Assembly: GCA_016201015.1 (NCBI GenBank) | Contig: JACQDQ010000167.1 | Span: 1-41,535 of the forward strand | DNA from: Pseudomonadota bacterium | Lineage (GTDB): Bacteria; Pseudomonadota; Alphaproteobacteria; CACIAM-22H2 | Direction of reading: 5' to 3' | Length of the DNA stretch: 41,535 nucleotides | Shown here: positions 1-41,535 of the stretch, one piece after another | How the letters are laid out: each line of letters starts with the position of its first letter | How positions within the stretch are numbered: the first letter of the stretch is position 1 | Position numbers and translations under genes: made by a program | Notes under the pieces: model-generated | What the model was told of the DNA's origin: nothing | The model's database searches: none | What the model saw: only the letters and a program-made list of their open reading frames with translations

Positions 1-781
1 ATCCGGCGACCTCGACCGTGGTGCCGACATCGGCGGCATTCCGCGCGCGCGCTGTCAGAAGATTCATCTTCGGGCTGCCGATGAAGCCGGCAACGAATTT
101 GTTGGCCGGTCGATTGTAGAGGTCGAGCGGCTGTCCGACCTGTTCGATGCGCCCGGAGCGCAGCACGACGATCTTATCGGCCATTGTCATCGCCTCCACC
201 TGATCGTGCGTCACGTAGATCATGGTCGAGCCGATATCCTGATGGAGCTTGGCGATCTCGACCCGCATCTGCACGCGCAATTCGGCATCGAGGTTCGACA
301 GCGGCTCGTCGAACAGGAAAATGCGCGGCTCGCGCACGATCGCTCGGCCGATGGCGACGCGCTGGCGCTGGCCGCCGGACAACGCCTTCGGCTTGCGGTC
401 GAGCAAGGCTTCGATCTGCAGGATCCGGGCCGCCTTGCGCACGCGCATGTCGATCTCGGCCCGCGGGAGACGAGCGGTTTCGAGGCCGAAGGCCAGATTC
501 TTATAGACGGTCATGTGCGGATAGAGCGCGTAGGACTGGAATACCATCGCGATCCCGCGCTGGGCGGCGGGCATTTCGTTCATGCGCGAGCCGTCGATGA
601 AAAGCGTGCCGTCGCTGATCTCCTCGAGCCCGGCGATCATGCGCAGCAGAGTGGATTTGCCGCAGCCCGAGGGACCGACGAAGACGACGAATTCGCCGGG
701 CGCGATGTGGAGATCGACGCCGTGGATCACCTCCACTTCGGCGTAACGCTTGCGGATTCTCTCAAGATCTATGCTGGTCAA
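1..781 (-). CDS. Carbohydrate ABC transporter ATP-binding protein (UgpC/MalK type), C-terminus off the window
   Basis: This is the cytoplasmic ATPase that drives the sugar importer encoded just upstream. The visible 260 residues hold a complete nucleotide-binding domain: Walker [11 protein letters not shown]-loop [12 protein letters not shown], signature [14 protein letters not shown], Walker [17 protein letters not shown] and H-loop [11 protein letters not shown]. The [14 protein letters not shown] stretch that opens the regulatory domain of MalK/UgpC proteins follows, and the gene then runs off the left edge. I chose a TTG start (TTGACCAGC) because no in-frame ATG fits and GGGAAC lies upstream. 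It sits 162 bp after the second permease gene and is probably the last operon member. The sugar substrate cannot be read from the ATPase. Confidence 0.93.
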
Positions 782-943
782 TGGCGGATCGTTCCCATTG
801 GCGACTGTTGAGCGGATGCTTGGATAGGCCGGGCGGGGCGCCGGCTTCGACACTTCGGATGGCGAACGCCGAGGCGAGCGGCGTGCGGCCAGTCGCGCGG
901 TCGATGATCGGGGCGGTCTTCAGAAGTCCCTCACGTTTCCTGG

Positions 944-1825
944 TCAACGCTTGAGGCCGGTCGTGGCAACGCCTTCGATCAGCAGGCGCTGGAAGAACAA
1001 GAAGAACGCCACGACCGGCACGAGAACTAGCACCGACATGGCGAACAGCGCCCCCCAGTCGGACTTGCCGCTCGAGTCGACGAAGGCGCGCAGGCCGAGC
1101 TGGACCGTGTAGGAGCCGATGTCGTTCAGGTAGATGAGCGGGGCAAAGAAATCGTCCCAGGTGAAGATGAAGGTGAAGATCGCCGCCGTTGCCAGCACCG
1201 GCAGCGACAGCGGCAGAATCACCTTGCGGTAGATCCGCCACGGGCTGCAGCCGTCCATCATCGCCGCCTCGTCGAGCTCACGCGGTATGCCACGGAAGAA
1301 CTGAACCATCAAGAAGATGAAGAAGGCGTCGGTCGCCATGTACTTGGGCACGACGAGCGGCAGGATGGTATCGACCCAGTCAAGGCTGAGGAAGAGGATG
1401 TATTGCGGGATGAGGGTGACGTGATAGGGCAGCATCAGCGTGCCGAGCATCAGGGCGAACCAGAAATTCTTGCCCTTGAAGCGCAGGCGGGCAAAGGCAT
1501 AGGCCGCCAGCGAGCACGACAGCACGTTGCCGATGACACAGAGGACCGAGATGACCAGGGAATTCCAGAAGAACCGGCCGAAGCCGATCTTCAACCCCGA
1601 CCAGCCCCGCACATAGGCGTCGAAATCAAGGCGCGACGGCCAGATCGACATGCTCGAGAAAATCTCGTTCTCGGGTTTGCACGAGCTGGCAAGCATCCAC
1701 AGCAGTGGATAGAGCATCACCAATGACGTGCCGCATAGCAGCAGGTGGATGCCGAGCGAGAGAGCGCGGGCCCTCACCACCGTTCCCGATCCCACGATCG
1801 GTCGGCGGTGCATGCCGTCAGTCAT
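944..1825 (-). CDS. Carbohydrate ABC transporter permease (MalG/UgpE type)
   Basis: This inner-membrane permease of a CUT1 family importer is 293 aa, the usual size. It begins with a cytoplasmic stretch and a first hydrophobic helix, then the binding-protein-dependent transport domain. The EAA-loop region reads ELDEAAMMDGCSPWRIYRKVILPLSLPVL, the site that docks the ATPase. Its ATG overlaps the stop of the preceding permease gene by 8 bp, indicating translational coupling. It should pair with that permease as a heterodimer and be energised by the ATPase gene downstream. Specificity is unknown. Confidence 0.93.
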   Translation of the reverse strand: MTDGMHRRPIVGSGTVVRARALSLGIHLLLCGTSLVMLYPLLWMLASSCKPENEIFSSMSIWPSRLDFDAYVRGWSGLKIGFGRFFWNSLVISVLCVIGNVLSCSLAAYAFARLRFKGKNFWFALMLGTLMLPYHVTLIPQYILFLSLDWVDTILPLVVPKYMATDAFFIFLMVQFFRGIPRELDEAAMMDGCSPWRIYRKVILPLSLPVLATAAIFTFIFTWDDFFAPLIYLNDIGSYTVQLGLRAFVDSSGKSDWGALFAMSVLVLVPVVAFFLFFQRLLIEGVATTGLKR

Positions 1826-2753
1826 CGTAATGCACCCAGTATCGTGCGGTGATGAACGAGACTGCCGTGAAAAAGGCGATGATCAGCACCAGAACCCAGG
1901 CCAACGCCGCGGCATAACCCATGCGGAAATAGGCGAAGGCCTCTTGGTAAAGATACAGCGTGTAGAACAGCGTCGACCTGACCGGGCCGCCGGTACCCTC
2001 GCTGATGATGAAGGCGGGAGTGAACGCCTTGAAGGCATCGATCGTCTGCACGATGGCGTTGAAGAAGATGACGGGGGTGAGCAGCGGCAGCGTTATCTTG
2101 AAGAACTGGCGCCGCTTGCTGGCACCCTCGAGGCTTGCCGCCTCGTAGACGTCGTGCGGGATCTGCCGCAAGCCGGCGAGGAAGATGATCATCGGCGAGC
2201 CGAACTGCCAGACGCTGAGAACAACCAGGGTATAGATCGAATAGTCGGGATCTGAGATCCAGCTTGGGCCGTGGATGCCGACCAGCGCGAGGACCTTGTT
2301 GACGAGCCCATCGCCGGAAAATAGTTTCCGCCACAAGACGGCGATCGCAACGCTCGCCCCGAGCAGCGAGGGGAGATAGAAGATCGCGCGATAGAGCGGC
2401 AGGCCGCGGATGCCCTTGTTCAAGGCCATGGCGACGGCGAGCGCGAAGCCGAGCTTCAAGGGCACCGCGAACGCAACGAAGAAGAACGTGACCTTGAGCG
2501 AGGCGATGAAGCTCACATCGTTCGTTGCAATCCGCACGTAGTTCGCGGCGCCGATCCAACGCGGGGCTTGGATCAGATCGAAACTGGTGAAAGACAGGAA
2601 AAGCGAGGCGAGCGTCGGCCCGGTGGTGAGGCAGAAAAACCCCGCGAACCAGGGAAGCAGGAATAGGTAGGCCCGCGTATCGTTGGCCGAAGCCCGCGAC
2701 ACGCGGCTCCTACGGACAAGACGCCGTGCACCAATGGCGCCAGCGCTGTGCAC
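1818..2753 (-). CDS. Carbohydrate ABC transporter permease (MalF/UgpA type)
   Basis: This is the second permease of the CUT1 importer, 311 aa with six predicted hydrophobic segments. The first follows a short basic N-terminus (residues 1-25), at TRAYLFLLPWFAGFF. The EAA motif is DVYEAASLEGASKRRQFFKITLPLLTPV. The start is GTG, only 3 bp after the stop of the binding-protein gene, and GGTGAGG overlaps that stop as a ribosome-binding site. This tight spacing supports a single sugar-transport transcript running from 4049 towards 1. Confidence 0.93.
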   Translation of the reverse strand: MHSAGAIGARRLVRRSRVSRASANDTRAYLFLLPWFAGFFCLTTGPTLASLFLSFTSFDLIQAPRWIGAANYVRIATNDVSFIASLKVTFFFVAFAVPLKLGFALAVAMALNKGIRGLPLYRAIFYLPSLLGASVAIAVLWRKLFSGDGLVNKVLALVGIHGPSWISDPDYSIYTLVVLSVWQFGSPMIIFLAGLRQIPHDVYEAASLEGASKRRQFFKITLPLLTPVIFFNAIVQTIDAFKAFTPAFIISEGTGGPVRSTLFYTLYLYQEAFAYFRMGYAAALAWVLVLIIAFFTAVSFITARYWVHYDD

Positions 2754-2756
2754 GCC

Positions 2757-4049
2757 TCACCCTCGGGCTAGAATCGACTGTGCTTCCTCAATGAACTGCT
2801 TGCCGGCAGCGTTCACCGTCGTGCGGGCGAAGCCGACCTCTTCATTGATCCGGCGCAGCGTCCGCTGGATCTCGCCGGCGCCGTTAGGCGGCGGCGCGGG
2901 CAACGGCCCCACCCGGTCCGAGACAAGCGAGATGTACCTGATGCTTTGCTGATCGAGCTCATTGAGGTCCGGGGTGATAAATTTGCGCATCGCGGCCGAG
3001 GCCGGGACGCCGCGCTCGACTGTCAAGACCTTCGCCGCCTCCTGGTCCTCGACGAAGAAATTGACGATACGCGCCGCCTCCTCATTGAATTTGGTCCGCG
3101 CGTACACGCTCCACATCTGGGACGGCTTGAGATATTGCCCCGGCTTCGCCCCTGGGCCGCCGGTCGGATACATCGTCATCGACAGTTTCTGCGGATTGAG
3201 CGTTTGGTAGCCGACGAGCAGGTTCGAGTGCTCGAACGCGGTCGCCGCCTTGCCGAGCGACAGCATGGCGCTGTCGTTGCTGCCCCGATCGAGGGCCTGT
3301 ACGTCCGGCGGCACGCAGGCCTTGCGCTTGCGCATATCGTCCCAATAGCCGTACCACTCGGCTATGTCTTTCGCGTCGAAGCCCAGTTTGCCTTCCGGCG
3401 TATAGAGCGCCTTGCCGCGCTGCCGCATCCATATCTCGAGTCCCGGCTCGACGCCGCCGCCGTCCTGACTGCCCCAAAAGCCTTCCTTCTTGGTCGCCTT
3501 GGTGAGTTCGGCGCAGATTTCGGCGAATTGCGCCCATGTGGTCTCGTGCGTCGGCGGGTTGACGCCCGCCGCTTCGAATGCCGTCTTGTTATAGAGGATC
3601 GCGGTCGAGTTGAGGCCGAGACTCACGCCATAGACCTTGCCGTCGACGCGGCCGCTGTCGATTGCGTCCTTGCCGAAATCGGCGATGTTGAGGACCGCCG
3701 GCATGAACTCGTCGAGCGCCAGCAGCGCGCCGCGCCGCGCATATTCGAAGATGTAGCGGTAGTCCATCTGAATGATGTCGGGAGCGTTGCGGCCGGCTGC
3801 CTGCGTCGCGAGTCGTGGCCAGTAATCGCCCCAACTCAGCGTCTCGCCATCGATCTTCACTCCCGGGTTGCGAGCGGAATACAGGTCGTTAACCTTGAAG
3901 GTTCGTTCGGCGCGTTCCCTTGAGCCCCACCAGTACATGCGCAACCGCTTTTCCTGCGCGACGGCGGCGGGGACACCACTCGCAGTGAGCGCCAGTGCGC
4001 TGGCGCCGGTCTTGAGCAGCGTTCGCCTGTCGATAAAGGCTGTCGTCAT
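2757..4049 (-). CDS. Extracellular solute-binding protein, family 1 (sugar ABC importer)
   Basis: This periplasmic binding protein of about 430 aa captures the sugar or sugar alcohol for the two downstream permeases. The N-terminus has a twin-arginine-like signal (DRRTLLKTGASALALTASG) and a probable cleavage site after AVAQ. The mature chain has the family 1 pattern, including GKVYGVSLGLNSTAILYNKTAFEAAG and a GKAATAFEHSN region. An ATG 15 bp further upstream is in frame, but the Shine-Dalgarno GGGAGGAAG lies between the two, so the second ATG (TTAF follows) is the better start. It is the first gene of the operon. The ligand is not identifiable from sequence alone. Confidence 0.93.
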   Translation of the reverse strand: MTTAFIDRRTLLKTGASALALTASGVPAAVAQEKRLRMYWWGSRERAERTFKVNDLYSARNPGVKIDGETLSWGDYWPRLATQAAGRNAPDIIQMDYRYIFEYARRGALLALDEFMPAVLNIADFGKDAIDSGRVDGKVYGVSLGLNSTAILYNKTAFEAAGVNPPTHETTWAQFAEICAELTKATKKEGFWGSQDGGGVEPGLEIWMRQRGKALYTPEGKLGFDAKDIAEWYGYWDDMRKRKACVPPDVQALDRGSNDSAMLSLGKAATAFEHSNLLVGYQTLNPQKLSMTMYPTGGPGAKPGQYLKPSQMWSVYARTKFNEEAARIVNFFVEDQEAAKVLTVERGVPASAAMRKFITPDLNELDQQSIRYISLVSDRVGPLPAPPPNGAGEIQRTLRRINEEVGFARTTVNAAGKQFIEEAQSILARG

Positions 4050-4460
4050 CTGGCTTCCTCCCATTTGCGTGCGCGTCTGCCGCTAGCGCATCGTTTGCCG
4101 GTATCTAATCCTATCACTCGAGGCGGCCGGTCATCGACTCACGCAACCCCCCGTCTTCAGGAATTCGGCCAGCCAAGCGCAGCGACCGCGACAACCATGT
4201 TGATATTATCATCCTGCAACGCGCCGGTCAGCCCTCGGCGGCGTTGTCGCGCTGTGTTCGCGGTCTACGGGGGAGGCGGACGGAATCGCAGCTTAAGCAG
4301 CAGCACCGGCCCGTCTCGCACGAGACGTCAAGACGGCGCGTTAGACAATATAGGCAGGAAATCAGTGTGGGCGGTCCGTGTCTTGATCATCGACGGACAC
4401 TATGCCGCCGCTCGCCCTCAGCCAGCCGGCAGCCGCGTCCATCCCCTTTGAGCCAGCCGC
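4050..4460. promoter_or_regulatory. Non-coding interval upstream of the sugar-transport operon, with two palindromes
   Basis: This interval of about 410 bp lies between the sugar operon and the end of the DUF6600 gene. The short open frames here show no recognisable protein and lack good ribosome-binding sites. Two inverted repeats stand out. TGATA-t-TATCA at 4201-4211 sits in a locally AT-rich patch about 150 bp upstream of the binding-protein start. CGTCTC-GCAC-GAGACG at 4312-4327 could be a hairpin or an operator. The sugar-operon promoter must lie here, but I could not place convincing -35 and -10 boxes. The regulator is unknown. Confidence 0.4.
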
Positions 4461-6419
4461 TCACTCTCCGGGCGGCTTCTTCTCCTTCGACTTCTGATTG
4501 TTCGGCCCATTCGAGTGCTGCCCGCCGCCATGCGCCGGCGACTGCACGCTCGGCTGAACGCCCTGCGGCTGCGGCCCACGTTGCTGCGCACCCGGCTGAG
4601 CGGCCTGCTGTGGCGGTTGCGGTTGACGCGACCAACCCTGCGGCGTCGGCCTGATCTGCGTTTGCTGCTCAATGTGCCGGGCCGCCGCTGTCGGCGCCCC
4701 GGTCCCGGCTTGCGCGTGCCCGTTATCCACCGGCGGCTTAGCGGCGGTCGCGGGTTGCGGCGTCGCGGCGTGTGTCGTCGTGCCCGAATGGGCAATCGGC
4801 GGGCCGGGTGCAACGGTGGAAGACGGCTTCGCCTGCGGCCCCGCGGGCAGCGATGCCGGCGCTGTGGGTCCGCTATGCGCGAGTCCCTGCCCGCCGGTCG
4901 CGCCTGGCGCGGCGGCGCTCCGGTTGATTCTCGGCCCCGGAGATTTCGGTACAACCGGCACCTGCGGAACGGAGGTCGCACCGGCAGCGGTCGTACCCCC
5001 GGTCGGTGGTGTATTTGCGGCAACCGGTCCGTTCGCAACGGTGGCTGACGTGTTTGGACCGGGCAGATTCGTGGCGGCAGACACGGCAACCCCGGCCTTC
5101 GCCGCGGCGCTTGGTTGCAGGTGGCCGACATTCTCCGTCACCGGGACCCGGGCGAGCTGCTCGCGGGGCAACGTCAGCGTCGCGTTGCGCACCGACGCTG
5201 CGTTGGTGAAGGCGGTCGCCGGTACGACCGTCGTCGCCTGCTGATTGACGAACTTTGTGACGGTCACGTTGTTAGTGACGGAATTGACATTCGTAATGTT
5301 GTTGATGACCGTCGCGTGGACGCTGGTGACGTTGACATTCCGCACATAGGCCACGCTTGCCGGATAATAGGGGCGGAAGACCTCGAACGGCGCCAGCGGT
5401 ACCCACCCAACGGCCACGAACGGGTTGGCACCGATCGCAATGGAAACACCCCAGTGAGCGCCACCGACGAATGCGACGAGCGCCGGCGCGTAGACCGGTC
5501 GCTCAACGAGCACGCCTGGGCTCCAGGCCCAGACGCCGTCGATCAAGACCCAGCGGCCGTAATGGAAGGGCGCAAAGCCCCAGGGCGCATCGTCGACCCA
5601 GGTCCAGCCCCACGGCGGTACGAAGGCCCAGTGGCCGAAGCGATAGGGCGCCCAGCCTACCGGCACCGCCGTCGGATACCAGACCGGCCCGTAGGTCGGC
5701 ACGGTGTGCCAGCGACCATTGGCATCGAGATCCTGGTAGCCAGTCATGTGCGGCGAGACGTAGCGGCTCGTCTCCGACGCAACTTCGCGGCGCTCACGCG
5801 CCAGCGCCCAGTTGTCGAAGGGCGTCGCGTTGCCCTCCACCAGGGTGAAGGTCACCGGATCGCCGCTGATGACGGCACTCTCGCCCGGCAGAATCTCAAG
5901 CGTCGCGCGCGGACCGTTGACCCGCGCCTGGCCTTCCAGCACCGTGACTTTGACCTGCTCGGTCGGCGCCTCGCCGTTCGGATGCCCGGCATCGACATTG
6001 TAGCTGCCCGCCTGCAGCAAGTTCACGTCGCCACGCGGCGTTTGCACCTGCATTCCGCCGGGCGGCACCGTGTGCAGATGGACATTGACGATGCCCTGGT
6101 TGACGCGGAATTGCGTCGCCGAATCGTCGAGGCGAAGCATGTCGACCGCGGTCGTCTGATCCATGCGGATTTCCGCCGCACCGACCTGGATTTCCGTCCG
6201 AGCGTTCGGCTCGGTCCAGAGCGAGTTCCCCGACGTCACTGGAAAGTTCAATGTCGCCGGCGACCATTGCTCCTGGTCGGCCGCATGGAACGACACCGTG
6301 CCTTCCGTGTAGCTGAGCCGTCCGGCATGGCCGGGCGGATCGGCAAGGGCAGCGGCGCCGCCGCCGAGCAGGATGAGCGTTGCTGCGGCGAGGCGGCGTG
6401 TCATCGGCATGGCAGACAT
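4461..6419 (-). CDS. Secreted FecR-like/DUF6600 protein with Pro/Gln-rich tail
   Basis: This protein of about 652 aa is predicted to be exported: a signal peptide (MTRRLAAATLILLGGGAAALA) lies near the start. Residues about 30-215 resemble a FecR-type beta domain (GTVSFHAADQEQW, TEPNARTEIQVG, VNLLQAGSYNV, LEILPGESAVI). Then come the tryptophan-rich repeats typical of DUF6600 (VGWAPYRFGHWAF, PWGWTWVDDAPWGFAPFHYG), a Val/Asn/Thr-rich stretch, and a low-complexity Pro/Gln/Ala C-terminus ending in KSKEKKPPGE. The start was chosen because AAGGAAGAGG lies 7 bp before this ATG. The molecular function of such proteins is not established; a cell-envelope role is likely. It is transcribed alone. Confidence 0.8.
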   Translation of the reverse strand: MSAMPMTRRLAAATLILLGGGAAALADPPGHAGRLSYTEGTVSFHAADQEQWSPATLNFPVTSGNSLWTEPNARTEIQVGAAEIRMDQTTAVDMLRLDDSATQFRVNQGIVNVHLHTVPPGGMQVQTPRGDVNLLQAGSYNVDAGHPNGEAPTEQVKVTVLEGQARVNGPRATLEILPGESAVISGDPVTFTLVEGNATPFDNWALARERREVASETSRYVSPHMTGYQDLDANGRWHTVPTYGPVWYPTAVPVGWAPYRFGHWAFVPPWGWTWVDDAPWGFAPFHYGRWVLIDGVWAWSPGVLVERPVYAPALVAFVGGAHWGVSIAIGANPFVAVGWVPLAPFEVFRPYYPASVAYVRNVNVTSVHATVINNITNVNSVTNNVTVTKFVNQQATTVVPATAFTNAASVRNATLTLPREQLARVPVTENVGHLQPSAAAKAGVAVSAATNLPGPNTSATVANGPVAANTPPTGGTTAAGATSVPQVPVVPKSPGPRINRSAAAPGATGGQGLAHSGPTAPASLPAGPQAKPSSTVAPGPPIAHSGTTTHAATPQPATAAKPPVDNGHAQAGTGAPTAAARHIEQQTQIRPTPQGWSRQPQPPQQAAQPGAQQRGPQPQGVQPSVQSPAHGGGQHSNGPNNQKSKEKKPPGE

Positions 6420-6594
6420 CGGAGAACCTCTTCCTTGCGGCATTTGCGACGAACGGCGTCGACGCCATTCCCCGAGTTCTCCCCCGAAGTCGCCTTGCGC
6501 AAGGCGGGCGGCCCGAACTACGAGGAAAGGTCATCACGCTCGGCTCTCAGTCGACAACAAGGAACTTGGTGGTCCTATTCCGCCGCGTGGCGTG

Positions 6595-6630
6595 ATCATT
6601 CCGGGCGGCGCTGTGACATCTCTGTGACAC
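6595..6630 (-). promoter_or_regulatory. Candidate Pho-box-like tandem repeat and -10 upstream of the DUF6600 gene
   Basis: On the minus strand two TGTCAC half-sites recur with an exact 11-bp period (GTGTCAC-AGAG-ATGTCAC, 6611-6630). This closely resembles the PhoB consensus CTGTCAT-N4-CTGTCAT. Ten bases beyond the last repeat lies AATGAT (6595-6600), a 4/6 match to TATAAT and the spacing usual for PhoB-activated promoters. The site is about 190 bp before the DUF6600 start codon. PhoB control is inference; other OmpR-family regulators also use 11-bp tandem repeats. Confidence 0.35.
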
Positions 6631-6678
6631 GCGCCGTTCGACGCCACTCTCTGTCCGCGCGGCAGCTTCGCCGTCCGC

Positions 6679-7497
6679 TTAGCCGGGCATTTGCTCCGGG
6701 TGATGGCCGACGCGGAAATCGTTGCATCCGCTGCGATCGACACCGCGCAGCAACCAGATCGGCCTTGCGGCGAAGTCGACCGTATAGCCGCTCGCCGCAG
6801 TTCGCGGCATCAGCCCCCGGTCGAAATGCGAGGTCGCCGGCATGTAGCGAATGGCCACGCCGGCCCGCCGTTGCGGCGAGCGGTTCGCGTTGGAGCCATG
6901 GATGAGGTAGACGTCGTGCATGGACATCTCGCCGGCTTCGAGCTCCACATCGAACGCCGCGCCCGGATCGAACGCGCCGGCCTTCACCGTCTGCGTCAGC
7001 ACCACATCGGCGCGGTCCTCGCGCATGTGGTCGTAAAGCCGCCGTTCGCAATGCGAGCCGGGAATCACCCGGAGGCAGCCGTTCTCCACTGTCGAGGCGT
7101 CGAGCGCGATCCACACCGTGCATGTCGCCAGCGGCCGGATCGGCCAGTAATGCCCGTCTTGGTGCCACGGCACCGCCATGCCGTCGCCGCCGGGCTTACA
7201 AAAGATTTGGCAACCCCACAGGATGATGCCGGAGCCGATCAGCTGCGCGACCATGTCGAGGATGCCGGGATCGCGCGCGAGATCGAGGAAGTCGCGGCTG
7301 CCGCGCACGCCCTCGCCGTTCTCGCCCTCGATATGCGCGCTCACCAACCGCTCGGGCCGAACGGTAGGATTCTCCGCGATGAGGCGGTCGAGCGTGCGGC
7401 GCAAGCCATCCACCCTCGCCGCCGGCAGCCGCAGGGCGGGAACGACGATTCCGGTAGCGTGATAGCGTTCGATGTCGGGCTGCGACAAGCGAAGCAT
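6679..7497 (-). CDS. Phytanoyl-CoA dioxygenase (PhyH) family Fe(II)/2-oxoglutarate oxygenase
   Basis: This 272-aa protein is a cytosolic non-haem iron oxygenase that should couple 2-oxoglutarate decarboxylation to hydroxylation of a small molecule. The iron-binding facial triad is visible: H112 and D114 in WHQDGHYW and H200 in YLIHGSNANRS. R217 (GVAIRYMP) is a likely 2-oxoglutarate ligand. The pattern matches bacterial PhyH proteins, including ectoine hydroxylase-like and phosphonate hydroxylase-like members. The ATG has GAGGAGAA upstream. It lies 92 bp downstream of a HisC-like aminotransferase gene and may share its transcript, so an amino acid or its 2-oxo acid is a plausible substrate. 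The exact substrate is unknown. Confidence 0.88.
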   Translation of the reverse strand: MLRLSQPDIERYHATGIVVPALRLPAARVDGLRRTLDRLIAENPTVRPERLVSAHIEGENGEGVRGSRDFLDLARDPGILDMVAQLIGSGIILWGCQIFCKPGGDGMAVPWHQDGHYWPIRPLATCTVWIALDASTVENGCLRVIPGSHCERRLYDHMREDRADVVLTQTVKAGAFDPGAAFDVELEAGEMSMHDVYLIHGSNANRSPQRRAGVAIRYMPATSHFDRGLMPRTAASGYTVDFAARPIWLLRGVDRSGCNDFRVGHHPEQMPG

Positions 7498-7589
7498 GCC
7501 GCGTTCTCCTCGACTCGTTCTAGCACATGACCGCGTTCATGACGGGGGATGATGCGGCGTCGGGTCCGGCCCGGGTTGAGTCCGGCGCC

Positions 7590-8699
7590 CTAGCGGCGGA
7601 GCACCTCTTTCAGCGCCGCCAGCACCGCGTCAGTGTCCTCTGCCGTCCCTGCCGTGATACGGATGAACGTGTCGTAACCGGGCATGCGCCAATTGGCAAT
7701 GATGATCCCACGATCGGCAAGGGCAGCGAGCACTGGCGCGGCGGGGTGGCCGATATCGGCCGAGATGAAATTGGTAACCGTCGGCAGCGGATTCAGGCCC
7801 AGCGTGATGAGGCCGGAGGCCAGCCGCGCTATCTCGCGCTGGCACCCGGCAATCAGCGCGTCGCGATATTCAGGCTCTTTCAGAGCGGCCAGAGCCGCGG
7901 CATAGGCCAGCTCGCTAACCGCGAAGGCCTGACGGACCTTGCGGTACTGCACAGCCGTCGCCGGCGAGTCGCACAACGCGTAGCCGACGCGCATGCCGGC
8001 GATGGCATAGGCCTTGGAGAAGGTGCGCAACACCGCCCACGGCGCCGCCCGCCGCTTCAGCGGCACGAACACGTCCGGCGCACCCGCCGCTTTGGCGAAC
8101 TCGAAATAGGCTTCGTCGAACACCAGCAGCACATGCGCCGGCACGGCATCGACGAGCCGCGCAAGCTCGGCGGCGCTCAACATGCCGCCGGTCGGATTGT
8201 TCGGATTGCAGCAGAACAACACGCGCGTGCGCGGCGTGACCGCCGCCGCCAACGCGTCGACGTCGTTGGCGCCGCCGGCGGCGGTTTTCACCTGCACCGG
8301 CCGCCCGCCTAGCAGCAGCGTCGACATCTGGTAGCGCTGGAAGCTCGGGACCGGCATCACCGCCTCGTCGCCCGGATCGAGCGTGATCATGCAGCTCGCA
8401 TGCAGCAGCTCCTCGCTGCCGTTGGCAAAGGTGATGCAATCGGCCGGCACGCCGGTCTGCTCGGCCAGTGCGGACGCCAGGCTGGCGCTGACCGGCTCGG
8501 GATAGCGGTTGGAACCGCGCGCCGCCGCATCGATCGCGACGATCACCGCCGGTGACGGCGGCAGCGGACTTTCGTTCAGATGCAGCACCCGCGCTTTGGC
8601 GCCGCCGGGACGCCGCCAAATCTGCGATGCCGCCGTCGGCCCCGGAGAGGCCGGAATCGCAGCAATCGCCGGCCGAAACGGGCCGGTGGTGGTCGTCAT
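7590..8699 (-). CDS. HisC-like PLP-dependent aminotransferase (class I/II)
   Basis: This 369-aa fold-type I aminotransferase resembles histidinol-phosphate aminotransferase. PLP-binding landmarks are CNPNNPTGG (about 164-172), the cofactor aspartate D195 in VFDEAYFEF, and the Schiff-base lysine K229 in RTFSKAYAIAGMRVGY. An NESPLPPSP motif at 42-50 is the usual HisC-type start of the fold. AAGGAG precedes the ATG. It is placed with a PhyH oxygenase and transporter genes rather than with his genes, so a role in catabolism or modification of another amino acid is as likely as histidine biosynthesis. Two matching palindromes lie directly upstream. Confidence 0.85.
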   Translation of the reverse strand: MTTTTGPFRPAIAAIPASPGPTAASQIWRRPGGAKARVLHLNESPLPPSPAVIVAIDAAARGSNRYPEPVSASLASALAEQTGVPADCITFANGSEELLHASCMITLDPGDEAVMPVPSFQRYQMSTLLLGGRPVQVKTAAGGANDVDALAAAVTPRTRVLFCCNPNNPTGGMLSAAELARLVDAVPAHVLLVFDEAYFEFAKAAGAPDVFVPLKRRAAPWAVLRTFSKAYAIAGMRVGYALCDSPATAVQYRKVRQAFAVSELAYAAALAALKEPEYRDALIAGCQREIARLASGLITLGLNPLPTVTNFISADIGHPAAPVLAALADRGIIIANWRMPGYDTFIRITAGTAEDTDAVLAALKEVLRR

Positions 8700-8791
8700 G
8701 GAATACGCTCCTTGAAATCCGCGCGAGAGTTCAGGCGATCAAGAATATCTGCTGATTTGATTGGCGTCGTGCGTTGGATTGTACCGAAACA

Positions 8792-8842
8792 ATTCGAATC
8801 GAATGCGCAGGCGGCGGTCGCGACGTCCAATTCGATACGAAT
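8792..8842. promoter_or_regulatory. Paired operator-like palindromes ATTCG-N3-CGAAT
   Basis: Two perfect 5+5 inverted repeats with 3-bp spacers occur at 8792-8804 (spacer AAT) and 8830-8842 (spacer ATA). Their centres are 38 bp apart. Both are preceded by CA, so the 15-bp sites match at 13 positions. They fill the gap between the AapM-like gene and the HisC-like gene, 90-150 bp before the latter's ATG. A dimeric repressor or activator binding twice is the natural reading. The regulator was not identified. Confidence 0.5.
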
Positions 8843-8850
8843 ACCGCCCG

Positions 8851-9912
8851 TCAACTCCGCCGCCCGGCGCTCATCGCGCGCTCGATGCGAGCGCTGTAGC
8901 GCGACAGGCTGAAGCAGATCACGAAGAACACCGCGCCGGCGAAGAAATACGCGGTGGCCCGCACTTGGTCGCCGATCAGCCATTCCGGATCGACGATCCC
9001 GCCCTGCAGCACGCCGAGGAAGTCGAACAACCCGACGATCAGAATGATCGTCGTTTCCTTCACGACCGACACGCAGACATTGACGATGCCCGGCAGCGAC
9101 GCCGTGATCGCCTGCGGGATCACGATGCGCACGGCGATCTGCCACCGCCGCAGACCAAGCGCGATGCCGGCTTCGCTTTGCTGCCATGGCACCGACTGCA
9201 GGCCGCCGCGGAACACTTCCGCGAAATTCGTTGCGTTGAACAGCGTGAAGGCGACGAGCGCGCGCACCAGCTCGTTGATCTCGATTCCGGGCGGCATGAA
9301 CAGCGGGAACATGACGATCGCCAGGAACAGGATGCCGACCAGCGGTAACCCGCGCACGATGTCGATATAGCAGGCCGACACCGCCGCCACCACGCGCAGC
9401 GCCGAGCGCCGCCCAAAGGCGAGCAACAAGCCAAGTGGGATCGAGGTGCCGATCGTCCACGCTGCGACGGTGACGGTAAGCATCAGGCCGCCCCATTGCG
9501 CGGCCGGCACCGCTGGCAGGCCAAGCACGCCGCCGCGCAGCAAAATTCCGGCGACCGGCGGATAAGCGAAGAGTAGCCCGGCGGCGATCGCGGTCTTGCG
9601 GCGGATTCCGGGCAGCAGCAGCACGACGAGGCCGACCACGCCGATCAAAGCCGCAATGTTCACCCGCCAATGCTCGACCGGCGGATAGCGGCCGTAGAGA
9701 ATCTGGTTGGCGCGCATGCGGATGAACAACCAGCAGGCGGCGTCGCGAGCGGCGCAATCGCGGCCGGAGCTGCCGCTCCACACCGCATCCAGCAATGCCC
9801 ATCGGAACAGCTCCGGCAGTGTTGTCGCCAGCCAGACCAAAACGACGATGCTGAGCAGCGCATTGAGCGGCGTCGATACGCAACTGCGCAGGAAGTCGCG
9901 CATGCCCGCCAT
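8851..9912 (-). CDS. aapM: Polar amino-acid ABC transporter permease (AapM type)
   Basis: This 353-aa inner-membrane permease belongs to the His/Glu/Gln/Arg/opine family. It has a long N-terminal part with hydrophobic segments before the core domain, as in AapM. The core carries YIDIVRGLPLVGILF and the EAA-type loop QSEAGIALGLRRWQIAVRIVIPQAI, which contacts the ATPase. Its ATG lies 3 bp after the stop of the AapQ-like gene. No AapP ATPase gene follows: the next gene, after a regulatory gap, is an aminotransferase. The missing ATPase must come from elsewhere if the transporter works. Confidence 0.87.
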   Translation of the reverse strand: MAGMRDFLRSCVSTPLNALLSIVVLVWLATTLPELFRWALLDAVWSGSSGRDCAARDAACWLFIRMRANQILYGRYPPVEHWRVNIAALIGVVGLVVLLLPGIRRKTAIAAGLLFAYPPVAGILLRGGVLGLPAVPAAQWGGLMLTVTVAAWTIGTSIPLGLLLAFGRRSALRVVAAVSACYIDIVRGLPLVGILFLAIVMFPLFMPPGIEINELVRALVAFTLFNATNFAEVFRGGLQSVPWQQSEAGIALGLRRWQIAVRIVIPQAITASLPGIVNVCVSVVKETTIILIVGLFDFLGVLQGGIVDPEWLIGDQVRATAYFFAGAVFFVICFSLSRYSARIERAMSAGRRS

Positions 9913-9915
9913 GCG

Positions 9916-11127
9916 TCAGCGCTCGACCAACTGGACGCGGCGGTTGAACGCGTTTGCGGCCACCGCAATGCCAAGGCACAGCATCAGATAGGTGGCCATC
10001 GTTATGCCCATGATCTCAAGCGGTTGGCCGGTCTGGTTGAGCGCGGTGCCGGCGAAGATGAGCATGAGATCGGGATAGGCGATCGCCGCGCCCAAGGACG
10101 AGTTCTTGAGCAGGTGGATATATTGCCCGGCCAGCGGCGGCACAATGGCGCGTAGCGCCTGCGGCACGACGATTTGGAGATAGACGCGCCATCTGCGTAG
10201 ACCGAGCGCCAGCCCGGCCTCACTTTGGCCCTTGTCGACCGAGAGCACGCCGGCGCGCACCAGTTCGGCGATGAATGCTGCGCCATAGATGGTCAGGCCG
10301 ACGATCATCGCGACGAATTCCGGGATGATCGCCGCGCCGCCACGGAAATTGAAGCCGCTCAGCGTCGGTATGTCCCAGGATACAGGCGCGCCGGCCCATG
10401 ACCAGGCAAAGACCGGCAAGCCGAAAGCCAGCGCTGGTCCGATCCAGCGCGGCGACCACGCTTCGCCGGTGTCGACGCGATGCCGCCGCGCAAAGTGCCC
10501 CAGCATGATCCAGCCGGCGATGCCGGCGGCCACGGCCACGGTGAACGGAGCGAGCCCGGGCTCGGCGACCGGTGCGGCAACATACAGCCCGCGCTTGTTT
10601 AAGTACGCCACGCCGAGAAATTCGAGGCTTTGGCGCGGCAGCGGCAGCGTGCCGAGCACGGCGAAGTACCAGTAGAAGAGCTGCAGAAGCAGCGGGATAT
10701 TGCGCACCAGCTCGACATAGGCCGCCGCCACTGCAGCGACCAGCCGGTTGGTCGACAGCCGCGCGAGGCCGATGACGAAGCCCAACGCGGTCGCCAACGC
10801 GGCGCAAATTGCGGCGAGCACGACGGTGTTCAGCGTGGCTGCCACAAAGGCGACCAGATAGCTCGAGCGCTCCGAGTATTCGATCAGATGCTGCGCGATA
10901 TCGAATCCAGCAGGCCGCGCCAGAAAGCCGAAGCCGGTATGGACGTTCAGTCGAGCGATATTGGCCACGACGTTGCTGGCGATGAAACCGAACAAAGCGG
11001 CAAGCGCCAACAGTAGGCTGCCCTGAACCAGCAGCGCACGCGGTCCCATGCGTGCAAACGCCAAGCGCCTGGGCGGTGGCCGCTTCAGACCGGCGGCCGG
11101 GACTTGCACGACGGCATCGGTCATCAT
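9916..11127 (-). CDS. aapQ: Polar amino-acid ABC transporter permease (AapQ type)
   Basis: This 403-aa membrane permease pairs with the AapM-like protein. After a first hydrophobic helix it carries the segment characteristic of AapQ, HTGFGFLARPAGFDIAQ then LIEYSERSSYLVAF. It then has YVELVRNIPLLLQLFYWYF and the EAA loop QSEAGLALGLRRWRVYLQIVVPQAL. The ATG (followed by a second ATG) lies 28 bp after the stop of the AapJ-like gene. Rhizobial Aap systems import a broad range of L-amino acids; specificity here is unproven. Confidence 0.87.
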   Translation of the reverse strand: MMTDAVVQVPAAGLKRPPPRRLAFARMGPRALLVQGSLLLALAALFGFIASNVVANIARLNVHTGFGFLARPAGFDIAQHLIEYSERSSYLVAFVAATLNTVVLAAICAALATALGFVIGLARLSTNRLVAAVAAAYVELVRNIPLLLQLFYWYFAVLGTLPLPRQSLEFLGVAYLNKRGLYVAAPVAEPGLAPFTVAVAAGIAGWIMLGHFARRHRVDTGEAWSPRWIGPALAFGLPVFAWSWAGAPVSWDIPTLSGFNFRGGAAIIPEFVAMIVGLTIYGAAFIAELVRAGVLSVDKGQSEAGLALGLRRWRVYLQIVVPQALRAIVPPLAGQYIHLLKNSSLGAAIAYPDLMLIFAGTALNQTGQPLEIMGITMATYLMLCLGIAVAANAFNRRVQLVER

Positions 11128-11155
11128 CGGCCGCCCGTCACCGCGCCCGACGACC

Positions 11156-12175
11156 CTAGCGGATCGGCGGCGCGATCATCAGGCCGCCGTCGCGCCACAG
11201 CGCGTTCAAACCCAGGCCCAGCCGCAGCGGCGACTTGTCGCCGATGTTACGATCGAAGATCTCGCCGTAATTGCCGATCGCCTTGATCACGTTGTAGGCC
11301 CAGTCGGCCGACAGGCCGAGCTTCTGTCCCAAATTGTCGCCGACGCCGAGCAGCCGCTTCACTTCCGGATTGGTCGAGCCCTTGCGCAGCTCATCGACAT
11401 TCGCCGATGTAACCCCCAACTCCTCGGCCGCGATCGTCGCGTAGTAGGTCCAGCGCACGATATGAGACCACTGGTCGTCGCCCTGGCGCACGACCGGCCC
11501 GATCGGCTCCTTCGAAATCGTCTCGGGCAAAATGACATGATCCCCGGGGGTCTTCAGCGCCACGCTGCGCGAGGCGAGCGAGCCGCGATCGTTCGACCAG
11601 GCGTCGCATCGCCCCTCGTCATAGGCGAGACGGGTCGCGTCAGTGCCGTTGAAGGCAACGATCTTGTATTGCATGGCATGGGCGTTGAAATAGTCGGCGA
11701 CATTGAGTTCCGTCGTCGTGCCCTGGGCGACACAGATCGCCGCGCCCTTCAGTTCGTTCACGCTTTTGACGCCGAGCGACTTGCGCACCATGAAGCCCTG
11801 CCCGTCATAGAAGATGGCCATGGGAAACTCGACGCCGGAGCCGTTGTCGCGGTTGTAGGTCCAGGTGAAGCGGTGCGTCAGCACGTCGACGGTGCCGGCG
11901 GTCAACATGGTGAAGGCATCGCGCGGCTCGGCGACGCGGGTCTCGATCTTGCTTGCATCGCCGAACACGGCCGCCGCCAGCGCATGGCAAAAATCGATGT
12001 CGAAGCCGCGGAACTTTCCCTGATTGTCGGGAAACGCGAAGCCTGGATTGTTGGGTGCGGTGCCGCAGCGCACCACGTTGCGGGCCTTGACGTCGTCGAG
12101 CGTCGCGGCCTCAGCGGCCGACCACACCGCGGCCGCCGCCATCGCACCGAAGAAAACAATATTCCTGACAACCAT
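11156..12175 (-). CDS. aapJ: Amino-acid ABC transporter periplasmic binding protein (AapJ type)
   Basis: This binding protein of about 339 aa belongs to solute-binding family 3. A signal peptide is clear (MVVRNIVFFGAMAAAAVWSAAEA). The mature protein begins TLDDVKARNVVRCG, and GKFRGFDIDFCHALAAAVFGD is the usual lobe-1 signature. The ending DKSPLRLGLGLNALWRDGGL is typical of AapJ/BztA proteins. The start was set at the ATG after AGGAGAGGAGCGAAA; an upstream in-frame extension lacks a ribosome-binding site. It follows the ThDP enzyme gene by 41 bp and opens the aapJQM group. Confidence 0.9.
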   Translation of the reverse strand: MVVRNIVFFGAMAAAAVWSAAEAATLDDVKARNVVRCGTAPNNPGFAFPDNQGKFRGFDIDFCHALAAAVFGDASKIETRVAEPRDAFTMLTAGTVDVLTHRFTWTYNRDNGSGVEFPMAIFYDGQGFMVRKSLGVKSVNELKGAAICVAQGTTTELNVADYFNAHAMQYKIVAFNGTDATRLAYDEGRCDAWSNDRGSLASRSVALKTPGDHVILPETISKEPIGPVVRQGDDQWSHIVRWTYYATIAAEELGVTSANVDELRKGSTNPEVKRLLGVGDNLGQKLGLSADWAYNVIKAIGNYGEIFDRNIGDKSPLRLGLGLNALWRDGGLMIAPPIR

Positions 12176-12216
12176 TTTCGCTCCTCTCCTATTTCTTTCA
12201 ATAAGAGCTGCCGTGG

Positions 12217-13842
12217 TCAGCCGCGCACCTTCGGCAACTGGATAAACGGCCACGGGCTCGGCATCACGCCGCAGGGAACTTCGATCAAAATCGGCTCATT
12301 GGCACTGAAGGCCGACTCCAGCGCGCGCCGCAGCGCATCCGGCTTTTCCGCGCGCACGCCCTTGATGCCAAAACTTTCGGCAAGCCGGACGAAGTTGGGA
12401 TTCAGCAGGTCGCTGGCGATAACCCGATTGCCGTAATTCTCCTCCTGCATGCGGCGGACATTGCCGTAGGCGCTGTCGTTGAAGACGACCACCGCCAGCG
12501 GAATGCGATGGCGCACGCAGGTCGCCAGCTCCTGTACGTTGAACATGAAGCCGCCGTCGCCGGAGATCGAGACCACGGGCACGTCGGGTCGCGCGTCCTT
12601 GGCGCCGAGCGCGGTCGGAAAGCCCGAGCCGAGCGTGCCTTGGTAGCTCGACGACAGAAAGGCGCGCGGTCGATAAACCGGGAAGGCGATGCGCGAGGTG
12701 TAGCCAACCTGGGTCAACTCATCGACGAAGATGCCGTTCTCCGGCAGCACATCGCGGATCGCCCGCAGATAGGCAAGCTGCGGCTCGAGGACCGCCATCT
12801 CGCGCGCCACCTGCGCCTTGACCGCCGCGATCTCATCCTTGCGCGAAACAGCTTCAGGATGGCTGGCAAGTGCCGCCTCCAACCGCCGCAGCACCGCAGG
12901 CGCATCGCCGATCAGGGCCAGCGCCGGAGCGCGGAAGCGGGCGGGCTCGGTGGGATCGATGTCGATCCGGATCACTTTCAGCCGGTCGTCCACGCCCCAC
13001 AGCGCCAGCGGCGTCTGCAGACGCGTACCGATCGCCAGCACCACATCGCAGTACCTCCACAAGCGGTGCCCGGCCGGATAGTTCAGGCCGAGCGGGTGCC
13101 GATCATCGAGCACGCCGCGCCCCATGCGATAGCTCACCACCGGCGCCTGCAATCGTTCGGCAAGCCGCCGCACGGCATCCGCCGCCTCCAAGGCGCCGCC
13201 GCCGACGAAGATCAGCGGCCGCTTGGCGTTGGCCAACAGCGTGACCGCCTGCTCGAGAGCCGCCTCGTCGAGGGGCGGCTCCGGCTTGGGGCCGAGCGGC
13301 GCGGCGGGCGCGAACACGCCTTTCGTCTCCAGGATGTCGGGCGGGATTTCAATGCCGACGGGCCGCTGCCGGCCCGCGAGCATCTCCCGGAAGGCGAGTG
13401 CCACCTTGCTCGCGCCCTCGCCCGGCGTCGCGACGCGGTCCGCCCATTTGGTCAATGACTTCAGGATGCCGAGCTGGTCGGGGATTTCGTGCAGCAGGCC
13501 CAGGCCGCGGCCGATCGCCTTGCTCGCGATCTGGCCGGTCAGACAGAACACCGGCGCATTGGCGCCGTAGGCGGTCGACAGCGCCGCCGTGGTGTTCAGA
13601 AAGCCCGGTCCCGGAACGACCGAATAGAGCGACGGCCGTCCGGTCGCCATGGCCGCGCCCAAGGCCATGTACGCGGCACCCTGCTCATGGCGCGTGTGTA
13701 CTACGCGGACCGCCTCGCCCAGATCGAACAGCGCGTTGAAGAACCAGTCGTTCTGAACCCCGGGCAAGCCGTAGATCGTATTCACGCCATGGGCGACGAT
13801 GGTTCGCGCGACGGCCTCGGCGCAGGTCATTGTGGTGGTCAC
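12217..13842 (-). CDS. ThDP-dependent enzyme, acetolactate synthase large-subunit-like
   Basis: This 541-aa protein has the three-domain layout of the acetolactate synthase/benzoylformate decarboxylase family. The N-terminal domain has the catalytic glutamate E53 in RHEQGAAYMALG. The central domain includes KRPLIFVGGGALEAADAV, and the C-terminal domain has the ThDP-Mg motif GDGGFMFNVQEL followed by NDSAYGN. No regulatory-subunit gene is nearby and the genes around it are catabolic, so a 2-oxo acid decarboxylase or C-C lyase is at least as likely as acetolactate synthase. I chose a GTG start with TGGAG 5 bp upstream; the frame stays open further but overlaps the MmgE/PrpD gene. Confidence 0.85.
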   Translation of the reverse strand: MTTTMTCAEAVARTIVAHGVNTIYGLPGVQNDWFFNALFDLGEAVRVVHTRHEQGAAYMALGAAMATGRPSLYSVVPGPGFLNTTAALSTAYGANAPVFCLTGQIASKAIGRGLGLLHEIPDQLGILKSLTKWADRVATPGEGASKVALAFREMLAGRQRPVGIEIPPDILETKGVFAPAAPLGPKPEPPLDEAALEQAVTLLANAKRPLIFVGGGALEAADAVRRLAERLQAPVVSYRMGRGVLDDRHPLGLNYPAGHRLWRYCDVVLAIGTRLQTPLALWGVDDRLKVIRIDIDPTEPARFRAPALALIGDAPAVLRRLEAALASHPEAVSRKDEIAAVKAQVAREMAVLEPQLAYLRAIRDVLPENGIFVDELTQVGYTSRIAFPVYRPRAFLSSSYQGTLGSGFPTALGAKDARPDVPVVSISGDGGFMFNVQELATCVRHRIPLAVVVFNDSAYGNVRRMQEENYGNRVIASDLLNPNFVRLAESFGIKGVRAEKPDALRRALESAFSANEPILIEVPCGVMPSPWPFIQLPKVRG

Positions 13843-13855
13843 GGTCACTCCAATT

Positions 13856-15118
13856 TCAGGTGAGTAGATTGCGAAGGTCCAACGCCAGGCAGTCCTGTTC
13901 GCTCCGGCCGGGACAGGCTCGCTGGAACCGGTTCCGAATGAATTCCCGAGACAGCGGCTTGCCGGGATCGCCGTCGATCTCCAAGGCGGTCTCGGCAACG
14001 CGGTCTCCGCCGGCCAGCGCGATGGTAACCCGGGACGGCCAGCGCATGGGATATTCACGGTCGAGATCCGCGCCGGCCCGCACTTTGACCTTCGCGGCGA
14101 ACGCGATCAGCTCAGGCGAGGGGGCGGTGCCGCGGGCGACGTCGTCGAGCATATCGGGGCAAAGGATGGCTGCCGCGATCTGCATCCCTTGGCTGCTGAT
14201 CAGCGACAGCCGGTTGGCCGGATCGGCAGGCCGATTCAGCATGCCGAGATAGGCCCCAGGCACTTCGACCTCGATGGCAGCGATCTGCTCTGGCCGCAAC
14301 GCATGTCGATCGACCAGCGCGCGGAATGCGACCACGCCGTTCGCCGCCTGCCGCGACGTGCAAAACGGCTTGGCGGAGATCGCCAGTGCCGCCATCGGAT
14401 CGATCGGCGCGGCGAGTCGCTCGGCGGCGGAGTCGGGCAGCAAGCCGGCGTCAAGAGACGGGTCGGTGATCAGCCCCGCAGCCGCGGCGAACGCAGCCTT
14501 GAGTCCATCGGCGACCGCTTCCCCCACCAGATACCAGCGGCCGGGCAGCGGCGGCACCGTCTGGCCGACACGACTGACCGAACGCAGCAACGCCAAGCGC
14601 AACGCATGCGCCGTCCGCTCGGCGGGCAGCCGCAGCAGTGCCGCCGTGGTAGCTGCCGCGCCGAGCGGTGCAGCTGCCAGGGTCGGCCAGATTCCGCGCG
14701 CCAGCGCCGCAGCGCCGCCGAGCAGTCGGCCGTAGCGGAACAGCACGTCGTAGCCGACCGTAACCGCCCGCGCCGCCGCCGCGGGTGCGGTGCCATGCGC
14801 GGCGGCCAGCGCCAACGCCGGCGGCAGGATCGCGGCGCTTGGCGTGATGCAGGTTTCCAGATGGATGTCGTCGATCTCGGTCAGGCGGATCGTCCCGGCC
14901 GCCGCCGAAACCGCCGCCGGATCGATCCCCCCAGAGCTGCGATCGCCGAGCCGCCACGCTCCGATGCTATGGACCCGCGCCAGCGCGCGCCCCTCCTCGG
15001 TTGCGGCGCCGCTGAACAGAGCCGCGACGGTGTCGAGCACGCGCAGGCCGAGCGCGTCGAGCGGCAGGCTCGACGGAGCAAATGCGGCGATGCGCTCGGC
15101 AAGCACCTCAAGCGCCAT
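13856..15118 (-). CDS. MmgE/PrpD family protein
   Basis: This protein of about 420 aa has MmgE/PrpD features: an N-terminal helical domain (LDALGLRVLDTVAALFSGAA), the active-site region RLTEIDDIHLETCITPSAAILPPALALA, and the C-terminal half with AISAKPFCTSRQAANGVVAFRAL. The family includes 2-methylcitrate dehydratase and cis-aconitate decarboxylase, but most members are uncharacterised. Here it lies between a ThDP enzyme and creatinase-like proteins, so the substrate is unclear. Its ATG overlaps the end of the preceding M24 frame by 11 bp, and the ThDP gene starts 13 bp after its stop. It is intact although the gene before it is frameshifted. Confidence 0.82.
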   Translation of the reverse strand: MALEVLAERIAAFAPSSLPLDALGLRVLDTVAALFSGAATEEGRALARVHSIGAWRLGDRSSGGIDPAAVSAAAGTIRLTEIDDIHLETCITPSAAILPPALALAAAHGTAPAAAARAVTVGYDVLFRYGRLLGGAAALARGIWPTLAAAPLGAAATTAALLRLPAERTAHALRLALLRSVSRVGQTVPPLPGRWYLVGEAVADGLKAAFAAAAGLITDPSLDAGLLPDSAAERLAAPIDPMAALAISAKPFCTSRQAANGVVAFRALVDRHALRPEQIAAIEVEVPGAYLGMLNRPADPANRLSLISSQGMQIAAAILCPDMLDDVARGTAPSPELIAFAAKVKVRAGADLDREYPMRWPSRVTIALAGGDRVAETALEIDGDPGKPLSREFIRNRFQRACPGRSEQDCLALDLRNLLT

Positions 15119-16063
15119 CGTCGAACGCCGGCTGCACCAGCAGCGCCGCCGCCGCGCCGTCCATGCCGACCAGCGCTGGCGCGCCGAGCAGCACCGGCAG
15201 GCCATCGATCTCGACGGCGGCTTGAACCGAAACGAGCGCGCCGGGCGCCGGCGGCGCGGGTTCAGTCACCGTCGAACCCATCAGAGGGTCCAGCGGTTGG
15301 GCGACCCGGCAGCCCTCGACCAGCCACGATGCCAGGCCGGAGAATCCGGCCTCGCCCGGCAGTCCGGCGACCGCAGCGGCGAAGCGGTCGGTTGCCCGAG
15401 CGGCCGCCGATGCCCCGTCGCGACCTATCGTGCGCACCATGCGCACCCATATCCCCTTGTAGGCGACCGTGGCACGCAGCGCGAACGCGCGGCCCGTCGC
15501 TGTTGTCCCCTCCATGCGCACGAGTCGCCGGCTGCGCTCGAGGTCCGGCGCGGCCGCCACATAGACTTCCTCGGCGCCAAGAAGGCGCGCCTCGGCTTCA
15601 ACCGCCGCGATGGCCGCGGCCACGTTCAAATGCCGCGGCGATACTTCCGACAACGCGCGGTGCGCGATAGTCGCCGCCTTCGTCGCCAAAGCAATCTCGG
15701 CCGGATCGGCGCGCGCGCGCAGTTGCTCGACGACAGCGCTGCCGTTGCCGCTTCGCTGCCGACGCGTGGCGCACAGGTGACGCCGGCGGCGTGCGACGTG
15801 CGCTCGAGCCAGTCCTGAACCCGTTTCGACAGCGCGACGACCAGTTGCGGCCCGCCGGCGCGCAACAGCACCAGCAGTCCCTCCGACCAATACGGCACGA
15901 AGCCGGTGAACCACGACACGCCGGCCGGGCGCGTGTTGTTGGTGTAGAGGACCAGAGCGTCCAGGTTGGCCGCGGCCATTGCCGCCCGGGCGCGCTCGAC
16001 GCGCCGGTCGAACACCGCTTCCGGCAGTTCGGCCCTCGACCAGGCGATCAGACCGCGGCGCAT
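15108..16063 (-). pseudogene. Creatinase/M24-like protein, broken by a frameshift
   Basis: Two overlapping frames encode consecutive parts of one M24 protein. The first starts at 16063 with a creatinase-type N-terminal domain (RARAAMAAANLDALVLYTN, WFTGFVPYWSEGLLVLL). It stays family-like up to GVTCAPRVGSEAATA and then loses similarity. The second frame takes over at VVEQLRARADPAEIALATKA and continues as a peptidase M24-like fold to 15110. The switch lies at about 15735-15770 and needs one inserted base (or removal of two) to restore about 318 aa. No slippery heptamer is obvious, so I call it a frameshift mutation or assembly error. The second half shows no canonical M24 metal-ligand motifs. 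It is followed closely by an intact M24 homologue and MmgE/PrpD. Confidence 0.7.
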
Positions 16064-16079
16064 GCTTGCTCTCCTGCCG

Positions 16080-17177
16080 TCATGCCGGGACCTCGAACAA
16101 CTCGCGCGGCGTGCGGGTCAGCACATCGGCGCCGGTCGCGGTGACCACGACCGCATCGCCCAGCACCATGTAGCCGACCTCCGGATGATAGGTGTTCGGG
16201 TGCACGACGATGACCATGCCCGCCTCGAGCACGACGTCGACGTCCTCGAGGATGTGCGGCTTGCTGTCGACGAACATCCCCAGCCCGTGGCCGCGCACGC
16301 GGGTATATTTGTTGGTCACGTAGTCGCCGAGGCCGTATCTGCGAAATACGTCGTTCTCGGCGCGCGCCACATCGGCCGCCGTGACGCCCGGCCGCACCGC
16401 TGCAATGCCGACCTCCATCGCCTCGAGATAAACCCCAAAAGCCCGCTTCTGCGCGTCATTCGCCCGCCCGACGACCAGCGTCCGGCAGATTTGCGCGTAA
16501 TAGCCGTCGACCGCCGGTGTGAGCTCGGTGGTGACCAGGTCACCGGGCGCCAGCCGGCGCGGAGAGGGCGGTGCCATGCCGCGGACATCGACGCCGCCGG
16601 AGCCCATGATCATGAAATTGTCCGGGCAGCCCTTGGCGCGAAAGAACGCCTCGACGTCGGCGACCAGCTCATATTGCCGCCGCCCGGTCACCGCTGCGGC
16701 GCGGAACACGCCGTAACCGTCATCGGCGAGCTGGGCGGCGCGCCTGATGTCCGCAATCTCGCCCGGCAGCTTGTGCAGCAGCAGCTTGTCAACCAGCGCC
16801 GTGCCATCCTCGAGGGCGAAGCTGCGCCCGGCTTCGGTCAGCCAATGCGGCATGAAGCGGCGTGGCGCGGCGGCCAGCCGATGATTGGCCATGCGATCGA
16901 GATCGCCGCCGACCGCGCTCGCGACATCGCGGGCCAGACGAATGTCGAGGCCGGCGGTCTCGCCCTCCGCCCGTTCCACCTCGACCACGCTATCGAGAAA
17001 GAGCCGGCACGCGCCGTCCGCGGTCACCACGGCGAGCCCGTGGCCCTCCAGAATTCCGAAATCGGAGACATAGCGCAGATAGTCGCCTTGCCACGCATTG
17101 CCGTAGACCACCATGGCCTCGAGGCCCGCCTCGACCATCGCACCGACCAGGCGGCGGCGCCGTTCTTCAGCCAGCAT
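16080..17177 (-). CDS. M24 family (creatinase/aminopeptidase P-like) protein with substituted metal ligands
   Basis: This 365-aa protein has a creatinase N-terminal domain (about 1-125, including AMVVYGNAWQGDYLRYVSDFG) and a pita-bread catalytic domain. GHGLGMFVDSKPHI keeps the conserved histidine. The usual metal-ligand pattern D-D-H-E-E appears replaced: TTELTPAVDGYYAQICRT gives E and Q at the two Asp positions, and MVIVVHPN and VLGDAVVVT lack the two Glu. That argues against an ordinary metallopeptidase and for metal-independent, creatinase-like C-N hydrolysis, or an unknown role. It lies 8 bp after hyuB and 16 bp before the frameshifted M24 homologue; the two products may have formed a heteromer. 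Confidence 0.82.
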   Translation of the reverse strand: MLAEERRRRLVGAMVEAGLEAMVVYGNAWQGDYLRYVSDFGILEGHGLAVVTADGACRLFLDSVVEVERAEGETAGLDIRLARDVASAVGGDLDRMANHRLAAAPRRFMPHWLTEAGRSFALEDGTALVDKLLLHKLPGEIADIRRAAQLADDGYGVFRAAAVTGRRQYELVADVEAFFRAKGCPDNFMIMGSGGVDVRGMAPPSPRRLAPGDLVTTELTPAVDGYYAQICRTLVVGRANDAQKRAFGVYLEAMEVGIAAVRPGVTAADVARAENDVFRRYGLGDYVTNKYTRVRGHGLGMFVDSKPHILEDVDVVLEAGMVIVVHPNTYHPEVGYMVLGDAVVVTATGADVLTRTPRELFEVPA

Positions 17178-17185
17178 GACGTCGC

Positions 17186-18877
17186 CTACTCTGCGGCATT
17201 GTCGCGCGCCGGCTCGTAGCCATAGTCCCGGCGCGCGGCCTCCACGGTGACGTAGCCGTGGACGATGTCGTCCGCGATGGCGGTGCCGTCGCGAATGCGG
17301 GGCTCGCCCCAGCCACCGCCGCCGGCGGTGAGGAACGTCACCCGGTCGCCCGCATCGAGCTGGATACCGGTGCCCTTGAACACGACCTGCTCCGTGCCGT
17401 CGCGGCGCTGGACGATCGCCTTGTTGATCGCCGCCGGCCGGCCGCCATGCAGCCCCCAGGGCGGGTCCAGCGTGCGCTCGAAATTGATGTTGACGCTCGT
17501 CTTTTGCAGCGCGCGATAGGTGATCTCGACGCCAAACCCGCCGCGATAGCGGCCGGCGCCGCCACTATCGGGGCGCAGTGCGTGGCGCTCGATCACGAAC
17601 GGATACTGGATTTCCTGCAGCTCGACCGGCGCGTTGCGCACATCGCCTTGGCAGATCGAAACCGAGGCATCCTCGCCGTCCTCGTGCGGACGCCCGCCCC
17701 AGCCGCCGCCGACGATGTTCATCAGCAGGAATCGCTTGCCGTCTTCCTGGCGGAAGCCGGAAAAGGAGTATCCGCCAATCTCACCCTTGTGGCCGGCGGG
17801 AATGCGGTCGGCCAGAGCCGGCGCCAGTGCCTTGAGGATGGTATCGATCACCGTCGGCAGAGGCACACTCCACTGGCCGAGCGCCGCCGGCGGCCTGGCA
17901 TTGAGCAGTTTGCCCTCGGGCAGGATCATGTCCAGCGGCCGGAAGCAGCCTTCGTTGACCGGCGCGTCGGGTTGGGTCAGGCATTTGAAGGCGATGCGTG
18001 CCGCCGCCATCCCGCCGGAATAACCGGAGTTCAGCGGACCCGGCACCTGCTCGTGCATCTCCGAGAAGTCGATGGTCATCTTCGATCCGTCGACGATGAC
18101 TTTGACCTTGATGCGCAGCTTGACGTCCAGATTGCGCCCATCATTGTCGAGGAAGCTTTCGGCCTCGTAGACGCCGTCGGGAATCTTCTCGACGAAGGCG
18201 CGGGCCTCGCGTTCGGCGTTGTCCCAGATGCTGTGGATGCAGGATTGCACCGTCTCGATGCCGTAGCGCCGGACCAGCTCGCCATAGCGGCGCACGCCGA
18301 GTTGGCACGACGCGACTTGCGCCCGCAGATCGCCCAGGCAGGACTCGGGGAAACGCACATTATCCTCGATGATCTGCCACAGCGTCTCGTTGCGCTTGCC
18401 CGCCTCATAGATCTTGAGCGAGCGGAATTGCAAACCCTCGTGGAAGATTTCCGTGGTCGCGGTCGAACCGAAGCCGACCCGCATGCCGCCGACATCAACC
18501 CAATGCGCGCGATTGGCGGCGAAGACCACCACCTTGCCTTCGTGAAAGCAGGGCGCATAGATGACTATGTTGTTCAGATGCTGGCCGCAGATATGACCGT
18601 GGTTCATGATCACCACGTCACCCGGCTTGAAGCCGTTGAGGCCGATGCGCTCGATGCCGTCCTTCACCGCGATGCCGAGATCGGCGAGGAAGATCGGCAG
18701 CCCGCCCTTGTTCTGCGAGATCATGCGCGACTCGGTATCGATCAGACCGCAGCAGAAATCGCGCACCTCGTAGATCATCATATTGTAGGCCGACTTGCAC
18801 AACGCGGTCGCCATCTCGTTGGCATAGGCATTGACGGCGTTGCGAACGACTTCGATGGTGATCGGGTGGGCGCGCAT
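17186..18877 (-). CDS. hyuB: Hydantoinase B/oxoprolinase family subunit
   Basis: This 563-aa protein belongs to the HyuB family. Such subunits pair with HyuA for ATP-dependent opening of cyclic amides such as 5-oxoproline or N-methylhydantoin. Family stretches include AYNMMIYEVRDFCCGLIDTE near the N-terminus, NHGHICGQHLNNIVIYAPCF, LNSGYSGGMAAARIAFKCL, and near the C-terminus LRPDSGGAGRYRGGFGVEI and TAGGGGWGEPRIRD. The length is normal for the family. It follows hyuA by 9 bp. Because hyuA upstream has an internal stop, this subunit may lack a full partner. Confidence 0.9.
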   Translation of the reverse strand: MRAHPITIEVVRNAVNAYANEMATALCKSAYNMMIYEVRDFCCGLIDTESRMISQNKGGLPIFLADLGIAVKDGIERIGLNGFKPGDVVIMNHGHICGQHLNNIVIYAPCFHEGKVVVFAANRAHWVDVGGMRVGFGSTATTEIFHEGLQFRSLKIYEAGKRNETLWQIIEDNVRFPESCLGDLRAQVASCQLGVRRYGELVRRYGIETVQSCIHSIWDNAEREARAFVEKIPDGVYEAESFLDNDGRNLDVKLRIKVKVIVDGSKMTIDFSEMHEQVPGPLNSGYSGGMAAARIAFKCLTQPDAPVNEGCFRPLDMILPEGKLLNARPPAALGQWSVPLPTVIDTILKALAPALADRIPAGHKGEIGGYSFSGFRQEDGKRFLLMNIVGGGWGGRPHEDGEDASVSICQGDVRNAPVELQEIQYPFVIERHALRPDSGGAGRYRGGFGVEITYRALQKTSVNINFERTLDPPWGLHGGRPAAINKAIVQRRDGTEQVVFKGTGIQLDAGDRVTFLTAGGGGWGEPRIRDGTAIADDIVHGYVTVEAARRDYGYEPARDNAAE

Positions 18878-18886
18878 GGAATTCCT

Positions 18887-20944
18887 CTAGCTGCGTTCGG
18901 CGAGCGTGATGACGATGTGGCCCCAGCGGCTGATGGCCGCGCGGTCGCCGGGGTGGATGAGCGTGGTCGAGCCGGCCTCCTCGATGACCGCGGGGCCGAC
19001 GATCTCGGTGCCGGCGGCGAGCGCCGGCCGCCACAGCACGCGCGCCTCGATCGGGCCGACGCCATCGTCGAACACCACGCGGCGGCGCTGCTCCTCGGCG
19101 GCGGCTGTCGGCGTCCAGGATTGCGACAGCCAGTCGCCGATCGTGTCATCCATGCGCGGCACGGTGACGACCAGGCGAAGATTGACGATCTCGATCGACT
19201 GATCCGGCGCCGCATGGCCATAGCGCCGATCGTGCTGTTCATTGAAGCGCGCGCGGCTCACGGCGGTGGCCGAGGTCAAATCCTCGGGCCGACCGATGCG
19301 GATGGCGATGGTGTGCTCCTGGCCGCGATAGCGCAGATCGGCGGCATACTCGAATTTGCCGCTGGTCGCGGCGAAGCGGTCGCGCATCAGGGCTTGCTCG
19401 CCGGCGGCCCACAACTCGGCGAAGGCGTGCTCGGCATCGAGTGGCCGGATGCGGCCGAGTTGGCCGAACAGCGTGCGCACGAAATCCTTCCGCCATTCCG
19501 CCATCAGCATGCCGAGCGCGGAAAAATTGCCCGGCAGCTTCGGCACGATTACGGTCGGCACATAGATCTCGCGGGCGATGGCCGTCGCGTGCAGTGGCCC
19601 GGCGCCGCCGAACGCGATCATGACGGTGTCGCGTGGATCGATGCCGCGATTGACCGACACCGCGCGCACCGCCAGCGACATCGCCGTGTCGGCGATGCGG
19701 ACGATGCCCAGCGCCGCCTCGGTCAACTCGAGGCCTAGCGGCTCTGCGACCTTGCGGCTTATGGCAGCCTCGGCGAGCGCAGTGTCGAGGCGCATGTCGC
19801 CGCCCAGGAAACGTTCGCCATTCAGGCGCCCAAGCACGAGGTCGGCGTCGGTGACGACGGGGTCCTCGGCGCCGCGGCCGTAACACGCCGGCCCCGGTTC
19901 GGCGCCGGCGCTGGTCGGGCCGACATGCAGACCGCCACCCTGGTCGCACCAGGCGATCGAGCCACCGCCGGCACCGACCTCGACGATATCGATCACCGGC
20001 AACTGCATCGGCTGGCCGGTGAACTCGTCGCCGATCAGGTAGCCTTCCTCGATCGGCGGCACGCCGTCGATGATGAAGCTCGTCTTGGCGGTGGTGCCAC
20101 CCATGTCGAAACCGATTGCGCGGTCGATGCCCATCAGGCGCGCCAGCCGGCCGGCGCCGATCATGCCGGCCACCGGGCCGGACTCCATCATGGCAACCGG
20201 CTCGCGGCGGGCCTGGTCGATCGACATGGTGCCGCCGTTCGAACGCATGATCTGGATCTTGCCGCCGAAGCGCGCCTGGCGGGCGAAGCCCTCCAGCCGC
20301 CCGAGATAGCGGTTGACGCGCGGGCCGACAAAGGCATTGAGCGTGGTCGTCGACGTGCGCTCGTATTCGCGGAACTCGCGCAGGATTTCGTGACTGAGCG
20401 TCACGAACAGATCGGGCAGGCGGCGCCGCAGGATCGCCCCGGCCGCGGCCTCATGCGCCGGGTCGGCGTAGGCGTGCAAAAAACAAAGGGCGACGGCCTC
20501 GATCCTAAGCGCCGCCAGCCGTTAGGCCAGCGCCTCGACTTGAGCCGGATCGATCGGTACCAGCTCCTCGCCGCGCGCCGACATCCGCTCGGCTACCTCG
20601 AAGGTAAGGTCGCGCGGCACCAGCGGGCGCGTGCGGTGGAAGAACAGGTTGAACGCGTCGGGACGGTTGCCGCGACCAATGGCGTAGACATCGCGGAATC
20701 CCGCGGTCGTAACAAGCGCGGTGCGCGCGCCCTTGCGCTCGAGCACCGTGTTGATGGCAATCGTCGAGCCGTGCAGCAACTCGTCGATCGCCGCGACATC
20801 GCAGCCGGCGAGGCGCAGACTCTCGGCCGCACCCTCGGTCGGATCGCTGGGCACGGTCGAGGTCTTGGCGGTGACGACGCGGCCGTTCTCATAGCCGACG
20901 AGATCGGTGAAGGTGCCGCCGATATCGATACCGACGATGTTCAA
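18887..20944 (-). pseudogene. hyuA: Hydantoinase A/oxoprolinase family subunit, interrupted by an in-frame TAA
   Basis: Read through, this frame gives a normal-length HyuA of about 685 aa. It starts at TTG after GGAGG with MNIVGIDIGGTFTDLVGYE, the ASKHA-type phosphate-binding motif. It has LLHGSTIAINTVLERKGA early, RSNGGTMSIDQARREPVAMM and RAIGFDMGGTTAKTSFI in the middle, and IAFGGAGPLHATAIAREI later. A single TAA at 20522-20524 (minus strand) lies between DPAQVEALA and RLAALRIEAVALCF. Both flanks are in the same frame and family-like. The first 140 residues alone cannot make a working ATPase domain; internal re-initiation (a TTG at 20479) would lack the phosphate loop. A nonsense mutation or consensus error is the simplest reading. 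Confidence 0.85.
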
Positions 20945-20957
20945 GAACTCCTCCGCA

Positions 20958-21758
20958 TCATTGCTTCCAGCGCGTGAACCGCAGCTCGACCCGGCGCACC
21001 AGCTCGTTAATCGCGACCGCCATCAGAGCGAGCGTGGCAATCAGCGCGAAGAGCGGCGCCGGATTGAAGGTCTCGGCGTAAACCTGGGTGAAGTAGCCGA
21101 TGCCGCCGGTCGAGACGAATAGCTCGGCCAGCAGCACGCCGAGCAAGGTCATCGTCATCGCCAGGCGCAGCCCAGCGAACACCGTGGCGACCATGTGCGG
21201 GAACACGACGTAGCGGATCACCTGGAGGCGCGAGGCGCCCATCGATTCCGCTCCCCGCACCAGCAGCGGGCTAACATTGCGCATCCCGGCGATGGTGTTG
21301 ACGATGATCGGGAACACGCCGTGGCTGACGCCGAAGGCGATCTTGCCAGCCGGCCCCAGCCCGAAAATGAGCACGACCAGCGGCAGCAGCACGACCTGCG
21401 GGATCGCGTAAAGGAACAGCACTATCGGGAAAAGCCCGCGGCGGCCGATTTCTCCGATCCCGACCAAAAGCCCGAGGGCGATGCCGAGCGCGACGGACAT
21501 CAAGAAAGCAACGCCCAGCTCGACGAAGGTCAGCAGCACTGCGCTCCGAACCTTAGGATCTCCGAATACCGTCGGACCAAGCGCGCCGATCACGTCGGTG
21601 GGTGGCGCCACCATGCCGGCGCGCCCGAACAGCCGAGCATAGACTTCCCACAGCACGAGCAGGCCGAGGACGAGCAGCACACGGGTCGACGCTACGCCGA
21701 GCCGCTGCTCGTTCGGCATGGCGGCGGCGGCGAACCGCGAGGTATCGATCGTGGCCAT
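20958..21758 (-). CDS. ABC transporter permease, SsuC/TauC family (second of two)
   Basis: This 266-aa inner-membrane permease belongs to the nitrate/sulfonate/taurine-type family. Hydrophobic helices start at STRVLLVLGLLVLWEVYARL. The cytoplasmic loop with the EAA-like motif reads VSPLLVRGAESMGASRLQVIRYVVFPHMVATVF, and the C-terminal domain has LLGVLLAELFVSTGGIGYF. It begins 4 bp after the stop of a second, diverged permease gene, so the two may form a heterodimeric channel with the single ATPase and binding protein upstream. hyuA starts 13 bp after its stop. Confidence 0.9.
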   Translation of the reverse strand: MATIDTSRFAAAAMPNEQRLGVASTRVLLVLGLLVLWEVYARLFGRAGMVAPPTDVIGALGPTVFGDPKVRSAVLLTFVELGVAFLMSVALGIALGLLVGIGEIGRRGLFPIVLFLYAIPQVVLLPLVVLIFGLGPAGKIAFGVSHGVFPIIVNTIAGMRNVSPLLVRGAESMGASRLQVIRYVVFPHMVATVFAGLRLAMTMTLLGVLLAELFVSTGGIGYFTQVYAETFNPAPLFALIATLALMAVAINELVRRVELRFTRWKQ

Positions 21759-21762
21759 GTCG

Positions 21763-22518
21763 TCAGTCCCGCCTCGTCCGCGATTCGGCGGCCAAGACGA
21801 CGATGTTCAAGATCATCGTCGCCAGCACGACGAAACCAATCCAGGCGAACATCCGTGCCGTCTCCATGAGCTCGCCTGACAGCGCAATCGCGCGGCCGAT
21901 ACCGGCGGCGGAGGAAATCGTCTCGCCGCCAAGCACGGCGGCGAAGCTGATGAAGAAGCCGATCCTCAGGCCCGTCAGCACTACCGGCATCGCCGCCGGC
22001 AGATAGACATGGCGGAACAACTGGTACCGGCTGGCGCCCATGGCCTTCGCCGCGCGCAGGAAATGCGCATCGACATTGGAGAAGCCGGCGATCGTGTTGA
22101 GCGCGATCGGAAAGAAGCCGTAAGCGGCGCCATAGGCGACCTTGGAGTCCGGACCGATCCCGAAGAACAGGATGAACAGCGGGAAGAATAGGGTGATCGG
22201 GATAGCGAACATCCCCGACAGCACCGGCTCAAGCAGCCGCACCAGCCGCTCGGAGCGGCCAACCAGGAAGCCGACCGCAATGCCGAAGATCGCGGCGATG
22301 GCGAAGGCCTTGGCGATAGTTGGAATCGTCACCAGCGCCGCGGCGTAGAGTCGTCCCGATGCGGCAAGCCCGACCATCTCGCTCCACACCCGCGGCAGGC
22401 GCGGCAGGAACAGGCTGGTGATCTGGCTGCCCTCGGTGACGACATACCAGACGCTGAACAGGACCGCCAAAAAGGCGGTCTGCATCGACAGGGCGCCGAG
22501 TCGTTCGCGGCCGCTCAT
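21763..22518 (-). CDS. ABC transporter permease, SsuC/TauC family (first of two)
   Basis: This permease of about 251 aa belongs to the same nitrate/sulfonate/taurine-type family. It carries IPTIAKAFAIAAIFGIAVGFLVGRS, the coupling loop DAHFLRAAKAMGASRYQLFRHVYLPAAMPVV and the end segment FAAVLGGETISSAAGIGRAI. The start chosen is the ATG just after the ATPase stop (14-bp gap, GAGAGG upstream); the open frame extends further into the ATPase gene without a better start. It is the likely partner of the next permease. Confidence 0.88.
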   Translation of the reverse strand: MSGRERLGALSMQTAFLAVLFSVWYVVTEGSQITSLFLPRLPRVWSEMVGLAASGRLYAAALVTIPTIAKAFAIAAIFGIAVGFLVGRSERLVRLLEPVLSGMFAIPITLFFPLFILFFGIGPDSKVAYGAAYGFFPIALNTIAGFSNVDAHFLRAAKAMGASRYQLFRHVYLPAAMPVVLTGLRIGFFISFAAVLGGETISSAAGIGRAIALSGELMETARMFAWIGFVVLATMILNIVVLAAESRTRRD

Positions 22519-22531
22519 GATGCCCAGCCTC

Positions 22532-23389
22532 TCATGGCCGCGCGCCATCGCGTGCTTCGCGCATAGCCGCAACGGTCTGGCGAATTTCGTCGCGCAGCAA
22601 CGCGAACAGATCGTTGCGGATGGTCGAGAATTGCGGTGCCAGCATGAAGTCGGGCGAGCGCGGATGCGGCGCGGGCACGTCGATGATTGCCTTGACGCGG
22701 CCGGGCCGGGCCGTCATCACGACGATGCGGCCGGCGAGGAATACCGCCTCGGCCAGCGAGTGGGTGACGAACACGATCGTCCGGCCGGTGCGCGCCAGCA
22801 GCACCGACAAATCCTCGCCCAACACCATCCGCGTCTGTTCGTCGAGGGCGGCGAAAGGCTCGTCCATCAATATGATGTCGGTCTCGACGCAGAGGCCGCG
22901 CGCCAAATTGATGCGCTGCTTCATGCCGACCGAAAGCTGACTGGGATAGTGCTCGGCGAAATTCTCCATGCCGACCGCGCGCAACGCCGCCATCGCACGA
23001 TCGCGCCACCCCCCGCCTTCGACGCCTTGAAACTTCAGGGCGATGCGGAAATTCTCCAGCACCGTGTACCAGGGAAACAGCGTGCTTTCCTGGAACACGA
23101 AGGCGATCTCGCGCGGCCGCGCTCCGTTTACAGTGTTCCGGCCGATGCGCACCGATCCCGCGCTCGGCGCGATCAGGCCGCCGACGATGTTGAGCAGCGT
23201 GCTCTTGCCGCAACCGGATGGCCCGATCAGGCACACGAACTCGCCGCGGCGGATTTCCAGCGACACGTCGTCGAGAGCGAGCATCGGGTTGGTGCCGCTG
23301 CGTCCGGGGAAGCGCTGGCTCACGCGATCGATCGCGATCGCCACCGCCTGCGTCGGTTGCGCGGCGCCGTTGCGCATGTCGACCGTCAT
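22532..23389 (-). CDS. ABC transporter ATP-binding protein, SsuB/TauB family
   Basis: This 285-aa cytoplasmic ATPase should power the two-permease importer. Motifs are Walker [11 protein letters not shown]-loop AFVFQESTLFPWYTVLEN, signature LSVGMKQRINLARGL (a variant of LSGGM), Walker B IILMDEPFAALDEQTR and H-loop IVFVTHSLAEAVFLAGR. Length and motifs fit the SsuB/TauB/NrtD family. It lies 15 bp downstream of the binding-protein gene. It is the only complete ABC ATPase in the window. It might in principle serve other permeases, but its family differs from AapP. Confidence 0.93.
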   Translation of the reverse strand: MTVDMRNGAAQPTQAVAIAIDRVSQRFPGRSGTNPMLALDDVSLEIRRGEFVCLIGPSGCGKSTLLNIVGGLIAPSAGSVRIGRNTVNGARPREIAFVFQESTLFPWYTVLENFRIALKFQGVEGGGWRDRAMAALRAVGMENFAEHYPSQLSVGMKQRINLARGLCVETDIILMDEPFAALDEQTRMVLGEDLSVLLARTGRTIVFVTHSLAEAVFLAGRIVVMTARPGRVKAIIDVPAPHPRSPDFMLAPQFSTIRNDLFALLRDEIRQTVAAMREARDGARP

Positions 23390-23404
23390 CTACCGGCCGG
23401 CGGT

Positions 23405-24379
23405 TCAGAACTTCACCGGAATGAATCGCTCGATATACATGGACTTCGCATCGGGCACGGTGTCCATGATGCCGAGTTCCTTCAGCGAATGCCGGATGAC
23501 CTCGATCGCCGCCGGATTGAAGCGGCCGTCATCGGACATCATCTGCATTTCGGCGGCATAGGTCTTGGCGATCACGCCCTCGCTGAGCTGCATCGTCTTG
23601 GCGACGGATTTCACGGTGAAGTCCTTGTTCGCCTTCATATAGGCCACGGTCTTGAACCAGCCCATGAGGAAGCGCTCGACCAGCGACGGCTGCTTCGCCA
23701 CCAGCTCGTCGCGCGCAAAGATGATGTGCGTGTGGAAATCCTTCACCAGATCGCCGAACACCATCAGCACCTTGGCTTCGCCCTGTTCTTCCAGCTCGTA
23801 GCCGTTGGCGGTCGTCTGGACCGTACCGGCAAGTTCGCCGGTTGCCATCGCCGCAAGACGGGCACGCATCTGTCCCATCGGAATGGCCTCGATGCCCTCG
23901 CTGCCCCAACCCTGCTGGCGCGACAATTCACGGACCAGCCAGTCGGTCAGCGACCCGGCGGTGGTGACGCCGACGCGCTTACCCTTGAGATCGGCGACGG
24001 TCTTGATCTTGCTGTCCTTGGCAACCAGCAGCGCCATGTTTTGCGGCCGGTCCGCCAACGAGGCGACGGCGATGGCCGGCACGCCTTTGGAGCGGTAGCC
24101 CATGCCCGGGCCCGAGCCGAGCCCGAAATCGGTCGAGCCGGCGGCCATACCCTGTTGCAATTGCGCGTCGCCCCTGAACGCAGAAATTTCGAGTTCGAGG
24201 CCGACTGATTCCCAGATTCTGGCGTCGACCCCGACTTCCAAGGTCGAGAACGCGAAGGAGGTCGGCACCGCTTTGCCCACCCTGACCTTGTCGAGGGCCG
24301 AGGCGGCGCCGCTGGCCAGTGCCACGACTGCGGCAGCCGCTGCGGTCGCCGTCACCAATCGCTTCAGCGCTTCAGCCAT
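23405..24379 (-). CDS. ABC transporter substrate-binding protein, NMT1/SsuA/TauA-like
   Basis: This 324-aa periplasmic protein has a signal peptide (about residues 1-28, ending GAASALD) and a mature start at KVRVGKAVPTSFAFSTLEVG. Family features include GDAQLQQGMAAGSTDFGLGSG, LKGKRVGVTTAGSLTDWLVR and a C-terminal PAAIEVIRHSLKELGIMD. Such proteins bind sulfonates, nitrate, thiamine precursors or aromatic acids. With hydantoinase and creatinase genes downstream, a nitrogenous ligand is plausible but unproven. The ribosome-binding site GGGGAGGAG precedes the ATG. The nitroreductase gene ends 32 bp upstream. Confidence 0.9.
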   Translation of the reverse strand: MAEALKRLVTATAAAAAVVALASGAASALDKVRVGKAVPTSFAFSTLEVGVDARIWESVGLELEISAFRGDAQLQQGMAAGSTDFGLGSGPGMGYRSKGVPAIAVASLADRPQNMALLVAKDSKIKTVADLKGKRVGVTTAGSLTDWLVRELSRQQGWGSEGIEAIPMGQMRARLAAMATGELAGTVQTTANGYELEEQGEAKVLMVFGDLVKDFHTHIIFARDELVAKQPSLVERFLMGWFKTVAYMKANKDFTVKSVAKTMQLSEGVIAKTYAAEMQMMSDDGRFNPAAIEVIRHSLKELGIMDTVPDAKSMYIERFIPVKF

Positions 24380-24411
24380 CGGCTCTCCTCCCCTACCATG
24401 GTGTCCGCGAA

Positions 24412-25242
24412 TCAGCTTTTCTTTGCGTCTTCGCTACCCGGCAGCAAGCTGTCCTTCAAGTGGTAGCGGCCCATCGTCTTGCCGCGCAGCTGGTAGAGAT
24501 AGTCCAGAATGTCCTTGTTCGACATGTACTTGCTCATGTCGTAGGTCTCGCGATGGACGATGTCCTCGAGGTCGCGGCGACTGCCCGACGTATGGGTGAT
24601 GTCGGGATAGCCAATCGAGATGATCAGATAGACCTCGATCAGGTCGGGCACGCCAAGCACGCGCTTCAGCGGCTCCTGGATATGCACCGTGCCCCAATGC
24701 GAGCCCAGGCCCAACGAGGCGATCGCGAGTTGCATATGCGTCGACGTATTGGCCAGGCCGTCGGTCAAATGGCTCGCGTGGCGACCGAAGGTCATGGCGC
24801 CGTTCACCGTGCCCCATTGCCGGCGCCCGTCGCCGAGCACGACGATAACGACCGGCGCCTCGTGCCACGGCCGGTTCTTGCTCTCGGTCTTGTGGCGGAT
24901 CTTGTACCAGGCCTCTTCAAGCGTATCGCTTTTCACCTGGAAGGCCGGATGGCGCAGCTCAAAGACGCGCATCTGCTCCATCCAGAAGATGAACTCCATG
25001 TTCGTGTCTTGAAACGCGTCATAGAGTTCCTTCTTCTTCTTGGGATCCTTGATCACCAGGTATTCCCAGGGCTGCGAATTGGCCCCCGACATTGCCCAGC
25101 GCCCGGCCTCCAGGATCTTACCGACATAGTCGTCAGGAATCGGATCGGTCTTGAGGCGGCGCACACTCATCCGCCGCGTCATGATGCGGTGGAGCGCCTC
25201 ATAGTCGCTAAGATCGCCTGCCGCGGCGACATCGTTGGCCAT
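24412..25242 (-). CDS. Nitroreductase family protein
   Basis: This 276-aa FMN-dependent oxidoreductase belongs to the nitroreductase superfamily. The N-terminal FMN-binding segment MTRRMSVRRLKTDPIPDD and the AMSGANSQPWEYLVIKD motif are clear. The central part AIASLGLGSHWGTVHIQEPLKRVLGVPDL and the GYPD segment also fit the fold. Members reduce nitroaromatics or flavins, or carry out dehydrogenation and dehalogenation. It is the first gene of the long minus-strand run and is divergent from a LysR gene 136 bp away, so LysR control is likely. The substrate is unknown. Confidence 0.9.
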   Translation of the reverse strand: MANDVAAAGDLSDYEALHRIMTRRMSVRRLKTDPIPDDYVGKILEAGRWAMSGANSQPWEYLVIKDPKKKKELYDAFQDTNMEFIFWMEQMRVFELRHPAFQVKSDTLEEAWYKIRHKTESKNRPWHEAPVVIVVLGDGRRQWGTVNGAMTFGRHASHLTDGLANTSTHMQLAIASLGLGSHWGTVHIQEPLKRVLGVPDLIEVYLIISIGYPDITHTSGSRRDLEDIVHRETYDMSKYMSNKDILDYLYQLRGKTMGRYHLKDSLLPGSEDAKKS

Positions 25243-25349
25243 GATGTTCCCTCCTCAGCGGCCGCGAGGCCGGCCGCATCGTTTGTTCCTTCTCGCTCAA
25301 AAATCTGCCCCGCGGCCAAATATTGCAACGGATCAAAAGACTTTTGGGC

Positions 25350-25367
25350 TATAGTGTATTGGCTATA
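25350..25367. promoter_or_regulatory. Dyad TATAG-N8-CTATA in the nitroreductase-LysR divergent promoter region
   Basis: A perfect 5+5 inverted repeat (TATAG, 8-bp spacer, CTATA) lies 12 bp before the LysR ATG in an AT-richer patch. LysR-type regulators bind AT-rich dyads in the gap between their own gene and a divergent target. The spacing here approximates, but does not exactly match, the classic T-N11-A box. It is probably an autoregulatory and activation site. Confidence 0.45.
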
Positions 25368-25378
25368 ACTCGAGAAAC

Positions 25379-26290
25379 ATGATGTTTCCGTCGACGCTGC
25401 GCCGGCTCGAGGTGTTCATCGCGGTGGTGGATGCGGGCAGCTTCGCCGCCGCCGCCGAACGACTCGGGATCTCGCAGCCGTCGATCAGCGGCCATGTCGC
25501 CGCCCTCGAACAGCAGATGCAGCAGAAGCTGTTCAACCGCCGCCGCGGGACCTCGCCCGCCTTGACCGAGCAGGGGCGGCGCCTCTACGAGCGTGGCACG
25601 GAGTTGCTTGGCCAGGTCGAGCGCATGACCCAGGAGCTCGGCCTGGATCAGAAGCGTGTGCGATCGAAGCGTCTGGTCATTTCCGTGCAGCGCTTCCTCG
25701 CCAACTATGTCCTTTCCCACCCGCTGGTCGACTTCGCCAAAGAGCATCCGAATATCGAGATGGTGATCGACATCGGGACCTATGAGGACGTCATGGCCGA
25801 CCTGCTCGAAGGGCACGCGGATATCGGCTTCTTTCTGTCACGCGCCGCCGTAGCGGATATGCCGTCCGAATTGGTCGGCGTGCAGGCGCTCGGCTTCTAT
25901 GCCGCGCCGGGCCATTCGCTCGCTGGCCGCGAGGACATAGCGCCGGCGGAGATAGCAGCCGAGGCCTTTGTCGGCGCGCATAAAGGATCGCGCTTCGGGC
26001 AGATGATCGACGAAATCCTGGGCTTCGCCGGCATCGCGAACTATCCAGTGGCGTACCAAGCGAAGGAGGCCGCGATCATCGCCGAACTGGTGAAGGTCGG
26101 GCTTGGGATATCCTGCTCGCTGGCGCTGAGCGTTGCCCACGAGGTGCAAAGCGGGAAACTGATTCGCTTGCCGGTGAGCGTGCCGACCCTGCAGGTCGAA
26201 GTGCGGCAGGCTCTATCGCCGCGCCATCATCCGTCGCAATCGACGCTGCTCTTTGCGAATTATCTGAAGACGAAGAATGTCTTTGCCTGA
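25379..26290 (+). CDS. LysR-family transcriptional regulator
   Basis: This 303-aa regulator has the N-terminal winged helix-turn-helix (residues about 3-62, AAAERLGISQPSISGHVAALEQQ with the wing KLFNRRRG). A type 2 periplasmic-binding-like effector domain follows (DVMADLLEGHADIGFFLSRA, FVGAHKGSRFGQMIDE, LVKVGLGISCSLALSV). It is divergent from the nitroreductase gene and the transport/hydantoinase run, its probable target. The effector is likely a small molecule from that pathway. Its stop codon forms one arm of a hairpin shared with the converging dehydrogenase gene. Confidence 0.93.
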   Translation: MMFPSTLRRLEVFIAVVDAGSFAAAAERLGISQPSISGHVAALEQQMQQKLFNRRRGTSPALTEQGRRLYERGTELLGQVERMTQELGLDQKRVRSKRLVISVQRFLANYVLSHPLVDFAKEHPNIEMVIDIGTYEDVMADLLEGHADIGFFLSRAAVADMPSELVGVQALGFYAAPGHSLAGREDIAPAEIAAEAFVGAHKGSRFGQMIDEILGFAGIANYPVAYQAKEAAIIAELVKVGLGISCSLALSVAHEVQSGKLIRLPVSVPTLQVEVRQALSPRHHPSQSTLLFANYLKTKNVFA

Positions 26291-26311
26291 GCCGCAGGTA
26301 GAAGCGGCTCA
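26288..26311. terminator. Bidirectional hairpin formed by the two converging stop codons
   Basis: TGAGCCGC (26288-26295) and GCGGCTCA (26304-26311) make a perfect 8-bp stem with the 8-base loop AGGTAGAA. The outer TGA of each arm is the stop codon of LysR on the plus strand and of the dehydrogenase on the minus strand. There is no downstream T-run, so it may block or slow polymerase or protect both 3' ends rather than act as a classic intrinsic terminator. Confidence 0.55.
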
Positions 26312-27196
26312 CCTCCGCGCGCCGCCGACGCTGACCGACTTGCCCGCCGCGTCCTCGCGCCGCGCCAGGAAGGCGGTCAATGCGCCCGTCTCCTGCTTGG
26401 TCCCGGCAACATCCGCCGCCAACCGCTCGTAGAGCCGCGCCACGCCTTCGAAGATCTTCCGCGCCGCCGCATCTTCCCCGGAGAATTCGGCGATCTCCTC
26501 CATTTCCGCCACCCAGCGATAGGCCTTGGGATACATGTCCGGCATGTTGCGCGTGAATCGGGCGAGCAGCTCCGGCTGACTCTCGGCGAGCTCATGGCGG
26601 AGCGCGTCGGCCACGCCGGCGCGCGCCGCCGCCAGCATCATCGCCGCCGCCAATGCGGTGAGGCCCTTGGTGATGCCGGCATAGGACATCTTCAGCGCCG
26701 AAGCCGCGCCGATAGCGCCATCGAGCACGCGCACCTCGATCCCATATGGGACGAGTGCGGCGAAGCGCGCGGCGGCCTCGCCCGAGGCGTAGAATATCGG
26801 CCCCTTGGCGCCGGGTTTGGGTGGTCCGCCGATGATGCCGGCATCGACGAAGGGACAGCCGGACTTGGCCACGACATCGGCGATGAGCGCGACCGTCTTC
26901 GGGCTGACCGCGTTGCAATCGACATAGATCGGTTTGCGCTGAGCGCCGCGCAGCAGGGGAGCGAGCCGTTCGGCGAGCGGCAGAGCCTCGGCCGGCGGCA
27001 CGATCGACAGCACGAAATCGGCAGCCACCGCCTGCTCATCCGCGGCGGCAATCATGCCTGCCGCACCGGCGCGCGTCGTGCTGGCCGCGCTGCGCCCGGA
27101 GAGCGCGGTGCGCACTTCGATCCCGTGATCGACCAGCCGCTTGCCGACGGCGCCGCCCATGCTGCCGGGTGCGATGATCGTGACGACTGGTTTCAT
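26309..27196 (-). CDS. NAD(P)-dependent 6-phosphogluconate dehydrogenase-like oxidoreductase (DUF1932 type)
   Basis: This protein of about 295 aa has an N-terminal Rossmann domain (VTIIAPGSMGGAVGKRLVDHG) and a substrate segment with YVDCNAVSPKTVALIADVV and FVDAGIIGGPPKPGAKGP. The conserved lysine lies in ASALKMSYAGITKGLTALA. The C-terminal helical domain fits DUF1932-type beta-hydroxyacid dehydrogenase relatives. The start was set at the ATG preceded by GGAGGAATTC. It is divergent from the Rieske dioxygenase operon, which suggests it oxidises an intermediate of that pathway. The substrate is unknown. Confidence 0.85.
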   Translation of the reverse strand: MKPVVTIIAPGSMGGAVGKRLVDHGIEVRTALSGRSAASTTRAGAAGMIAAADEQAVAADFVLSIVPPAEALPLAERLAPLLRGAQRKPIYVDCNAVSPKTVALIADVVAKSGCPFVDAGIIGGPPKPGAKGPIFYASGEAAARFAALVPYGIEVRVLDGAIGAASALKMSYAGITKGLTALAAAMMLAAARAGVADALRHELAESQPELLARFTRNMPDMYPKAYRWVAEMEEIAEFSGEDAAARKIFEGVARLYERLAADVAGTKQETGALTAFLARREDAAGKSVSVGGARR

Positions 27197-27311
27197 GAAT
27201 TCCTCCGCTTGAATTTGCATGTCATTCTAGGATGAGAAGCGTCGTCTTGTGAATGACCTCGGCCGACACCACGATATCCGACCGATCGCAGACGATGGAA
27301 TTCTCTGCCGA

Positions 27312-27339
27312 TTGCTCGCGAAAGAAAAGGTGGTATACT
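27312..27339 (+). promoter_or_regulatory. Promoter of the Rieske dioxygenase operon
   Basis: TTGCTC (27312-27317) and TATACT (27334-27339) are separated by 16 bp, a good sigma-70-type match (-10 five of six). The boxes lie about 90 bp before the alpha-subunit ATG. On the opposite strand, TAGAAT (27224-27229) is a possible -10 for the divergent dehydrogenase. Confidence 0.55.
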
Positions 27340-27430
27340 GATGAATGTGGACGGCCCATCGGCAATACCGCAGGCAAGCTCACGGACAGCACCCGCCGCC
27401 GCATCCGGCGGCTAGATCGAGGGAGGTCCC

Positions 27431-28720
27431 ATGTATAGCGTCGATACCGTCATCGGACATCCCGGCTCTTCGCCCAAGGAGCGCCAGGAGATTCAGCTTA
27501 AATGGCCGCAGGAAGGGCTGACCGCCGTTCCGGATTGGATTTATACAAATCCGGACATCTACAGCCGCGAAGTCGAGCGCATCTTCCACGGCCGTACCTG
27601 GAACTTCGTCGCCCTGGCGGCGGAGATTCGCAGCCCTGGGGATTTCAAACGGTCCTATGTCGGTCCGACGCCCATCGTCGTCGCGCGCAATACGGACGGA
27701 TCGATCCACGTCTTCGAGAATCGCTGCGCGCATCGTGGCGCCGAGTTCTGTCGCGACCTGCGCGGCAACGTGAAGGAATTCGTTTGTCCCTACCACCAAT
27801 GGTCCTACGACCTCTGCGGCAATCTGCGGGGCGTCCCGTTCAAGCGCGGCCTCAAGAAGGAAGGCGGGATGCCGAAGGACTTCCACAACGAGGATCACGG
27901 CCTGCGCCGGCTCAACGTCGCGATCCTGCATGGCGTGGTGTTCGCCTCGTTCGTCGCCGACATGGAGCCGATCGAAGACTATCTCGGAGCGGAAATCCTG
28001 CGCGACTTCGAGACCGTGTTCAAAGGCCGCGAACTCAAGATCTTCGGCTATTACCGCAACGAGTTGCCGGCCAACTGGAAGCTCTACCATGAAAATCTCA
28101 AGGACCCCTACCACGCGACGCTGCTGCATTCCTTCCTGGTGAATTTCGGCCTGCTCGTCGCCGGCAACAAATCGGCGATGATCGCCGACAAGTCGGGCCG
28201 CCACGGGACCATGGCGTCGGCAAAGGGCGACGATGTCGGCACCAATGTCGACGCATCGAGCCGCAAGGAAATGCGGGCGTTCCGGGACGACATGAAGCTC
28301 AACGATTCGCGGCTCCTCGACTACGTGCGCGAATTCGACTCGCCGTGGTCGGTTACCATGCAGACGATCTGGCCCAATCTGATCGTGCAGCGCGAGCTGA
28401 ACACGCTCGGCATCCGCCACATCGTGCCGAACGGGCCCAACAGCATGATCATGATCTGGACCATGTTCGGCTACGAGGGCGACAGCAACGAGATGACCCG
28501 CCACCGGCTGCGCCAGGGAAACCTCATGGGCCCATCCGGCTTTCTCGGTCTCGAGGACAACGAGGCGATGAAGTTCGTCCAAGAGGGCGTGCGGCGCTCG
28601 CCGACTGACAAGGGCGTGCTCAAACTCGGCGGCGATAGCGAGGGCACGTCCGCCTCGCTGATCTCAGAATCCGCCATCCGCGCGATGTACCGTCACTATC
28701 GCGAGGTCATGGGACTGTAG
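27431..28720 (+). CDS. Rieske aromatic ring-hydroxylating dioxygenase, alpha subunit
   Basis: This 429-aa catalytic subunit activates O2 at a mononuclear iron after receiving electrons from its Rieske cluster. The Rieske ligands are C99 and H101 (RCAHRGAEF) and C119 and H122 (CPYHQWSYD). The iron site is in NWKLYHENLKDPYHATLLH, with D225 as the bridging aspartate and H228 and H233 as ligands. The length matches alpha subunits of the naphthalene, salicylate and anthranilate families. A strong ribosome-binding site (GAGGGAGG) precedes the ATG, and the beta gene follows after 2 bp. No ferredoxin or reductase gene is visible in the window, so redox partners must be encoded elsewhere. The substrate is not identified. 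Confidence 0.94.
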   Translation: MYSVDTVIGHPGSSPKERQEIQLKWPQEGLTAVPDWIYTNPDIYSREVERIFHGRTWNFVALAAEIRSPGDFKRSYVGPTPIVVARNTDGSIHVFENRCAHRGAEFCRDLRGNVKEFVCPYHQWSYDLCGNLRGVPFKRGLKKEGGMPKDFHNEDHGLRRLNVAILHGVVFASFVADMEPIEDYLGAEILRDFETVFKGRELKIFGYYRNELPANWKLYHENLKDPYHATLLHSFLVNFGLLVAGNKSAMIADKSGRHGTMASAKGDDVGTNVDASSRKEMRAFRDDMKLNDSRLLDYVREFDSPWSVTMQTIWPNLIVQRELNTLGIRHIVPNGPNSMIMIWTMFGYEGDSNEMTRHRLRQGNLMGPSGFLGLEDNEAMKFVQEGVRRSPTDKGVLKLGGDSEGTSASLISESAIRAMYRHYREVMGL

Positions 28721-28722
28721 GC

Positions 28723-29232
28723 ATGATCCCGGGCTACGACCTGACGCCGCCCGATCCAAAGGCCGTGCGCGAGCTGCGCCTCGAAATCGAGGAGTTCCAT
28801 GCCGCCTATTGCTGGACGCTCGATCGCGGCGCCATCGAAAAGTGGCCGGATTTCTTCACCGACGACGCGCTGTACCGCATCACCGGCCGCGAGAACGCCG
28901 AAGTCGCGCTGCCGGTGGGCCTGGTCTATGCCGAGGGCAAGGCGATGATCCGCGACCGCGCCTTCGCCATCGCCCGCACGCAGATGTTCGCGCCGCGCTA
29001 CATGCAGCATTTCGTCAGCAACGTGCGGGTCGTCGCGGCGCAAGAGAGTGCGATCAAGGCACAGTCCAACTATCTGCTGCTGCAGACGCTGATGGAGGGG
29101 CCGACGACGATTCATCAATCGGGCCGCTACTACGACAGCTTCGCGCGCCAGGGCGGCCGCCTGCTGCTCAGCGAACGGCAATGCGTCTACGACACGCTGA
29201 TCATCCCCAACGATCTGATCTATCCGGTCTAA
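28723..29232 (+). CDS. Rieske ring-hydroxylating dioxygenase, beta subunit
   Basis: This 169-aa structural subunit has an NTF2-like fold. It starts MIPGYDLTPPDPKAVREL, has WPDFFTDDALYRITGRENAE (the usual cone-fold W-x-x-F-x-DDxxY pattern), and a C-terminal half with RYMQHFVSNVRVVAAQ and LLLSERQCVYDTLIIPNDL. It should assemble with the alpha subunit as an alpha3beta3-type oxygenase. It starts 2 bp after the alpha stop, so the two are translationally linked. Its stop overlaps the stop of the converging MarR gene by 3 bp. Confidence 0.9.
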   Translation: MIPGYDLTPPDPKAVRELRLEIEEFHAAYCWTLDRGAIEKWPDFFTDDALYRITGRENAEVALPVGLVYAEGKAMIRDRAFAIARTQMFAPRYMQHFVSNVRVVAAQESAIKAQSNYLLLQTLMEGPTTIHQSGRYYDSFARQGGRLLLSERQCVYDTLIIPNDLIYPV

Positions 29233-29738
29233 CCCATGCGCAGCAGCGTCCGTCCATATGCGTTGTTCGCCTCGATGAGGCGCACCAGCGTCGCCATGAA
29301 GCGGGCGCGCTCCTTCTGCGGCAGCACCGCCAGCAGGCGATCCTGCGCGCGCTGCATATCCGGGAACATGTGTGTCATGATCTGGCGCCCCTTGCTGGTC
29401 ACGGAAGCGAGCTTCGCACGACGATCGGCCGGATCGGACTTGCGGCGCAACAAGCCGCGCGATTCCAGCCGGACCAGCACGTCGGCGACGTTGGTGCGGT
29501 CGATACCCAGCTCGGCTGCGAGCGAGCCCTGGTCGAGCGGCCCGCGCATCGCCAGTGCCGTGAGCAACCCGTACTGCACGGGCGTGATGTTGAAGGCGCG
29601 GCATTCCTCGAGGAATAGCGCGTAATGGATCTGATTCAGCCGTCGCAGCAGGAAGCCCGGCCGCGACCACAGCGGCAGCCGCAGCACCGCTACGGGATCG
29701 AGTCGCTGCTTCCGTCGACGGCTTGCGTTAGAGGACAT
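29229..29738 (-). CDS. MarR-family transcriptional regulator
   Basis: This protein of about 169 aa has the MarR winged helix: ITPVQYGLLTALAMRGPLDQGSLAAELG leads into the recognition helix DRTNVADVLVRLESRGLL, and the wing RRKSDPADRRAKLASVTSKGR follows. Flanking helices would form the dimer interface. It converges on the Rieske dioxygenase genes and is divergent from the molybdenum hydroxylase operon, so either could be its target. MarR proteins in such settings commonly sense the aromatic substrate. No clear ribosome-binding site decides the start; a GTG 21 bp upstream is an alternative. Confidence 0.88.
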   Translation of the reverse strand: MSSNASRRRKQRLDPVAVLRLPLWSRPGFLLRRLNQIHYALFLEECRAFNITPVQYGLLTALAMRGPLDQGSLAAELGIDRTNVADVLVRLESRGLLRRKSDPADRRAKLASVTSKGRQIMTHMFPDMQRAQDRLLAVLPQKERARFMATLVRLIEANNAYGRTLLRMG

Positions 29739-29857
29739 GCGGCTGCGCCGTGATTGCACGTGGAGTATCTCTCGGTTGCGATCGGCTTGACTGCGACGGA
29801 ATCGGTGCGAGTGTAGCGGCTTCCCGGAACGAGGTCATCACAGCCGCGGGCCCGCGA

Positions 29858-29863
29858 TATGAT
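29858..29863 (+). promoter_or_regulatory. Possible -10 box of the molybdenum hydroxylase operon
   Basis: TATGAT lies in the MarR-CoxL divergent gap, 77 bp before the chosen ATG. A weak TCATCA about 17 bp upstream could be the -35 box. Nothing else in this gap of about 195 bp is recognisable. Confidence 0.3.
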
Positions 29864-29934
29864 AGAGGCGGATAAGTCGGACGGTGACGAACGGCGATGG
29901 GTTTGCGGAAACACAGGTGTACAAGGCGGTGAGG

Positions 29935-32292
29935 ATGGCCGGTCAGGGCATAGGATCGCGCGTTCAACGCAAGGAAGACGTGCGATACCTTCACGGACGC
30001 GGCAGCTTCGTCTCCGACATGATGCTGCCCGGGCAAAGCGAGGTGGCCTTCCTGCGCAGCCCGATCGCGCATGGCCGAATCCGCCGGATCGTCAAGCCGG
30101 CGGGGTCGGAGGACGCGGTGTTCGTGCGGGCCGACCTGGCGTCGGTGAAGCCGATCGTGGCGCCGTCGACGCTGCCGACCTACAAGCTCTCGGGCCAGCA
30201 CCCGCTGGCCCACGGCAAAGTGCGGTTCGTGGGCGAGGCGGTCGCCATGTGCGTCGCCCGCACCCGCGCCGCGGCCGAGGACATCGCCGAGCGCGTCGAG
30301 ATCGATATCGAGGAGCTGCCGCCGCTGGTCGACGCGCATGCGGCCCGGGCGGATCGCTCGGTGCGCGTCCACGACGACTGGGACGACAATTTGTTTCTCA
30401 CGATCAACTATGAAAACGGCTTCGAGGCCAAGGCCAAGGAGGCGGCGGTCGTCGTCAGGCGCCAGATATCGCTGGCGCGCCAGGCGATGGTGCCGCTGGA
30501 AGGCAAGGCCGTGCTGGCGCATTGGGACGACCGCGCCGATCAGCTCATCGTCTATTCCTCGACGCAGACGCCGCACATCATCCGGGTCGGCATATCCCAG
30601 ATGCTCGGGCTCGACGAGGGGCAAGTCCGCGTCATCTCGCCCGATGTCGGCGGCGGCTTCGGCTATAAATGCGTGCTGCAGCCGGAAGAGCTGTGTATCG
30701 CCTGGCTCGCTCACAAATTCCGCCGCCCGTTTCGCTATGTCGAGGATCGGCGCGAGCATCTCGTCGCCGGCGCCAATTCGCGCCAGCACCACTACGCGTT
30801 GACCGCCTACGCGGACGAGAAAGGCCACCTATTGGCCCTTGACGCCGAGGTCACGGTCGACGGCGGTGCCTATTCGATGTGGCCGTTCACGATCGGGCTC
30901 GAACCCGGGCAGGCCACCGGCAATCTGCCGGGACCCTACGACTTTCGCGGCTATCGCTGCCGCACCTTCTGCGTCGCGACCAACAAGCCGGGCTTTCTGC
31001 CCTATCGCGGCGTCGCGCGTACCGGCGTCTGCTTCGCCATGGAACTCACCATGGACGCCATCGCCCGCGCCGTGGGCCGCGAGCCTTGGGAGGTGCGGCA
31101 CGACAACCTCGTGGCCGCCGAAGCGATGCCTTACAACAACGTCAGCCGCAAGCATTTCGACAGCGGCGACTACCGCAAGAGCCTGCTGCTCGCCAAGGAG
31201 AAGATCGGCTTCACGGCGTGGCGGGCACGACAGCGGGACGGCTTGCCGGACAGTCGCCGTATCGGCATCGGCTTCGCGACCTATTGCGAGCAATCGGCGC
31301 ACGGGACGAGCGTGTTCGCGGCCTGGGGCCTGCCGCTGGTGCCGGGCTACGATCAGGCGACCGTGCGTCTCACCGCGGACGGCGGTCTCGAGCTGCGCGC
31401 CGGCGTGCACTCGCACGGCCAGGGGATGGAAACGACGCTCGCCCAGATCGCTCACGAAGTGCTGGGTATCGATCTCGCCAAGATCCGCGTCATCCTCGGC
31501 GACACCGGCCAGACTCCATACTCGACCGGCACCTACGCCTCGCGCAGCATCGTCATGGCTGGTGGCGCCGTGGCCAACGCCTGCAAGACGCTGCTGCCGC
31601 GCTTCGTCGCCATCGGCGCCCATCTCATGCAATGCGCTGTCGCAAGCGCCCGCTTCGCCGATGGTCAGGTGGTCGGTCCGCAACGCGCCGTTTTGCTGCG
31701 CGACATCGCCGAGGCGTGGTACCTGCGCCCCGAGCGGCTGCCGCCCGACGTCGATATGGGCGGCCTCGAGGCAACGGTCGGCTTCCGCCCGAAAGTCGAT
31801 ACCGGCGTGTTTAGCTATGCGTCGCACGCGGCTATCGTCGCGGTCGATACGGAGGTCGGCCATATCGAGATTCTCGACTATGTGATCGTCGAGGATTGCG
31901 GCACGATGGTCAATCCGATGGTCGTCGACGGGCAAACCATGGGCGGCGCCGCGCAGGGGATCGGCACGGCGATCTACGAGGAAAGCCCGTACGACGCCAA
32001 CGGCCAGCCGCTCGCCTCCACCTTCGCCGACTATCTGTTGCCCGGCCCGACCGAAGTGCCGTCCTTCCGCATCTATCATCTGGAGACGCCGTCGCCCTAT
32101 ACGGAATTCGGCATCAAGGGCATGGGCGAAGGCGGCGCCATCGCGCCGCCGGCAACGATCTTCAACGCGGTCAACGATGCGCTGCGGCCGCTCGGCGTCG
32201 AGCTGGCGGAAACGCCGCTGACGCCGCGGCGGCTCCTCGAAGCGCTGTCCCGCGCCAAAGCGCCCACCGCGATCGGAGGCAAGGCGGCATGA
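29935..32292 (+). CDS. Molybdenum hydroxylase large (molybdopterin-binding) subunit, xanthine dehydrogenase/CoxL family
   Basis: This catalytic subunit of about 785 aa would bind molybdopterin cytosine dinucleotide. It begins IGSRVQRKEDVRYLHGRGSF, typical of CoxL-like proteins. It has VISPDVGGGFGYK, the active-site loop LPYRGVARTGVCFAMELTMD, and the catalytic glutamate in GIKGMGEGGAIAPPATIFNA. The loop lacks the copper-binding Cys of form I CO dehydrogenase (AYxCSFR), so this is a form II-like hydroxylase of a carbonyl, aldehyde or N-heterocycle rather than a true CODH. A GTG start at 29884 is possible; the chosen ATG has AAGGCGG upstream. Its stop overlaps the next gene (ATGA). Confidence 0.92.
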   Translation: MAGQGIGSRVQRKEDVRYLHGRGSFVSDMMLPGQSEVAFLRSPIAHGRIRRIVKPAGSEDAVFVRADLASVKPIVAPSTLPTYKLSGQHPLAHGKVRFVGEAVAMCVARTRAAAEDIAERVEIDIEELPPLVDAHAARADRSVRVHDDWDDNLFLTINYENGFEAKAKEAAVVVRRQISLARQAMVPLEGKAVLAHWDDRADQLIVYSSTQTPHIIRVGISQMLGLDEGQVRVISPDVGGGFGYKCVLQPEELCIAWLAHKFRRPFRYVEDRREHLVAGANSRQHHYALTAYADEKGHLLALDAEVTVDGGAYSMWPFTIGLEPGQATGNLPGPYDFRGYRCRTFCVATNKPGFLPYRGVARTGVCFAMELTMDAIARAVGREPWEVRHDNLVAAEAMPYNNVSRKHFDSGDYRKSLLLAKEKIGFTAWRARQRDGLPDSRRIGIGFATYCEQSAHGTSVFAAWGLPLVPGYDQATVRLTADGGLELRAGVHSHGQGMETTLAQIAHEVLGIDLAKIRVILGDTGQTPYSTGTYASRSIVMAGGAVANACKTLLPRFVAIGAHLMQCAVASARFADGQVVGPQRAVLLRDIAEAWYLRPERLPPDVDMGGLEATVGFRPKVDTGVFSYASHAAIVAVDTEVGHIEILDYVIVEDCGTMVNPMVVDGQTMGGAAQGIGTAIYEESPYDANGQPLASTFADYLLPGPTEVPSFRIYHLETPSPYTEFGIKGMGEGGAIAPPATIFNAVNDALRPLGVELAETPLTPRRLLEALSRAKAPTAIGGKAA

Positions 32293-33119
32293 AGGCGGCG
32301 ATCTTCGACTACGTCCGACCGCGGGACCTCGCCGAGGCTGCACGCCTGCTTGCCGACGCGAAAGGGGGCGCGAAGCTGCTCGCCGGCGGTCAGTCGCTCG
32401 GGCCGATGCTCAATCTGCGGCTGGCGCGCCCGCGTCTTCTCGTCGACGTCGCCCGGCTCGGCGAGCTGCGCGGAATCGAGGCGCGCGACAGCGCCTGGCG
32501 GATCGGCGGCGGTGTCACCCACGCCCAGATCGAGGACGCCGCCGGCCGCCTGCCCGGTGCGGAGGTGCTGTGCGCCGTCGCCGCCGGCATCGCCTACCGC
32601 GCCGTGCGCAATCGCGGAACGATCGGCGGCTCTCTCGCCCATGCCGACCCCGCGGCCGATTGGCCGCTGGCGCTCGCGGCGCTTGGCGCCGACATCGAGA
32701 TCTGCGGCATCAGCGGTGCGCGAACTGTTGCCGCCGACCGCTTCATGAAGGGGGCGTTCACCGTGGACCTTGCCGAAGACGAGGTGGTCGCCGCCGTGTC
32801 GGTGCCCAAGCTGTCCGGCGGCGCGCGCTGGGGCTACTACAAATTCTGCCGCAAGACCGGAGAATTTCCCGAAGCCAGTGCCGCCGCGTTGTTCGATGCC
32901 GAGCGGCGCAGCGCACGGGTCTTCATCGGCGCCCTGTCCGGCGCGCCACAGCGGATTCCGGCCTTGGCGGCGGCAATCGCCGAGCGCGGCGCCGCCGCGT
33001 GCACGCGCGAGGCGACAGAGGCGGCGGTGACGGCGGCCGCGCCCGACCTCGACGTCATCGACCGGCGCATGCACGCGGCGGTGCTGTTGCGTGCCTTGCA
33101 ACAGGTGGTCCGCGCATGA
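32289..33119 (+). CDS. Molybdenum hydroxylase FAD-binding medium subunit (CoxM family)
   Basis: This 276-aa flavin subunit passes electrons from the iron-sulfur subunit. Both FAD signatures are present: KLLAGGQSLGPMLNLRLARP near residue 29 and the second around 110 (RNRGTIGGSLAHADPAADWP). The C-terminal part (CRKTGEFPEASAAALFD) matches the CoxM/KutM C-terminal domain. ATGA overlaps couple it to the genes on both sides, so the three hydroxylase genes form one operon. Confidence 0.93.
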   Translation: MKAAIFDYVRPRDLAEAARLLADAKGGAKLLAGGQSLGPMLNLRLARPRLLVDVARLGELRGIEARDSAWRIGGGVTHAQIEDAAGRLPGAEVLCAVAAGIAYRAVRNRGTIGGSLAHADPAADWPLALAALGADIEICGISGARTVAADRFMKGAFTVDLAEDEVVAAVSVPKLSGGARWGYYKFCRKTGEFPEASAAALFDAERRSARVFIGALSGAPQRIPALAAAIAERGAAACTREATEAAVTAAAPDLDVIDRRMHAAVLLRALQQVVRA

Positions 33120-34273
33120 CGCCGATCGCCATGAACGTCAACGGCCAGCGCGTCGAAGCGCTGGTCGAGCCGCGCACCCATCTGGCCGACTTTCTCCGCG
33201 AGCACTGCCGCCTGACCGGCACGCATCTCGGCTGCGAGCACGGTGTATGCGGTGCCTGCACGGTCCTGATCGACGGCGCGCCGGCGCGCTCGTGCATCGC
33301 CTTCGCCGTCGCCTGCGACGGCTTCGACATCCGCACAATCGAGGGCTTCGACGACGATGCGATCATGCAGCAGATGCGCGAGGCGTTCTCGCGCGAGCAC
33401 GGCCTGCAATGCGGCTTCTGCACGCCGGGCATGCTGATCGCCGCGCGCGACCTCGTCCTGCGCCTCCCGGCGGCCGATGAGCGGCGCATCCGGGTCGAGA
33501 TGTCGGGCAATCTGTGCCGCTGCACCGGCTATGTCGGGATCGTCAACGCGATCCGCAGCGTCGTCGAGGCGCGTCGCGCGCCGGGCGAAACGGGCGCGCC
33601 GGAGCCGCCGCCGGCCACCACGCCCGCTGCCGCATCCTTCGCGACTTTCGCGCCGACGCCGAGCGCGGCGTCAGCCGCGGCGGCGACCGCGGCCCCTGCC
33701 GCGACGCTGGCGAAGCAGGGCTGGACCCGTTTCGAGGAGAGCTTCGTCGTCAAGCGGCCGCCTGCGGAAGTCTGGCGCATATTCGCCGACCTGCCCGCCG
33801 TCGCCGCCTGCCTGCCGGGAACGCAGCTCGGCGAACATGATGAGTGCACGGTCAGGGGCAAGATGACGGTGAAGCTTGGCCCCATCGTCGCCGGCTTCGC
33901 CGGCTCGGCGACCATCGAGCGGGACGAGGCGACGATGACCGGGGTCATCCGCGGCGCGGGCGCCGACAGCGGTACAGGAACGCGCACCAAGGGCGAGGTG
34001 ACCTATCGGCTATCGCCCGGGGATGGCGGTGCGGCAACGCGCGTGACGGTGGTGGCGGAGTACAGCCTGCAAGGCACGCTCGCCCAGTTCTCGCGCTCGA
34101 GCATCGCCCAGGACTTGGGCAAACGGCTGGTCGGCGAGTTCGCGGCGAATCTGAATGCACGGCTCGGTGCCGTCGGCGCAGCGCCGCCGCCAGCCGCGCC
34201 GGCCTCGCTCGACGCCGGACGGCTGCTATGGGCCTGGCTCAAGGATCGATTGCGCCGCTTGGTCGGCCGCTGA
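33116..34273 (+). CDS. Fusion of [2Fe-2S] small subunit (CoxS) and CoxG-like SRPBCC domain
   Basis: This 385-aa protein joins two proteins that are usually encoded separately. Residues 1-155 are a complete CoxS: plant-type cluster C40, C45, C48 and C60 (GCEHGVCGACTVLIDG), then the second cluster C99, C102, C134 and C136 (QCGFCTPGM, GNLCRCTGY). Residues about 155-200 are a flexible Ala/Pro/Thr linker. From about 201 a CoxG domain follows (FEESFVVKRPPAEVWRIFAD, VAACLPGTQL, KMTVKLGPIVAGFAGSATI), with a basic C-terminal tail WLKDRLRRLVGR. CoxG is known to anchor CO dehydrogenase to the membrane, so the fusion may tether this hydroxylase. It overlaps the FAD-subunit gene by ATGA. Confidence 0.92.
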   Translation: MTPIAMNVNGQRVEALVEPRTHLADFLREHCRLTGTHLGCEHGVCGACTVLIDGAPARSCIAFAVACDGFDIRTIEGFDDDAIMQQMREAFSREHGLQCGFCTPGMLIAARDLVLRLPAADERRIRVEMSGNLCRCTGYVGIVNAIRSVVEARRAPGETGAPEPPPATTPAAASFATFAPTPSAASAAAATAAPAATLAKQGWTRFEESFVVKRPPAEVWRIFADLPAVAACLPGTQLGEHDECTVRGKMTVKLGPIVAGFAGSATIERDEATMTGVIRGAGADSGTGTRTKGEVTYRLSPGDGGAATRVTVVAEYSLQGTLAQFSRSSIAQDLGKRLVGEFAANLNARLGAVGAAPPPAAPASLDAGRLLWAWLKDRLRRLVGR

Positions 34274-34316
34274 TTGGCGCGGTGTTGGCGCTCCGGCGAA
34301 TTCATGGAGGAAGCAG

Positions 34317-34685
34317 ATGGCGCTCATTCCGCTGGCGACCCAAGGGAACTACCTGCATATCTACGACTTCAAGGTAGACCGCGAGAAGATCGACGAGTTC
34401 GTCAAGCTGTTCAATGAATTCGACTACTCGCCGGGGAACCCGATGCACAAATCGGCGGCGCAGGTGAAAGACGGCGTCCTGTGCCAGGACGTGACCGACC
34501 CGACGCATTTCTGGCTGATCGCCGAATGGTCGGACATCGAGGAGCATGCACGTATCCGCAAGATCCTGGCCGAGGACCTGCGGCCCGCCTTCATCAAGCA
34601 CATCGTCGGCGGCAAATTCGTGCCGGCCTACGCCGCGATCGTCTCCAGCACGCCGCAGCACCTCCTCGACGACGCGAAGGGTTGA
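34317..34685 (+). CDS. Small ABM/dimeric alpha-beta-barrel-like protein
   Basis: This 122-aa protein resembles the antibiotic-biosynthesis-monooxygenase-type dimeric alpha-beta barrel: IYDFKVDREKIDEFVKLFNEF, a central KDGVLCQDVTDPTHFWLIAEW and DIEEHARIRKILAEDLRPAF. Members act as small cofactor-free oxygenases, isomerases or ligand binders. A strong GGAGGAAGC site precedes the ATG, which lies 43 bp after the hydroxylase operon. It is likely co-transcribed with that operon. The reaction is unknown and the family assignment is moderate. Confidence 0.65.
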   Translation: MALIPLATQGNYLHIYDFKVDREKIDEFVKLFNEFDYSPGNPMHKSAAQVKDGVLCQDVTDPTHFWLIAEWSDIEEHARIRKILAEDLRPAFIKHIVGGKFVPAYAAIVSSTPQHLLDDAKG

Positions 34686-34689
34686 GCGA

Positions 34690-34719
34690 CGGCCCGCGCC
34701 GTGACGCGGTGCGGGGCCG
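34690..34719 (+). terminator. GC-rich stem-loop after the ABM-like gene
   Basis: CGGCCC-type and GGGCCG-type arms, with further imperfect inner pairing (GCGCCG/CGCGGTGC), form a long GC-rich hairpin 5 bp after the stop codon. No T-run follows, so its role as an operon end is tentative. Confidence 0.35.
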
Positions 34720-34758
34720 GTGATAGACTCGGGCCTGCGCTGGATCGGGGAGCGACGC

Positions 34759-35631
34759 ATGGCGGCACACGGCATGGTTTCCGAACGGACGCTCGACATC
34801 GTCCCGCTCTCGGCCGTGATGGGCGCCGAAATTCGTGGCATCGACCTCTCGCGGCCGATCGACGACGCCATCTTCACCAGGATTCTCGACGCGTTCCATC
34901 GCCATCTGCTGCTGTGCTTTCCCGGCCAGCATCTGACCGAGGTGCAGCACGTGGCGTTCAGCCGTCGCTTCGGCGATCTGCAGATCCACGTACTCGAGCA
35001 ATACCGGCATCCGGTGCATCCCGAGATTTACGTACTGTCGAATGTCGATCCGAAGACCGGCAAGACCACAGGCCGCCACCCCGACAGAGGCACGCTCGTC
35101 TGGCACTCCGATCTGTCGTTCCAGCGCCGCCCGGCGCTCGCCACGCTCCTCTACGGCATCGACGTGCCACGAACCGGCGGCGACACGCTTTTCGCCAATA
35201 TGTACGCGGCCTACGAGGCGCTGCCGGAGGCGACCAAGCGCCGCATCGCCGGCCTGCGCGGCGCGCACGATCTCGACTACTCGCGCCAGCGCGCCGGCGC
35301 GCCGCCGATGACGGAACAACAGCGCCGCGAGACGCCGACGGTCGACCATCCGATCGTGCGCACGCATCCCGAGACCGGACGCAAGCTGCTCTATATCAGC
35401 CACCATATCTGCCGCATCGAGGGGCTGCCGATCGACGCAGGCGCGGCGCTGCTCGACGAATTGATGGCGCATGCGACCGACAAGCGCTTCGTCTACCACC
35501 ACCGCTGGCGGCGGGGCGACGTGGTGATCTGGGACAATCGCTGCACCATGCATTGCGCCACGCCCTATGACGCGACGGAGGAACGCCGCGTCATGCACCG
35601 CACGGTGGTCAAGGGCGACGTGCCGGTCTGA
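34759..35631 (+). CDS. TauD/TfdA family Fe(II)/2-oxoglutarate dioxygenase
   Basis: This 290-aa cytosolic dioxygenase has the full TauD motif set: H116 and D118 in LVWHSDLSF, distal H265 in NRCTMHCATPYD and the 2-oxoglutarate arginine R277 in EERRVMHR. GAEIRGIDLSRPID near the N-terminus and TLFANMYAAYEALP are also typical. The start is the ATG with GGGGAG 6 bp upstream, rather than the GTG 39 bp earlier. Known family substrates include taurine, 2,4-D and other phenoxy or alkyl acids; the position beside a Mo hydroxylase and a Rieske dioxygenase suggests a catabolic oxidation. The substrate is undetermined. Confidence 0.92.
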   Translation: MAAHGMVSERTLDIVPLSAVMGAEIRGIDLSRPIDDAIFTRILDAFHRHLLLCFPGQHLTEVQHVAFSRRFGDLQIHVLEQYRHPVHPEIYVLSNVDPKTGKTTGRHPDRGTLVWHSDLSFQRRPALATLLYGIDVPRTGGDTLFANMYAAYEALPEATKRRIAGLRGAHDLDYSRQRAGAPPMTEQQRRETPTVDHPIVRTHPETGRKLLYISHHICRIEGLPIDAGAALLDELMAHATDKRFVYHHRWRRGDVVIWDNRCTMHCATPYDATEERRVMHRTVVKGDVPV

Positions 35632-35663
35632 GCCGGTCCGCAGCCGCGTTGCGGCAATGGTCA

Positions 35664-35713
35664 TACAATTGTAAAATCACGGTAACGTAACCGGCCGCAT
35701 GTTGTTCGGCCGG
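35664..35713. promoter_or_regulatory. 10-bp palindrome and hairpin upstream of the phosphoesterase gene
   Basis: TACAATTGTA (35664-35673) is a perfect palindrome in the only AT-rich patch of this gap. It is followed by CCGGCCG (35691-35697) and CGGCCGG (35707-35713), a 7-bp stem with a 9-base loop. The first could be an operator. The second could terminate the upstream dioxygenase gene or structure the leader of the phosphoesterase mRNA. Confidence 0.35.
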
Positions 35714-35742
35714 CCAATGACATCGCGATGGGGAGGACGACC

Positions 35743-37110
35743 ATGAAACTGCGTGTCGCATACCGGCGCTTCGCCGCTTGGTTCGGGCTGGCCCTCTTGG
35801 CCGCTGCCGCGCCCGCCGCGGCGCAGACTGGCGTCAACAAGCTGCAGCACATCGTCGTCATCTATATGGAGAATCGGTCCTTCGACAATCTGTACGGTTT
35901 GTTCCCCGGCGCCAACGGCATCACCAACGCGGGCGCGGCGGCGATTCAGGTCGACAAGGACGGTAAGCCGTTGGCCAAGCCGGTACCGGTCATCGACACG
36001 CGCCTCAAGCCGCCGGCTCCCGACCCGCGCTTCCCGGCCGACCTGCCCAATACCCCGTTCCGGCTGGAACCCTATGTGCCGCTGGCCGGCGGCTTGACCG
36101 GCGATCTTATCCACGCCTTCTACCACCAGCAGCAACAGATCAACGACGGCCAGATGAACAAATTCGCCGCCGTGTCCAACGCCGGCGGCTTGACAATGGG
36201 CTATTTCGACGGCTCGCCGATGAAGCTGTGGGACTACGCCAAGCGCTACACGTTGGCCGACAATTTCTTTCACGCCGCCTTCGGCGGCTCGTTCCTCAAC
36301 CATTTCTGGCTGATCTGCGCCTGCTCGCCGCGCCATCCCGACGCGCCCGACGCAATCCGCGCCAAGCTCGACGAAAGCGGCAAAATGACCAAGAACGGCA
36401 TGGTGACCCCCGACGGATATGCCGTCAACACCATGCAACCCGAGCACGGGCCGAAGAACCCGACTATCCATCACGAGGAGCTGCTGCCGCCGCAGGACAT
36501 GACGACGATCGGCGACCGCCTGTCCGAGAAGGGCATCGCCTGGGCCTACTACGCCGGCGGCTGGAACGAGGCCAATGCCGGCACGGTCGATCCCGTGCGC
36601 TTCAGCTACCACCACCAGCCCTTCGCCTTCCTCAAGAAATTCGGCCCGGGCACCGAGGGCCGAGCGCGGCACCTCAAGGATCTCGACGATTTCATCGCCG
36701 ACATCGACAAGGGCACGCTGCCGCCGGTCGCCTACTACAAGCCGCGGCGCGGCATCAACCAGCATCCGTGCTGCACCGATGTCGGCGACGGCGACGCGCA
36801 CGCCGCCGATCTGCTGCGGCGGATCGAGGCGAGCCCGTTATGGCCGTCGACCGCTGTCATCCTCACCTATGACGAGAACGGCGGCTGGTGGGACCACGTC
36901 GCACCGCCGAAGGTCGACCGCTGGGGCCCCGGCGCCCGTGTGCCCGCGATCATCATCTCGCCCTTCGCCCGCAAGGGCTTCATCGATCACACGCTCTACG
37001 ACACGACTTCGATCCTGAAGCTGATCGAGCTGCGGTTCGGCCTGGCGCCGCTCGGCGAGCGTGACGCCAAGGCCAACGACCTCACCGCCGCCTTCGATTT
37101 CGGCGGCTGA
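35743..37110 (+). CDS. Secreted phosphoesterase, AcpA/phospholipase C family
   Basis: This 455-aa exported enzyme belongs to the bacterial phosphoesterase family that includes phospholipase C and acid phosphatase AcpA. A signal peptide spans about 1-28 ([21 protein letters not shown]). The metal-site motif [16 protein letters not shown] gives E43 and N44. [19 protein letters not shown] carries the likely nucleophile serine, and [15 protein letters not shown] the C-terminal Asp, Glu and His cluster. It probably acts in the periplasm or outside the cell on phosphate esters. The ATG has GGGGAGGA upstream. It is monocistronic and converges on the MBL-fold gene, with a small GCGGC/GCCGC hairpin over its stop codon (37103-37115). 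Confidence 0.9.
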
Positions 37111-37118
37111 GCCGCGCG

Positions 37119-37913
37119 CTACGCGTCCTTCGGCTCGACGTCGAGCCGCGCAACGATGCCCTGCAGCTCCGGCTTCGGCGCCGGATAGCGCGCCATCACC
37201 AGCGGGTCGTGGCCGGGGATGATATGGCGCGGCGAGGCGGCCAGCCGGCGCAGCGCGCCGAAGGCTTCGAGCGTGTCGCCCAGGTGATAGACGAAGGGGA
37301 AAGGCCGCCCCTGCTCCATGTTGGCGTAGTAGTGGCTGGCATCGGAGGCGAGAACCAGCCAGCCGCGCCGCGTCCACACGCGCGCCACTTGCAGGCCGGC
37401 GGTGTGGCCGCCGACCCAATGCAGGCTGAAACCGGGCGCGAGTTCCGCGGCGCCGTCATGGAACTGCACGCGGCCGCGAAACACTTCGCGCACCATGCCG
37501 GTCACATTGTCGACATCGAAGCCGCCGCGGAAATAGTCGTGGCACATGTGCCGCCCGGTGACGAAGGCCATCTCGCGGTCCTGCAGGTGAAACGTCGCCT
37601 GCGGGAACAGGTCGTGGTTGCCGACATGGTCGTAATGCATATGCGTGATCACCACGTCGGCGACGCCCTTGGCCTCGATGCCGAGACGGCTGAGCCCGTC
37701 GGTCGGACAGCGCAGGAATTCCCGCCGCCGCCGCGTCGCCGCTACCTGGTTGAAACCGGTGTCGACGATGAAGCTGCGTTGCGGGCCGACCACCGCCCAG
37801 ACGAAATAGTCCATCGACATCGGCCCGTCATGCGGGTCGGCGGCGATGAAATTCTCCTGCGGCCGGCGATCGACCCGCGCGTAGCGGACGGCGTAAACCT
37901 CGAACGGCTCCAT
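37119..37913 (-). CDS. MBL-fold hydrolase, N-acyl homoserine lactonase-like
   Basis: This 264-aa protein carries the metallo-beta-lactamase metal motif H91, H93, D95 and H96 (ITHMHYDHVGNHDLFP), a further histidine in VGGHTAGLQVARV and an aspartate in LASDASHYYANM. A DTGFN segment lies at about 51. The family (AttM/AiiA-like) includes quorum-quenching lactonases, but many members act on other lactones or esters. No lactone-signal genes are seen in the window, so the function should be read broadly as a lactone or ester hydrolase. It lies 44 bp after a 3-hydroxyisobutyrate-dehydrogenase-like gene and is probably co-transcribed. Confidence 0.85.
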   Translation of the reverse strand: MEPFEVYAVRYARVDRRPQENFIAADPHDGPMSMDYFVWAVVGPQRSFIVDTGFNQVAATRRRREFLRCPTDGLSRLGIEAKGVADVVITHMHYDHVGNHDLFPQATFHLQDREMAFVTGRHMCHDYFRGGFDVDNVTGMVREVFRGRVQFHDGAAELAPGFSLHWVGGHTAGLQVARVWTRRGWLVLASDASHYYANMEQGRPFPFVYHLGDTLEAFGALRRLAASPRHIIPGHDPLVMARYPAPKPELQGIVARLDVEPKDA

Positions 37914-37957
37914 TCATATCCCCATTTCAGACAACGCTTGCGATGCACCAGGACATT

Positions 37958-38869
37958 CTACGGGCCAAGCGTCGTGCCGCTCGCCCGCTCGAGGAACTTG
38001 ACCACGGCGGTGTGATCTTCCGCTTCGCCGAGCGCCTGCGCCGCATCTCCCCAAATCTTCGCGCAGAGCTGAGTAAGCTGGCTGAAGGCGCCCGTCGTCT
38101 TGGCAAGGCGTTCGGCCGTGCGCAGATCCTTCGCCATCAAGCCCAACGAAAAGCCGGAGGCGAAGCCGCGCGACAGGATCTGCTGCTTGAACTTGTTCTC
38201 CGTACTGGTGTTGCGCCCGGTCGAGGCATTGAGCACGTCGACCATCGTCTCCGGTGCCAGCCCGAATTGCTTCCCGGCCAGCAGCGCCTCCGCCGCGATC
38301 CACAGGCCGGCGGCGGAGACCAGGTTGTTGAGCGCCTTCATCGCGTGACCCGAGCCGAGCGGGCCGGTGAGAAATACCTGCTTCGCCATCGTCGCGATGA
38401 GTGGGCGCGCGCGCTCGATGATTTCCGCGGTGCCGCCGATCATCGTCGCCAGCGAGGCGTCGGCGGCGCGCTTGACGCCGCCAGACACCGGCGCATCGAC
38501 GAGGTGCACATCTCGCTTGGCGAGGACCTCGCCCAGCGCGCGCGTGCCGACTGGGTCGGAAGAGCTCATGTCGATGACGATCGTGCCGGGGCGCAGGCGG
38601 TCGGCGAGACCGCCGCCGAGCAGAACCTCGCGCACAACATTGCCGTCTGGCAGCATGGTGATGACCGCGTCCAGCGCTGCGCCGTGGTCGTTGTAGGAGA
38701 GCGCGATCGTGCCGCGATGAGCCGCGAGGAATTTTCGCAACGTCTCCTCATAGTTGTCGGCGGCGTAGACACGATAGCCCGCCGCCACGAGATGCGGCGC
38801 CATCAGCCTGCCCATATTGCCGACGCCGATGAAACCGACCGCGGCCGGCGGCCGCAATGGTGAGCGCAC
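37958..38869 (-). CDS. NAD(P)-dependent beta-hydroxyacid dehydrogenase (3-hydroxyisobutyrate dehydrogenase family)
   Basis: This 303-aa enzyme has the Rossmann motif AVGFIGVGNMGRLMAPHLVAAGY and the substrate-binding VDAPVSGGVKRAADASLATMIGG. The catalytic lysine lies in GSGHAMKALNNLVSAAGLWIAAEA. Family members oxidise 3-hydroxyisobutyrate, tartronate semialdehyde-type or related beta-hydroxyacids. It lies between asd and the MBL hydrolase on the same strand, with a stable hairpin in the 62-bp gap behind asd. The substrate is not determined. Confidence 0.9.
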   Translation of the reverse strand: MRSPLRPPAAVGFIGVGNMGRLMAPHLVAAGYRVYAADNYEETLRKFLAAHRGTIALSYNDHGAALDAVITMLPDGNVVREVLLGGGLADRLRPGTIVIDMSSSDPVGTRALGEVLAKRDVHLVDAPVSGGVKRAADASLATMIGGTAEIIERARPLIATMAKQVFLTGPLGSGHAMKALNNLVSAAGLWIAAEALLAGKQFGLAPETMVDVLNASTGRNTSTENKFKQQILSRGFASGFSLGLMAKDLRTAERLAKTTGAFSQLTQLCAKIWGDAAQALGEAEDHTAVVKFLERASGTTLGP

Positions 38870-38880
38870 GATTCCCTCTC

Positions 38881-38906
38881 CTGCCCGTCGAAAAACCGAC
38901 GGGCAG
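38881..38906 (-). terminator. Perfect 10-bp stem-loop between asd and the dehydrogenase gene
   Basis: CTGCCCGTCG (38881-38890) and CGACGGGCAG (38897-38906) pair perfectly around a 6-base loop that reads GTTTTT on the minus strand. It lies 25 bp after the asd stop and directly before the GAGAGGG ribosome-binding site of the next gene. It could end the asd transcript or shield the next start. A TATACT (38904-38909, minus) overlaps it as a possible -10. Confidence 0.5.
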
Positions 38907-38931
38907 TATACCGCGACCGACTCCCAGCGCC

Positions 38932-40014
38932 CTATTGCAACAACAGCTCGGCGATCTGCACCGCGTTGAGCGCCGCGCCCTTCAAGAGCTGATCGCCGGC
39001 GGCGAACATCGCGATGGACCTGCCGCTGGAATCGCTGAGGTCGGAGCGGATGCGGCCGACCAGAATGTCGTCCCTGCCGGTCGCATCCTTGGGCATCGGG
39101 AAGTAGTTGCGCTCGATGTCGTCGACGACTCGCACGCCGGGCGCCGTTTTCAATATTTCGCGAACCTCATCGGCGGCAATCGGACGCTCGCATTCGACAT
39201 TGAGGGCCACCGAGTGCGCCCGCAGCACCGGCACGCGGACGCAGGTCGCGGTCACTCGGATCGTCGGATCGCCGAAGATCTTCCGCGTCTCGTTCATCAC
39301 CTTCGTCTCCTCGTCGTTGTAGCCGGTGCGCGGATCGATCTTGGTGTTGTGGCTGAACAGATTGAAGGCGTAGGGGTGCGGCAGGATGCGGTTCCTGTAG
39401 ATACGGCCGTCGAGATAGGCGCGCGTCGATTCGCGCAGCTCTTCCATCGCCGCGGCGCCGGCGCCCGAGGCCGCCTGATAGGTGGAGACAATCAGGCGCC
39501 GGATCGGATTCAGCCGATGGATCGGCCATAGCGGCGTGATGGCGACGATCGCCGCGCAGTTCGGGTTGGCGATAATGCCGTTGTGCAGCCGGATCGCCTC
39601 GGGATTGATCTCCGGAATGACCAGCGGCACGTCGGGCTCCATGCGGAACGCCGAGGAATTGTCGATGACGACCGCGCCTTGGCGGACCGCGGCCGGAGCG
39701 AAGTGACGGGAGATGGCTCCGCCCGCAGAGAAAAAGGCGATATCGACGCCCTCGAAGCTGCGCTCAGTCAGCTCTTCGACCTCAACGCCGGCGCCGTTGA
39801 ACGGCAGCGACTTGCCGGCCGACCGGGCCGAGGCGAAGAGACGCAGTTTGGCGAGTGGGAAGCGCCGGTCGCTCAAGCATTGCAGCAATTCAACGCCGAC
39901 CGCGCCGGTGGCGCCGACCATGGCAACCACCGGCGACGCTAGTCGGCCGCCTAGCCGCGTGCCGCTTGCCGAATGCGGCGAAAGAACATCGACGGTCGAT
40001 TGAGTCGGGCACAT
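38932..40014 (-). CDS. asd: Aspartate-semialdehyde dehydrogenase, plant-like type
   Basis: This 360-aa NADPH-dependent enzyme converts aspartyl phosphate to aspartate semialdehyde, the branch point to Lys, Thr and Met. It has the nucleotide motif VAMVGATGAVGVELL, catalytic C153 in ANPNCAAIVAITPL (the common NCST is NCAA here), VSTYQAASGAGAAAMEEL, and the substrate arginine and base histidine in TATCVRVPVLRAHS. The stretches AFNLFSHNTKIDPRTGYNDE and ETRKIFGD resemble the plant-type form more than the E. coli form (family knowledge, not a search). The first 26 residues are an extension before the fold. GAAGGAGAC precedes the ATG. A leader with a short ORF and hairpin lies directly upstream. Confidence 0.92.
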   Translation of the reverse strand: MCPTQSTVDVLSPHSASGTRLGGRLASPVVAMVGATGAVGVELLQCLSDRRFPLAKLRLFASARSAGKSLPFNGAGVEVEELTERSFEGVDIAFFSAGGAISRHFAPAAVRQGAVVIDNSSAFRMEPDVPLVIPEINPEAIRLHNGIIANPNCAAIVAITPLWPIHRLNPIRRLIVSTYQAASGAGAAAMEELRESTRAYLDGRIYRNRILPHPYAFNLFSHNTKIDPRTGYNDEETKVMNETRKIFGDPTIRVTATCVRVPVLRAHSVALNVECERPIAADEVREILKTAPGVRVVDDIERNYFPMPKDATGRDDILVGRIRSDLSDSSGRSIAMFAAGDQLLKGAALNAVQIAELLLQ

Positions 40015-40058
40015 GTCTGTCTCCTTCGTTGAGCCGGAGAGACGAGAGCCCGAAACGA

Positions 40059-40089
40059 CAAGGCCCCGTCCGGTGCCGGCGGGGCCTTG
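40059..40089 (-). terminator. Terminator/attenuator-like hairpin in the asd leader
   Basis: On the minus strand CAAGGCCCCG (40089-40080) pairs perfectly with CGGGGCCTTG (40068-40059), a 10-bp GC-rich stem with an 11-base loop. GTCGTTTC follows, a weak U-rich tail. It lies 45 bp before the asd ATG and after a short Thr/Lys-rich ORF, the place expected of an attenuator. Confidence 0.6.
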
Positions 40090-40110
40090 AGGGTCGCTAT
40101 GTCGCTCGGA

Positions 40111-40185
40111 TCAGCGCACAAGCACCTCAGACACCCCGGCGGGGGTCTTCTTGGCGGCCGTGCGCTTGGTTGTCGAGCGAAGCAT
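40111..40185 (-). CDS. Candidate 24-aa leader peptide upstream of asd
   Basis: An ATG-initiated ORF of 24 codons ends in TGA 22 bp before a terminator-like hairpin and about 100 bp before asd. Residues 5-14 are TTKRTAAKKT: four Thr and three Lys in ten codons. Both are end products of the pathway that Asd feeds. The ORF also lies inside nested stems: 40174-40180 with 40102-40108 (7 bp), 40160-40166 with 40113-40119 (7 bp), and an inner hairpin 40141-40148 with 40129-40137. No strong Shine-Dalgarno is visible, which weakens the coding case. A purely structural leader RNA is the alternative. Confidence 0.45.
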   Translation of the reverse strand: MLRSTTKRTAAKKTPAGVSEVLVR

Positions 40186-40253
40186 GGAGCGAAATTATCT
40201 CAGCCGATGCCGCCTGTAAAGCGGCGCTTCCGTCCGATACGATATGATCCCGC

Positions 40254-40985
40254 TCAAACGTCGATATCGACGACGATGGGGACATGGTCGCTCAAGCCGG
40301 AGCCGCACCAGTCCTCGAATGTGCCGAGGCTGAGGTCCCTCACCTTGCCGATCCAATGCTCGGGGAGGAAAACATAGTCGATGTGATAGGTCGGGCCGTC
40401 CTTCCTGCGGTCGCGCCAATAGAGTGTCGGGACGGTCTCCTTACCCTGTGCTTCGCCACGGATCCTATGATAGGCGCTGACCAGGCCGAGAGCTTCGAGC
40501 ATCTCGACCTTGCTCGCGTGGTTGATGCGCCATCCCGGCTTATCCCAGATGACGTTGCTGTTGAGGTCGCCGGCAACGATGGCCGGCCGCTCGGTGAGGA
40601 AAGCCCGGTATCTGTCGAGCGCCCGGCGCAACGGCCCGGCCTGACGTTTCCGGGTGGCGCCGGCGCTCGCGTTCTGCGCCCACACCGCGAGCAGGTTGCA
40701 CGCCGTCGGCCCGGAGATATGGACCGGCGCAATGTAACGAAGTTTTGGGTCGTAGAGCTCCGACAGGCGCGCGGCGTAGCCGTTGAAGGTGAAGACGGCT
40801 AGGCCCTTGTGCGGGTTCCGCCCGATCCACACTGGCTCACATTCCGTCCAGGCGGACTTTCGACGTGCCCGAAAGCGGCCCGGTTCGGCGCATTCGCAAA
40901 CGATGGCGATGTCCGGTGCGAGACCGAGCAGGACATCGATCTTGCGGTCCAGCGCCATGCCGCAGTTCCAGGCGACGATCCTCAT
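40254..40985 (-). CDS. Endonuclease/exonuclease/phosphatase (EEP) family protein
   Basis: This 243-aa protein has the EEP fold motifs in order: MRIVAWNCGMALDRK at the start, the metal-binding glutamate in IAIVCECAEPG, GDLNSNVIWD in the middle, HIDYVFLPEHW, and the catalytic SDHVPIVVDIDV at the end. No signal peptide is seen, so an intracellular nuclease or phosphatase is likely. It ends 69 bp before the asd leader ORF on the same strand. Family members range from DNA repair nucleases to inositol phosphatases; the substrate cannot be told from sequence. Confidence 0.87.
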   Translation of the reverse strand: MRIVAWNCGMALDRKIDVLLGLAPDIAIVCECAEPGRFRARRKSAWTECEPVWIGRNPHKGLAVFTFNGYAARLSELYDPKLRYIAPVHISGPTACNLLAVWAQNASAGATRKRQAGPLRRALDRYRAFLTERPAIVAGDLNSNVIWDKPGWRINHASKVEMLEALGLVSAYHRIRGEAQGKETVPTLYWRDRRKDGPTYHIDYVFLPEHWIGKVRDLSLGTFEDWCGSGLSDHVPIVVDIDV

Positions 40986-41032
40986 CTGCCGATAGGCTCT
41001 CCCGGTATCCGACGGTCAGGGATCAGGCGATC

Positions 41033-41191
41033 CTAAAGGCGGCTGCTGAGCAGCTTGATGCCGGCAAAGGCGAAAAACGCGCCGAGCGTCGCCTGAATCC
41101 ACCGCCGCGCCTTCGAGTAGAGCCGCACCATCACCGCGGTCGAGAAGGCGACGGCATAGAGGCAGTGGATGATCATGGAGAGAATCGTCAT
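41033..41191 (-). pseudogene. C-terminal remnant of a LysE/RhtB-family exporter
   Basis: Only 52 residues remain from the first suitable ATG: two hydrophobic stretches (ILSMIIHCLYAVAFSTAVMV and ATLGAFFAFAGIKLL) joined by RLYSKARRWIQ. This resembles the last two helices of LysE-family amino-acid exporters, which are normally about 205 aa. Upstream in the same frame nothing family-like remains. It is therefore probably a degraded gene, although a small membrane protein cannot be excluded. Confidence 0.5.
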
Positions 41192-41292
41192 GTCGGCGGA
41201 AACTGGCATCCAGAGTGAGTGCTGTACTCTCGGCTTCTGGACTGCGGTCTTCGCCGGGGTGACGACATGGGTTAACGCGGTCGCGATCCGCT

Positions 41293-41535
41293 CTAGTCCG
41301 TCTTGACCGCCACCGGCCGGCCGGTTGCGCCGGTTTCGAGCAGCGCGTCGATCAGGCGATGGACGCGCAGCGCCTCGCGGCCGCTGGCCCGCGGCGCGCG
41401 CCGCTGTTCGATCGCGTCGACGAAATCGGCGATCACCCCGCGATGATAGTCGTGCGGGAACGCCATCGGATCGGCGCCGGTGCCGCCGGCGCTGCTGTCG
41501 GCCGCCATTTCCGTGACGCGGCCTTCGTGGTGGAA
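41293..41535 (-). CDS. Gfo/Idh/MocA family oxidoreductase, C-terminus only (cut by the right edge)
   Basis: The visible 80 residues end in HDYHRGVIADFVDAIEQRRA, PRASGREALRVHRLIDALLE and GRPVAVKTD. This is the typical C-terminus of NAD(P)-dependent Gfo/Idh/MocA sugar or inositol dehydrogenases. The N-terminal Rossmann domain lies beyond position 41535. The substrate cannot be assigned. The 100 bp between it and the LysE remnant show nothing recognisable. Confidence 0.8.
   Translation of the reverse strand, partial: FHHEGRVTEMAADSSAGGTGADPMAFPHDYHRGVIADFVDAIEQRRAPRASGREALRVHRLIDALLETGATGRPVAVKTD

Follow-up and report, generated by a model that had tools for sequence, protein, structure and literature searches.

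Attenuators of the thrL-thrABC, trpL and hisL type combine a leader open reading frame (ORF), which carries codons for the end product of the pathway, with mutually exclusive RNA helices designated 1:2, 2:3 and 3:4. In the ermC-type translational attenuators of antibiotic resistance genes, a ribosome stalled on the leader peptide frees a masked Shine-Dalgarno sequence. In Sinorhizobium, rnTrpL/peTrpL has a leaderless upstream ORF (uORF) at the 5' end of the transcript, and transcription attenuation of its target trpE is proven (PMC10117765, PMC7298713). SEP5 of Sinorhizobium meliloti is a Thr/Lys-rich small ORF located within the 5'UTR of a gene named as "aspartate dehydrogenase". Its translation was shown by Ribo-seq and Western analysis, its Thr/Lys cluster lies near the 3' end, it was reported as conserved in Sinorhizobium only, and a possible role as a leader peptide was proposed without structure, mechanism or test (PMC10117765). 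Furthermore, uORF-dependent attenuation has been published for a DUF1127 gene of S. meliloti (PMC12218461), and an asd RNA motif, RF01732, is listed for Lactobacillales (PMC2864571).

The locus described here lies in the alphaproteobacterial contig JACQDQ010000167.1, the entire 41,535 nucleotides of which were analysed (the window). Like the thrL, trpL and hisL attenuators, it has a leader ORF with end-product codons and exclusive 1:2, 2:3 and 3:4 helices. It differs from them in preceding an aspartate-semialdehyde dehydrogenase (ASADH) isozyme gene in Alphaproteobacteria, in bringing Thr and Lys (sometimes Met/Ile) codons together, in a probably leaderless ORF, in a weak U-tract in the window and in two extra helices, 4:5 and 5:6, that reach the Shine-Dalgarno sequence. 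It is thus likened to the thrL/trpL family but not classed as a plain member, since membership calls for an intrinsic terminator (a hairpin with a U-run) and the window has the hairpin without the U-run. With rnTrpL/peTrpL it shares the alphaproteobacterial host and probably the leaderless uORF; those leaders use Trp codons before trpE, and no Shine-Dalgarno relay is described for them in the cited passages (PMC10117765, PMC7298713). As in the ermC type, a stalled ribosome would free a masked Shine-Dalgarno sequence; here the putative signal is amino acid starvation, and the structural change would run through additional helices. RF01732 and the lysine riboswitch are likewise RNA elements before asd but differ in structure and, for RF01732, in bacterial group. 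With gathering thresholds, no Rfam family, Thr_leader, RF01732 and the lysine riboswitch included, was matched anywhere in the window; for the leader at E <= 1, one meaningless miRNA match was the sole result, and assignment of the leader to a known RNA family was rejected.

An earlier reading of this DNA from its letters alone (the sequence-only reading) had proposed a Thr/Lys attenuator before asd and knew of none described in this group. That holds for the wider leader family but not for the related Sinorhizobium suggestion, SEP5 (PMC10117765). Beyond SEP5, neither the wider family nor the relay nor the thrS and dapA versions were found described in the literature searched; Vitreschak 2004 and Lopatovskaya 2010 may mention some leaders. 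The leader may represent a new variant of ribosome-dependent attenuation, for which a putative relay to the Shine-Dalgarno sequence is plausible.

The putative regulated gene is a second asd

The gene behind the leader and the elements at its 5' end are the following:

38932..40014, minus strand: second aspartate-semialdehyde dehydrogenase gene (asd), the putative regulated gene, by NCBIfam PRK14874.1 and TIGR01296.1
40111..40185 (read from 40185 to 40111), minus strand: leader mini-ORF of 24 codons, MLRSTTKRTAAKKTPAGVSEVLVR, with codons 5-14 as candidate regulatory Thr/Lys codons
40186..40220, minus strand: promoter-like stretch, TTTACA at 40215-40220 and GATAAT at 40194-40199, about 8 nt 5' of the mini-ORF ATG

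The asd protein scores 433 bits with PRK14874.1 (cut-off 223) and 398 bits with TIGR01296.1 (cut-off 324). Another copy, 44% identical, is found on a different contig of the same genome (G000:C337), with no Thr/Lys leader before it. Exactly two ASADH copies are present in 30/30 sampled genomes with the asd leader, compared with at least two copies in about 75 of the 387 alphaproteobacterial genomes sampled overall. The presence of two copies in all leader genomes indicates that the proposed switch controls a second isozyme. The sequence-only reading was correct in placing the leader before asd but missed that this asd is a second isozyme. If true, such control would explain why many of these bacteria retain a second asd.

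Downstream of asd (37119-38869, minus strand) lie genes for a HIBADH-like dehydrogenase and a lactonase-like metallo-hydrolase, both below curated family cut-offs and with no obvious role in the aspartate pathway.

A Thr/Lys-rich and probably leaderless leader ORF

As the sequence-only reading had described, the 24-codon ORF on the minus strand holds four Thr (Thr5, Thr6, Thr9 and Thr14) and three Lys (Lys7, Lys12 and Lys13) at residues 5-14. Among 309 ATG starts of ORFs of 15-40 codons in the six frames of the window, it alone has at least seven Thr/Lys per ten residues, and no such ORF occurred in 20 dinucleotide-shuffled windows, which places its Thr/Lys density beyond chance. This bears on the notion that the mini-ORF is a chance frame and the GC hairpin behind it the terminator of the upstream gene. 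The gene called EEP (40254-40985, minus strand; no Pfam match at E <= 0.001) does end 69 nt upstream of the leader ORF on the same strand, as such a notion would have it. The upstream gene differs between genomes, however, while the leader, the hairpin and their spacing to asd stay constant. Conservation and the shuffled-window test together rule out a chance ORF or an upstream-gene terminator, leaving this explanation with hardly any probability.

In 41 leaders compared, no purine-rich Shine-Dalgarno sequence precedes the ATG of the leader ORF, and C-rich bases are kept at -7..-1. A -10-like box some 8 nt from the ATG points the same way, so that the mini-ORF is probably leaderless, with a putative transcript start at or next to the AUG. 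A strict sigma-70 scan of the window did not report the TTTACA/GATAAT stretch.

Thr and Lys account for 51% of residues 2-17 in the 41 leaders (337/656), and the window peptide ranks among the members that are less rich in them. Apart from Thr/Lys and a C-terminal Gly-rich part, the leader peptides are weakly conserved. This is relevant to the idea of a trans function for the leader, as RNA or as peptide, like that of rnTrpL/peTrpL, besides or in place of control in cis. Small leaderless attenuator RNAs that also act in trans have been described in Alphaproteobacteria (PMC7298713). The poor conservation of the peptide and the fact that all collected leaders with both Thr and Lys clusters precede asd speak against it, rendering action in trans unlikely.

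Six RNA segments with alternative partners

Between the start of the mini-ORF and that of asd, six segments can be delimited:

40144..40179, minus strand: segment 1, the Thr/Lys codon region, pairing with the 3' end of the ORF (1:2)
40111..40140, minus strand: segment 2, GGGG and the 3' half of the ORF, with segment 1 as partner or, on a ribosome stall, segment 3
40077..40097, minus strand: segment 3, the left arm of the GC hairpin, GCGACCCTCAAGGCCCCGCCG, delimited by folding
40055..40072, minus strand: segment 4, the right arm, CGGACGGGGCCTTGTCGT; 3:4 (-28 kcal/mol) is the hairpin previously read as a terminator
40036..40051, minus strand: segment 5, GGGCTCTCGTCTCTCC, with segment 4 (as anti-sequestor) or segment 6 as partner
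40015..40027, minus strand: segment 6, the asd Shine-Dalgarno region, GAAGGAGACAGAC, masked by segment 5

The structures named by the sequence-only reading were all located on the minus strand: an outer 7-bp stem of TCGCTCG (40174-40180) with CGAGCGA (40102-40108), a second of AGCGCAC (40160-40166) with GTGCGCT (40113-40119), both perfect, an inner hairpin CCCCGCCGGGG at 40134-40144, and the GC-rich hairpin CAAGGCCCCG..CGGGGCCTTG, which ends 45 nt upstream of the asd ATG (40014). Its view of this last element as a terminator stands in part only. The hairpin is kept in all leaders collected, but its U-tract in the window is weak, and a strict consensus scan found no intrinsic terminator at the window leader. 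Beyond that reading, a further conserved hairpin (5:6) lies over the asd Shine-Dalgarno sequence, and the right arm of the GC hairpin could open it.

Pairing specificity was assessed by cutting the leaders into segments and comparing the pairing of own segments with that of segments exchanged between clades, with permutation at the level of the 16 clades. Helices 1:2 (z -6.35, p <= 5e-5) and 2:3 (z -6.5, p <= 5e-5) proved to be sequence-specific, and the same holds for 4:5 (z -3.1, p 0.0015) and 5:6 (z -3.55, p 0.0005); the value for 3:4 (z -7.7) is inflated since its arm boundaries were picked by folding. The control pairings 1:3, 1:4, 2:4, 2:5, 3:5 and 3:6 showed no preference for own sequence in this test, and 4:6 was borderline (p 0.02). 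The pairing of the leader GGGG with the left-arm CCCC, suggested earlier from the letters, is helix 2:3 and is strongly supported by this test. Cross-clade permutation and the stall-site folds described below both support 1:2, 2:3 and 3:4 as mutually exclusive helices.

Column counts in a MAFFT alignment (A3) give a compatible picture, in which the unslid register is best or tied best for covariation. The observed 5:6 pairing was matched by 5/500 shuffles. For the 2:3 core, the register of which slides from clade to clade, counting in the window register therefore gives 73% pairing with covariation that is modest, and counts for 4:5 are modest and suggestive. Per-sequence shuffling of 4:5 gave a weak signal (mean z -0.8), the cross-clade test being more informative. 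RNAalifold detected 3:4 alone on this alignment, since the remaining helices are incompatible with it and vary in their location. Complementary segments can be seen by eye for 4:5 (L042, GGACGGGCC/GGCCCGTCT), for 5:6 (L043, GTCTTCC/GGAAGAC; L134, GACCCTGT/ACAGGGTC) and for 2:3 (L129, CTTCGGTT/AACCGAAG; L140, GGGACGTTG/CAACGTCCC).

These helices could also be read, in line with the sequence-only reading, as pure transcription attenuation, with 3:4 as terminator, 2:3 as antiterminator and no role for the hairpin near the asd Shine-Dalgarno sequence. Helices 1:2, 2:3 and 3:4 form the classical trio, and in Bradyrhizobium, L004 and L128 the hairpin is followed by a U-run, the leader ends in GGGGCTTTTTTGTT and the 5:6 hairpin is absent, consistent with this mode. 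In the window and many relatives the U-run is absent, and 5:6 and 4:5 co-vary, such that pure transcription attenuation is possible but falls well short of an even chance. Given the weak U-tract here and the lack of 5:6 in relatives with a U-run, we think that masking of the Shine-Dalgarno sequence probably accounts for at least part of the control in the window form.

Conservation across Alphaproteobacteria

The three closest asd orthologues bear the leader (MMRFVTKTTTSKTTTDGGRPEACA, MMRSTKTPTTKTKTLTGALRASAC and MSPKTKATTKTKKPFRASVIARA), and equivalents were found before asd in about 40 sequences. Their shared layout is a putatively leaderless, Thr/Lys-rich ORF of about 25 codons, followed by the GC hairpin and asd. 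Named bearers include Bradyrhizobium (MFTTTKRTTKTTTASGARGGVRT and similar), Acidisphaera, Yoonia and Marivivens, and MAG bearers include Rhizobium sp. Q54, Rhodospirillaceae, Caulobacteraceae (as labelled) and other alphaproteobacterial MAGs. A covariance model of the leader (R1), run on 80 fetched asd relatives, placed it directly 5' of asd in 15, all of them in or assigned to Alphaproteobacteria or "Proteobacteria". Two extra matches, both weak (E 0.002 and 0.007), come from MAGs outside Alphaproteobacteria and lie on the opposite strand. Among the 387 sampled alphaproteobacterial genomes, the leader is seen in many families; it is missing before several asd orthologues that are 66-74% identical to the window asd.

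The alignment of related asd upstream regions that the sequence-only reading had put forward as a check thus favours its candidate: the ORF, its Thr/Lys codons and co-varying stems recur before asd across alphaproteobacterial families. Its choice of Thr and Lys as regulatory codons was apt but incomplete, as the leaders of Yoonia, Marivivens and the Caulobacteraceae MAG also employ codons for Met and Ile, which are also end products beyond ASADH. If the switch operates as proposed, this class, to which nitrogen-fixing symbionts belong, would gain a widespread and nearly unstudied amino acid switch.

Leaders were also seen before asd of other lineages. Among these, L181 and L208 have Thr/Lys-rich ORFs of another kind, in which the cluster sits at the 3' end; the asd gene that follows is the single copy, and the terminator is U-rich. 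They are possible counterparts of Sinorhizobium SEP5 and, in their terminator, differ from the leader described here.

Folding around a stalled ribosome and the proposed relay

Folds of the window RNA follow the predicted alternatives. With a ribosome stalled at codons 6-13 and the RNA cut after segment 3, 14-16 bp of helix 2:3 are formed; for a stall at codons 10-11 and the RNA cut after segment 5, the minimum free energy structure is 2:3 together with 4:5. Once the ribosome has passed codon 18 or been released, 3:4 and 5:6 remain and nothing else does. At equilibrium, the full-length RNA favours 3:4 and 5:6 for every stall site, and the switch must therefore be kinetic, acting during transcription as in classical attenuators. 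Shine-Dalgarno accessibility at equilibrium shifts little on average for the stalled and released states (0.37 and 0.32 vs 0.27, p 0.0002 and 0.001), and equilibrium folding alone is consequently no proof of the relay.

In the proposed mechanism, RNA polymerase would start at or beside the ATG of the leaderless mini-ORF. With an ample supply of charged Thr- and Lys-tRNA, the ribosome would reach the stop codon, and segment 2 would be either covered or engaged with segment 1. Hairpin 3:4 could then form and, in members that have a U-run, terminate transcription; 5:6 would mask the Shine-Dalgarno sequence, keeping asd off. When Thr or Lys is scarce, the ribosome is predicted to stall on codons 5-13, upon which segment 2 would pair with segment 3. 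Segment 4, released in this manner, would be able to pair with segment 5, and the Shine-Dalgarno sequence would be freed, with both transcription and translation of asd on.

A Thr/Lys attenuator of some kind at this locus is very likely, and ribosome-dependent attenuation as the control of a second, inducible asd is likely as well, if a little less so. Operation of the Shine-Dalgarno relay in the window itself is judged slightly more probable than its absence. Of the stall-driven refolding foreseen by the sequence-only reading, the alternative helices are thus borne out by prediction, but not termination of transcription in the window, where the U-tract is weak and the Shine-Dalgarno hairpin is conserved. 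Such a relay, if true, would couple a stalled ribosome to a masked Shine-Dalgarno sequence via several hairpins.

Leaders of the same design before other genes

The R1 model also matches before genes other than asd, and in the genome of the window such matches are carried by contigs C499 (thrS-like), C60 (dapA-like, passing TIGR00674) and C16 (ABC transporter). The loci are as follows:

L251, L254-L257, L259-L262, L265, L267, L268, L270, L271: short thrS paralogues (many of about 400 aa) with poly-Thr leader ORFs and the same hairpin design
L274, L276, L282: full-length thrS with poly-Thr leader ORFs and the same hairpin design
L253 (own genome, C60), L269, L279, L281, L283: dapA-like genes, same leader design, one to four Lys codons
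L252 (own genome, C16), L273: ABC transporter ATPase, leader model match
L263, L264, L272, L280: DUF1127-like small genes, leader-like matches

An example before a thrS paralogue, the gene of which passes TIGR00418, is MHRVAHLCTTTTTTTRFGGPDGVVMR. The ratio of Lys to Thr is 70:155 in asd leaders vs 8:89 in thrS leaders (Fisher p 4e-6), and every collected leader with both Thr and Lys clusters has asd as its downstream gene. The abundance of Lys before asd and its scarcity before thrS support the view that the codons follow the amino acid of the gene concerned, which the leader would sense. For dapA, the leaders are few in number and modest in Lys content. The swap of codons among asd, thrS and dapA-like leaders amounts to a natural experiment. 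Taken at its widest, the proposal is that a six-segment relay (1:2/2:3/3:4/4:5/5:6) unmasks the Shine-Dalgarno sequence of an inducible second asd on Thr/Lys stalling, and that the same architecture, with its codons exchanged, serves thrS and dapA-like genes as an RNA-based aspartate-family starvation regulon across Alphaproteobacteria; this combined claim is tentative, and its chances are put at a little under even.

The matches before DUF1127-like genes, along with the weak U-tract, lend some credence to Rho-dependent control, as in the S. meliloti DUF1127 uORF (PMC12218461), with the hairpins secondary. A rut-site model, however, needs neither co-varying 1:2, 2:3 and 3:4 helices nor amino-acid-specific codons, making Rho a rather improbable explanation for the asd leader.

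The leader peptides before the ABC transporter ATPase genes (L252 and L273) have no obvious cluster of regulatory codons. The frame of the thrS-like gene in the genome of the window (L251) seems to be lost after about 190 residues, by an assembly error or as a pseudogene.
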